From positions 1 to 34,590 of the IMG/VR virus record IMGVR_UViG_3300022725_000334: a stretch of 34,590 nucleotides of DNA. One strand, 5' to 3'. Positions 1 to 34,590 of the stretch are shown piece by piece (within the stretch, counting starts at the first letter, position 1; each line of letters begins with the position of its first letter). A model generated the notes under the pieces. The model had not been told where the DNA came from, did not search any database, and saw only the letters and a program-made list of their open reading frames with translations. Made by a program: the position numbers and the translations under genes. The stretch is from a virus.

Positions 1-675
1 TTTAAAATTCCCCGGTCCCTTTGCATTTTTTAAGGCGCTCCGGATCCCATCTATGTCTTTTGTATTCATCGCTGAGTCAGTGATATTCAAGATGTATCCT
101 GCATGTGACCCGTTGAGATAATACCGCCGACGAAACAGCGTCGCCGCCTCATTAAGGAAAATGCTTTGCAGGGCAGACAAATACTGTGGTACCCCGTAAA
201 TCTCCTGATTAAGGTCCGGTTCCTTGAAATGAAAAACCGTCCCCTCTTTGAACTCATGCTCATTCTGAAAATCTTTCAGAAAAACAAAACCGCCGTCTTT
301 TTTAACCCGCATCATTTTGGCAAGCGCCGGTTTCAACGTGAGCGGTTCATGCAGCATATTATCGATGCGTTCAAGATACGCATTACCAAAAATCACATAG
401 TCCAGAACAAGCTGACGAAATTGTTGGTGGGACAACAGCTTATGCCCGCGATAACAAGACGTCAGAATGTTGACCTTGGCATGCATCGCAGACTCATGAT
501 GGACGTTTGCGTGGCGCGCCTTCGCCAGACCATCCAAACTAACTGGCGGCTCGTAATAACGCCCGTTGTACCAGGATTGATACAGCCCTGTGATATCGTG
601 CGCATCCAAGACCGGCACCGCGTCGCCAAACGTAAAACATGCGGCGTCTGCCGCTTCTGAGACTGGCGTGTCCAT
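1..675 (-). CDS. Q: Portal protein, P2 gpQ family (C-terminus cut by window edge)
   Basis: The portal forms the dodecameric ring at the capsid vertex through which DNA is packaged and to which the neck and tail attach. Reading the minus strand from 675 gives 225 codons open to the window edge, so the C-terminal third is missing. Landmarks match P2 gpQ: YNGRYYEPP at about residues 36-44 followed by VSLDGLAKAR, and RRRYYLNGSHAGYI near residues 182-195. The start ATG shares its A with the terminase stop (TAATG), so the two genes look translationally coupled. This is the usual P2 Q-P pair pointing away from the rest of the head genes. No frameshift is visible in the part present. Confidence 0.95.
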   Translation of the reverse strand, partial: MDTPVSEAADAACFTFGDAVPVLDAHDITGLYQSWYNGRYYEPPVSLDGLAKARHANVHHESAMHAKVNILTSCYRGHKLLSHQQFRQLVLDYVIFGNAYLERIDNMLHEPLTLKPALAKMMRVKKDGGFVFLKDFQNEHEFKEGTVFHFKEPDLNQEIYGVPQYLSALQSIFLNEAATLFRRRYYLNGSHAGYILNITDSAMNTKDIDGIRSALKNAKGPGNFK

Positions 676-2477
676 TACATGATCTCCACTATAGCTTCTG
701 AGTTTTTCGTGCTTTGCCCCGCAATCGGGGCGATTTCTTCATGTTCCACGGCATGCATTAATGCCCAGGCAGAGTCAGCATGCCCGGTTTCACTTGTGCG
801 GTGTGCCTGGAAGGTGGTTTGTCGCCCCGATGCCGTCCCCGTCTGGCGGATCGACATCAACGCCATCACCAGATCGGTCATCCCGCAATCAAATTGTAAT
901 TCTTTGCGTGTAATGATTTGCTTGAGTTTCAGGACCAGCCGATTTTTAACCTCCACCGAATAGGAGACCCCACTCACCCGGGAAAAGAATTTTTTGACCA
1001 TGTCATAAACGGCCTGGCCGATCCCCGATTTATCGATCCCGATGTGTTGCACGTTATATCGATCACACAGATCGTTGATCGCTTCGGCCTGTTTCTCAAA
1101 GTCGGTATTACGAAAAACCTGCTTTTCCAAGATACGATATTTCTTGTGCTTGCCATGCGGCGGCGCCAAAACAACAATCGACGCATCATCGCGATATCGG
1201 GAAGGGTCGTACCCAATCCAGACCGGACGGTCACCGTAGGGACGGTTATCGTTGGCGTATGGGTTGAAATCTGTCCAGATCGGCAGACTATCCACCATGC
1301 AGGCTTCCAACTCTTTTAGTTTGAAGTAACTGACATGATCGTCAACAAAGACGCACATAAACAGGTTTGCAAATTCTTCATCGCTGTATTCAAGCTTAAG
1401 CGCCGCCAGATCGAACAGATCGCAGCCGCCTTTTTCAGCATCTTCAATCGTAACGATATGCCGCCATACGCCGTCCTCGCACAGACATCCGTCCTGCAAC
1501 GCATCGTGACTGGTATCGATCTCGACCTTTTCGTCTTCTTTCCGGCCTTTGTTTAGATGTGTGCCAGCCCAGAACGGATAAGCCTCATGCCCCACTGTTG
1601 AAGGCGTAGAAAAATAGGTCTGCGTCCATTTTTTATGCGCAGCCATGCCCGAGGTAACTTTCTTGAATTCCTTAAATCGCGGGATCCAAAAATATTCATC
1701 CATATAAACATGGCCGTGATAACTTTGCGCTGTCCGGCTGCTTGTCCCCAAAAAGTAAAGCGTTGCCCCGTTGGGCAGGTGCATTGGATCCCCGCGCAAG
1801 GTCACATCACAGACATCTTTCACCCATTGGACGATATATTCGCGAAAGACATGGGCCTGCGCCTTTGATGCGGATAGAAAAATCTGATTATCACCGTTTT
1901 CCACGGCGTCCAGAAAAGCTTCACGCGCAAAATACCAGGTAGCCCCGATTTGGCGGGATTTGAGAATATTCCTGATCCGGTGATCGTCTCGCGCCCGGCC
2001 CCAAACCTTTTGATATTTAAACAGGCTTTTTTCAAAATCTTCCCGCAGCGCCTGAATATGTTCGTCACTCAGGAAGTTTTTCTCTTTATCTCGTTTCTTT
2101 TTCTGTTTGCTGTTTCTGTTCGCAACTTTCGGGTTAAGGTCCGCCTCATTCCCGGTTTTTTCATATTTTCCCATCCGGCAGGTGCGTTCCAGCATCCGGG
2201 TAAGGGTATCCATTTCTTTCAGATGGGCATCGGATTTCTTCGGCATGGCAATCAGTTGCGCCAGCCGGGTTTCGATACAGTCTGCAACTTTCACCGAAAC
2301 CGGGGCATTATCCCACTTGTCGCGTTTGCGCCAGCTTTCCACAGTCGGGCGTGGGATATCCAATTCGTTTGCGACCTCGGTCACAGAATATCCCTGCCAG
2401 TACAGCTTGCGCGCCTGGTCGCGCTCATGTCTTTGTACGATCTCTGCCATACCGCCCAAGATACGCACACGACACAT
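675..2477 (-). CDS. P: Terminase large subunit, ATPase (P2 gpP family)
   Basis: This is the packaging motor that translocates DNA into the prohead and cuts at cos with the small subunit. Numbering from the start used here, an N-terminal helix-turn-helix occupies about residues 11-55 (YWQGYSVTEVANELDIPRP), typical of P2 gpP. The ATPase follows, with the Walker A-like SRQIGAT at 174-180 and Walker B HVYMDE at 256-261. An RNase H-like nuclease half has acidic residues at about D424 (IGYDPSRYRDD) and in GHADSAWALM near the C-terminus. At 600 aa the length is normal. The start is uncertain: ATG at 2477 has a weak AGG upstream, while ATG at 2450 (MAEIVQRHE) gives an N-terminus closer to P2 gpP. Confidence 0.95.
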   Translation of the reverse strand: MCRVRILGGMAEIVQRHERDQARKLYWQGYSVTEVANELDIPRPTVESWRKRDKWDNAPVSVKVADCIETRLAQLIAMPKKSDAHLKEMDTLTRMLERTCRMGKYEKTGNEADLNPKVANRNSKQKKKRDKEKNFLSDEHIQALREDFEKSLFKYQKVWGRARDDHRIRNILKSRQIGATWYFAREAFLDAVENGDNQIFLSASKAQAHVFREYIVQWVKDVCDVTLRGDPMHLPNGATLYFLGTSSRTAQSYHGHVYMDEYFWIPRFKEFKKVTSGMAAHKKWTQTYFSTPSTVGHEAYPFWAGTHLNKGRKEDEKVEIDTSHDALQDGCLCEDGVWRHIVTIEDAEKGGCDLFDLAALKLEYSDEEFANLFMCVFVDDHVSYFKLKELEACMVDSLPIWTDFNPYANDNRPYGDRPVWIGYDPSRYRDDASIVVLAPPHGKHKKYRILEKQVFRNTDFEKQAEAINDLCDRYNVQHIGIDKSGIGQAVYDMVKKFFSRVSGVSYSVEVKNRLVLKLKQIITRKELQFDCGMTDLVMALMSIRQTGTASGRQTTFQAHRTSETGHADSAWALMHAVEHEEIAPIAGQSTKNSEAIVEIM

Positions 2478-2493
2478 GTGTTGCTGAACCTGA

Positions 2494-2523
2494 CATGGTT
2501 AGAAAGTAGGGTTTCTAACCATG
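2494..2523. promoter_or_regulatory. Perfect 12-bp palindrome between terminase and scaffold genes; candidate late-activator site
   Basis: CATGGTTAGAAA (2494-2505) and TTTCTAACCATG (2512-2523) are perfect inverted repeats around a 6-base centre. They sit in the 128-base divergent region between P and O, where P2 has its paired late promoters PP and PO. The same arms recur at 8151-8174 before V. There is no T-tract, so it is not an obvious terminator. A CTGTCGTCA element begins at 2547, 27 bases beyond the GGTTAGAAA/TTTCTAACC core. A near-identical element lies 26 bases beyond the second palindrome. Binding by the Ogr-like protein at 22628 is inference. Confidence 0.6.
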
Positions 2524-2605
2524 GGCTGATTGCGGTTTTAGGCCCTCTGTCGTCAAGCTTGAGGTCATTACATCACGCAGACACGACACGAAACGGACCC
2601 TGCAC

Positions 2606-3403
2606 ATGAAATTCTATCGAGTTGCGAAAGCCGGCATGACCGTTGACGGGCGCACGATCACCAAAGAACAGATCGAGCAAATGGCCGCCTCCTACGACCC
2701 CAAGGTTTACGGCGCGCGCATCAACACCGAACACTTTCTTTCCCTTCATCCGGACGGTGCCTTTCCGCCGTTGGGTGATGTCCTTGCCGCCAAGGTCGAA
2801 TATGACGGCAATAACACCTATTTGCTATGCGCCCTGAACCCGAGCGCCGACCTCAAGCGTTATAACGCCGAGGGCAAAAAGGTTTACACCTCCATTGAAA
2901 TGCACCCGGATTTCCAGAAAACCGGCAGCGCTTACCTGCTCGGTTTGGCAGTAACGGACCGCCCGGCCAGTACCGGCACAGAATTTCTGAAATTCTCCAT
3001 CGCGGCTGCCAAGGCAAGTGACGACGACACACTGAAAATGGGTAGCGGCATGGAAGACACGCTGTTTACGGCGTTTTTTGAGGCCGACACGCTGGATTTT
3101 AGTGTTCAGGAAGATGACAAATCCACTTTCCTCGATAAGTTCAAAACCATTCTGGCAAAGGGGCAAAAAAATACGGATGGACGCTTTGGCGCCTTGGAAA
3201 ACGGCATGATTGAAATGGCCGAGGCCCATGCCGATGCCCGCAAGGAAACGTCCGACCAGGTCGATGCCCTGACCCAAACGGTCGATGGTTTGAAAAATGA
3301 ACTTTCCGCCCTGACTGAAAAACTCGCCCAGACCCCCACCACCGACCACAATCATCGCCCGCCGTCCGACGGTGTTGGCGATCATGTGGCAACGGACTGC
3401 TAA
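2606..3403 (+). CDS. O: Capsid scaffolding protein / prohead protease (P2 gpO family)
   Basis: The P2 gpO-type protein is an internal scaffold plus serine protease that matures capsid, scaffold and portal. The N-terminal protease domain shows FYRVAKAG, then TDG-like D14, H43 in YGARINTEH and S96 in KVYTSIE. These match the Asp-His-Ser arrangement of P2 gpO, with the same D-to-H spacing. LGLAVTDRPASTGTEFL near residues 113-129 is also diagnostic. The C-terminal third is charged and predicted helical, consistent with the scaffold region. At 265 aa it is slightly shorter than P2 gpO. It is the first gene of the rightward head operon and follows the 2494-2523 palindrome. Confidence 0.95.
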   Translation: MKFYRVAKAGMTVDGRTITKEQIEQMAASYDPKVYGARINTEHFLSLHPDGAFPPLGDVLAAKVEYDGNNTYLLCALNPSADLKRYNAEGKKVYTSIEMHPDFQKTGSAYLLGLAVTDRPASTGTEFLKFSIAAAKASDDDTLKMGSGMEDTLFTAFFEADTLDFSVQEDDKSTFLDKFKTILAKGQKNTDGRFGALENGMIEMAEAHADARKETSDQVDALTQTVDGLKNELSALTEKLAQTPTTDHNHRPPSDGVGDHVATDC

Positions 3404-3415
3404 GGACCGCCACAC

Positions 3416-4411
3416 ATGAAAAACGAAACACGCCTCGCTTTTGACCGCTATTGCGCGCAGGTTGCTCACCTAAATGGGATTAGCGACCCGAGCAAAAAAT
3501 TCGCGGTTGCCCCGTCTGTTGAACAAAAACTGGAAAAACGGGTGCAGGAAAGCTCCGACTTCCTGCAACGCATTAACATTGTGCCGGTGGACCAGCAAAT
3601 CGGTGAAGTCCTCGGCCTCGGCACCTCCGGCCCGATTGCTTCGCGCACGGACACAAGTGCAAACAGCCGGATACCGCGCGATATCTCTGACACCGGCAGT
3701 CGCGAGTATCACTGTGCAAAAACCGACTTCGATTCCTCTATCGGTTACAACAAGATCGATATGTGGGCCAAGTTTCCCAATTTTCAAAGCTTGATGCGCG
3801 ACAATGTCGTTGAACAGATCGCCCGTGACCGCCTGATGATCGGTTGGAACGGGGAAAGCCGCGCTGCCAATACCGATCTGGTGGCTAACCCCTTGTTGCA
3901 AGACGTCAATGTCGGTTGGCTCCAAAAACTGCGCAATGACGCGCCGGAACGTGTTGTCCCCGGCGCAAAAATTTCAGACACCTTGGCGGGCGCGGAATAC
4001 AAAAACATCGATGCGGCCGTCCTGGACTCCATCGATCTTCTTGATCCTTGGTTCCAGGATAGCTCCGACCTTGTTTGTATTTGTGGCCGATCTTTGGTGA
4101 CAGACAAGTATGTGGCGCTTGCCAACGACAACGACAAGCCGACGGAAAAACAAGCGCTCAACACAATGTTGCTGAACAAACAAATTGGGGCCAAACGCAC
4201 AATTATGGTGCCATATTTCCCGGCCAGTTCGTTCCTTGTAACGCCGTTGGAAAACCTATCCATCTATTGGCAATCCGGAACCCGCCGCCGCACGATCGTT
4301 GATCGCGCTGAACGCGACCGGATTGAAGATTTCCAATCTGTGAATGAAGACTATGTGATCGAGGACTTGGGGGCCTGCGCCTTCTTCGACGGCATCGTCA
4401 ACAGTTGGTAA
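3416..4411 (+). CDS. N: Major capsid protein (P2 gpN family)
   Basis: This is the main shell protein. The sequence follows P2 gpN closely from the start: ETRLAFDRYCAQVAHLNGI, then SVEQKLEKRVQESSDFLQRINIVPV, NPLLQDVNVGWLQKLRNDAP in the middle and LENLSIYWQSGTRRR near the C-terminus. At 331 aa it is slightly shorter than P2 N, missing part of the C-terminal tail. By analogy with P2, the first ~30 residues would be removed by gpO. It starts 12 bases after O, inside the same operon. Confidence 0.96.
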   Translation: MKNETRLAFDRYCAQVAHLNGISDPSKKFAVAPSVEQKLEKRVQESSDFLQRINIVPVDQQIGEVLGLGTSGPIASRTDTSANSRIPRDISDTGSREYHCAKTDFDSSIGYNKIDMWAKFPNFQSLMRDNVVEQIARDRLMIGWNGESRAANTDLVANPLLQDVNVGWLQKLRNDAPERVVPGAKISDTLAGAEYKNIDAAVLDSIDLLDPWFQDSSDLVCICGRSLVTDKYVALANDNDKPTEKQALNTMLLNKQIGAKRTIMVPYFPASSFLVTPLENLSIYWQSGTRRRTIVDRAERDRIEDFQSVNEDYVIEDLGACAFFDGIVNSW

Positions 4412-4424
4412 GAAGGATCTGGTT

Positions 4425-5078
4425 ATGGGAAAAGCTCGCGATCATAAAATCCGCATCCTCGCCGAAAAAGAAGCCTCCGACCCGCAAGCTACGGATGATT
4501 CCGGCAACCAGGCGGCTCTTATGTCAGCTCAGTTGCGCGCTCATAAGGTGGAACTGAAAAAGGTCAAATCCATTCAGATGAAAATTGCCAAAAAGCGCAC
4601 ATTCATCGGTGATTATTGGCCTTATGTGGACGGTGTCCTGGCTGCGGAAAACGGCAAACAGGACGATATCCTGATGACCGTGTTCTCTTGGGCACTGGAT
4701 GTTGGCGCATTCGAACGTGCGATCGATATTGCAACCTATGCCTTGGCGTATGATTTGCAAATGCCGTCACACTTCAAGCGGAATGTGCAGGAAATTTTGG
4801 TTGAACAAACCGCCGATTATATTTTGTCCAACCTGAAAGACCTGACCGGTCAGAAACAAATCCTGTCCCATATGGAAGACATCATCGACCTGACAGCAGA
4901 GCTGGATATGGTCGATGAAGTCAAGGCCAAGGGATTTAAAGCCATCGGCTCCCTGCTGGAAGAAACGGACCCTAAGCGCACAATCGAATATTTCGATGCT
5001 GCCCTGTCATTTGATGAAAAATGCGGGGTAAAAACGGCATTGAATAAATTGCGCAAGAAAGTCGAAGACCAGACCTAA
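4425..5078 (+). CDS. M: Terminase small (endonuclease) subunit, P2 gpM family
   Basis: gpM works with gpP to recognise and cut the cos site. The family signature is clear: LMSAQLRAHKVELKKVKSIQMK at about residues 27-48, then RTFIGDYWPYVDGVLAAENGKQDDILMTV and WALDVGAFERAIDIATYAL. At 217 aa the length is normal (P2 gpM is about 247). It starts 13 bases after the capsid gene with an AAGGA Shine-Dalgarno, and its position N-M-L matches P2 exactly. Confidence 0.93.
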   Translation: MGKARDHKIRILAEKEASDPQATDDSGNQAALMSAQLRAHKVELKKVKSIQMKIAKKRTFIGDYWPYVDGVLAAENGKQDDILMTVFSWALDVGAFERAIDIATYALAYDLQMPSHFKRNVQEILVEQTADYILSNLKDLTGQKQILSHMEDIIDLTAELDMVDEVKAKGFKAIGSLLEETDPKRTIEYFDAALSFDEKCGVKTALNKLRKKVEDQT

Positions 5079-5168
5079 CAGGCTACCCCCGGCGCGACGG
5101 CGACGAAGGGAACGTTTGAAATTCAGACCTTTTCTTTGTTGTCGTCGCCATTCTTTTCAGGTGTGAAA

Positions 5169-5636
5169 ATGACGTTTGTCCCTGCCCAATCCCAAATTGA
5201 AACGCAAGAAACAACACTGACCAACGACGGGTTTTTCAGTGATGTCACGACGCAGGAATTTCGCGCCGCCATGAACGTTGGCACCGATTTTGACGATACC
5301 GTCGTTGAAAACGGACTAACCAACGCAATGTTTTCAATCAACACACAATTGTCCGATTGGCGCAAAGAACAGATCGCTGCCGGCTATGCCATAATTGAGG
5401 ACACCCCCGCCCCGTTGGTTGCCGGTCAGACGCAGAAAGTTTTTTTCTACAAGCAAGCCGTTTTTTCATATGCCCGCGCCCGTTTACTGGAAATGCGGCG
5501 CGATATTTCCACAACGGACAAGGGGCATGATCGTGCCGATAACCTTGAAGGTACAATCGCCGATTATGAACGCCAGGCCCATGAGTCCGTCCAGGCCATC
5601 TTGGGACGTAATCGCGTGACGGTGGAGCTGATCTAA
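5169..5636 (+). CDS. L: Head completion/stabilisation protein (P2 gpL family)
   Basis: gpL closes the filled head before tail joining. The 155-aa protein shows the family pattern NDGFFSDVTTQEFRAAMNVG near the N-terminus, then SINTQLSDWRKEQIAAGYA, and ends with a stretch rich in charged residues. ATG at 5169 was chosen because AGGTG lies 5 bases upstream and family members start close to this point. A TTG at 5136 would add 11 residues without a good ribosome site. The gene follows M after a 90-base gap containing an 8-bp inverted repeat (5099-5106 with 5142-5149). The next gene overlaps its stop. Confidence 0.88.
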   Translation: MTFVPAQSQIETQETTLTNDGFFSDVTTQEFRAAMNVGTDFDDTVVENGLTNAMFSINTQLSDWRKEQIAAGYAIIEDTPAPLVAGQTQKVFFYKQAVFSYARARLLEMRRDISTTDKGHDRADNLEGTIADYERQAHESVQAILGRNRVTVELI

Positions 5637-5836
5637 TGGATGTATTCACAAATCAGGACGACACCGTTGATCACCTGTGTTGGCGTGTATATGGCTCCAC
5701 CGACATGGTGGAACGTGTACTGGATGCCAACCCGGGCTTGGCAGAAAAGGGACCGATCTTGCCGATGGGGGTGCGTGTAACCATGCCACCCAAACCGGAA
5801 AACCCCACGCGAAAACAAATCAACCTTTGGGATTGA
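5636..5836 (+). CDS. X: Tail protein X (P2 gpX, LysM-like)
   Basis: This 66-aa protein is the short LysM-like tail protein of P2 phages. It shows QDDTVDHLCWRVYGSTDMVERVLDANPGLAEKGPILPMG-type sequence and ends in NLWD, much like the NLWE end of P2 gpX. ATG overlaps the stop of L (TAATG), so translation is probably coupled. The role is in tail assembly. A LysM fold suggests contact with peptidoglycan or with other tail parts; this is family knowledge rather than something seen here. Confidence 0.92.
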   Translation: MDVFTNQDDTVDHLCWRVYGSTDMVERVLDANPGLAEKGPILPMGVRVTMPPKPENPTRKQINLWD

Positions 5837-5839
5837 GAC

Positions 5840-6037
5840 ATGTCCGATTTCACCTCCAAAACCAGCTATGCCGCAAGCGCAATTGTCACACTTGGCGGCG
5901 GGATCACTTTAAATCAGGCCATCGCCCTTGTGGGGGTAATACTGGGCATCGGCACGTTTCTGGTGAATTGGCGCTACAAACACCTGCATTACAAGTTGGA
6001 AAGGGATCGTAATGACGCTGAAAAAAAATGTGCTTGA
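5840..6037 (+). CDS. Holin, HP1/P2-Y-like
   Basis: This 65-aa protein has one hydrophobic stretch from about residue 27 to 46 (QAIALVGVILGIGTFLVNW) after a moderately hydrophobic N-terminal segment (AASAIVTLGG). It ends in a basic, charged tail (RYKHLHYKLERDRNDAEKK). The pattern of small glycine-rich membrane segments followed by NWxYK and a charged C-terminus fits the HP1-type phage holin family, which makes the inner-membrane lesion that releases endolysin. It begins 3 bases after X and overlaps the endolysin by 26 bases, the classic holin-lysin order. Confidence 0.8.
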   Translation: MSDFTSKTSYAASAIVTLGGGITLNQAIALVGVILGIGTFLVNWRYKHLHYKLERDRNDAEKKCA

Positions 6038-6560
6038 TCGTATTATCCAGATTGAAGGCGGATACAGTAACGACCCCGACGACTCAGGTGGCGAAACAAA
6101 ATTCGGCATTACCGCGCAGGTTGCCCGCGCCTATGGATACACCGGCCCCATGACTGACCTGCCCCGTGCCGTAGCCTTTGATATCTATGATCAAAAGTTT
6201 TGGCAGTTCCTGCATTTGGATGATATCGCCACCCTGTCTGAAAAAGTGGCCGAAGAAATTGCCGACACCGCCATCAATATGGGGCCAGGTGTTGCCGCCC
6301 GTTTTCTGCAAAAGACCCTGAACGTCCTAAATCGTCGCGAAAAATCCTATGGTGACATTGCCGTTGACGGAATGGTCGGGTCGGTCACGGTTTTCACCCT
6401 CAAAGAATACTTCCGCACTCACGATGATGATGCGGAAACCGTCCTGTTCAATGCCCTGAACTGCCTTCAAGGCGCGCAATATATCTCCCTCGCCGATCAC
6501 CGTGCAAAGGACGAACGCTTTGTCTACGGCTGGCTACGCGCCCGTGTTTCAATCACTTAA
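6012..6560 (+). CDS. Endolysin, glycoside hydrolase 108 N-acetylmuramidase
   Basis: The enzyme cleaves the glycan backbone of peptidoglycan at lysis. The GH108 signature is at the N-terminus: IIQIEGGYSNDPDDSGGETKFGIT-type sequence with catalytic glutamate E15. A peptidoglycan-binding-like C-terminal half follows (AVDGMVGSVTVFTLKEY). There is no signal peptide, so it should depend on the upstream holin. At 182 aa the length is typical. The start lies inside the holin gene with GGAAAGGGA upstream. Confidence 0.93.
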   Translation: MTLKKNVLDRIIQIEGGYSNDPDDSGGETKFGITAQVARAYGYTGPMTDLPRAVAFDIYDQKFWQFLHLDDIATLSEKVAEEIADTAINMGPGVAARFLQKTLNVLNRREKSYGDIAVDGMVGSVTVFTLKEYFRTHDDDAETVLFNALNCLQGAQYISLADHRAKDERFVYGWLRARVSIT

Positions 6561-6575
6561 AAAGGAGCCTTCCTT

Positions 6576-6890
6576 ATGCCCCGCCTTTCCATCCTCCGTG
6601 CCCTCTTGGGTATTGTCTTCCTTTCCCTGACCACTGTCGCCTGCATCCCTGAAATCCTGACCGCCGGTCAATTGGCAACCGGCCTGGGCAAAATCTATGT
6701 CGATGCCAAAAAGGCCGACCTGCCGATCTCGGAACGCGCGCAACGCTACGCCCAATTTTACTGCGACTATCGTGACCAGTACCAATTGGACCTTGATGAC
6801 ATTCGCGCCTGGGCAAAAGGTAAAGGTATTTCAAAAACTGTGATCGAGAAAACCGAGCACTACATCAACGTTGGATGCGGCTATGATTAA
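6576..6890 (+). CDS. Small exported lipoprotein in the lysis cassette (possible spanin-like)
   Basis: The 104-aa product starts with a basic then hydrophobic signal sequence (LRALLGIVFLSLTTVAC) whose lipobox cysteine is about residue 23, so it is probably a lipoprotein. The mature part is soluble, charged and has two further cysteines in FYCDYRDQYQLD and NVGCGYD. An AAGGAG site lies 8 bases upstream of ATG. The place after holin and endolysin is where P2 encodes its spanins, so an outer-membrane lysis role is plausible. No partner with a long periplasmic coiled coil is visible beside it. I do not recognise the family. Confidence 0.72.
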   Translation: MPRLSILRALLGIVFLSLTTVACIPEILTAGQLATGLGKIYVDAKKADLPISERAQRYAQFYCDYRDQYQLDLDDIRAWAKGKGISKTVIEKTEHYINVGCGYD

Positions 6891-7248
6891 AATTAGTCGG
6901 CCAATCTTGCTTGAATGGGCCGGGGGAGAGACCCCCTGGCTCGTTTGGCATCCGGTCAAAGTCACAGACCAGGTTATCGAAATTGAAATACCCCGCGGGT
7001 TTGAAACAGACCTTGCCAGTGTGCCCCGTCTTTTGTGGGCATTAATCCCGCCCCACGGCAAATATACACAGGCTGCCATCGTCCATGATTACCTGTATGC
7101 CACCGGATTGGTCAGCCGCGCCCGCGCCGACGCCCTTTTCCTGACCATCATGCGCGCCTACAAGGTCCCTGCGTGGAAACGGGCCTTGATGTATCTGGCG
7201 GTTCGGGCCTTTGGCTGGCGCAACTTTAAGCGTGGTATGAAGAAATGA
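6883..7248 (+). CDS. DUF1353 family protein
   Basis: The sequence IPRGFETDLASVPRLLW, followed by YTQAAIVHDYLY, is the hallmark of the DUF1353 family, common in tailed phages and of unknown function. The conserved Asp and His residues (FETDLASVPR, VHDYLY) suggest a metal or active site, but no activity is established. ATG at 6883 overlaps the end of the lipoprotein gene by 8 bases. A TTG four codons earlier is less likely. The product is 121 aa and basic at the C-terminus. The ATGA overlap with R argues for coupled translation. Confidence 0.85.
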   Translation: MIKISRPILLEWAGGETPWLVWHPVKVTDQVIEIEIPRGFETDLASVPRLLWALIPPHGKYTQAAIVHDYLYATGLVSRARADALFLTIMRAYKVPAWKRALMYLAVRAFGWRNFKRGMKK

Positions 7249-7691
7249 AAAAACTGTCGGAACTGCGCGATTATTTTTTGTCATTTCCAAAGTTTATCGA
7301 TGCAAACGACCTGTTAACCTTTGCTGAACAAGGGAGCGTTTCCTATCATCGAGTCCCCAGCACACAGCAAAATACAGGCTTTTTTGACGATCAAGCCGCC
7401 CCCGGTGATGACTCTTTTCAAATCCGCTATCAGGCAAATCTTATTGTGACGGATTTTGTCGGGGATTTTAACGCCCTGTGTTTTCTTCTGAACCTGCGAC
7501 TGGGCCAAATACAGCCGGGCTTGAAAGAGGATGATATTAAATTCCACGTCGATATCATGGACAACAGCAGACAAGACGTGTCTTTCCAGTTCCCGCTTTC
7601 AGAAATAATCGCGGTAATCCCGCGCGACGGCGGCGGTCATGATGTGGAGGCTATTGCGTCGCCCGATGCCTTTGATTTCAAAATGATGTGA
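7245..7691 (+). CDS. R: Tail completion protein (P2 gpR family)
   Basis: This 148-aa protein resembles P2 gpR, needed to finish the head-proximal end of the tail. The family core is YQANLIVTDFVGDFNALCFLLNLRLGQIQP in residues ~64-93, with a following FHVDIMDNSRQDVSFQFPLSE strand region. It starts within the last codons of the DUF1353 gene (ATGA) and is immediately followed by S, the same R-S order as in P2. Confidence 0.88.
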   Translation: MKKLSELRDYFLSFPKFIDANDLLTFAEQGSVSYHRVPSTQQNTGFFDDQAAPGDDSFQIRYQANLIVTDFVGDFNALCFLLNLRLGQIQPGLKEDDIKFHVDIMDNSRQDVSFQFPLSEIIAVIPRDGGGHDVEAIASPDAFDFKMM

Positions 7692-7693
7692 CC

Positions 7694-8140
7694 ATGGAAG
7701 ATTTCCAACATCTTGAAAACTGGATGACAACGGCGATTGAAAGCCTTTCACCGGCGTCGCAAAAAAAGCTGGCCCGTCGCATCGGGATCATCGTTCGCCG
7801 GTCCAACCAGAAAAACATCACGAAACAACAGGGGCCGAATGGTGAAAAATGGGCCCCACGCAAATCCCGTTCCCGACATGGGCAAGTTGCCAAAAAACGC
7901 AAAATGATGATGGGCCTGCGAAAGGCACGGCGGATGCGTATTGACGTAAATAGCGAAGGCGTTCGCATTGGCTTCCGGGGGCGTAATGCCCAAATTGCCG
8001 CCGTCCATCAATATGGTGAACGCGACCAGGTGGCCCAAGACGGACCAACGATTGAATATCCGGTGCGACCAGTTCTTGGCTTTTCTGACGACCTTCTGTC
8101 TGAAATTGAAGACGAAATCCTTGCCCTCCTCAATTTATAA
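7694..8140 (+). CDS. S: Tail completion / virion morphogenesis protein (P2 gpS family)
   Basis: P2 gpS joins tail to head and helps stabilise the tail end. The 148-aa product is basic with QGPNGEKWAPRKSRSRHGQ in the middle and IAAVHQYGERDQV further on, both typical of the gpS/virion-morphogenesis family. The start is uncertain: ATG at 7694 or GTG at 7688, which overlaps the R stop; neither has a clear Shine-Dalgarno, suggesting coupling with R. It is the last gene before the second late-promoter-like palindrome. Confidence 0.88.
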   Translation: MEDFQHLENWMTTAIESLSPASQKKLARRIGIIVRRSNQKNITKQQGPNGEKWAPRKSRSRHGQVAKKRKMMMGLRKARRMRIDVNSEGVRIGFRGRNAQIAAVHQYGERDQVAQDGPTIEYPVRPVLGFSDDLLSEIEDEILALLNL

Positions 8141-8150
8141 ACAGGGATAG

Positions 8151-8174
8151 GGTTAGAAAGTCCACTTTCTAACC
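8151..8174. promoter_or_regulatory. Palindrome upstream of V matching the P/O palindrome; candidate late-promoter activator site
   Basis: GGTTAGAAAG (8151-8160) and CTTTCTAACC (8165-8174) form a perfect 10-bp inverted repeat with a 4-base centre. Nine bases of each arm are identical to the palindrome at 2497-2520. It lies in the gap between S and V, where P2 has late promoter PV. A CTGTCTTCA element begins at 8200, 26 bases past the palindrome, parallel to CTGTCGTCA past the first one. The next feature is the V start at 8219. Confidence 0.6.
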
Positions 8175-8218
8175 ACGACGACGCTGACCGTTTGCGAACC
8201 TGTCTTCATGATAGAGAC

Positions 8219-8827
8219 ATGAATGAGCAGGATTTTCTTTACCGACTGGCAGAACTGGAACGCAAGCTGGCCAACCTGATAAAGGTGGGACAGATTGTTG
8301 ATGCGGATTACCCAAAGGCCCGGGTAAAAGTGGATCTGGATTCTCGCCAAACTGGTTGGTTGCCTTGGTTCACCCATCGCGCGGGTCCGAATGCCTCTTG
8401 GGATGCCCCCGAACGCGGTGAACAAGTTGCCGTGTTATCACCTGATGGAAATCCGGCCAACGGTTTGGTCTTGCCTGCCCTTTATCAGAAAAAACACCCG
8501 GCCCCCGCCCAGTCCGAGGATATCACCCGCACTGTTTATGGTGACGGGTTGGTCGTGGAACATGACCGCGCCAACAAAATCACCCGTATCAGCGCCTTGG
8601 ACAGTGAGGGCACCCTTGTCTTTCAGGGCAAAAACATCGTCAACCGGATTGGCGACAAAGGATTTTTACACACTGATTTGGCGGGGTATGCAAGCCGCAC
8701 GACCCATGAAGGCGGCGCAAGTTTCAAGACCGAAAGCTGGCATACCGGTGCGGTCTTTGATGGTCCGCCGGATTACGGTTTCTCCCCGCCCATGGTTTTG
8801 ACTGAACCCGAGAGGGCTGGATCATGA
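8219..8827 (+). CDS. V: Baseplate spike protein (P2 gpV family)
   Basis: gpV forms the trimeric membrane-piercing spike at the tail tip. The 202-aa product has a short N-terminal helix (RLAELERKLANLIKVGQI), an OB-fold region (DADYPKARVKVDLDSRQTGWLPWF) and a short beta-repeat region. The C-terminus lacks the HxH metal-binding apex seen in P2 and many homologues. It ends instead in a proline/glycine-rich tail (FDGPPDYGFSPPM). ATG at 8219 fits the family N-terminus. An upstream TTG at 8192 would add 9 residues and overlap the proposed promoter region. It overlaps W by ATGA. Confidence 0.9.
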   Translation: MNEQDFLYRLAELERKLANLIKVGQIVDADYPKARVKVDLDSRQTGWLPWFTHRAGPNASWDAPERGEQVAVLSPDGNPANGLVLPALYQKKHPAPAQSEDITRTVYGDGLVVEHDRANKITRISALDSEGTLVFQGKNIVNRIGDKGFLHTDLAGYASRTTHEGGASFKTESWHTGAVFDGPPDYGFSPPMVLTEPERAGS

Positions 8828-9168
8828 TTGGTATGAACCGCCAAACTGGTAAACGCCTGAGCGCCATTGATCATATTCGCCAGTCCATCTCCGACATCCT
8901 GACCACACCGATCGGGACGCGGGTCATGCGTCGCACCTATGGGTCTTTCCTGTTTGAACTGATTGACGCCCCTTTTAATCCGGCCACCCGCCAGCGGATG
9001 TTTGCAGCGACTATTGACGCGCTAACACGTTGGGAACCGCGCATTTTGGTGCAAACCATTAATATCACCGGGGACATGGCCGGTCGCATCACCATTGACC
9101 TTGACGCCTTGGTAATCGAAACCGAGGAAACATTTTCCGCCACCACTGTAATCGCGAGGACGGCATGA
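8824..9168 (+). CDS. W: Baseplate wedge protein, gp25-like (P2 gpW family)
   Basis: This 114-aa protein belongs to the gp25/gpW baseplate family, which connects the baseplate wedges to the sheath. The conserved region DHIRQSISDILTTPIGTRVMRRTYGS at about residues 17-42 is diagnostic, followed by FELIDAPFNP. ATGA overlaps join it to V upstream and J downstream, showing a tightly coupled baseplate operon. Confidence 0.93.
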   Translation: MIGMNRQTGKRLSAIDHIRQSISDILTTPIGTRVMRRTYGSFLFELIDAPFNPATRQRMFAATIDALTRWEPRILVQTINITGDMAGRITIDLDALVIETEETFSATTVIARTA

Positions 9169-10145
9169 CCGGTTTTAACGCAATTGATCTATCCGCCCTG
9201 CCGGCCCCGGAAGTAATCGACACTCTTTCGTTTGAAGAAATCTTTGAACGCAAAAAATCCCGATTTCTGGAAAAATATCCGGATTACAGCGCCGCTGACC
9301 TGGAAAGCGACCCCCTTGTAAAGGAGTGGGAACGTGCTGCTTATGATGAAATCAACCTGCGCCAGGAAATGAATGATAAATGCAAGGCCCTTTTGTTGGC
9401 CTTTGCAAAGGGCGCTGACCTTGAACACCTTGGCGCAAATGTTTCTGTTAAAAAGGCAATGGTGGATCCCGGCGACGAAACAGCTAATCCGCCAGTTCCG
9501 CCCACATACGAAAAAGACGACGAATTGCGCCGGCGTATCCAATTGGCACCGGAGGCCATTACCACGGCGGGTTCCGAAGGGGCCTACACATTTCATGCCC
9601 TGTCTGCCGGGGAACGGCCAACGGATATGATGGTGGAGGCACCGGACGAAACGACATTGGTCGTTACCTATCGCTTTGATAACGCCGGATTTAGTGCAAA
9701 GGTCAAGGATGCGGCCCCCATCAAAACCGCCGCTGGCGAAGTGACGGTTTATATTCTGTCGCGCGAAGATAATGGCACACCCAGTCAAGACACACTGAAC
9801 GCCGTCACAGCCCATCTTTCCGATAAATCTGTGCGTCCATTGACGGACAATGTCATTGTTGCCGCCGCCACGATCAAGCCATGGGATTGCAAGGCTGTTC
9901 TAGAACTCTATGACGGACCGGATCCGGACGTGGTCATTGCCCAGGCTGTTGCCAACGGGGAAGCCTATAAAGACAAAAAACACAAACTGGGCGAGGCCGT
10001 GACGCGCTCCGGCCTTGATGCCGCCTTTCATGTCCCCGGCGTTAAAAATGTGACCCTGACCAAAGGCAATGGCAATCTTTGGCAGAATATAAACTGTGCC
10101 GCCCACGAGGCCCCCTATTGCACAGGCATGGAGGTAACAACCTGA
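9165..10145 (+). CDS. J: Baseplate assembly protein (P2 gpJ family)
   Basis: gpJ forms the outer baseplate wedge. The 326-aa protein shows the family features: LSALPAPEVIDTLSFEEIFERK at the start, DLESDPLVKEWERAAYDEINLRQ at about 45-67, and a helical region NDKCKALLLAFAKGADLEHLG. It then has RRRIQLAPEAITTAGSEGAY, close to the P2 pattern. The length is slightly above P2 gpJ, with a small insertion around the DPGDETANPPVPPTY segment. It is coupled to W (ATGA) and to I (TGATG). Confidence 0.93.
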   Translation: MTGFNAIDLSALPAPEVIDTLSFEEIFERKKSRFLEKYPDYSAADLESDPLVKEWERAAYDEINLRQEMNDKCKALLLAFAKGADLEHLGANVSVKKAMVDPGDETANPPVPPTYEKDDELRRRIQLAPEAITTAGSEGAYTFHALSAGERPTDMMVEAPDETTLVVTYRFDNAGFSAKVKDAAPIKTAAGEVTVYILSREDNGTPSQDTLNAVTAHLSDKSVRPLTDNVIVAAATIKPWDCKAVLELYDGPDPDVVIAQAVANGEAYKDKKHKLGEAVTRSGLDAAFHVPGVKNVTLTKGNGNLWQNINCAAHEAPYCTGMEVTT

Positions 10146-10765
10146 TGAAAAGCTTGTTGCCCCCCAATAGCACCGCATTGGAACGCGCACAGGAACACGC
10201 CTGTTCATTGGACCATATCGACTGCCCGATCAATACCCTAACCAATCCATGGACCTGTCCGGAATCTGTCCTGCCATATTTGGCCTGGGCCTTTTCTGTG
10301 GATTTCTGGGATCCTGCATGGCCCTTGGAAACCAAGCGCCGCGTTGTTGCCAATGCCTGGGAAGCTCACGCATACAAAGGCACCGTCCATGGATTGGAAA
10401 CAGCCTTGGCCAATCTGGGGCACGCCACAATGGTGGCGGAATGGTTTTCCTACGGAGGTGACCCGGCCAAGTTCAAAATTGATATTGAATTAAAAGACCG
10501 CGGCTTAAGTGAAGCTGAACAAAATAATATTCTATCAGTGATCAATTACGCAAAAAATGTCCGCTCTCACCTTGATGTCCTCAACATCTGGCTGACGTCG
10601 AACAGCACGGCACCCAAGGTTTGCGTCACCGCTTGCTGTGGCGAAGTGATCGAAGTGCTACCTCACCAGATTTCCGAACTTAACGCCGACAATGCCGTAC
10701 CGACGTTTGGTGTATCGGCTTCAACCGTTGAGTGGATTACCGTTTTGCCACAGGAGAATGCATAA
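10145..10765 (+). CDS. I: Tail protein I (P2 gpI family)
   Basis: gpI connects the baseplate to the tail fibre. Starting at ATG 10145, which overlaps the J stop, the 206-aa product begins MKSLLPPNSTALERAQE, a normal gpI N-terminus. It continues with LPYLAWAFSVDFWDPAWPLETKRRVVANAW-type sequence and HAYKGTVHGLETALANLG, all conserved in gpI. The C-terminal ~50 residues, with VCVTACCGEVIEV, are not conserved in P2. Confidence 0.92.
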   Translation: MKSLLPPNSTALERAQEHACSLDHIDCPINTLTNPWTCPESVLPYLAWAFSVDFWDPAWPLETKRRVVANAWEAHAYKGTVHGLETALANLGHATMVAEWFSYGGDPAKFKIDIELKDRGLSEAEQNNILSVINYAKNVRSHLDVLNIWLTSNSTAPKVCVTACCGEVIEVLPHQISELNADNAVPTFGVSASTVEWITVLPQENA

Positions 10766-12370
10766 ATGGCCGCCGAACAGTTCTTTTCCCTGTTGACCAC
10801 AGTCGGACAGGCTCAGCTTTCAAACGCAATGGCGTTGAACACTTCCATCAATGTTGTTGAGATGGCTGTGGGGGATGGTGAAAACGGGGCTTATTACACG
10901 CCAACAGAAAGTCAGACTGCCCTTAAAAATGAACTCTATCGTGGCACGTTGAACAACAAGTACCAACATGCCACCAACGCCAACTGGGTCGTGTTTGAAT
11001 TTGCTATTCCGGCTGAAACGGATGCCATGACTATCCGCGAAGCTGGTCTGTTCGATAGCAACGGCAATATGCTGGCGATTGCCAAACTGCCGGAAACCTA
11101 TAAACCTGCCTTGGCTCAAGGTTCCGGTAAGGACATGCTGGTGCGCTTTACCTTGCAGACATCGAATGTTGCGCAAGTCAGCTTGTTTGTCGATCCCGGC
11201 ACTGTTCTGGCGACGCATACCAAAGTGGCTCAGGATATTGAAAGCCACCGTCAGGATGCGGATCCGCATCCGAATTTGGTTACTCCGCCTGCGACGACAG
11301 AATCACTGGGAAAGGTGGAACTAGCGACTGTTGCAGAAGCCATTGCCGGAACTGATACAGATCGGGCTGTAACGCCGGTTGGGCTTAACGCAGCTATTGT
11401 CCAAAACTACGATATTCTCAAAAAGTTTGAAATGTTGGATGGCTTGCTTAATGGCATGCAGGATGACGGTGTTATCACGGTTGGTTCAAAGCTGGTTGAT
11501 CCCTACGCAGACGAGAGTCAAATAGATGTGGCTGCCTCATCTGATTACAACCATGATCCAGCAACAGCGACTATTTTAAATGGTGGTTCATCTGACCCTG
11601 GGACGTGGAACAACTCGGTTTCCGGTGGTTTTTCTATGAATAATCAGCATGCTGGGGTGCGTTTTGAGATGACCTCAAGTGGATCAATTGAATCTGTTCG
11701 TTTGAATAAATATTACGCAGGAAATCCTGGCGCCCATATTGCTCATATCTACGACGATAACGATGGTAAACCAGGAAACCTAATTGCCACTGCCGATGGC
11801 GGGTCAGGTTTTGGAGGCGGCGTCGGAATCAAAGATGCAACCTTTTCATCTGCCGTGATACCAGCCAGCGGATATTATTGGGTAATCTTTGAAGACACAG
11901 CGGGCGGGTCCCCTTCAGAAAATTGGGACGAGGTCAATAATGTTGCTGGCATCACTACATGCCGTATTGCTGACAGTAATGCTGTTACAGACCTTGATAT
12001 TGCTACCAATGCACAAGCTGCAAGCCTGCGTATTGAAATCAACGTAACATATACATATCAGATGGACGTTATCTCAAAGGTGTTAGAAGCCAACCAGGAA
12101 CCAACAAGAGGTTACATCCTGTCATTGATCGAACCCGTTGATGCGGTGATTTATGACACCGATGTTACAGCATCCCTCAGCAAAGACGATGGGGCGACTT
12201 ATGAAAGTGCAGTTGTTTCTAAGATCGGCACAGATGCAATGGGCCGGGACATCGTTTTTGGTTTTGTTGATTTCGTTGCCCAAGGCGACCAGACGATGCG
12301 CTATCGCATCCAGACACCGACTTCCAAAAAAATCAAAGTGCACGGCACGACAATGGACGGAGAAGTGTAA
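10766..12370 (+). CDS. H: Tail fibre protein, P2 gpH-like N-terminus with a divergent C-terminus
   Basis: The fibre determines host binding. Residues 1 to ~150 match the P2 gpH attachment domain (AAEQFFSLLTTVGQAQLSNA, MTIREAGLFDSNGNMLAIAKLPETYKP). A typical fibre repeat follows (TTESLGKVELATVAEAIAGTDTDRAVTPVGL) at about 178-209. From about residue 235 onward the sequence has no P2 resemblance. It contains a glycine- and aspartate-rich beta domain (HIYDDNDGKPGNLIAT; GSGFGGGVGI) and a last ~100 residues of separate beta-type sequence. Codon use from about 11480 to 12100 is visibly more AT-rich than in the flanks, suggesting modular exchange. The length is 534 aa. Confidence 0.88.
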   Translation: MAAEQFFSLLTTVGQAQLSNAMALNTSINVVEMAVGDGENGAYYTPTESQTALKNELYRGTLNNKYQHATNANWVVFEFAIPAETDAMTIREAGLFDSNGNMLAIAKLPETYKPALAQGSGKDMLVRFTLQTSNVAQVSLFVDPGTVLATHTKVAQDIESHRQDADPHPNLVTPPATTESLGKVELATVAEAIAGTDTDRAVTPVGLNAAIVQNYDILKKFEMLDGLLNGMQDDGVITVGSKLVDPYADESQIDVAASSDYNHDPATATILNGGSSDPGTWNNSVSGGFSMNNQHAGVRFEMTSSGSIESVRLNKYYAGNPGAHIAHIYDDNDGKPGNLIATADGGSGFGGGVGIKDATFSSAVIPASGYYWVIFEDTAGGSPSENWDEVNNVAGITTCRIADSNAVTDLDIATNAQAASLRIEINVTYTYQMDVISKVLEANQEPTRGYILSLIEPVDAVIYDTDVTASLSKDDGATYESAVVSKIGTDAMGRDIVFGFVDFVAQGDQTMRYRIQTPTSKKIKVHGTTMDGEV

Positions 12371-12829
12371 ATGGACTCTCGACTCTTGAACTTTTTTCTT
12401 AATCAAGCGGACCCGGTTGGGGCGGCAAGAACAATTGAGGAAAAACAGCTTGTTGGGATCGCAAAAGTCAAAAGAGCCGCCGAAACTGCTCGCAAGAAAT
12501 TTATTACCCCCGGCTCTGGCAAAACCAAAGAATACACCTTCAAACAGGATGAGGTGAAGCGATACCGTTCAGCCGCCGCTGCCAATGAAACCCTTATTGA
12601 TAGTGACTACCCTTGGGCTGTGGATCGTGCCGCCCTTCTGACGACACCTGTTGTTACAGTCAGTGTTGCCGATGTGATCACTGAATGGGAAACCATAGGT
12701 GCCGGTTGGGAAGCTGTCGCCCGTCAAATCGCAAAATTGGAAGAAGCTGCAACGGAAGCCATCCGGGCAGCAACCAATGAGGCGCAAATTCGCGCTGCTA
12801 TGGCCATCTCGTGGCCCACCCCACAGTAA
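12371..12829 (+). CDS. Uncharacterised protein in the tail-fibre-assembly (P2 G) position
   Basis: This gene starts one base after the fibre stop and encodes 152 aa. The first ~60 residues are basic (KVKRAAETARKKFITPGSGKTKEY). The rest is helical and alanine-rich, with YPWAVDRAALL and a C-terminal AATEAIRAATNEAQIRAAM. Its location immediately after the fibre and before the sheath is where P2 has the fibre-assembly gene G. It shows no clear gpG sequence, so a chaperone role is inferred from position only. Proteins with the DYPWAVDRA-type motif are common beside fibres in alphaproteobacterial phages. Confidence 0.7.
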   Translation: MDSRLLNFFLNQADPVGAARTIEEKQLVGIAKVKRAAETARKKFITPGSGKTKEYTFKQDEVKRYRSAAAANETLIDSDYPWAVDRAALLTTPVVTVSVADVITEWETIGAGWEAVARQIAKLEEAATEAIRAATNEAQIRAAMAISWPTPQ

Positions 12830-12841
12830 ACGGAGTCCCCC

Positions 12842-14014
12842 ATGCCTACAGATTATCATCACGGCGTCCGCGTTATTGAAATTAACAACGGCACGCGCCC
12901 GATCCGCACGATCCGCACCGCCGTAATCGGTGTTGTTGTCACCGGCCCCACCGCCGACCCGACGTATTTCCCGGAAAATGAACTGGTCCAGATTACAGAT
13001 GTATATGAGGCCCTGGACAAAGCCGGTGACGACGGCACCGCGCCTTATGTGTTTGATGCCATCAAGGACCAGGCAAACCCGTTGATCCTTGCCGTGCGCG
13101 TCCCCGAAGGCGGTGACGACGCCGAAACGACCAGCAATGTCATTGGCGGCGTGACGGACGGTGTAAAGACCGGCATGCAAGCCCTGATGGATGCACAAAC
13201 CAAATTTGGCTATAAGCCGCGCATCTTAGGTGCGCCGGGGCTGGACAATCTGGCCGTTGCAACAGAACTGGCATCGATCGCCGCGCAAACACGGGCATTT
13301 GGGTATGTTTCCGCTTGGGATTGCGTGGATACAGCCGCTGCCGTTGCCTATCGCGACAACTTCGGTCAACGCGAAATGATGGTGATTTGGCCCGATTTTA
13401 TGACGTGGGACACCATCAACAACCAGTCCCGTGTTGCTTGGGCGACAGCCCGCGCCCTTGGCCTGCGCGCCAAGATTGATGAGGAAATCGGCTGGCACCG
13501 CACCCTGTCAAATATCCCCGTTAACGGCGTAACCGGTCTTTCCAAATCTGTGCATTGGGAATTGCAGGACCCGGCAACCGAGGCCGGTATCCTCAACGCC
13601 GCAGAGGTCACAACACTGATCAACAAGGACGGTTATCGTTTTTGGGGATCACGCACCTGCACAACCGATCCGCTGTTTGCCTTTGAAAACTATACCCGTA
13701 CCGCTCAGGTCCTGGCAGACACAATGGCAGAGGCGCATATGTGGGCCGTAGACAAGCCCATGCACCCGACACTGGTGAAAGATATGGTCGAAGGGATCAA
13801 TTCCAAACTGCGCAGCCTGAAAACAAACGGCTACATCTTGGGCGGGGAGTCCTGGTTTGATCCCAAATACAATTCGAAAGAGGAACTGAAAGCCGGAAAA
13901 TTGTCAATTTCCTACGATTACACCCCGGTTCCGCCGGCAGAAAACATCAACCTGCGCCAGCACATCACGGACCGCTATCTGATGGATTTCGCCGCCCAGA
14001 TCGCTGCCGCCTAA
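12842..14014 (+). CDS. FI: Tail sheath protein (P2 gpFI family)
   Basis: The contractile sheath subunit. The 390-aa product begins with [20 protein letters not shown] and [14 protein letters not shown], the family N-terminus. It has [20 protein letters not shown] in the middle and [21 protein letters not shown] near 270-290. The C-terminus [21 protein letters not shown] is also characteristic. The length is normal. A GGAG site lies 6 bases before ATG. No palindrome like those at 2494 and 8151 lies upstream, so it may be read from the V promoter or from a promoter I cannot see. Confidence 0.96.
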
Positions 14015-14053
14015 CCCGTCCCACCCGGAACATTTAAGCAAGGATAAGTCATT

Positions 14054-14563
14054 ATGATCCCCCAAACGATTTCAAACTTTAATCTTATCTTTGATGGGGT
14101 CGGCTTTGTCGGCCTGATCGAGGAAATGAACCTCCCCAAACTTGTGCGCAAAGTCGAAGAATACCGCAACGGCGGCATGTTCGCCCCGGCAGAACTGGAC
14201 CTCGGCATGGAAGCGCTTGAAGCTGATTTCACCGTGACCGGCTACAACAAGGAAATTATTAAAAAGTACGGCGTTCAGGCCGTTGATGGTGTCCTGTGCC
14301 GTTTGCTGGCCGCCGAGACACCAGACAGCGGCGGCGCTACAGATGCAATTGAGATTGTCATGCGTGGCCGTTGGCGCGAACTGGAACTGGGTACAGTAAA
14401 AACCGGGGAGAAAAATACCACGAAAGTGACCTTCCCGATGACCTATTTTAAGTACAGCGAAAACGGCGAAGATTTGATCGAAATCGACACCGTCAACATG
14501 ATTTTCAAGGTCGCTGGAAAAGACTTGCTGGAAAGCACACGCAAAGCCCTGTCCATCGCCTAA
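14054..14563 (+). CDS. FII: Major tail tube protein (P2 gpFII family)
   Basis: This 169-aa protein forms the inner tail tube. The family pattern is clear: FNLIFDGVGFVGLIEEMNLPKLVRKVEEYRNGGM-type N-terminus, then LDLGMEALEADFTVTGYNKEI, and KVTFPMTYFKYSENGEDLIEIDTVNMIFKV near the end. The length equals P2 FII. It follows the sheath gene by 39 bases with an AAGGAT site. Confidence 0.95.
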   Translation: MIPQTISNFNLIFDGVGFVGLIEEMNLPKLVRKVEEYRNGGMFAPAELDLGMEALEADFTVTGYNKEIIKKYGVQAVDGVLCRLLAAETPDSGGATDAIEIVMRGRWRELELGTVKTGEKNTTKVTFPMTYFKYSENGEDLIEIDTVNMIFKVAGKDLLESTRKALSIA

Positions 14564-14621
14564 TCAGCAGATTAGGCCCGCGATTAAACAAGCAACGCCC
14601 CCGACAAACAGGATTTAGATC

Positions 14622-14927
14622 ATGTCAAAAGACCTTACAAAAACCGTTAAACTCTGCTTCCCGATCCCCTACGGCAAGGACAAGACCTTGGAAGAACTGA
14701 CTTTGCGCAAACCCACTGCCGGGGAATTGCGCGGAACCAAACTGGCACGGATTTCTGAAATTGATATCGACGAATTTCTGAAAGTACTGCCCCGCATCGC
14801 ACAGCCGGCTGTCACCGAAGGGCAGTTGGTGATGTTGGATCCGTCGGACCTGATGGAGTTGGCCAACGAGTTTGCGGATTTTTTCACGCGACCGACCACT
14901 GGGGGCGCAAGTACCCCGCAATCGTAA
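14622..14927 (+). CDS. E: Tail assembly protein E (P2 gpE family)
   Basis: This 101-aa protein is the zero-frame product of the tail-assembly pair that sits before the tape measure gene in almost all long-tailed phages. The sequence LRKPTAGELRGTKLARISEIDIDEFLKVLPRIAQP is typical of the P2 E family. Its last third contains the heptamer at 14879-14885, where a fraction of ribosomes should shift to make E+E'. It acts as a chaperone of the tape measure protein by family knowledge. Confidence 0.92.
   Translation: MSKDLTKTVKLCFPIPYGKDKTLEELTLRKPTAGELRGTKLARISEIDIDEFLKVLPRIAQPAVTEGQLVMLDPSDLMELANEFADFFTRPTTGGASTPQS
14879..14885 (+). other. -1 ribosomal frameshift slippery heptamer T TTT TTC
   Basis: In the E frame the codons read GAT TTT TTC, so positions 14879-14885 form T TTT TTC, a canonical X XXY YYZ -1 heptamer. 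Shifting back one base joins the E frame to the open E' frame, which runs to 15100. P2 uses a T-run heptamer of the same kind for its E+E' product. The downstream GC-rich stretch could form a stimulatory structure; I did not fold it. Confidence 0.85.
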
Positions 14928-15100
14928 TACCTGACGACATTGTCGCTGCCTGGGCCACGATAAACGAGGCTTTTGGCGGCGGCTGGATGCCCTCGGCGAT
15001 GGATAACATGTCGATGGAAGAATTTGTCGAATGGTATGACGAAGCGGTCCACCGCATCAAAGAGAAAAACCGCCAGATCGAACACAGCGGGGGAGCGTAA
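14885..15100 (+). CDS. E': E' frameshift extension (P2 GpE' family), made only as E+E' fusion
   Basis: After the -1 shift the frame encodes about 71 residues to the TAA at 15098-15100. These include DDIVAAWATINEAFGGGWMPSAMDN and SMEEFVEWYDEAVHRIKEKN, written here as two overlapping landmarks of the P2 GpE' family (aromatic-rich, MSMEEF..W). No start codon with a good ribosome site precedes the conserved part, which supports expression by frameshift. The stop abuts the stop of the convergent small gene at 15101. Confidence 0.85.
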   Translation, partial: HATDHWGRKYPAIVIPDDIVAAWATINEAFGGGWMPSAMDNMSMEEFVEWYDEAVHRIKEKNRQIEHSGGA

Positions 15101-15322
15101 TTAAGCGTTGCCCCGTTGTGCTTTGCGGATGGTTTCAAGCCCAGTTTCAGCATGCAGCAACTGTAATTCGGCACCGCTCAAATGCTCACACTCAACGCCC
15201 ATAGCATTCAAGTCTTTGCGCATAGACCGCTCTTTGATCCAGCGAAACGGCGCTGAGATCATCAAAACTGCCAGATAAAGGACCACCAAAACGGCGGCGA
15301 TGAGCAGACCAAGTTCAAACAT
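15101..15322 (-). CDS. Small single-pass membrane protein on the opposite strand inside the tail operon
   Basis: ATG at 15322 on the minus strand has an AGGGAAA Shine-Dalgarno 4 bases upstream and opens 73 codons ending at 15101, one base after the E' stop. The protein has an N-terminal membrane helix of about residues 5-27 (LLIAAVLVVLYLAVLMI). A basic turn (PFRWIKERSMRK) and an acidic, helical cytoplasmic tail (VECEHLSGAELQLLHAETGLETI) follow. I do not recognise the family. A reverse-strand gene between E' and the tape measure is not part of the P2 plan and looks like a moron, possibly expressed in the lysogen. A longer open frame extends upstream but runs antisense to T and is not supported. 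Confidence 0.68.
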   Translation of the reverse strand: MFELGLLIAAVLVVLYLAVLMISAPFRWIKERSMRKDLNAMGVECEHLSGAELQLLHAETGLETIRKAQRGNA

Positions 15323-15359
15323 GAGTTTCCCTATATAAAACCGTCTAGGACAGTATAGC

Positions 15360-17648
15360 ATGAAAGATTTAAAACTTAAAATAAACCTGACGGCTTTCGA
15401 TAAGGTCAGCAAACCTTTCAAGGCAATTGCGAAAAATTCAGAAAACCTACGGGAAAACTTCAAATCAACCGGCGGAGAGCTGGCAAAGCTGAAAACCGCG
15501 CAAAAAGACCTGGCACAGTATAAAGGACTGCAAGGGCAGCTGGAAAAAAACAGCCAGGCGTTGGCAAAGGCACAGAAACGTGCCCAGGAATTGGGGGCAA
15601 AGTTAAAGAACACCGACAACCAGTCCAAAAAAATGGCAAAGTCTTTTGAGGTGGCACGCAACCGCGTCACCAAACTAAAGCTGGCCCAGAACGAACACAT
15701 GCAGAAACTGGCCGGGGTACGTAACCGGCTGAAAGAGGCACAGGTTTCCACAAAAAACCTGTCTCTGTCGGAACGCAAACTGGGCGAGGCGATCAAAAAA
15801 ACCAATGCCCGACTGGACGACCAGGCGAAGAAGCTCAACCAGGCCAAGGCGCAAGCGCAGAAGTTCCAGCGAGTTAACACGGCCTACGAAAAAAGTATGG
15901 CAACAAAATCCAATATGTCCTTTGTCGGCTTTGCGGGCGTTGAGGCAGGCCGGTGGGCAACCGATAAAGTCACATCACTGGTCAACCCCGGAATTCAGTT
16001 TGAAGAGTCCATGTCCAAGGTCGGTGCCCTTGCCCGGCTGGATACAACGTCTGAGACCTTCCAGAAACTACAAGCACAGGCCGAAACCCTAGGCGCATCT
16101 ACGTCATTCTCGGCAACACAGGCCGCACAGGGCATGGGTTTCCTTGCCATGGCCGGGTTTAAGGCAAACGATATTCTCGCGGCGATGCCTTCCACACTGG
16201 CCCTTGCCAAGGCCGGGAACATGGACCTTGCCCAGACCGCCGACATTGCCTCCAACATCCTGTCCGGCTTCGGGCTTGAAGCGTCGGAAATGACCCGTGT
16301 CAGTGACGTTTTAGCCGCCGCCTTCACACGGTCCAACGTGGACCTGTCCATGCTTGGGGATTCCATGAAATATGTGGCCCCGATCGTCAAGGAACTGGGC
16401 GGTTCCATGGAAGATGCCGCCGCCATGTCCGGTCTGTTGGGCAATGTGGGTATTCAAGGATCGCAAGCTGGCACTGCCCTGCGTGCCATGTTCACCCGTA
16501 TGGCCGCCCCGCCCAAAATGGCGCGCGATGCCATCCAGCAACTGGGCCTCGCAACCAAGGACGCACAAGGCAATATGCGCCCCATGGTCGATATTCTGGC
16601 CGATGTGGCCCGCAAGACCAAGGACATGGGCAACAGCGACCGTATGGGGATCTTTAAAAAGATCGCAGGCGAAGAAGCCGGCACCGCCTTTGCCCAACTG
16701 GTCAACGAAGGTGGCGCGGGTGAAATCACCAAATTTGTGGAGGTCCTGAAACAGTCTTTCGGGGAAGCACAAGCCGTATCCAAAAAGATGGGCGATAACA
16801 CCGCCGGGGATCTCAAGCAGATGTCCTCGGCTTATGAAGCCTTGGCGATCTCCCTGACACAAACAAACACAGCGCCCATGCGCGAACTGATCCAACTGGG
16901 CACCAACATCCTTAAAAACGTGCGTGAATGGGTAAAGGAAAACCCTCAACTGGCCGGAACCTTGTTGAAGGTAGCCGCCGTCGGTGCCGGGCTGGTCACG
17001 GTGTTGGGGGGCTTGGCGCTTGGCGTCGCCGGGATCCTCGGCCCCTTTGCCATGATGAAATGGTCAATCTTGACATTGGGGCTTAAGGCCAAGGGGTTGG
17101 TTTCCATACTGCCTATGATTGCAAGCGGTTTCCGCATCGTCGGTGCGGCCATGGCGGCCAACCCGATCGGCTTCGCCATTGCTGCCATCGCAGGTGCCGC
17201 GACCGTGCTTTATACCTGTTGGGACCCGATCACAAAATGGTTTGCGGACTTCTGGGAAAGTTTGCCGAACATGATTAAAGGCGCGATTTCGTGGCTAACA
17301 AAGGCAATCGGCCCGATCGGCTGGCTGGCGGATAAAGTCGCCGGTTTCTTCAGTGGTGAAGACGGCGAGACAACCCCAGCCAAAAAGATACAGGCCAAAC
17401 CGATCAAGAAGGTAGCCGCCGCATCCGTGGTGGCAACCACCGCCGCCACACAACCCGCCATCGCAACCCAACCGGTCCAGTCCTTCACCGCACCGATCCA
17501 GACTGAACAGGTGACACAGACAGTTGAAATCAACATCCACGCCGCGCCCGGCATGGACGCCAACCAGGTCGCCCAGGCTGTTCGGCGAGAACTGGAACAA
17601 ATCGAACGCGAACGCAAGCGCCGCACACAGACCAGACTTTTTGACTAA
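15360..17648 (+). CDS. T: Tail tape measure protein (P2 gpT family)
   Basis: The tape measure fixes tail length. At 762 aa it is close to P2 gpT (815 aa). Residues ~30-190 are a long charged coiled-coil region rich in Lys, Gln and Ala. The TP901-type core follows with GIQFEESMSKVGALARL and LAMAGFKANDILAAMPSTLALA. Two hydrophobic regions lie at about 533-565 and 576-620, as in most tape measure proteins. The C-terminus is a proline/threonine-rich linker and a basic EQIERERKRRTQTR tail. It has a weak AGGA site upstream, and the 37-base gap to the minus-strand gene is shared as a divergent region. Confidence 0.94.
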   Translation: MKDLKLKINLTAFDKVSKPFKAIAKNSENLRENFKSTGGELAKLKTAQKDLAQYKGLQGQLEKNSQALAKAQKRAQELGAKLKNTDNQSKKMAKSFEVARNRVTKLKLAQNEHMQKLAGVRNRLKEAQVSTKNLSLSERKLGEAIKKTNARLDDQAKKLNQAKAQAQKFQRVNTAYEKSMATKSNMSFVGFAGVEAGRWATDKVTSLVNPGIQFEESMSKVGALARLDTTSETFQKLQAQAETLGASTSFSATQAAQGMGFLAMAGFKANDILAAMPSTLALAKAGNMDLAQTADIASNILSGFGLEASEMTRVSDVLAAAFTRSNVDLSMLGDSMKYVAPIVKELGGSMEDAAAMSGLLGNVGIQGSQAGTALRAMFTRMAAPPKMARDAIQQLGLATKDAQGNMRPMVDILADVARKTKDMGNSDRMGIFKKIAGEEAGTAFAQLVNEGGAGEITKFVEVLKQSFGEAQAVSKKMGDNTAGDLKQMSSAYEALAISLTQTNTAPMRELIQLGTNILKNVREWVKENPQLAGTLLKVAAVGAGLVTVLGGLALGVAGILGPFAMMKWSILTLGLKAKGLVSILPMIASGFRIVGAAMAANPIGFAIAAIAGAATVLYTCWDPITKWFADFWESLPNMIKGAISWLTKAIGPIGWLADKVAGFFSGEDGETTPAKKIQAKPIKKVAAASVVATTAATQPAIATQPVQSFTAPIQTEQVTQTVEINIHAAPGMDANQVAQAVRRELEQIERERKRRTQTRLFD

Positions 17649-17659
17649 GGACCACCACC

Positions 17660-18103
17660 ATGTACACACAAATGTCCCTCGGCCTTTTCGTTTTTTCCCT
17701 GAAAACCGCCCCGTTTGACAAACTCAACCGGCACACCGGCTTTCGTTGGGTGCAGAACAACCGATCCGGCACCGGGGCGGCGGCACAATATTTGGGGCCC
17801 GGTGACGATGTCATTACACTCAAGGGACAATTGGCCCCGGAAATCAGTGGCGGGGAAGTCAATCTCGACCGACTGCACGACATGGCCGCAATCGGCAAGG
17901 CATGGCCGCTGGTCACAGGCCGGGGCAAGCCGTTGGGCTATTGGTATATCGAGGATATCAGCACAGATAAAAGCTATTTCACCGACGACGGGCAAGCCCG
18001 CCTGATCGATTTTTCCCTGAAATTGAAAAAGAACTTCAATTCAGACCTGAGCCAACTGGGGGACCTGAAAATCTCCTTTGACAAACAGGAGGCCGCACAA
18101 TGA
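17660..18103 (+). CDS. U: Tail protein U (P2 gpU family)
   Basis: gpU is part of the tail tip or terminator complex. The 147-aa product shows LGLFVFSLKTAPFDKLNR at the start. LGPGDDVITLKGQLAPEISGG and GKPLGYWYIEDI then follow, all typical of gpU. It starts 11 bases after T and overlaps D by ATGA. Confidence 0.93.
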   Translation: MYTQMSLGLFVFSLKTAPFDKLNRHTGFRWVQNNRSGTGAAAQYLGPGDDVITLKGQLAPEISGGEVNLDRLHDMAAIGKAWPLVTGRGKPLGYWYIEDISTDKSYFTDDGQARLIDFSLKLKKNFNSDLSQLGDLKISFDKQEAAQ

Positions 18104-19098
18104 TCCCCACATTTCAAATTACCGCCAACAGTCTGGATATCACAGACACCATCAAGGATCATTTCATCAACCTGCGCCTGACCGACAAGCGCAGCCTGGA
18201 GGCCGACACGCTAGATATTGTTCTGGATGATACAGGCGGCAAGATCGCGCGCCCGCCCCGAGGGGCTGAACTGCGTCTATGGTTGGGCTTTCGGGGGCAT
18301 AGTCTGCACGACAAAGGCACATTCGTTGTTGATGCCACCCCGTCGTCCGGTCCGCCCGATATCATGACCATTCAGGCCAGTTCCGCAAACATGCGCCAGA
18401 ATTTGAAGATTGAGCGCGATTTATCTTATGACTTCATGTCTGTCGGCTGGATCGTGGAAAAAATCGCCAAGGACAACGGCCTTATCCCGGCGATTGAGGA
18501 AAACTTTTACCTGGAAACGATCGAGCAACTGGATCAAACTGGGGAATCAGACGCAAACCTAATTACCCGGTTGGCCAAACAGTTCGATGCCGTCGCCACC
18601 ATCAAGGCCGGGCACCTGTTGTTTGTGCCCGTGGGCTACAGAAAAACGGTCAAAGGCCTGCAACTGCCGACCCTGAGCATTGCGCGCAGCGAGGGGGACC
18701 GCTTCACCTTTGAAATCAGTGACCGGGAATCCCGATACAGCGGGGTCAAAGCCAAATGGCACGACCATGACAACGCCGTCACCCGTACCGTACTGGTTGG
18801 GGAAGGCGACAACGCCCGCACTCTCAAAGAAACCTACCCCAACGCCAACGAGGCCCGCACCAATGCCCAGTCGGAATGGAACCGCATTCGCCGCGCCAAG
18901 CATAAATTTTCATTGAACACAGCCAACGCCCGCCTGGACCTTGCCCCCAACCACCCGGTTTCCCTGACCGGCTGGCGCAAGGATATTACAGCCATCAAAT
19001 GGATATGCAGCGAGGTTGTGCATAACCTAAGCGCCGAGGGGGGCTTACTCAGTGATATCGCTCTGGAAGAGGCAGAACAAGTGCAGGCGGAGGTTTAG
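18100..19098 (+). CDS. D: Late control protein D / tail hub (P2 gpD family)
   Basis: gpD is the baseplate hub carrying the spike, structurally like phage T4 gp27; in P2 it was named late control D. The 332-aa protein has IPTFQITANSLDITDTIKDHF at the start. RLTDKRSLEADTLDIVLDD and LRLWLGFRGHSLHDKGTF follow, with DFMSVGWIVEKIAKDNGL and KFSLNTANARLDLAPNHPV further on, all family landmarks. It is the last gene of the late tail operon. The convergent accessory block begins 10 bases downstream. Confidence 0.94.
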   Translation: MIPTFQITANSLDITDTIKDHFINLRLTDKRSLEADTLDIVLDDTGGKIARPPRGAELRLWLGFRGHSLHDKGTFVVDATPSSGPPDIMTIQASSANMRQNLKIERDLSYDFMSVGWIVEKIAKDNGLIPAIEENFYLETIEQLDQTGESDANLITRLAKQFDAVATIKAGHLLFVPVGYRKTVKGLQLPTLSIARSEGDRFTFEISDRESRYSGVKAKWHDHDNAVTRTVLVGEGDNARTLKETYPNANEARTNAQSEWNRIRRAKHKFSLNTANARLDLAPNHPVSLTGWRKDITAIKWICSEVVHNLSAEGGLLSDIALEEAEQVQAEV

Positions 19099-19108
19099 AA
19101 CCATAGGC

Positions 19109-19501
19109 TTACGAAACGCTTGTATGGAACTCATTCCAAACATTCCAAGCACGCTTTGTCAGTTCGTCATAATTACCGTCAAACCCCTCCGGCGGCGCTG
19201 TTACTGGAACAAGCAATTCGGCGGTTTCATCCGGTGTATATTCCACCGCCCATTTAAGCCGGGGATATCGGGTATGTTCAATCCAGTGCCGAGCGTCTTT
19301 TACATCGGTATTGATCGTGAACTCTGGCACTCCGGCATGCATTTCTGACAAAATAAGAGCCTTCATTTGAGGCAATGGGCGTTTACCAAGTTCATATTGC
19401 CGCCAACGGGCACTATCTGGCTTTCCACCTGTCAGTTCTGCGATTTTAGCTTGAGAAAGGCCCAGACTAATCCGGGCCTCTTTAATTTCCGAGGGTGTCA
19501 T
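19109..19501 (-). CDS. Helix-turn-helix protein, second gene of a two-gene unit
   Basis: The 130-aa product has an N-terminal HTH (PSEIKEARISLGLSQAKIAELTGG, about residues 3-26) followed by WRQYELGKRPLPQ, which resembles the recognition region of MqsA/HigA-like XRE proteins. The remaining ~75 residues have no family I recognise and contain several tryptophans and tyrosines. Its ATG shares the last base of the preceding stop (TAATG), so it is translationally coupled to the 76-aa gene. This order would fit a toxin-antitoxin pair, but neither sequence proves that. Confidence 0.75.
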   Translation of the reverse strand: MTPSEIKEARISLGLSQAKIAELTGGKPDSARWRQYELGKRPLPQMKALILSEMHAGVPEFTINTDVKDARHWIEHTRYPRLKWAVEYTPDETAELLVPVTAPPEGFDGNYDELTKRAWNVWNEFHTSVS

Positions 19502-19731
19502 TATTCAGCCTTAAGGTCGAGCTTTTGGCAGAGGGTTTCTTCGTCCATGACTTCATGGCGTTTCATAAAAACCTTCTCGCCTGTGATTTTGTAATAGAAA
19601 GGCGCAACCTTTGTTGGTTGTGCAGTCTGCGCAAACCATGCACCATCCTGACAATTGATATAAGCGGCGATTTCACCGTTGATTTTCAAGTGATGTTGAT
19701 TGCGAGAGATATTTACAATTTGAGCAGTCAT
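19501..19731 (-). CDS. Small uncharacterised protein, first gene of the HTH unit
   Basis: ATG at 19731 has AAGGA 8 bases upstream and gives 76 aa (TAQIVNISRNQHHLKINGE at the start). The middle has VAPFYYKITGEKVFMKRHE and the end is acidic then basic. An upstream in-frame start would overlap the promoter at 19787-19815, so 19731 is preferred. No domain is recognised; the predicted make-up is alpha/beta and cytoplasmic. It is co-transcribed with the HTH gene from a near-consensus promoter. Confidence 0.72.
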   Translation of the reverse strand: MTAQIVNISRNQHHLKINGEIAAYINCQDGAWFAQTAQPTKVAPFYYKITGEKVFMKRHEVMDEETLCQKLDLKAE

Positions 19732-19786
19732 TTTGATAATCCTTGTAAGGCGGCCTCCGATGGGCCTTTGTTGGCTTGATGATTTT

Positions 19787-19815
19787 AATATAGTGCCAAA
19801 CGGCCCTATTGTCAA
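19787..19815 (-). promoter_or_regulatory. Near-consensus sigma-70 promoter for the 76-aa/HTH operon
   Basis: On the minus strand TTGACA (19815-19810) is followed after exactly 17 bases by TATATT (19792-19787). Both boxes are near or at consensus. Transcription would start near 19780, about 50 bases before the ATG at 19731. This is the strongest promoter by sequence in the window and suggests expression in the lysogen. Confidence 0.8.
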
Positions 19816-19839
19816 TCACTAAAACACATTTTTTAAATT

Positions 19840-20031
19840 TTAAATCAGCAAGTTTTTCAGTGCCTTACCAAGTTGTAGGCTTACAAAAGGCGCTATAGAA
19901 CAGCCTTTCATTTCTTCTGGCAACGCCTTTTTAATCAACTGTCTTTGTTCATGGCGTTGCTTAGCTCGTTCATCAGTGCCATAAAAGTAGGCTGCACAAT
20001 ATCTGACGCGGTGAAGGACTAGTTCCAACAT
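19840..20031 (-). CDS. Doubtful small basic ORF
   Basis: This 63-codon frame on the minus strand (MLELVLHRVRYCAAYFYGTD at the start) follows the DUF4238-like gene by 18 bases. It is highly basic (RAKQRHEQRQLIKKALPEE) and ends hydrophobically. No ribosome site is evident and the sequence matches nothing I recognise. It fills the gap between the DUF4238-like gene and the strong promoter, so it may be real or just open sequence. Confidence 0.3.
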   Translation of the reverse strand: MLELVLHRVRYCAAYFYGTDERAKQRHEQRQLIKKALPEEMKGCSIAPFVSLQLGKALKNLLI

Positions 20032-20049
20032 TGGAGCGATGCCATGGCC

Positions 20050-20823
20050 TCAACCCTGCAGTGAGGAGTTATCAATAATTGGGCATGCAGATAAATCTTT
20101 TGCAAAATAGTAATCTGTACTGGATTCAACAGCCCATCTATTGATTTTAGCAACATCTTGAGAGCCAATAATCATGTTATCGCACGCAAAAATCAAACAA
20201 ATATTAGGAGACAAAGGAAGAATACCTTTATTAAAGTTATCCGGTACAATAAATTCATTATTTGAACGAATAATACCCCAGTTTCCTTCTGAGAATCTTT
20301 TTTTAAGATCAAACAATCGAAGTTGAAGTTGTACGCCAACTAAATCCCGTCCTGGGACCATACCTCCTTCTTTGATATATCCTATATGATTTTTCTCTAG
20401 TTGCTCTTGTTCATTTTTTGAAAGTTTAGGCTCTTCGTCTAAAATGCCATGCAGTTTTTGATCTGATATAGGATTTTTTTTATAAAAGTGTCTTAAATTC
20501 CAGATACAAAACATCTCTGTTATTTCATTTTGATGTTCAGGAGAGAGCGTTTGAATATCTTCAGTGATGATTTTCTTCGATAAACATTCATATTTGTCTT
20601 CTATGCTTTTCATGTAACCTGCTTCAGCCCGTTGATCCCAAACGCGCATCACACAAAAGACAACATCTTTAGGGGTTTTTTGATTAACTAAACCTGTCTG
20701 TTTATCGTGGAACGAAACTCTACCTTCTGTATTGCAAAATCTCTTTATACAAAATTGTGGGAAGACATGCTGCTTAACAGTCAGCTGATAAGGGTTTCGT
20801 TTTTGGGGTTTTTCATACTGCAT
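20050..20823 (-). CDS. DUF4238-like protein, AT-rich accessory gene
   Basis: The 257-aa product begins with a polar segment and then KQHVFPQFCIKRFCNTEGRV, matching the DUF4238 pattern (KxHxxPxFxLRxF ... G.V.V.DK). Later parts also fit: EMFCIWNLRHFY near 107-118 and SEGNWGIIRSNNEFIVPDN followed by ILPLSPNICLIFA. The family has no established activity and appears often among phage morons and defence-associated genes. The gene is markedly more AT-rich than its neighbours (many poly-A/T codons), indicating separate acquisition. It lies on the minus strand between the BRCT gene and the HTH pair and may be expressed with the BRCT gene. Confidence 0.75.
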   Translation of the reverse strand: MQYEKPQKRNPYQLTVKQHVFPQFCIKRFCNTEGRVSFHDKQTGLVNQKTPKDVVFCVMRVWDQRAEAGYMKSIEDKYECLSKKIITEDIQTLSPEHQNEITEMFCIWNLRHFYKKNPISDQKLHGILDEEPKLSKNEQEQLEKNHIGYIKEGGMVPGRDLVGVQLQLRLFDLKKRFSEGNWGIIRSNNEFIVPDNFNKGILPLSPNICLIFACDNMIIGSQDVAKINRWAVESSTDYYFAKDLSACPIIDNSSLQG

Positions 20824-20861
20824 GAATAGTCTTTCTTAAACATCGGCTTATTTAACTCAAT

Positions 20862-21365
20862 TCATCCCGCATCCGGTACAACGCCGTCATCTACGAGGTC
20901 GTGAAATTCTTCCTCCCGCATTATCCAGATCCCGGCAGCTTGGGCCTTTTCTATCTTTTTCGGGCCGGCATTGGGGCCGCAGCACAGGTATTCCAGGTCT
21001 TTGGTCACACTTTTACGCACCAAAAAATTTCCGGCGTTGGCTTTTTCACCCAGCAGGGCCTTTAAATTGGATGAAAACCCTGTAAAGCAGATTGTTCCAT
21101 TGTTCGGCGTCGGATCACTTGGTTTGGATTGAACAGGAATATAGGCAAAACTCACTGATGTACCCGTGTCCTGACAAAGGCTCACAATTCTATCTTTGCG
21201 AAATGTCAGATATTTGTTTTGCTCCAGATCGATCGCACTAAATAAAGCCCCTTGGCTCTTTAACACTTTAATCCTGCGTTTGGATATCTGCCCCTTTGCG
21301 TTGCGATATTCCAAGAACAATTCTTCATCTAAAGAGACATCACCGTCTGTGATTTCTTCAATCAT
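20862..21365 (-). CDS. BRCT-domain protein with a WYL-like N-terminal segment
   Basis: The C-terminal half (from about residue 88) reads TICFTGFSSNLKALLGEKANAG, then VTKDLEYLCCG and GPKKIEKAQAAGIWIMREEEF. This is the order of motifs of a BRCT domain as found in NAD-dependent ligases and exonucleases. The N-terminal part (LEYRNAKGQISKRRIKVL, then KYLTFRKDRIVSL) resembles the small beta-barrel at the end of WYL-domain regulators that senses ligands or nucleic acid. ATG at 21365 was chosen because GGGGGTG lies just upstream; GTG at 21371 is possible. There is no nuclease or ligase domain. A role in DNA-end or damage signalling is only inferred. Confidence 0.8.
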   Translation of the reverse strand: MIEEITDGDVSLDEELFLEYRNAKGQISKRRIKVLKSQGALFSAIDLEQNKYLTFRKDRIVSLCQDTGTSVSFAYIPVQSKPSDPTPNNGTICFTGFSSNLKALLGEKANAGNFLVRKSVTKDLEYLCCGPNAGPKKIEKAQAAGIWIMREEEFHDLVDDGVVPDAG

Positions 21366-21423
21366 GCACACCCCCTAATTCCGAGATATGCAAAATCAAC
21401 ACGCATAGCGAGTTTTGCAAGTC

Positions 21424-21453
21424 AAAAAATAAGCCCCCGACTTGGCGAGGGCT
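21424..21453 (-). terminator. Rho-independent terminator of the repressor gene
   Basis: On the minus strand AGCCCTCG (21453-21446), loop CCAAGT and CGGGGGCT (21439-21432) form an 8-bp stem with one G-T pair. TATTTTTT follows immediately. It lies 16 bases past the repressor stop and separates it from the BRCT gene. Confidence 0.85.
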
Positions 21454-21469
21454 GTGGGTATTGGCAGTT

Positions 21470-22153
21470 TTACAGGGCTTTGACGACCCAACGCACCACC
21501 CCGATAATATTAAGTTTTTCCACTTTATCCGGGTCCAGCACCTGATTTTCATAACGATCATTGTCTGAAATGATGATCACACCCTCGGGGCGTCTCTGGA
21601 TTCGCTTTACAACCAGTGCGTCCCCCCACTGCATGGCGTACAGGGCATTATCCAGAATTTTGGTGACGGACAGGTCAATAAAAAGGGTATCATCATTGCC
21701 CAGTGTCGGGGCCATGGAATCCCCGAATGCCTTGGCAATTGCCAGATTTTTTGGGTTCAGATCCCCCATGACCTCGGTAATCGATCGCCGGTCCATCGGA
21801 ACATAACCTGCAATGTTTTCTGGCGCAAACCAGTTTCCCGGTTCGCCGTCTAGAAATTGTGCCAAGCGGGGCACATCAACAGTTTGCGCATCGCCTTCCA
21901 AACAGGGTGCATGTCCAAACGCAATTTCGTCCAGGCTGGTGTTAGTCACAAGTGAAAGCCGCGCCATTGCCTTGAAAGATGGGTCGCGCGCGCCATTCCC
22001 CCAATCCTGAAAAGTGGACTTGGAGCAACCAACCGCATCCGCCGCCGCTTGGCGGTTTTGAAACTTTTTTTCAAGCTCACGTATTCGTTTTCCGGTTTCT
22101 TCTAAAAAAATCTTGTCGTCGAAGTCATCCGGATCGCCAAGGATTTCTGCCAT
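21470..22153 (-). CDS. CI-type repressor with HTH and LexA/S24 self-cleavage domain
   Basis: This is the probable protein repressor of lysogeny. The 227-aa product has an HTH near residues 30-60 (RQAAADAVGCSKSTFQDWGNG). Its C-terminal S24 domain has catalytic serine S146 in AFGDSMAP and lysine K183 in DALVVKRI, the normal 37-residue spacing. RecA-stimulated self-cleavage is expected, making the prophage SOS-inducible. This differs from P2, whose C repressor lacks a cleavage domain. It is divergent from the Ner-like gene across 180 bases with operator-like repeats, and is followed by a terminator. Confidence 0.92.
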   Translation of the reverse strand: MAEILGDPDDFDDKIFLEETGKRIRELEKKFQNRQAAADAVGCSKSTFQDWGNGARDPSFKAMARLSLVTNTSLDEIAFGHAPCLEGDAQTVDVPRLAQFLDGEPGNWFAPENIAGYVPMDRRSITEVMGDLNPKNLAIAKAFGDSMAPTLGNDDTLFIDLSVTKILDNALYAMQWGDALVVKRIQRRPEGVIIISDNDRYENQVLDPDKVEKLNIIGVVRWVVKAL

Positions 22154-22213
22154 ATTTACCCCCGTAAAGTAGCAAAGGAATTGTTTACAACTCTGATATG
22201 GAGGCTATAGAGC

Positions 22214-22242
22214 TTGATTTTCAGTTCTTGCGGACTTATAAA
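22214..22242 (+). promoter_or_regulatory. Candidate early promoter for the Ner-like operon
   Basis: TTGATT (22214-22219), a 17-base spacer and TATAAA (22237-22242) make a fair sigma-70 promoter reading right toward the Ner-like gene. The start point would fall near 22249, inside the GTTC/GAAC palindrome at 22246-22265, so the site could be repressed by direct binding. Confidence 0.6.
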
Positions 22243-22245
22243 CAG

Positions 22246-22290
22246 GTTCGTACAACTTTTTGAACATAAAAAAACACTCTTGAACAAAAG
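22246..22290. promoter_or_regulatory. Operator-like repeats between the repressor and Ner-like genes
   Basis: GTTC (22246-22249) and GAAC (22262-22265) flank a 12-base centre. TTGAACA then recurs as a direct repeat near 22261 and 22280. GTACAAC occurs at about 22250 and again near 22323. The cluster overlaps the start point of the candidate early promoter. CI or Ner binding is expected here but the assignment of sites to proteins is inference. Confidence 0.45.
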
Positions 22291-22310
22291 CCGACCCCCT
22301 ACAGGTCGGC
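22290..22310 (+). repeat. Perfect 7-bp stem-loop in the leader of the Ner-like gene
   Basis: GCCGACC (22290-22296), loop CCCTACA and GGTCGGC (22304-22310) form a perfect stem 24 bases before the ATG at 22334. There is no T-tract, so it is not a standard terminator. It would lie in the 5' leader of the early transcript. Confidence 0.5.
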
Positions 22311-22333
22311 GATGGGAACAGGGTACAACAAAA

Positions 22334-22609
22334 ATGACGCGCGACAAATCGGCAAAACAGATATTGGCCCTGCTGGATGCCAATAATATCAAATCGTTCA
22401 GTCAGATTGACAGGTTACATAACCTCAGACCGGGCACCGCCAGTAATGCGGCCCGTTTCCCCGTCAAGGCGGGGGAATTGGCAATTGCATCAGCACTGGG
22501 CACCCCGGCGGCGGAGATTTGGCCGTCCCGATACCATGCAACAACAGGTAAGCGTCTCTCCCCGCAACCCGCCGGGAACTACCCTTCCATGCAAAATACC
22601 GCAGCCTGA
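22334..22609 (+). CDS. Ner/Nlp-like DNA-binding regulator
   Basis: This 91-aa protein matches the Ner/Nlp HTH family of phage Mu. After a helical N-terminus (AKQILALLDANNI) it has DRLHNLRPGTASNAARFP, then AGELAIASALGTPAAEIWPSRY. The last stretch is the diagnostic (A/V)xIWPSRY motif. Ner proteins repress the repressor promoter and tune early transcription, taking the Cro/Cox place here. ATG at 22334 follows the leader hairpin; an upstream in-frame codon would overlap the operators. The C-terminal ~25 residues are unstructured. Confidence 0.88.
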   Translation: MTRDKSAKQILALLDANNIKSFSQIDRLHNLRPGTASNAARFPVKAGELAIASALGTPAAEIWPSRYHATTGKRLSPQPAGNYPSMQNTAA

Positions 22610-22627
22610 CGAACGCGAGGACGTGCC

Positions 22628-22885
22628 ATGTCAACCAAGCCCACGACCTATAAGGTCCCGCGCACCCGGTGTCCGCACTGCGACACCCTGTGTAAAAACG
22701 TCAAGTCCCGGCAGATAACCGAGACTTACCGCGAAATCACCTTCGTTTGCGAAAACAAAAAATGCGGCTGCATCTTCCTGGTCAGCATGGAGGTTGTGCG
22801 CATGATCTACCCCTCCAACGTACCGCGTCCGGGCTTGAATATCCCCTGGCCGAACTGGGGCCAGACACCGCAACCCACTTCCTGA
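22628..22885 (+). CDS. ogr: Ogr/Delta-type zinc-finger late activator
   Basis: P2 Ogr and P4 Delta are zinc-finger activators that recruit RNA polymerase alpha subunit to late promoters. This 85-aa protein has the family metal site: C15-P-H-C18 and C41...C46, with KSRQITETYREITFVCENKKC between and after, close to Ogr's SRYI...ERYHQCQN pattern. The C-terminal 25 residues are proline-rich. It is transcribed with the Ner-like gene rather than after D as in P2. Its likely targets are the palindromes at 2494 and 8151. Confidence 0.9.
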   Translation: MSTKPTTYKVPRTRCPHCDTLCKNVKSRQITETYREITFVCENKKCGCIFLVSMEVVRMIYPSNVPRPGLNIPWPNWGQTPQPTS

Positions 22886-22973
22886 ACACATCCGACGAAA
22901 GTTTTAAAACCATGTTGACACCCTGCACGAGTTCTGGTTATCTTGCAGATGTTGCAGCAAATTCTGCACACGG

Positions 22974-22998
22974 GATTGGCGTCCCGTTTAGTCTAAGG
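22974..22998 (+). promoter_or_regulatory. C4/CI antisense RNA target site 1 (seqA-like)
   Basis: GATTGGCGT (22974-22982) and GTCTAAGG (22991-22998) are each exactly complementary to parts of the antisense segment at 23079-23101. The hairpin at 23005-23035 with a T-tract follows directly. This repeats the P4 plan in which pairing of the CI RNA with seqA in the leader leads to early termination. Confidence 0.8.
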
Positions 22999-23004
22999 CG
23001 TTCG

Positions 23005-23035
23005 AACCACGCCAAGCATTTGATGCGTGGTTTTT
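23005..23035 (+). terminator. Leader hairpin with T-tract, attenuator-like
   Basis: AACCACGC (23005-23012) and GCGTGGTT (23025-23032) form a perfect 8-bp stem with a 12-base loop, followed by TTT within the run 23031-23035. It sits between target site 1 and the antisense RNA, as expected for conditional termination of the early operon. Confidence 0.65.
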
Positions 23036-23105
23036 CTATGGGTTCGGGCGCGGGAGAGAACCTTCGGGTTCGCCGTTTCCTTAGACGCGGTAACGCCAAT
23101 CTCTT
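23036..23105 (+). ncRNA. C4-type (P1 c4 / P4 CI-like) antisense immunity RNA
   Basis: The short antisense core CCTTAGAC (23079-23086) and ACGCCAATC (23093-23101) is complementary to two sets of target sequences, at 22974-22998 and 23121-23163. Upstream in the same RNA is a hairpin GAACC-TTCG-GGTTC (23058-23071) with a stable UUCG tetraloop. CCG/CGG (23073-23075 with 23088-23090) would present CCUUAGA in a loop. This order (target, antisense, target) before a replication gene matches P4 seqA-seqB-seqC and the P1/P7 c4 system. The exact ends are estimates; processing from the leader transcript is assumed. Confidence 0.8.
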
Positions 23106-23120
23106 GCGTCCGGCCCGCCC

Positions 23121-23163
23121 GATTGGCGTCGAGCGAGCTGGACTGGATCAAAACAGTCTAAGG
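23121..23163 (+). promoter_or_regulatory. C4/CI antisense RNA target site 2 overlapping a ribosome binding site (seqC-like)
   Basis: GATTGGCGT (23121-23129) and AGTCTAAGG (23155-23163) repeat the target motifs, here with a 26-base gap. The second motif runs into AAGGAG, the Shine-Dalgarno for ATG 23173, so pairing with the antisense RNA would cover the ribosome site directly. This parallels c4 control of icd in P1. Confidence 0.8.
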
Positions 23164-23172
23164 AGTCTCGCT

Positions 23173-23415
23173 ATGGGCAAACAACACCCGCAGTCTATCC
23201 GCCTTGTCACTGCCGATCTTTGGCATGAACTTGACGATCTGACCTTTACAATCGCGCAACTCGCCGCCAGCCTGCCGTCCACGTTGGAAGAACTGGACCG
23301 CTACACCCCCACAGATCAACGCCGCCTGATTGCCAAAAAGGCACAGATCGAAAACACCATCGCATTCTTGCGCCAAAAACTCACCGACATGCCCAAAGCC
23401 AACGGCGGTGCGTGA
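23173..23415 (+). CDS. Small early protein under C4 RNA control (Kil-like position)
   Basis: The 80-aa product has no recognised domain. It is helical with heptad-like leucines (ADLWHELDDLTFTIAQLAAS; QIENTIAFLRQKLTDM), so a coiled coil is likely. ATG at 23173 has a good AAGGAG site 9 bases upstream that is also part of antisense target site 2. P4 has the kil gene and P1 has icd in the equivalent position, both toxic division inhibitors. Function here is inferred from position only. Confidence 0.8.
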   Translation: MGKQHPQSIRLVTADLWHELDDLTFTIAQLAASLPSTLEELDRYTPTDQRRLIAKKAQIENTIAFLRQKLTDMPKANGGA

Positions 23416-23717
23416 TGTCACAGGTGAAACAGCGTTACTTCCACACACAGTTTGAAGTAGACGGCAGTGTTTGCGTCTATGTCGGGCATGAGCCTTTTTG
23501 CATCGTTCCCACCGAGGCCCTGGGCGACCGCCTTGCCGATGTGCTGAACGAGATTGTGGACCACAACGTCCAGAACCTGACGGCGGACAAAGTCTTTATT
23601 GGTCTGGACCCCAGCCAAGGCCCTGACATGGGGGCCATCGTCAGTTGGCGCACGAACGACGGCAAACTGATTTTCAACGACATCGCCACGACCATCGGCA
23701 TACAAGACCAGGGATAA
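23415..23717 (+). CDS. Uncharacterised early protein upstream of primase
   Basis: ATG at 23415 overlaps the previous stop (GTGATG), giving 100 aa. The sequence is mixed alpha/beta with a middle helix (ALGDRLADVLNEIVDHNVQN) and a C-terminal VSWRTNDGKLIFND strand region. I recognise no family. It is coupled to the 80-aa gene and sits 7 bases before the primase-helicase, so it probably belongs to the replication operon. Confidence 0.75.
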   Translation: MSQVKQRYFHTQFEVDGSVCVYVGHEPFCIVPTEALGDRLADVLNEIVDHNVQNLTADKVFIGLDPSQGPDMGAIVSWRTNDGKLIFNDIATTIGIQDQG

Positions 23718-23724
23718 GAATAAG

Positions 23725-26421
23725 ATGGGGGTATTACGCCAGGACGTGCGCGAAGAGGTAATCGGCCTTTTAAAACAGCGCTTTCAATTCAAAGAGCGGG
23801 GGGATTGGTTCCGCCAAGGAACATGCCCGGATTGTGGCAAGAAAGAACTGTACGCCCATGCCACCGACCCATGGTCGGTAATATGTGGCCGTCTGAATAA
23901 GTGCGCCTATGAAAGCGACGTTAAAAGCCTGTTCCCCGAAGCGTTTGAGAATTTCAACAAACGTTTCCCTGCCAATGACGACGATCCCAACGCCACCGCC
24001 GATGCCTACATGCATCATGCGCGTGGTTTCCCGATCAAGGAAATCAAGGGCTGGTACCGACAGGGGAAGTACTGGAACCCAAACGCTGAGAGCAGCCGCC
24101 AAGGGACCGCCACCGTCCTGTTTGACATCGACAAGGAAAACGGCATCGCCATGGAACGGTTTATCGAAACCGTGACCGTGATTGATCCCAGGGATGGTTC
24201 TAAAGACGTGCGCCGAGCCAACTTTATCGGTAGTCACCGTGGCCTGTGGTGGGTACCACCGGGGCTTGAAATCAAGAAGCATTCCGAAATCTGGATTGTC
24301 GAAGGCATCATCGACGCGATCGCGTTGAACCTGTCCGGTATCAAGGCCGTGGCGATTTTGTCCGCCGGAAACTTCCCGGCAAAAATGCTGGAAAAACTTG
24401 ATAAATCCGTCAAGCTGGTCTGGGCATTGGACGACGACAAGGCAGGCCGCAGCTACACCAAACGCCACCACAAACGCGCCGTGGAAATGGGTTTTGAAAG
24501 TTCCGCCGCCATTCTGCACACCAACAGCAAAGACAAGGTTGACTGGAACGACGCCTATCAACGCGGCTGGCTGAATGCCAAAAACGGCGAGGTAAAAGGT
24601 CCGCGCGATCGAAATATTAAGAATTACCGCTATCACGGCGAACAATTGCTGGCCCCGTCCCCCTTTGAAAAAGGCATCTCGACGTGGCGCTATCTATGCA
24701 AAAACGAATTTGCCCTGACCTTTAACAAAAAGGTCTACTGGTTTAACCTGGACGTTGACAAATTCACCAAGGAAATCAACAACGACGAAGGATCGGGCAC
24801 AGAACAAGAAAGACGTGAACGTGCGGCGCGCAATTCCGGCGCTGTCTTTGAGATTTCCAACTGTCACTTTCAGTTTTTATACTTCCTGAAATCCGAACAT
24901 ACAGACGAAAGCTGGTATTACGCCAAGGTTGATTTCCCCCATGGCCGCCACATCATTAAAAACACCTTCACCGGTGCCCAGGTCGCCAGTGCGTCTGAAT
25001 TTAAAAAACGCCTGTTATCGATCGCACCCGGGGCCTTGTTCCAGGGGAACGGGAAACAACTGGATTGGATTGTCCGCCGGCACCTGACCGATATTAAAAT
25101 CGTCCAGACCGTGGATTTCATCGGCTACGCCAAGGAACACGGGGCCTATATCTTCAACGATATCGCCATCAAGGATGGGCAGGTTTACAAAATCAACGAA
25201 GAAGACTTTTTCGAAGTCGGCAAGCTGTCTATCAAATCCTTGCTGGAATCTCTGGTCTTTGAAATTGGCGAGAAAAAACACTATAGCGAAAAATGGAAAG
25301 ATCACGTTTGGAACGCCTACCGTGAAAAAGGCATGGTTGCCGTTGCCTTCTTTATCGGGACCTTGTTTGCAGAACAGATCCGGGCACGACACAAAAGCTT
25401 TCCTTTCCTGGAAATTGTCGGGGAACCCGGGACCGGTAAATCCACCCTGATTGAATTTGCATGGAAACTGTTGGGCCGCGACGATTACGAAGGTTTTGAC
25501 CCCAACAAATCCACAAACGCAGGGCGCGCGCGGAATTTCTCCCAAGTTGCCAATATGCCGGTTTGCCTGATTGAGTCTGATCGCGAAGACAGCGCCAAGG
25601 CCAAACAGTTTGATTGGGATGAACTAAAGACCGCCTACAACGGGCGCGCCAGTCGGTCACGCGGGGTAAAAAATGCCGGACACGACACAAGTGAAAGCCC
25701 CTTTCGCGGGTCCATCCTGATTTCGCAAAATGCTGCCGTTGATGCCTCCCAAGCCATTATGGAACGGATTTGCGCTTTGGACTTCAAGGTTGCCGAACAA
25801 AGCCCGGAAACCAAGATTGCCGCCGATGCCCTCGCAACCTTGCCGGTTGAGCAACTGAGCTACTTTCTGATCAAGGTTTGTACGCAGGAAAAAGCGGTTT
25901 TGGATATTTTCAACAAAAAGGCGATTGAATACGAACAGCAAATCTTTGCCTTGCCGGATATCAAGCTTTACCGGATCGCCAAAAACTATGGACAACTACG
26001 GGCCTTGGTCGATGCCATGGCCATGTTGATCGACCTGAACCCGGAACAAAAACAAATAATCCACCAATACCTGACCGACGCCGCTGTGGAACGTCAACAT
26101 GCCATCGGGGCAGACCCCAAGGAACTGAACGAGTTCTGGGAGGCGTTTGACTACATGACCACAATCGACAAAACGTTGAACCATGCGCGCAATGAGGACC
26201 CGGACCGCCCGACAGAAATCTATCTGAACCCCAACCAGGTACAGAAACGCGCATTCGAACTGCACCAGAATATCCCGCCCATGAACGAGTTAAAGAAAAT
26301 GCTCAAGGACGGGAAAAGGTGGAAATTCATCACCATCAAGGCCGTGAACTCGCCACACCAAAGACTAAACGGCGATGTCTGGACCTTGAAATGTTGGTGT
26401 TTCGCAAGAAACCCCGACTAA
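23725..26421 (+). CDS. P4-alpha-like replication protein: zinc finger, TOPRIM primase and helicase
   Basis: This 898-aa protein should prime and unwind phage DNA. A zinc finger with C34-P-D-C37, C54 and C60 is at the N-terminus. A TOPRIM domain follows with E193 (WIVEGIIDAIAL) and the DxD pair D236/D238 (WALDDDKAGRSY). A central DUF927-like part precedes a P-loop ATPase with GEPGTGKST (566-574, K572) and Walker B VCLIESDRE at about 614-622. This layout matches TOPRIM-helicase proteins such as P4 alpha and other phage primase-helicases, and is not P2 gpA. No HUH endonuclease occurs in the window, so theta-type rather than rolling-circle replication is likely. Confidence 0.92.
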   Translation: MGVLRQDVREEVIGLLKQRFQFKERGDWFRQGTCPDCGKKELYAHATDPWSVICGRLNKCAYESDVKSLFPEAFENFNKRFPANDDDPNATADAYMHHARGFPIKEIKGWYRQGKYWNPNAESSRQGTATVLFDIDKENGIAMERFIETVTVIDPRDGSKDVRRANFIGSHRGLWWVPPGLEIKKHSEIWIVEGIIDAIALNLSGIKAVAILSAGNFPAKMLEKLDKSVKLVWALDDDKAGRSYTKRHHKRAVEMGFESSAAILHTNSKDKVDWNDAYQRGWLNAKNGEVKGPRDRNIKNYRYHGEQLLAPSPFEKGISTWRYLCKNEFALTFNKKVYWFNLDVDKFTKEINNDEGSGTEQERRERAARNSGAVFEISNCHFQFLYFLKSEHTDESWYYAKVDFPHGRHIIKNTFTGAQVASASEFKKRLLSIAPGALFQGNGKQLDWIVRRHLTDIKIVQTVDFIGYAKEHGAYIFNDIAIKDGQVYKINEEDFFEVGKLSIKSLLESLVFEIGEKKHYSEKWKDHVWNAYREKGMVAVAFFIGTLFAEQIRARHKSFPFLEIVGEPGTGKSTLIEFAWKLLGRDDYEGFDPNKSTNAGRARNFSQVANMPVCLIESDREDSAKAKQFDWDELKTAYNGRASRSRGVKNAGHDTSESPFRGSILISQNAAVDASQAIMERICALDFKVAEQSPETKIAADALATLPVEQLSYFLIKVCTQEKAVLDIFNKKAIEYEQQIFALPDIKLYRIAKNYGQLRALVDAMAMLIDLNPEQKQIIHQYLTDAAVERQHAIGADPKELNEFWEAFDYMTTIDKTLNHARNEDPDRPTEIYLNPNQVQKRAFELHQNIPPMNELKKMLKDGKRWKFITIKAVNSPHQRLNGDVWTLKCWCFARNPD

Positions 26422-26426
26422 ACCAA

Positions 26427-26471
26427 GAACGGCCTGCCGAGCCCTGAGAAAGCTTTACCGGCAGACCGTTC
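26427..26471. repeat. Imperfect 13-base inverted repeat between primase and XRE genes
   Basis: GAACGGCCTGCCG (26427-26439) and CGGCAGACCGTTC (26459-26471) pair at 12 of 13 positions around a 19-base loop. There is no T-tract. A related hairpin with GGAACGG/CGTTCC ends lies at 26989-27064 on the other side of the XRE gene. Confidence 0.6.
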
Positions 26472-26498
26472 CAACCCTTTAAGAAAAGGAAATGCACT

Positions 26499-26972
26499 AT
26501 GGCTAAAAAACAAACGGGTAACAAGACAAACCACCACAACCCCACATCGGGACGTGGCGAAGGCCCCAATCCGATCGACATCCACGTCGGTAAACGCCTG
26601 ACCGAATTACGCACCCTGCGCGGCCTGACACAAGGCCAGCTTGGCGTGGCAATCGGCGTCAGCTTTCAACAAATCCAGAAATATGAACGCGGCGCGAACC
26701 GCGTATCGGCCAGCAAGTTGTACCAAATCGCCAAGACCATGGGCGTGGCAGTCGGATACTTCTTTGAAGATATGCCCGACATTATTACCCAGACCGACAG
26801 TCTGGCCGACGTTGACGTGGTGGCCCTGGGCGAGTGCTACGACGAAATGCACCGTCGCCAGCAACTGGAACTAAACCGCCTGTTTTCAAAGGCGAAGGAC
26901 CGCAAATTGCGCAAAAAGTTCCTGGACTTGGCCGCTGCCCTTTTCAACACGGATAGCGAGATTGCGGCCTAA
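26499..26972 (+). CDS. XRE-family regulator of alphaproteobacterial type
   Basis: The HTH spans about residues 29-83: HVGKRLTELRTLRGLTQGQLG, then VSFQQIQKYERGANRVSASKLYQIAK. It is followed by VAVGYFFEDMPD. This exact pattern (NPIDIHVGKRL ... FQQIQKYERGANR ... YFFEDMP) is a widespread alphaproteobacterial XRE type, which supports the host assignment. The C-terminal half is helical and charged. An AAGGAAATG site precedes ATG. It is flanked by two similar hairpins that might be its operators. It may control the downstream early genes. Confidence 0.88.
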   Translation: MAKKQTGNKTNHHNPTSGRGEGPNPIDIHVGKRLTELRTLRGLTQGQLGVAIGVSFQQIQKYERGANRVSASKLYQIAKTMGVAVGYFFEDMPDIITQTDSLADVDVVALGECYDEMHRRQQLELNRLFSKAKDRKLRKKFLDLAAALFNTDSEIAA

Positions 26973-26988
26973 TCGCCGCTGACTGGAT

Positions 26989-27064
26989 CGGAACGGCACC
27001 GGCACTTTTCGCAGGTTTAAAAAGCGAACAGCGTCGAAGACACACCGCCGCCGGTGTCGTTCCG
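26989..27064. repeat. 15-base inverted repeat with 46-base spacer after the XRE gene
   Basis: CGGAACGGCACCGGC (26989-27003) and GCCGGTGTCGTTCCG (27050-27064) pair at 14 of 15 positions (the exception is a G-T pair in RNA). The spacer holds a second small stem (TTCGC at 27008-27012 with GCGAA at 27024-27028). It fills most of the 120-base gap between the XRE gene and the next gene. It is too long a stem for chance, and has no T-tract. Confidence 0.65.
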
Positions 27065-27092
27065 GTATCACTCTTGAATAAAGGTTATCACC

Positions 27093-27434
27093 ATGTCTGA
27101 TAATGCTGACATTGACCAAAACGTCGCACTGGCCTGCGATCTTTTGAAAGCCCGCGCCGCCATAGGACTGGAAAGATACGGGTGCCCGACCACGGATATC
27201 GAACAGCTTGATGAAATCCAGCATGCTCTGGAAGAAGCCAACGACCTGTTTGTCTATCTGATCCAGACACAACGCGCCATGCAGATGCTGGTCGCAGACA
27301 AACGCAACATGATCAAGGCAATTCATTGGTTTATGGATAATGCCGAAATTATCAAGCCTCTGCCTGACCATGTGAAAGACACACTGGCCCTCATTGAACG
27401 CGACCGTGCAAACGTTCAAGGGGGTGCCAAATGA
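27093..27434 (+). CDS. Uncharacterised helical early protein
   Basis: The 113-aa product is helical and acidic, with EQLDEIQHALEEANDLFVYL and FMDNAEIIKPLPDHVKDTLALIERD. I recognise no family. ATG has AAAGG 10 bases upstream. It overlaps the next gene by ATGA, so the two are coupled. Confidence 0.75.
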   Translation: MSDNADIDQNVALACDLLKARAAIGLERYGCPTTDIEQLDEIQHALEEANDLFVYLIQTQRAMQMLVADKRNMIKAIHWFMDNAEIIKPLPDHVKDTLALIERDRANVQGGAK

Positions 27435-28060
27435 TCCCCGGACTGACCCCGCGCGTAAATATTCAGGCTGAAATCGCTGCCCATTTGGATACAGCAGTCC
27501 AAAGACGTCCGCGCCCGATCCCCAATGTGCGCAACGCGATTGAACTGGCCCAGATCCCCTGGTTATTCCAGGAGGTCGCCTGGAACTTCAAAACCGGGTT
27601 GGAAGACGCTGGCGAGGCGGGCAACTGGCAACATCAAAAGGCCAGCCTGCTTGTGCCCGCATTTCAATCCATCGCCGAAGAACCGACAGACGGATGTTAT
27701 ATCCCCGACAGCTATATCAAGCGCGTTAATCGGTGCATTGATATCGTCATTCTGCCTTTCAGCCAGCGGCGTGTAACCGGTGTCTTTATGGTCAAGTCCA
27801 TGCTGGATTTGCTGGTTGAAGACGGATGCCTCGACCCGATCCCCGCAAACAGTGACTTTGAACAAGCCTACATCCACCTGGTCAGTATCATGACCGCCAC
27901 CGATGTGGACCAAGGGCTTGTGGACAACGCCGATATCTGGAACGCCGCAACCAAACAGGCCAAGAAAACCATTCGGGAGCTACGCCGCCGGGAAAACCTG
28001 TACAACCTGCCGCCGGGCAAGACCTCGGCCTGCGATGTGAAGGGACTGTCCAATGGCTAA
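27431..28060 (+). CDS. Uncharacterised early protein
   Basis: This 209-aa protein has a mixed composition with tryptophans in the first half (LAQIPWLFQEVAWNFKTGLED) and a basic C-terminus (KQAKKTIRELRRRENLYNLPPG). No signal or membrane segment is seen. I do not recognise the family. Coupled starts on both sides (ATGA upstream, 8-base overlap downstream) mark it as part of the same early operon. Confidence 0.75.
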   Translation: MIPGLTPRVNIQAEIAAHLDTAVQRRPRPIPNVRNAIELAQIPWLFQEVAWNFKTGLEDAGEAGNWQHQKASLLVPAFQSIAEEPTDGCYIPDSYIKRVNRCIDIVILPFSQRRVTGVFMVKSMLDLLVEDGCLDPIPANSDFEQAYIHLVSIMTATDVDQGLVDNADIWNAATKQAKKTIRELRRRENLYNLPPGKTSACDVKGLSNG

Positions 28061-28433
28061 TATGTCCTTTTTCTTCACACAGGAACAATTTCGCAACCGT
28101 ACGAAAACCGTGACCCGGCGCTTTGCCTGGGACCGGCTCAAAGTTGGGCAAGTTCTACAGGCCGTTGAAAAATCGCAGGGCCTGAAAAAAGGGGAAACAG
28201 TCAAGGCCCTTGGCAAGATACGCATCGTGTCCATCACTCAGGAACGCACAGACGCCATCTTGCACCGCCCGGATTCACTGGCCGAGGTCGCCCGCGAAGG
28301 CTTCCCCGACATGACACCGCAGGAATTCGTCACCTTCCTGTGTAAAGGCAACAAGAAAACCGCCCGCGACATCGTCAACCGCATCGAATTTGAATATGTG
28401 GACGACGACCAGCCGGGCACCTCAAACCCATGA
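28053..28433 (+). CDS. ASCH-like phage protein
   Basis: The 126-aa product begins ANMSFFFTQEQFRNRTKTVTRRFAWDRLKVGQ. The shape S.F.T..Q...RTKTVTRR...L..G....A..K is that of small ASCH/PUA-like phage proteins, a fold that binds modified RNA or DNA. Later LGKIRIVSITQERTDAIL and GFPDMTPQEFVTFLC fit the same group, as does the closing VNRIEFEYV. Function is unproven. An alternative ATG lies at 28062. Confidence 0.75.
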   Translation: MANMSFFFTQEQFRNRTKTVTRRFAWDRLKVGQVLQAVEKSQGLKKGETVKALGKIRIVSITQERTDAILHRPDSLAEVAREGFPDMTPQEFVTFLCKGNKKTARDIVNRIEFEYVDDDQPGTSNP

Positions 28434-28543
28434 CAGAATTCCTCGCCGTCCTGTTCTACGCCTTGGCGCTAACACCCTCGATCGCCATCGCCCTAAAACC
28501 CGACCCACAGGACGGCGAGGAAACCAAGGAGAAAGAAACATGA
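28430..28543 (+). CDS. 37-aa membrane-anchored micro-protein (tentative)
   Basis: ATG at 28430 overlaps the previous stop (CATGA) and gives 37 codons: a hydrophobic segment (FLAVLFYALALTPSIAIAL) and a charged tail (KPDPQDGEETKEK). Its stop overlaps the next ATG (ACATGA), so the reading frame is coupled on both sides, supporting translation. The same DNA contains a perfect 15-base inverted repeat (28439-28453 with 28508-28522), which may be the real function of the region. Confidence 0.5.
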   Translation: MTEFLAVLFYALALTPSIAIALKPDPQDGEETKEKET

Positions 28544-28725
28544 CAGAGGAACCTATGAGCCATGAAACCAAGAATTCACCTTGGGACGACAGGTTTACTT
28601 GCCCGGGCTGCTACAGCGATTTCGACACCATACAGGAAGGCACTCACACCTGCCCTGAATGCGACCGGGATGTCGAATGCGAAATCGAACACGCGCCCGT
28701 CTATGTGGCGCGGATCATGGAATAG
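28540..28725 (+). CDS. Small zinc-ribbon protein
   Basis: This 61-aa product has two CxxC knuckles, CPGC near residue 21 and CPEC near 38, in RFTCPGCYSDFDTIQEGTHT and CPECDRDVECEIEH. It probably binds zinc and may contact nucleic acid or a protein partner. An AAGGAGAAAGAAAC site is upstream of ATG 28540; a second ATG is at 28555. Confidence 0.75.
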   Translation: MTEEPMSHETKNSPWDDRFTCPGCYSDFDTIQEGTHTCPECDRDVECEIEHAPVYVARIME

Positions 28726-28738
28726 GAGAGGCTGGAAA

Positions 28739-29065
28739 ATGCAAATCACAATGGAAGAATACGGGCAATCACTCGAAAGTCTCATCTCTTTAGCACAAGG
28801 CAACAGCGTTGCATCCAAGGCTGCGGCACAGGTTGTTTTGTCCATTTACAACGGCTTCAACTGGCATGTTGACCTGACCGACCTTTGCGAACTCGACGGC
28901 AATTATTTTCAAGATGCAATCGCCGTAATCCGTGGTCGCGTCCAATTGCACACCGAACCACAGCACATGATTGGTGATGGCTCACAGGTCTTTGGACGCC
29001 TTTGCCGCAAGTGGGGTGGTGAACTCCGTACAGATACCCGTTACCAGCACTATGCACGTCTTTAA
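28739..29065 (+). CDS. Uncharacterised early protein (DUF7673-like)
   Basis: The 108-aa product contains WHVDLTDLCELDGNYFQDAI and VIRGRVQLHTEPQHMIGDG, a pattern I have seen repeatedly in small phage and plasmid proteins of unknown role. ATG 28739 follows a TAGGAGAGG junction after the zinc-ribbon gene. No catalytic motif is visible. Confidence 0.75.
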   Translation: MQITMEEYGQSLESLISLAQGNSVASKAAAQVVLSIYNGFNWHVDLTDLCELDGNYFQDAIAVIRGRVQLHTEPQHMIGDGSQVFGRLCRKWGGELRTDTRYQHYARL

Positions 29066-29078
29066 AGGAGATTATTCA

Positions 29079-29426
29079 ATGTCGTTTATCAAAGAAGATA
29101 ATTTGCGCCACGTCTTGCCTTTGGCGAACCACCAACGTTGGCTGGCAACTCAAGCTGAACCTTTCAATGGCAATGATGATCACGGATGGTTAGCAGCCTG
29201 TGAATTGATCGAACGAGAGTTACGAAAAATTGATAATCGGGAAGTCGTCATTACTGTCGATGGTGAAGAATTCGAACGCATGATTTGCTCTTTGGACGGT
29301 GCATATGAGCAAAGAAACGTCCGTTTAAAAGGTGGAAAAACACCGGAGGGGAAGCCCTATGAAATGCAAATCATAATCACAGTGAACGAAGATGATTTCA
29401 TCAAGAAACCGTCAGAGCAAACGTAA
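29079..29426 (+). CDS. Uncharacterised early protein
   Basis: The 115-aa product starts SFIKEDNLRHVLPLANHQRW. A helical ACELIERELRKID region precedes a beta-rich end (VVITVDGEEFERMICSL; EMQIIITVNEDDF). An AAAGGAG site fused to the previous stop drives it. Family unknown. Confidence 0.72.
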   Translation: MSFIKEDNLRHVLPLANHQRWLATQAEPFNGNDDHGWLAACELIERELRKIDNREVVITVDGEEFERMICSLDGAYEQRNVRLKGGKTPEGKPYEMQIIITVNEDDFIKKPSEQT

Positions 29427-29437
29427 GGATTAAAAAT

Positions 29438-29881
29438 ATGACAAAAACTTCAATGGACTTTTCAGAGGCCATGGCACGTTTCGATAATATAATTCATGTG
29501 GCATCGGCTGTGGCAAACGGTTGCGCATTCCCTCGCTCGTTTGAAGATTTCTGTGAAATGGAACTGCCGGACAACGACGATGCAGACCTGCTTCAAGACC
29601 TGCCGGTGCTTAAAGTCTTGTTGTCAGAATGGGATGGCGAAATTCCATGCGCAGAAGACGTTTGCAACGCCATTCAAGACGTAGGCGGCTATCTGGTGCA
29701 GTTTGCAACACCTGTTCGTAAACACCATTCAGAGACTGGTTGCAGCTATAGCTGGGGCTATTACTCAACTGAATGGCGTTGGTTCAAAACGATGGAAGAG
29801 GCCGAAGCAGGCTTGTTGCAATGGGTTGAAGTCAAGGAATTGAAAGCCCTCGAAAAGCTCCGCGCATCCCAAGAGAAATAA
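29438..29881 (+). CDS. Uncharacterised acidic early protein
   Basis: This 147-aa product is acidic, with ELPDNDDADLLQDLPVLKVLL and an aromatic stretch (GCSYSWGYYSTEWRWFKTMEE) near residues 100-120. No family is recognised. Its stop is not fused to the next Shine-Dalgarno; an AAGGAG at 29895 serves the next gene. Confidence 0.72.
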   Translation: MTKTSMDFSEAMARFDNIIHVASAVANGCAFPRSFEDFCEMELPDNDDADLLQDLPVLKVLLSEWDGEIPCAEDVCNAIQDVGGYLVQFATPVRKHHSETGCSYSWGYYSTEWRWFKTMEEAEAGLLQWVEVKELKALEKLRASQEK

Positions 29882-29910
29882 CAAGACGCAACAGTAAGGA
29901 GAATTCAGAG

Positions 29911-30147
29911 GTGAAAACAGTGTCTTGGGAACAAGCTAAACAGATCGGCTCTGCACTTGCCGCTCAGTGGCAACCAATTGAGACCGCCCCAAAGGATAAA
30001 ATGGTTCTGTGTTATTGGGAGGATGGCTCGTTTAGCGTGTCAAAATACTACCACGCAAAAGAATGTTGGGCCTATCGAATGGACGATGTTCGGTTATTCC
30101 CCACTCACTGGATGCCACTGCCACCCAAACCAAAAACCGCCGATTAG
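29911..30147 (+). CDS. DUF551-like small protein
   Basis: The 78-aa product has the DUF551 pattern: QWQPIETAPKDKMVLCYWEDG and the ending THWMPLPPKP. Such proteins are common, usually single-copy, in phage early regions; their function is unknown. The start is GTG at 29911, 11 bases after an AAGGAG site. No ATG fits. Confidence 0.8.
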   Translation: MKTVSWEQAKQIGSALAAQWQPIETAPKDKMVLCYWEDGSFSVSKYYHAKECWAYRMDDVRLFPTHWMPLPPKPKTAD

Positions 30148-30186
30148 AACGTAAGGATTTTGGGCCGATCGGAACAGAGAGGAACC

Positions 30187-31146
30187 ATGACTGCATATTA
30201 TAACGAATTTGATAAAGACGCGGCGGCTTGGCTTCGAGTTCTGATCGATCGCGGATTAATCGCCCCGGGCGTAGTTGATGAAAGAGATATTCAAGATGTT
30301 AGACCAGACGAAATCAGAGGCTTCACACAATGCCATTTCTTTGCCGGCATTGGAGGATGGCCCCTTGCTCTTCGTAACGCGGGATGGCCCGATGACCGAC
30401 CAATCTGGACAGGTAGTTGTCCCTGCCAGCCTTTCAGCCAGGTCGGCAATGGCGATGGAGCTAACGACGAAAGGCACCTATGGCCCGCGTTCCGTTGGCT
30501 CATCATGCAGTGCCGCCCTCCAGTCGTTGCTGGAGAGCAAGTTGCAAGTAAGGATGGGCGGGAATGGGCTTCCGATGTACAAACTGACTTGGAAAACATG
30601 GCCTACCGCCCGGCGTGTGCCGATCTCTGCTCTGCGGGCATCGGTGCACCGCAAATCCGTCAACGCCTTTATTGGGTGGCCGACACCCAGACACAACGAC
30701 CCGGAGAAACGCGGGGATTTCGACCCCACAAACCCGAGAAACGGCTTGCCGGCAGCGGCGAAACTCGCGGGATGGCCCACAGTTCTGGCGACCAGTTGCA
30801 ATACTGCATCACACAGCAAGAACAAGCAGGGGGGGCTGAACCTTCAGATGACAGCCCAATTAGCTGGTTGGGCTACACCTACGGTCCGGGACCACAAGGA
30901 TGTGGGGGACCTGTCGAAAAGTCTGTTCAGGAAATGCGGAAAGATGAGGAACGACTTATTAGCGTTTCAGGCGTACCTGTGTACTGCGCAGACGGAAAGG
31001 TCCGGTTCATTGAACCCAGCATTAGCCCGATGGCTGATGGGATACCCGCCCGAGTGGTGCGATTGCGCGGTTACGGCAACGCGATCGATCCCCGCGTAGC
31101 CGCTGAATTCATTGCATCTTACATGGATGCAACAGAGCAATCGTAA
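30187..31146 (+). CDS. C5-cytosine DNA methyltransferase (phage Dcm-like)
   Basis: The enzyme methylates C5 of cytosine, probably protecting phage DNA from restriction. ATG at 30187 has GAGAGGAA 3 bases upstream. Motif I FAGIGG is at residues 52-57. The catalytic PCQPFS has C80, and GEQVA at 116-120 takes the place of the ENV motif. IRQRLYWVADTQ follows in the middle. The C-terminal GYGNAIDPRVAAEFIASYM is the conserved last motif, so the whole frame is needed. The middle part (about 175-270) is short and low in conserved sequence. The same DNA from 30278 to 31099 is open in the +1 frame and encodes a second phage-type protein (see that entry). Confidence 0.9.
   Translation: MTAYYNEFDKDAAAWLRVLIDRGLIAPGVVDERDIQDVRPDEIRGFTQCHFFAGIGGWPLALRNAGWPDDRPIWTGSCPCQPFSQVGNGDGANDERHLWPAFRWLIMQCRPPVVAGEQVASKDGREWASDVQTDLENMAYRPACADLCSAGIGAPQIRQRLYWVADTQTQRPGETRGFRPHKPEKRLAGSGETRGMAHSSGDQLQYCITQQEQAGGAEPSDDSPISWLGYTYGPGPQGCGGPVEKSVQEMRKDEERLISVSGVPVYCADGKVRFIEPSISPMADGIPARVVRLRGYGNAIDPRVAAEFIASYMDATEQS
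30278..31099 (+). CDS. Overlapping +1-frame ORF, GWPTP-repeat phage protein (dual-coding candidate)
   Basis: A 273-codon open frame in the +1 frame of the methyltransferase gene. It carries landmarks I recognise from a widespread phage protein group: LPALEDGPLLFVTRDGPMTD, then VVPASLSAR and SAALQSLLESKL. KLTWKTWPTARRVP follows, then repeats (IGWPTPRHNDP, LAGWPTVLATS, LAGWATPTVRDHKD) and the ending NPALARWLMGYPPEWCDCAV. The methyltransferase motifs in the zero frame force some of these: WVADTQ shares bases with GWPTP. No strong ribosome site precedes it. It may be a true second product or a shadow conserved because of the methyltransferase. An alternative start is ATG at 30296. Confidence 0.45.
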   Translation: MKEIFKMLDQTKSEASHNAISLPALEDGPLLFVTRDGPMTDQSGQVVVPASLSARSAMAMELTTKGTYGPRSVGSSCSAALQSLLESKLQVRMGGNGLPMYKLTWKTWPTARRVPISALRASVHRKSVNAFIGWPTPRHNDPEKRGDFDPTNPRNGLPAAAKLAGWPTVLATSCNTASHSKNKQGGLNLQMTAQLAGWATPTVRDHKDVGDLSKSLFRKCGKMRNDLLAFQAYLCTAQTERSGSLNPALARWLMGYPPEWCDCAVTATRSIPA

Positions 31147-31160
31147 GGAGATTAAACCAA

Positions 31161-31334
31161 ATGGCTTTACCTGGAAGTGAAATTAAAAAAGCTAAGGATT
31201 GCCTGAACGTTATTGACCATCAACTCAATATCTTCCCGATGATGGACCGTACATATGCATCAGCAGAACATGAAGAAGCTTTCGAAGACCTTCAAGACGC
31301 TGTTGCCCGCATGAAATCGATAATCAACTCGTAA
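31161..31334 (+). CDS. 57-aa helical protein
   Basis: ATG at 31161 has TAAGGAG fused to the methyltransferase stop 12 bases upstream. The product (ALPGSEIKKAKDCLNVIDHQ at the start) is amphipathic helical with a second helix FEDLQDAVARMKSIIN. Family unknown. Its stop is again fused to a Shine-Dalgarno (TAAGGA) for the next gene. Confidence 0.7.
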   Translation: MALPGSEIKKAKDCLNVIDHQLNIFPMMDRTYASAEHEEAFEDLQDAVARMKSIINS

Positions 31335-31344
31335 GGAAAACGAC

Positions 31345-31677
31345 ATGAGCAAACAGACAATTACCGTTGAAGTGGTCCACGAAGTCAAAGTGACCGTTGA
31401 TCCCTCTAAGTTCACACAAGAGTTTTGCAGCGGTTTCAATAACAGCATTTTCTATGCTGGTGAAGCCGACGAAGACTTAAACGAAGTTCTGGAAGAACAC
31501 GCCAAACACCTCGCCCAACTGTATGCCCGCAGCATCATCTATGACCTTCACCCTGAACAAGCCAAGCAATTCATTGAGGGCTATGGCCCTTTAGGTGAGA
31601 TGGACATCTCCATTGAAGGCGAAGTGACTGAAATTAACACCACTGATTTCGGCCTGAATACACAAGCCGCTGAGTAA
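31345..31677 (+). CDS. Uncharacterised early protein
   Basis: The 110-aa product begins with a beta strand (QTITVEVVHEVKVTVDPSKF). An acidic helix (EADEDLNEVLEEHAKHLAQL) and a further strand region (MDISIEGEVTEIN) follow. No family is recognised. It is part of the small-gene cassette run with stop-fused ribosome sites. Confidence 0.72.
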   Translation: MSKQTITVEVVHEVKVTVDPSKFTQEFCSGFNNSIFYAGEADEDLNEVLEEHAKHLAQLYARSIIYDLHPEQAKQFIEGYGPLGEMDISIEGEVTEINTTDFGLNTQAAE

Positions 31678-31690
31678 GGATTTTGAACCA

Positions 31691-31873
31691 ATGGCCCTTG
31701 TTAATTTAAGCAAAGCAGAAATTGACGTTCTGATCGACTGCATCTGCGAAGTTCGCGGGCAACTTGAAAACGGGGTTGAATGCGAAGATTTCAGAAAGCT
31801 TGCCGAAGACACTGGGCCTGTCGAGGACAAGCTAATTGCAGCAAAGCACCAGAAACGCGCAAAGAAAACGTAA
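31691..31873 (+). CDS. 60-aa helical protein
   Basis: Start ATG 31691 follows TAAGGATTTT. The product (SKAEIDVLIDCICEVRGQLE) is helical with an acidic middle and ends in a basic tail (KLIAAKHQKRAKKT). Family unknown. Confidence 0.7.
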   Translation: MALVNLSKAEIDVLIDCICEVRGQLENGVECEDFRKLAEDTGPVEDKLIAAKHQKRAKKT

Positions 31874-31885
31874 AGGATCGACGAT

Positions 31886-32176
31886 ATGTCAGAACAGAAA
31901 TTTCACGCTAGCGTTTTCGCGGTATTCGAAGATAAGGAAGAGCGCAACACTTGGTTAAAAGAACATGGCGTTGACCAAAACATCATCAACGGTGGACCTG
32001 TTTATTCCCATTCTCCTGACAATGAGGGCAAGTTTCGTGATGAATGCCGGGAGCTTCGTTGGTTGCTCAGTCAAATGCGTGACCTCATTAAAGACCACCC
32101 CGATTTCCAAAAACAGAAGTTTGACCAATTAGGGGTGGCTGTAAACAACGCCCTGAAAGAACAACCCCAACCGTAA
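31886..32176 (+). CDS. Uncharacterised early protein
   Basis: The 96-aa product starts SEQKFHASVFAVFEDKEERN and ends with a helical region (ECRELRWLLSQMRDLIKDHP). It is cytoplasmic, with no recognised domain. TAAAGGA fused to the previous stop supplies its ribosome site. Confidence 0.72.
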   Translation: MSEQKFHASVFAVFEDKEERNTWLKEHGVDQNIINGGPVYSHSPDNEGKFRDECRELRWLLSQMRDLIKDHPDFQKQKFDQLGVAVNNALKEQPQP

Positions 32177-32187
32177 GGATTTTAAGC

Positions 32188-32325
32188 ATGTTTCGCTTTT
32201 ATAAAAATTGGCCTGTTCACAACCTCATAGGGCACCCTCTCTATGAGATCGTTGGCTGGTTAAATACTGATTTAGCACAGAAAATCCACGATGCAACCTG
32301 CCCCGATATACATCCGAGAACGTAA
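32188..32325 (+). CDS. 45-aa phage micro-protein of the NWPVHNLIGHPL type
   Basis: ATG 32188 follows TAAGGATTTTAAGC. The product is 45 aa and contains YKNWPVHNLIGHPLYEIVGWL and a CP motif near the C-terminus. Small proteins with N(W)xxHNLIGHPL are common in phages and have no known function. The conserved histidines and glycine argue that it is a real gene. Confidence 0.72.
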   Translation: MFRFYKNWPVHNLIGHPLYEIVGWLNTDLAQKIHDATCPDIHPRT

Positions 32326-32362
32326 CCCTTAACCACTGTTCAATAATAACAGGATAAGCCCC

Positions 32363-32809
32363 ATGCCTATATCAAAAGAGAAGATGGAAAAATATCCGGG
32401 TGGCTCAATCCGTTCTAAAGAATGGAAAGCCATAAGAGCTAAAATACTCGATCGCGCCAAGCATAAATGTGAACGGTGCAAAGTAGCCAATTATGAACGT
32501 GTTTTACGGCCTGATGCCCACAACACCTATATCATGGTTGATACTGGCATGACATTTGATGCCGATACGGGGGAATTGCTGAGATATACACGAGGCAGTG
32601 AAATGCCCTTCGGGCGTTTTGTCGATATTGTGCTGACGATTGCACATGTGGACCAGGACCCGACGAACAACGATCCATTGAATTTGTTGGCCTTGTGCCA
32701 GCAATGCCACAATCGGTTGGATGCCCCCTTTCGCAAACTCAATGCCGCGCGCACCCGGCATGACAGAAAAGCTATCCGAGATTTCTTTGATGCGGAGGCA
32801 GTAAAATGA
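32363..32809 (+). CDS. HNH endonuclease family protein
   Basis: The 148-aa product has a zinc-ribbon-plus-HNH arrangement: C36-C39 (HKCERCK), the HNH core with H95 in VLTIAHVDQDPTNNDPLNLL, and C112/C115-H116 in ALCQQCHNRLD. In P2-like and other cos phages such nucleases can aid packaging or act as homing or defence nucleases. Here it lies far from the terminase and next to DNA methyltransferases, so a restriction-like or recombination role is as likely. Confidence 0.88.
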   Translation: MPISKEKMEKYPGGSIRSKEWKAIRAKILDRAKHKCERCKVANYERVLRPDAHNTYIMVDTGMTFDADTGELLRYTRGSEMPFGRFVDIVLTIAHVDQDPTNNDPLNLLALCQQCHNRLDAPFRKLNAARTRHDRKAIRDFFDAEAVK

Positions 32810-33495
32810 AGCAACATTGTTGTATCTGCCGAGCCAAATTCACGGCCAAGCGTATCGATAAGATCACCTGTTCTGACCGGTGCCGACAAGTCTTGTCACG
32901 TTTAGTGCGTAAGTGTGACAAAGAGATGCCGCAAAAACAGTACAATATTATCTATGCGGATCCGGCACTGCCCCAAATCACATATTCTGACAAAGGGGAA
33001 CTGAGAACTCCACAAGCCAAATACCCGACCGTTGGAATTGAAGGTCTAAAGAAATTTCCATTTAGCCGGCTGGCCGCAGATGATTGTTGGCTGTTTATGT
33101 GGGTATACGGTCCATGGGCCGACAAAATCAATGAACTGGTCACGGCCATGGGGTTCGAAGTGACCTCGAAAGAGGGATTTATTTGGGTTAAAACGACCAA
33201 GGACGGTACGCGCCCGGCTATGGGCCTAGGCTATACAACTCGTAAAAGCGCTGAAACGATGCTGATCGCCCGGCGGGGCAAACCTATACGTTTCAGTAAA
33301 GGGGTAAATCAAACATGGTTTCATCCAAGGATGCAGCACAGCGAGAAACCTGGATTGTTTAGAAACCTAATTGTCAAATATGCCGGTGACCTCCCCAGAA
33401 TCGAACTATTTTCCCGTCACAACATTGACGGATGGGACGCCTGGGGGAATCAGATTGGGAAACTGGACCGGGAGGAAAATCAAAATGTTGAATAA
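32806..33495 (+). CDS. MT-A70-like adenine methyltransferase with an altered DPPW motif
   Basis: The 229-aa product starts with a small zinc-ribbon (CCICRAKF ... TCSDRCRQVLSRL; cysteines at 5-8 and 22-26). An MT-A70 N6-adenine methyltransferase fold follows: YNIIYADPALPQ at 46-57, DCWLFMWVYGPW, EGFIWVKTT and HSEKPGLFRNLI. In this family the catalytic motif is normally DPPW; here it reads D52-P53-A54-L55, so activity may be lost or changed. Motif order and the rest are well kept. ATGA overlap with the HNH gene points to coupled expression. Confidence 0.82.
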   Translation: MKQHCCICRAKFTAKRIDKITCSDRCRQVLSRLVRKCDKEMPQKQYNIIYADPALPQITYSDKGELRTPQAKYPTVGIEGLKKFPFSRLAADDCWLFMWVYGPWADKINELVTAMGFEVTSKEGFIWVKTTKDGTRPAMGLGYTTRKSAETMLIARRGKPIRFSKGVNQTWFHPRMQHSEKPGLFRNLIVKYAGDLPRIELFSRHNIDGWDAWGNQIGKLDREENQNVE

Positions 33496-33760
33496 ACGGC
33501 CCTTTACCCCAAAGGAGTTGGCCAAACGTTGGCAATGTTCAGAAAAACATATTCGAGAATTGGCACGAGATGGTGAACTTCCTTGTTTTAAAGTTGGCAC
33601 TATGTATAGGTTTAACGCTTATGATGTTGAGGCTTTCGAATGCAAATCAAACTCTATAGAGGGAAATACTACGCAGTTTGGCGAGAATCCGGCGAAACAA
33701 AACGTGTCTCGCTCAGAACAGAAGATCGTGACATTGCCAAACAGCGGCTTGAGGATTTAA
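33485..33760 (+). CDS. Excisionase-like MerR/HTH_17 protein
   Basis: The 91-aa product begins with a winged-helix excisionase domain: RPFTPKELAKRWQCSEKHIRELARDGELP and FKVGTMYRFNAYDVEAF in residues 5-52. It ends in a polar tail. Such a protein would bend att DNA and direct the integrase toward excision. ATG at 33485 has GGGAGGAAAA upstream. Its last 121 bases overlap the integrase start in another frame, as with xis/int of lambdoid phages. Confidence 0.85.
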   Translation: MLNKRPFTPKELAKRWQCSEKHIRELARDGELPCFKVGTMYRFNAYDVEAFECKSNSIEGNTTQFGENPAKQNVSRSEQKIVTLPNSGLRI

Positions 33761-34590
33761 AACTCAGGCCTGTTGCTGAAACGATAGGGCAAATCATTGA
33801 TGCGTATCTCGACGATAAAAAATCTTTAGCGAGTTATCCCAGTATGGTGGAAGCTTGGAAGAATCTGAAACCTCATTTTGCACACTTGCGCCCGGATCAA
33901 ATCACCCGGCTGATATGCCGTTCCTATACAGAAGCCCGACGCCGCAAAAAAATCAAAGATGGTACGATCATTAAAGAATTGGGGGTCGTTCGTGCTGGTA
34001 TAAACTGGTACACCCCGAATTCACCAGCTCAATTTGAAATGCCACCACAGCCAGCACCAAAAGATAGATACTTAACACGTAAAGAATACGCAGACCTTCT
34101 GGAAGGGTGCGCAACACCCCATATCCGGCTTTATGTAATATTGGCTTTATCAACAGCAGGACGACAGTCTGCTATTTTGCAACTTACTTGGGACCGTGTT
34201 GATTTTGATCGTGGTATCATTCAGCTTTCTATTCCAGACGAACATGGAAGGCGAAAAGGCCGTGCAACGGTCCCTATGACCAAAGGGGCTCGATCAGCGT
34301 TGGAAGAAGCCAAGAAAGCAGCTTTAACTGACTATGTGGTTGAATACAGCGAAAAACCGGTGAAGACCATCAAGAAAGCATTCGGGCGTGCATGTGATAG
34401 AGCCAAGCTTAAAAACGTGACACCTCACACGCTACGCCATACCGCAGCCGTTTGGATGGCTGAAGCGGGCACACCCATGACACAGATCGCACAGTTTCTT
34501 GGACATACCAACAGTCAGATCACAGAGAAGGTATATGCCAAGTATAGTCCTGAATATTTGCAGGGCGCTGCATCGGCCTTGGAGATATAG
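33640..34590 (+). CDS. int: Tyrosine-type site-specific integrase
   Basis: The enzyme catalyses insertion and excision at att. The 316-aa product has a small N-terminal arm-binding part (LYRGKYYAVWRESGETKRVS), a core-binding helical domain and a catalytic domain. The catalytic residues are R175 (TAGRQSAIL), K206, H263-x-x-R266 (PHTLRHTAA), H289 (FLGHT) and Y299 (EKVYAKYSPE). All are present, so it should be active. The gene ends exactly at the right window edge, so the att core lies just outside. Confidence 0.95.
   Translation: MQIKLYRGKYYAVWRESGETKRVSLRTEDRDIAKQRLEDLKLRPVAETIGQIIDAYLDDKKSLASYPSMVEAWKNLKPHFAHLRPDQITRLICRSYTEARRRKKIKDGTIIKELGVVRAGINWYTPNSPAQFEMPPQPAPKDRYLTRKEYADLLEGCATPHIRLYVILALSTAGRQSAILQLTWDRVDFDRGIIQLSIPDEHGRRKGRATVPMTKGARSALEEAKKAALTDYVVEYSEKPVKTIKKAFGRACDRAKLKNVTPHTLRHTAAVWMAEAGTPMTQIAQFLGHTNSQITEKVYAKYSPEYLQGAASALEI

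Follow-up and report, generated by a model that had tools for sequence, protein, structure and literature searches.

What is a short antisense sequence, framed on both sides by copies of its own target, doing ahead of the primase gene of a P2-type phage? The window examined here is the whole of a 34,590-base viral record (IMGVR_UViG_3300022725_000334). Gene matches bear out that its head, tail and packaging genes are P2-type, and a tyrosine integrase lies at its right end. A first-pass annotation had read the locus as antisense-RNA immunity layered on protein-based control, and that interpretation holds for the most part: the locus is a true C4 module, a further member of an established RNA family in a new setting, a P2-type phage. 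It sits between an Ogr-like gene (end 22885) and a phrog_1139 primase (23725-26421), in a genome that also encodes, as had been claimed, a CI/S24 protein repressor alongside the integrase. The genes around the module are:

21470-22153, minus strand: S24 peptidase/CI-type protein repressor (protein family matches)
22334-22609, plus strand: HTH_35 (Ner/Nlp-like) regulator (protein family matches)
22628-22885, plus strand: Ogr/Delta zinc-finger activator (protein family match)
23173-23415, plus strand: 80-aa open frame directly under target 2, in an icd-like position, starting 8 nt after block b2
23412-23717, plus strand: 101-aa open frame overlapping the stop of the 80-aa ORF (GTGATG)
23725-26421, plus strand: DNA primase/helicase (Toprim; phrog_1139, E 3e-301), the main gene downstream of the switch

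The target-antisense-target order upstream of a primase-helicase is present, but two small ORFs separate target 2 from the primase. Neither of these ORFs matched a family in Pfam or PHROG, and no antirepressor was recognisable, so the silenced function is known by position only. Because its start overlaps the stop of the 80-aa ORF, the 101-aa ORF is possibly translationally coupled to it.

The host is likely alphaproteobacterial, judging from primase sequences. The closest primases, at ~48-54% identity, include those of a Rhodospirillum metagenome-assembled genome (MAG), a Telmatospirillum genome and sampled genomes of the Rhodospirillum MAG's class, which favors the host originally proposed, but two viral contigs whose host is not known match the window primase equally closely. 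Elsewhere in the window, a small BRCT-domain protein (20862-21368, minus strand) matches phage proteins labelled NAD-dependent DNA ligase, with the catalytic part apparently missing, and a C5-cytosine methylase and an MT-A70-type methyltransferase are encoded near the integrase (30160-31146 and 32806-33495).

The module itself consists of the following parts:

22915-22944, plus strand: candidate promoter for the module, sigma-70-like (TTGACA-18-TATCTT, 10/12 consensus matches)
22953-23035, plus strand: IsrK/SeqA/a1b1-like leader RNA comprising two hairpins and an intrinsic terminator (isrK RF01394 match below cutoff)
22974-22982, plus strand: target block a1, GATTGGCGT, in a hairpin loop (exact complement of 23093-23101)
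22991-22998, plus strand: target block b1, GTCTAAGG (exact complement of 23079-23086)
~23004-23036, plus strand: attenuator separating target 1 from the antisense RNA, a hairpin that resembles an intrinsic terminator plus a T-run, fitting the terminator part of the isrK model
23034-23122, plus strand: C4 antisense RNA (RF01695, 55.3 bits, E 3.4e-8)
23078-23086, plus strand: antisense block b', loop of hairpin P3 (complementarity and Rfam model alignment)
23093-23101, plus strand: antisense block a', single strand between P3 and P1 (complementarity and Rfam model alignment)
23121-23129, plus strand: target block a2, GATTGGCGT (exact complement of 23093-23101)
23156-23164, plus strand: target block b2, GTCTAAGGA (complement of 23078-23086), covering the Shine-Dalgarno sequence (AAGGA) of the 80-aa ORF

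Membership of the C4 family is clear from the Infernal search that had been suggested, which was positive above the curated cutoff of 45 bits; the alignment spans the full model (1-87), and the structure has no non-standard pairs. The antisense RNA had been expected to end near 23105. By analogy with the P1 C4 RNA (48343-48419), which sets its length, the mature RNA is instead expected to be the 77 nt at ~23040-23116, and a GGGTT at 23040 would be compatible with RNase P processing at GG. The complementarity is exact over 9 and 8/9 nt to both flanking targets. The first-pass annotation had described direct copies flanking a reverse complement, and the pairing on both sides stands; each copy, however, is two blocks with a spacer of 8 nt (target 1) or 26 nt (target 2), not a continuous repeat. 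A scanner for target-antisense-target patterns, run over the whole 34.6 kb, returned this locus as its sole plus-strand match, where 17 complementary bases are shared. The highest value from twelve first-order Markov regenerations of the full window sequence was 13, which rules out a chance origin of the block complementarity.

The score of the window RNA lies under that of many C4 loci (60-87 bits), and one could therefore suppose a decayed relic, an RNA gene that is kept and controls nothing. We think this very improbable, since the six blocks are all undamaged and are exact complements, the alignment keeps its standard pairs throughout and the downstream frames are open.

Upstream of the antisense RNA, the candidate promoter is the only promoter-like site in 22100-23300, where shuffled sequence is expected to give 0.6. 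The leader that follows matches the isrK model (RF01394) at 42.3 bits (E 5.7e-8; cutoff 50) and, over 22938-22990, the c4-a1b1 model (RF03163) at 31 bits (E ~4e-6; cutoff 46.7), both matches under cutoff and both from a 400-base search. The attenuator-like hairpin that had been noticed between the first copy and the antisense copy is found at ~23004-23033, followed by a T-run, with a fold of -13.0 kcal/mol. A 36-nt stretch of the leader (22951-22986) is 91.7% identical to the E. coli phages IdasGreatGrand and PhiR26_1, with no other match nearby.

The closest counterpart of this arrangement is the immunity region of P1/P7, which shares the RNA family (RF01695) and the order a1-b1, C4, a2-b2. 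The P1 record annotates a promoter, P1c4, followed by a1 (48255-48261), b1 (48269-48276), C4 (48343-48419), a2 (48423-48429), b2 (48452-48459) and the icd start (48470), and the scanner returned P1 C4 as its top match in P1. The distance from the end of the -10 element to a1 is about the same in the window and P1c4, and the remaining spacings are close: 8 nt in the window against 7 in P1 between a1 and b1, 4 against 3 from the end of C4 to a2, 26 against 22 between a2 and b2, and 8 against 10 from b2 to the start codon (ATG at 23173 in the window). Only the distance from b1 to C4 is shorter, at 41 nt against 66. In both phages the first ORF is small, has b2 on its ribosome-binding site and overlaps the next, icd with ant1 in P1 and the 80-aa with the 101-aa ORF here. 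Translation of icd/ant in P1 is repressed when C4 pairs at a2/b2 (P1 annotation; PMC8198154; PMC5320573). A protein repressor co-exists with the RNA in both as well, and because P1 does likewise, layered RNA and protein control in the window is not unusual for the C4 family. We looked in the window for sequence that the C4 promoter shares with the CI control region and found none, which leaves control of that promoter by CI unsupported. The differences from P1/P7 are that the window phage is P2-type, that its block sequences are unlike those of P1, and that its downstream genes run on to a primase and include neither icd nor ant in recognisable form.

Other features of the locus recall P4 and the Salmonella prophage Gifsy-1, and these bear on how the RNA acts. 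The P4 immunity region (seqA-cI-seqC) has the target-antisense-target layout (PMC4825925) and a primase downstream, with alpha annotated in P4; the layout is taken from the published description, and our scanner, run on P4, did not recover cI. In P4 the CI RNA acts through premature transcription termination (PMC4825925), whereas target 2 in the window lies on a start site. IsrK (STnc1160) of Gifsy-1, the namesake of the model that the window leader resembles, is also found upstream of a small ORF and an antirepressor, and its likeness to P4 SeqA is already published (PMC4825925); the window differs in that its match falls under the Rfam cutoff and no antirepressor is recognised. One could thus suppose that the window C4 RNA acts mainly in the P4 manner, at a1/b1, to cause premature termination, with the block on translation at a2/b2 secondary. 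The good intrinsic-terminator hairpin after b1, the SeqA-like leader and the downstream primase all lend this some weight, but, as in P1, b2 coincides with the Shine-Dalgarno sequence, and we regard P4-style termination as the main action as a possible but rather doubtful account.

We instead favor a C4-type antisense switch that silences the 80-aa ORF and the replication genes downstream of it, and give this reading a probability of roughly 0.87. From the sequence, the structure-model match, the complementarity and its conservation in relatives, and the geometry of the window switch, we infer transcription, processing, repression and immunity as follows. A transcript from the leader promoter would either stop at the attenuator or read on, and the 77-nt C4 RNA would be excised from the read-through transcript. 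Its b' block, in a hairpin loop, and the adjacent single-stranded a' could then pair with a1/b1 in the nascent leader and with a2/b2 where translation of the 80-aa ORF begins. The latter pairing would mask the Shine-Dalgarno sequence and block translation of that ORF, and through coupling and polarity the output of the second ORF and of the primase would fall as well, so that neither the prophage nor a superinfecting phage carrying an identical address could start replication. Pairing at a1/b1 may adjust read-through of the attenuator and thereby the dosage of C4 RNA, or may provide a P4-like termination step. Cofolding C4 with its targets is only slightly more favorable than folding them apart (-0.1 and -2.1 kcal/mol), in part because the excised C4 is itself stable, and kinetics or a loop-first contact would therefore have to drive the pairing.

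Relatives of the window add to the support for this reading. Among phages with a window-type primase, some carry C4, some lack it, and some have a different RNA, sRNA-Xcc1, in its place. The C4 carriers are two alphaproteobacterial prophages (L083 and L085), each with a C4 match at 72 bits. Their RNA backbones are nearly alike, and the blocks differ (TTGGAAG/CTCAAGG against TTAGCAG/CCTATGG), with the antisense and both targets changed jointly, in what is, by sequence, an apparent switch of immunity group. More broadly, C4 was present in 20 of 150 genomes sampled from the phylum of the Rhodospirillum MAG. Across 32 C4 loci, the window and one Billgrantia genome match among them, the antisense half of the RNA shows more complementarity to its own flanks than to those of other loci (upstream mean 14.3 against 9.0 nt, downstream 14.4 against 7.5), and none of 20,000 permutations reached the observed sum. 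An antirepressor lies downstream in 8 of 21 C4 loci of the first sample.

This agreement with the flanks also bears on whether the window RNA is a trans-acting sRNA aimed at host genes, a role suggested by the C4-like RNAs of Acinetobacter, for which an adaptation to host targets has been proposed (PMC5320573). Such a role seems hardly credible for the window, where both blocks match both flanking sites over their full length and the flanks suffice as an explanation.

Neither C4 nor sRNA-Xcc1 was found in the primase relatives L003-L007, L016, ESSI2 and Dobby. Scanner scores in the relatives with neither RNA were 11-14, at or near the chance level; in ESSI2 (L081) the scanner gave 16 at the extreme end of the retrieved sequence, away from the C4 site.

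The relatives with sRNA-Xcc1 raise the possibility that C4 is not the only RNA family to fill this position. Since 2010, sRNA-Xcc1 has been on record as an integron-borne, trans-acting sRNA controlled by HrpG/HrpX. The model (RF02221) matches upstream of the primase, with C4 absent, in two relatives, at 65.3 bits in L011 and 43.2 bits (under the cutoff of 53) in L002. It matches at 73.5 bits, again upstream of a window-type primase, in Smp131 (JQ809663, RNA at 24352-24439), an isolated P2-like Stenotrophomonas phage. All three have a target 1, a terminator, sRNA-Xcc1 and a target 2 adjoining a start codon. Smp131 has exact matches to its two blocks, GTAAGAAC and GTCAACAG, in each flank, and 11 nt separate the end of target 2 from a GTG that is in frame with an annotated gene, an anti-repressor according to RefSeq. 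The annotated coding sequence of that gene, Smp_36 (L080:1769-2341), crosses the sRNA-Xcc1 gene, and the likelier start is the in-frame GTG at 2099, just past target 2, which would give an 80-aa product.

The same plan recurs well beyond these phages. Our sample of 150 genomes held 36 carriers of sRNA-Xcc1, 25 of them above cutoff, and a pattern search of IMG/VR for the conserved hairpin matched at least 120 stretches. Matches to own flanks exceed those to other flanks both in 33 genome and phage loci (upstream 15.2 against 9.2, downstream 12.3 against 7.5; 0 of 20,000 permutations) and, among the matches listed, in 64 viral copies with distinct antisense sequences (13.6 against 8.8 and 12.5 against 7.6; 0 of 5,000 permutations), the loci of both RNA families being mutually related, not independent, and the permutations retaining family-wide sequence in both arms. 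Of these 64 viral copies among the matches listed, 52 have an upstream match of at least 12 bases (17% of mismatched pairs) and 54 a downstream match of that length (12.5%). The backbone of the sRNA-Xcc1 alignment is conserved and the target-pairing loop variable, with compensatory change in 11 of 15 predicted pairs. The loops thus co-vary with their own two flanking targets and would therefore define immunity groups.

Where these targets lie points to what they control. Among the matches listed, target 2 of the viral loci mostly ends 6-12 nt upstream of a start codon (start codons were picked by a simple rule, and a few are wrong), which suggests that selection acts on translation initiation and also argues against P4-style termination as the main action in the window. 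The 69 ORFs downstream of viral sRNA-Xcc1 copies among the matches listed often have N-terminal domains of antirepressor type, namely KilA-N (12), AntA (9), pRha (8), ORF6N (8), P22_AR_N (7) and Bro-N (5), counts in which one protein may appear twice, and many of the ORFs match anti-repressor PHROGs. In the first sample, an antirepressor lies downstream in 8 of 23 sRNA-Xcc1 loci.

By sequence, sRNA-Xcc1 is not RF01695, and it appears to resemble C4 in its working. It takes the C4 position in P2-type relatives (L002, L011, Smp131) and shares the target-antisense-target plan. It differs in being a separate Rfam family with no clan listed, in its conserved AAUACAA-ACCC...GGGGAAU hairpin, and in target 2 blocks that are mostly 2-5 nt apart, against ~22-26 in the C4 loci of P1 and the window. 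Up to E 0.1, the C4 model had no match at the sRNA-Xcc1 sites of L002, L009 and L011. We consider it very probable that sRNA-Xcc1 is a second widespread C4-type antisense RNA family of lysogeny and immunity, located at the C4 site in related P2-type phages and usually silencing the start of an antirepressor, and that C4 and sRNA-Xcc1 modules are interchangeable cassettes. Not every member is a full switch, as five loci (L030, L032, L034, L043, L046), in which target 1 is complementary and a terminator-like run precedes the RNA, show no clear target 2; these possibly represent a solo, self-tuned, trans-acting form.

Earlier work approached this RNA from a different direction. Passages on its discovery in Xanthomonas describe cloning, a Northern blot and genome-wide target predictions (PMC2996969), others place it upstream of symE in integron cassettes and report activation by HrpG/HrpX (PMC12444791), and in Xylella several copies are described, with bacterial and plant targets predicted (PMC12189769). 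Our plasmid searches for the original Xanthomonas integron sRNA-Xcc1/symE cassette yielded nothing useful, and the loci tested come from genomes, phages and viral contigs. A 2025 review of phage sRNAs covers C4, sar and IsrK and makes no mention of sRNA-Xcc1, and we found no link between C4 and sRNA-Xcc1 in the portions of the open-licence literature searched, which leaves prior publication possible. Because the best-supported targets adjoin the RNA, the published predictions of host and plant targets for sRNA-Xcc1 and its Xylella homologues would need rereading. The window, then, adds a P2-type phage, probably one of an alphaproteobacterium, to the range of a textbook RNA switch, its relatives point to a concrete and testable role for an RNA whose function was unclear, and the match of loop blocks to flanking targets is a rule that could predict which prophages are homoimmune.

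Both families also occur in multiple copies. Three C4 copies lie ~715 nt apart on one contig (L061/L075, G066:C237), and two sRNA-Xcc1 copies ~530 nt apart on one viral contig (L123). The number of C4 copies in a single genome reaches 27, 14 and 10 (G143, G159 and G107, respectively).
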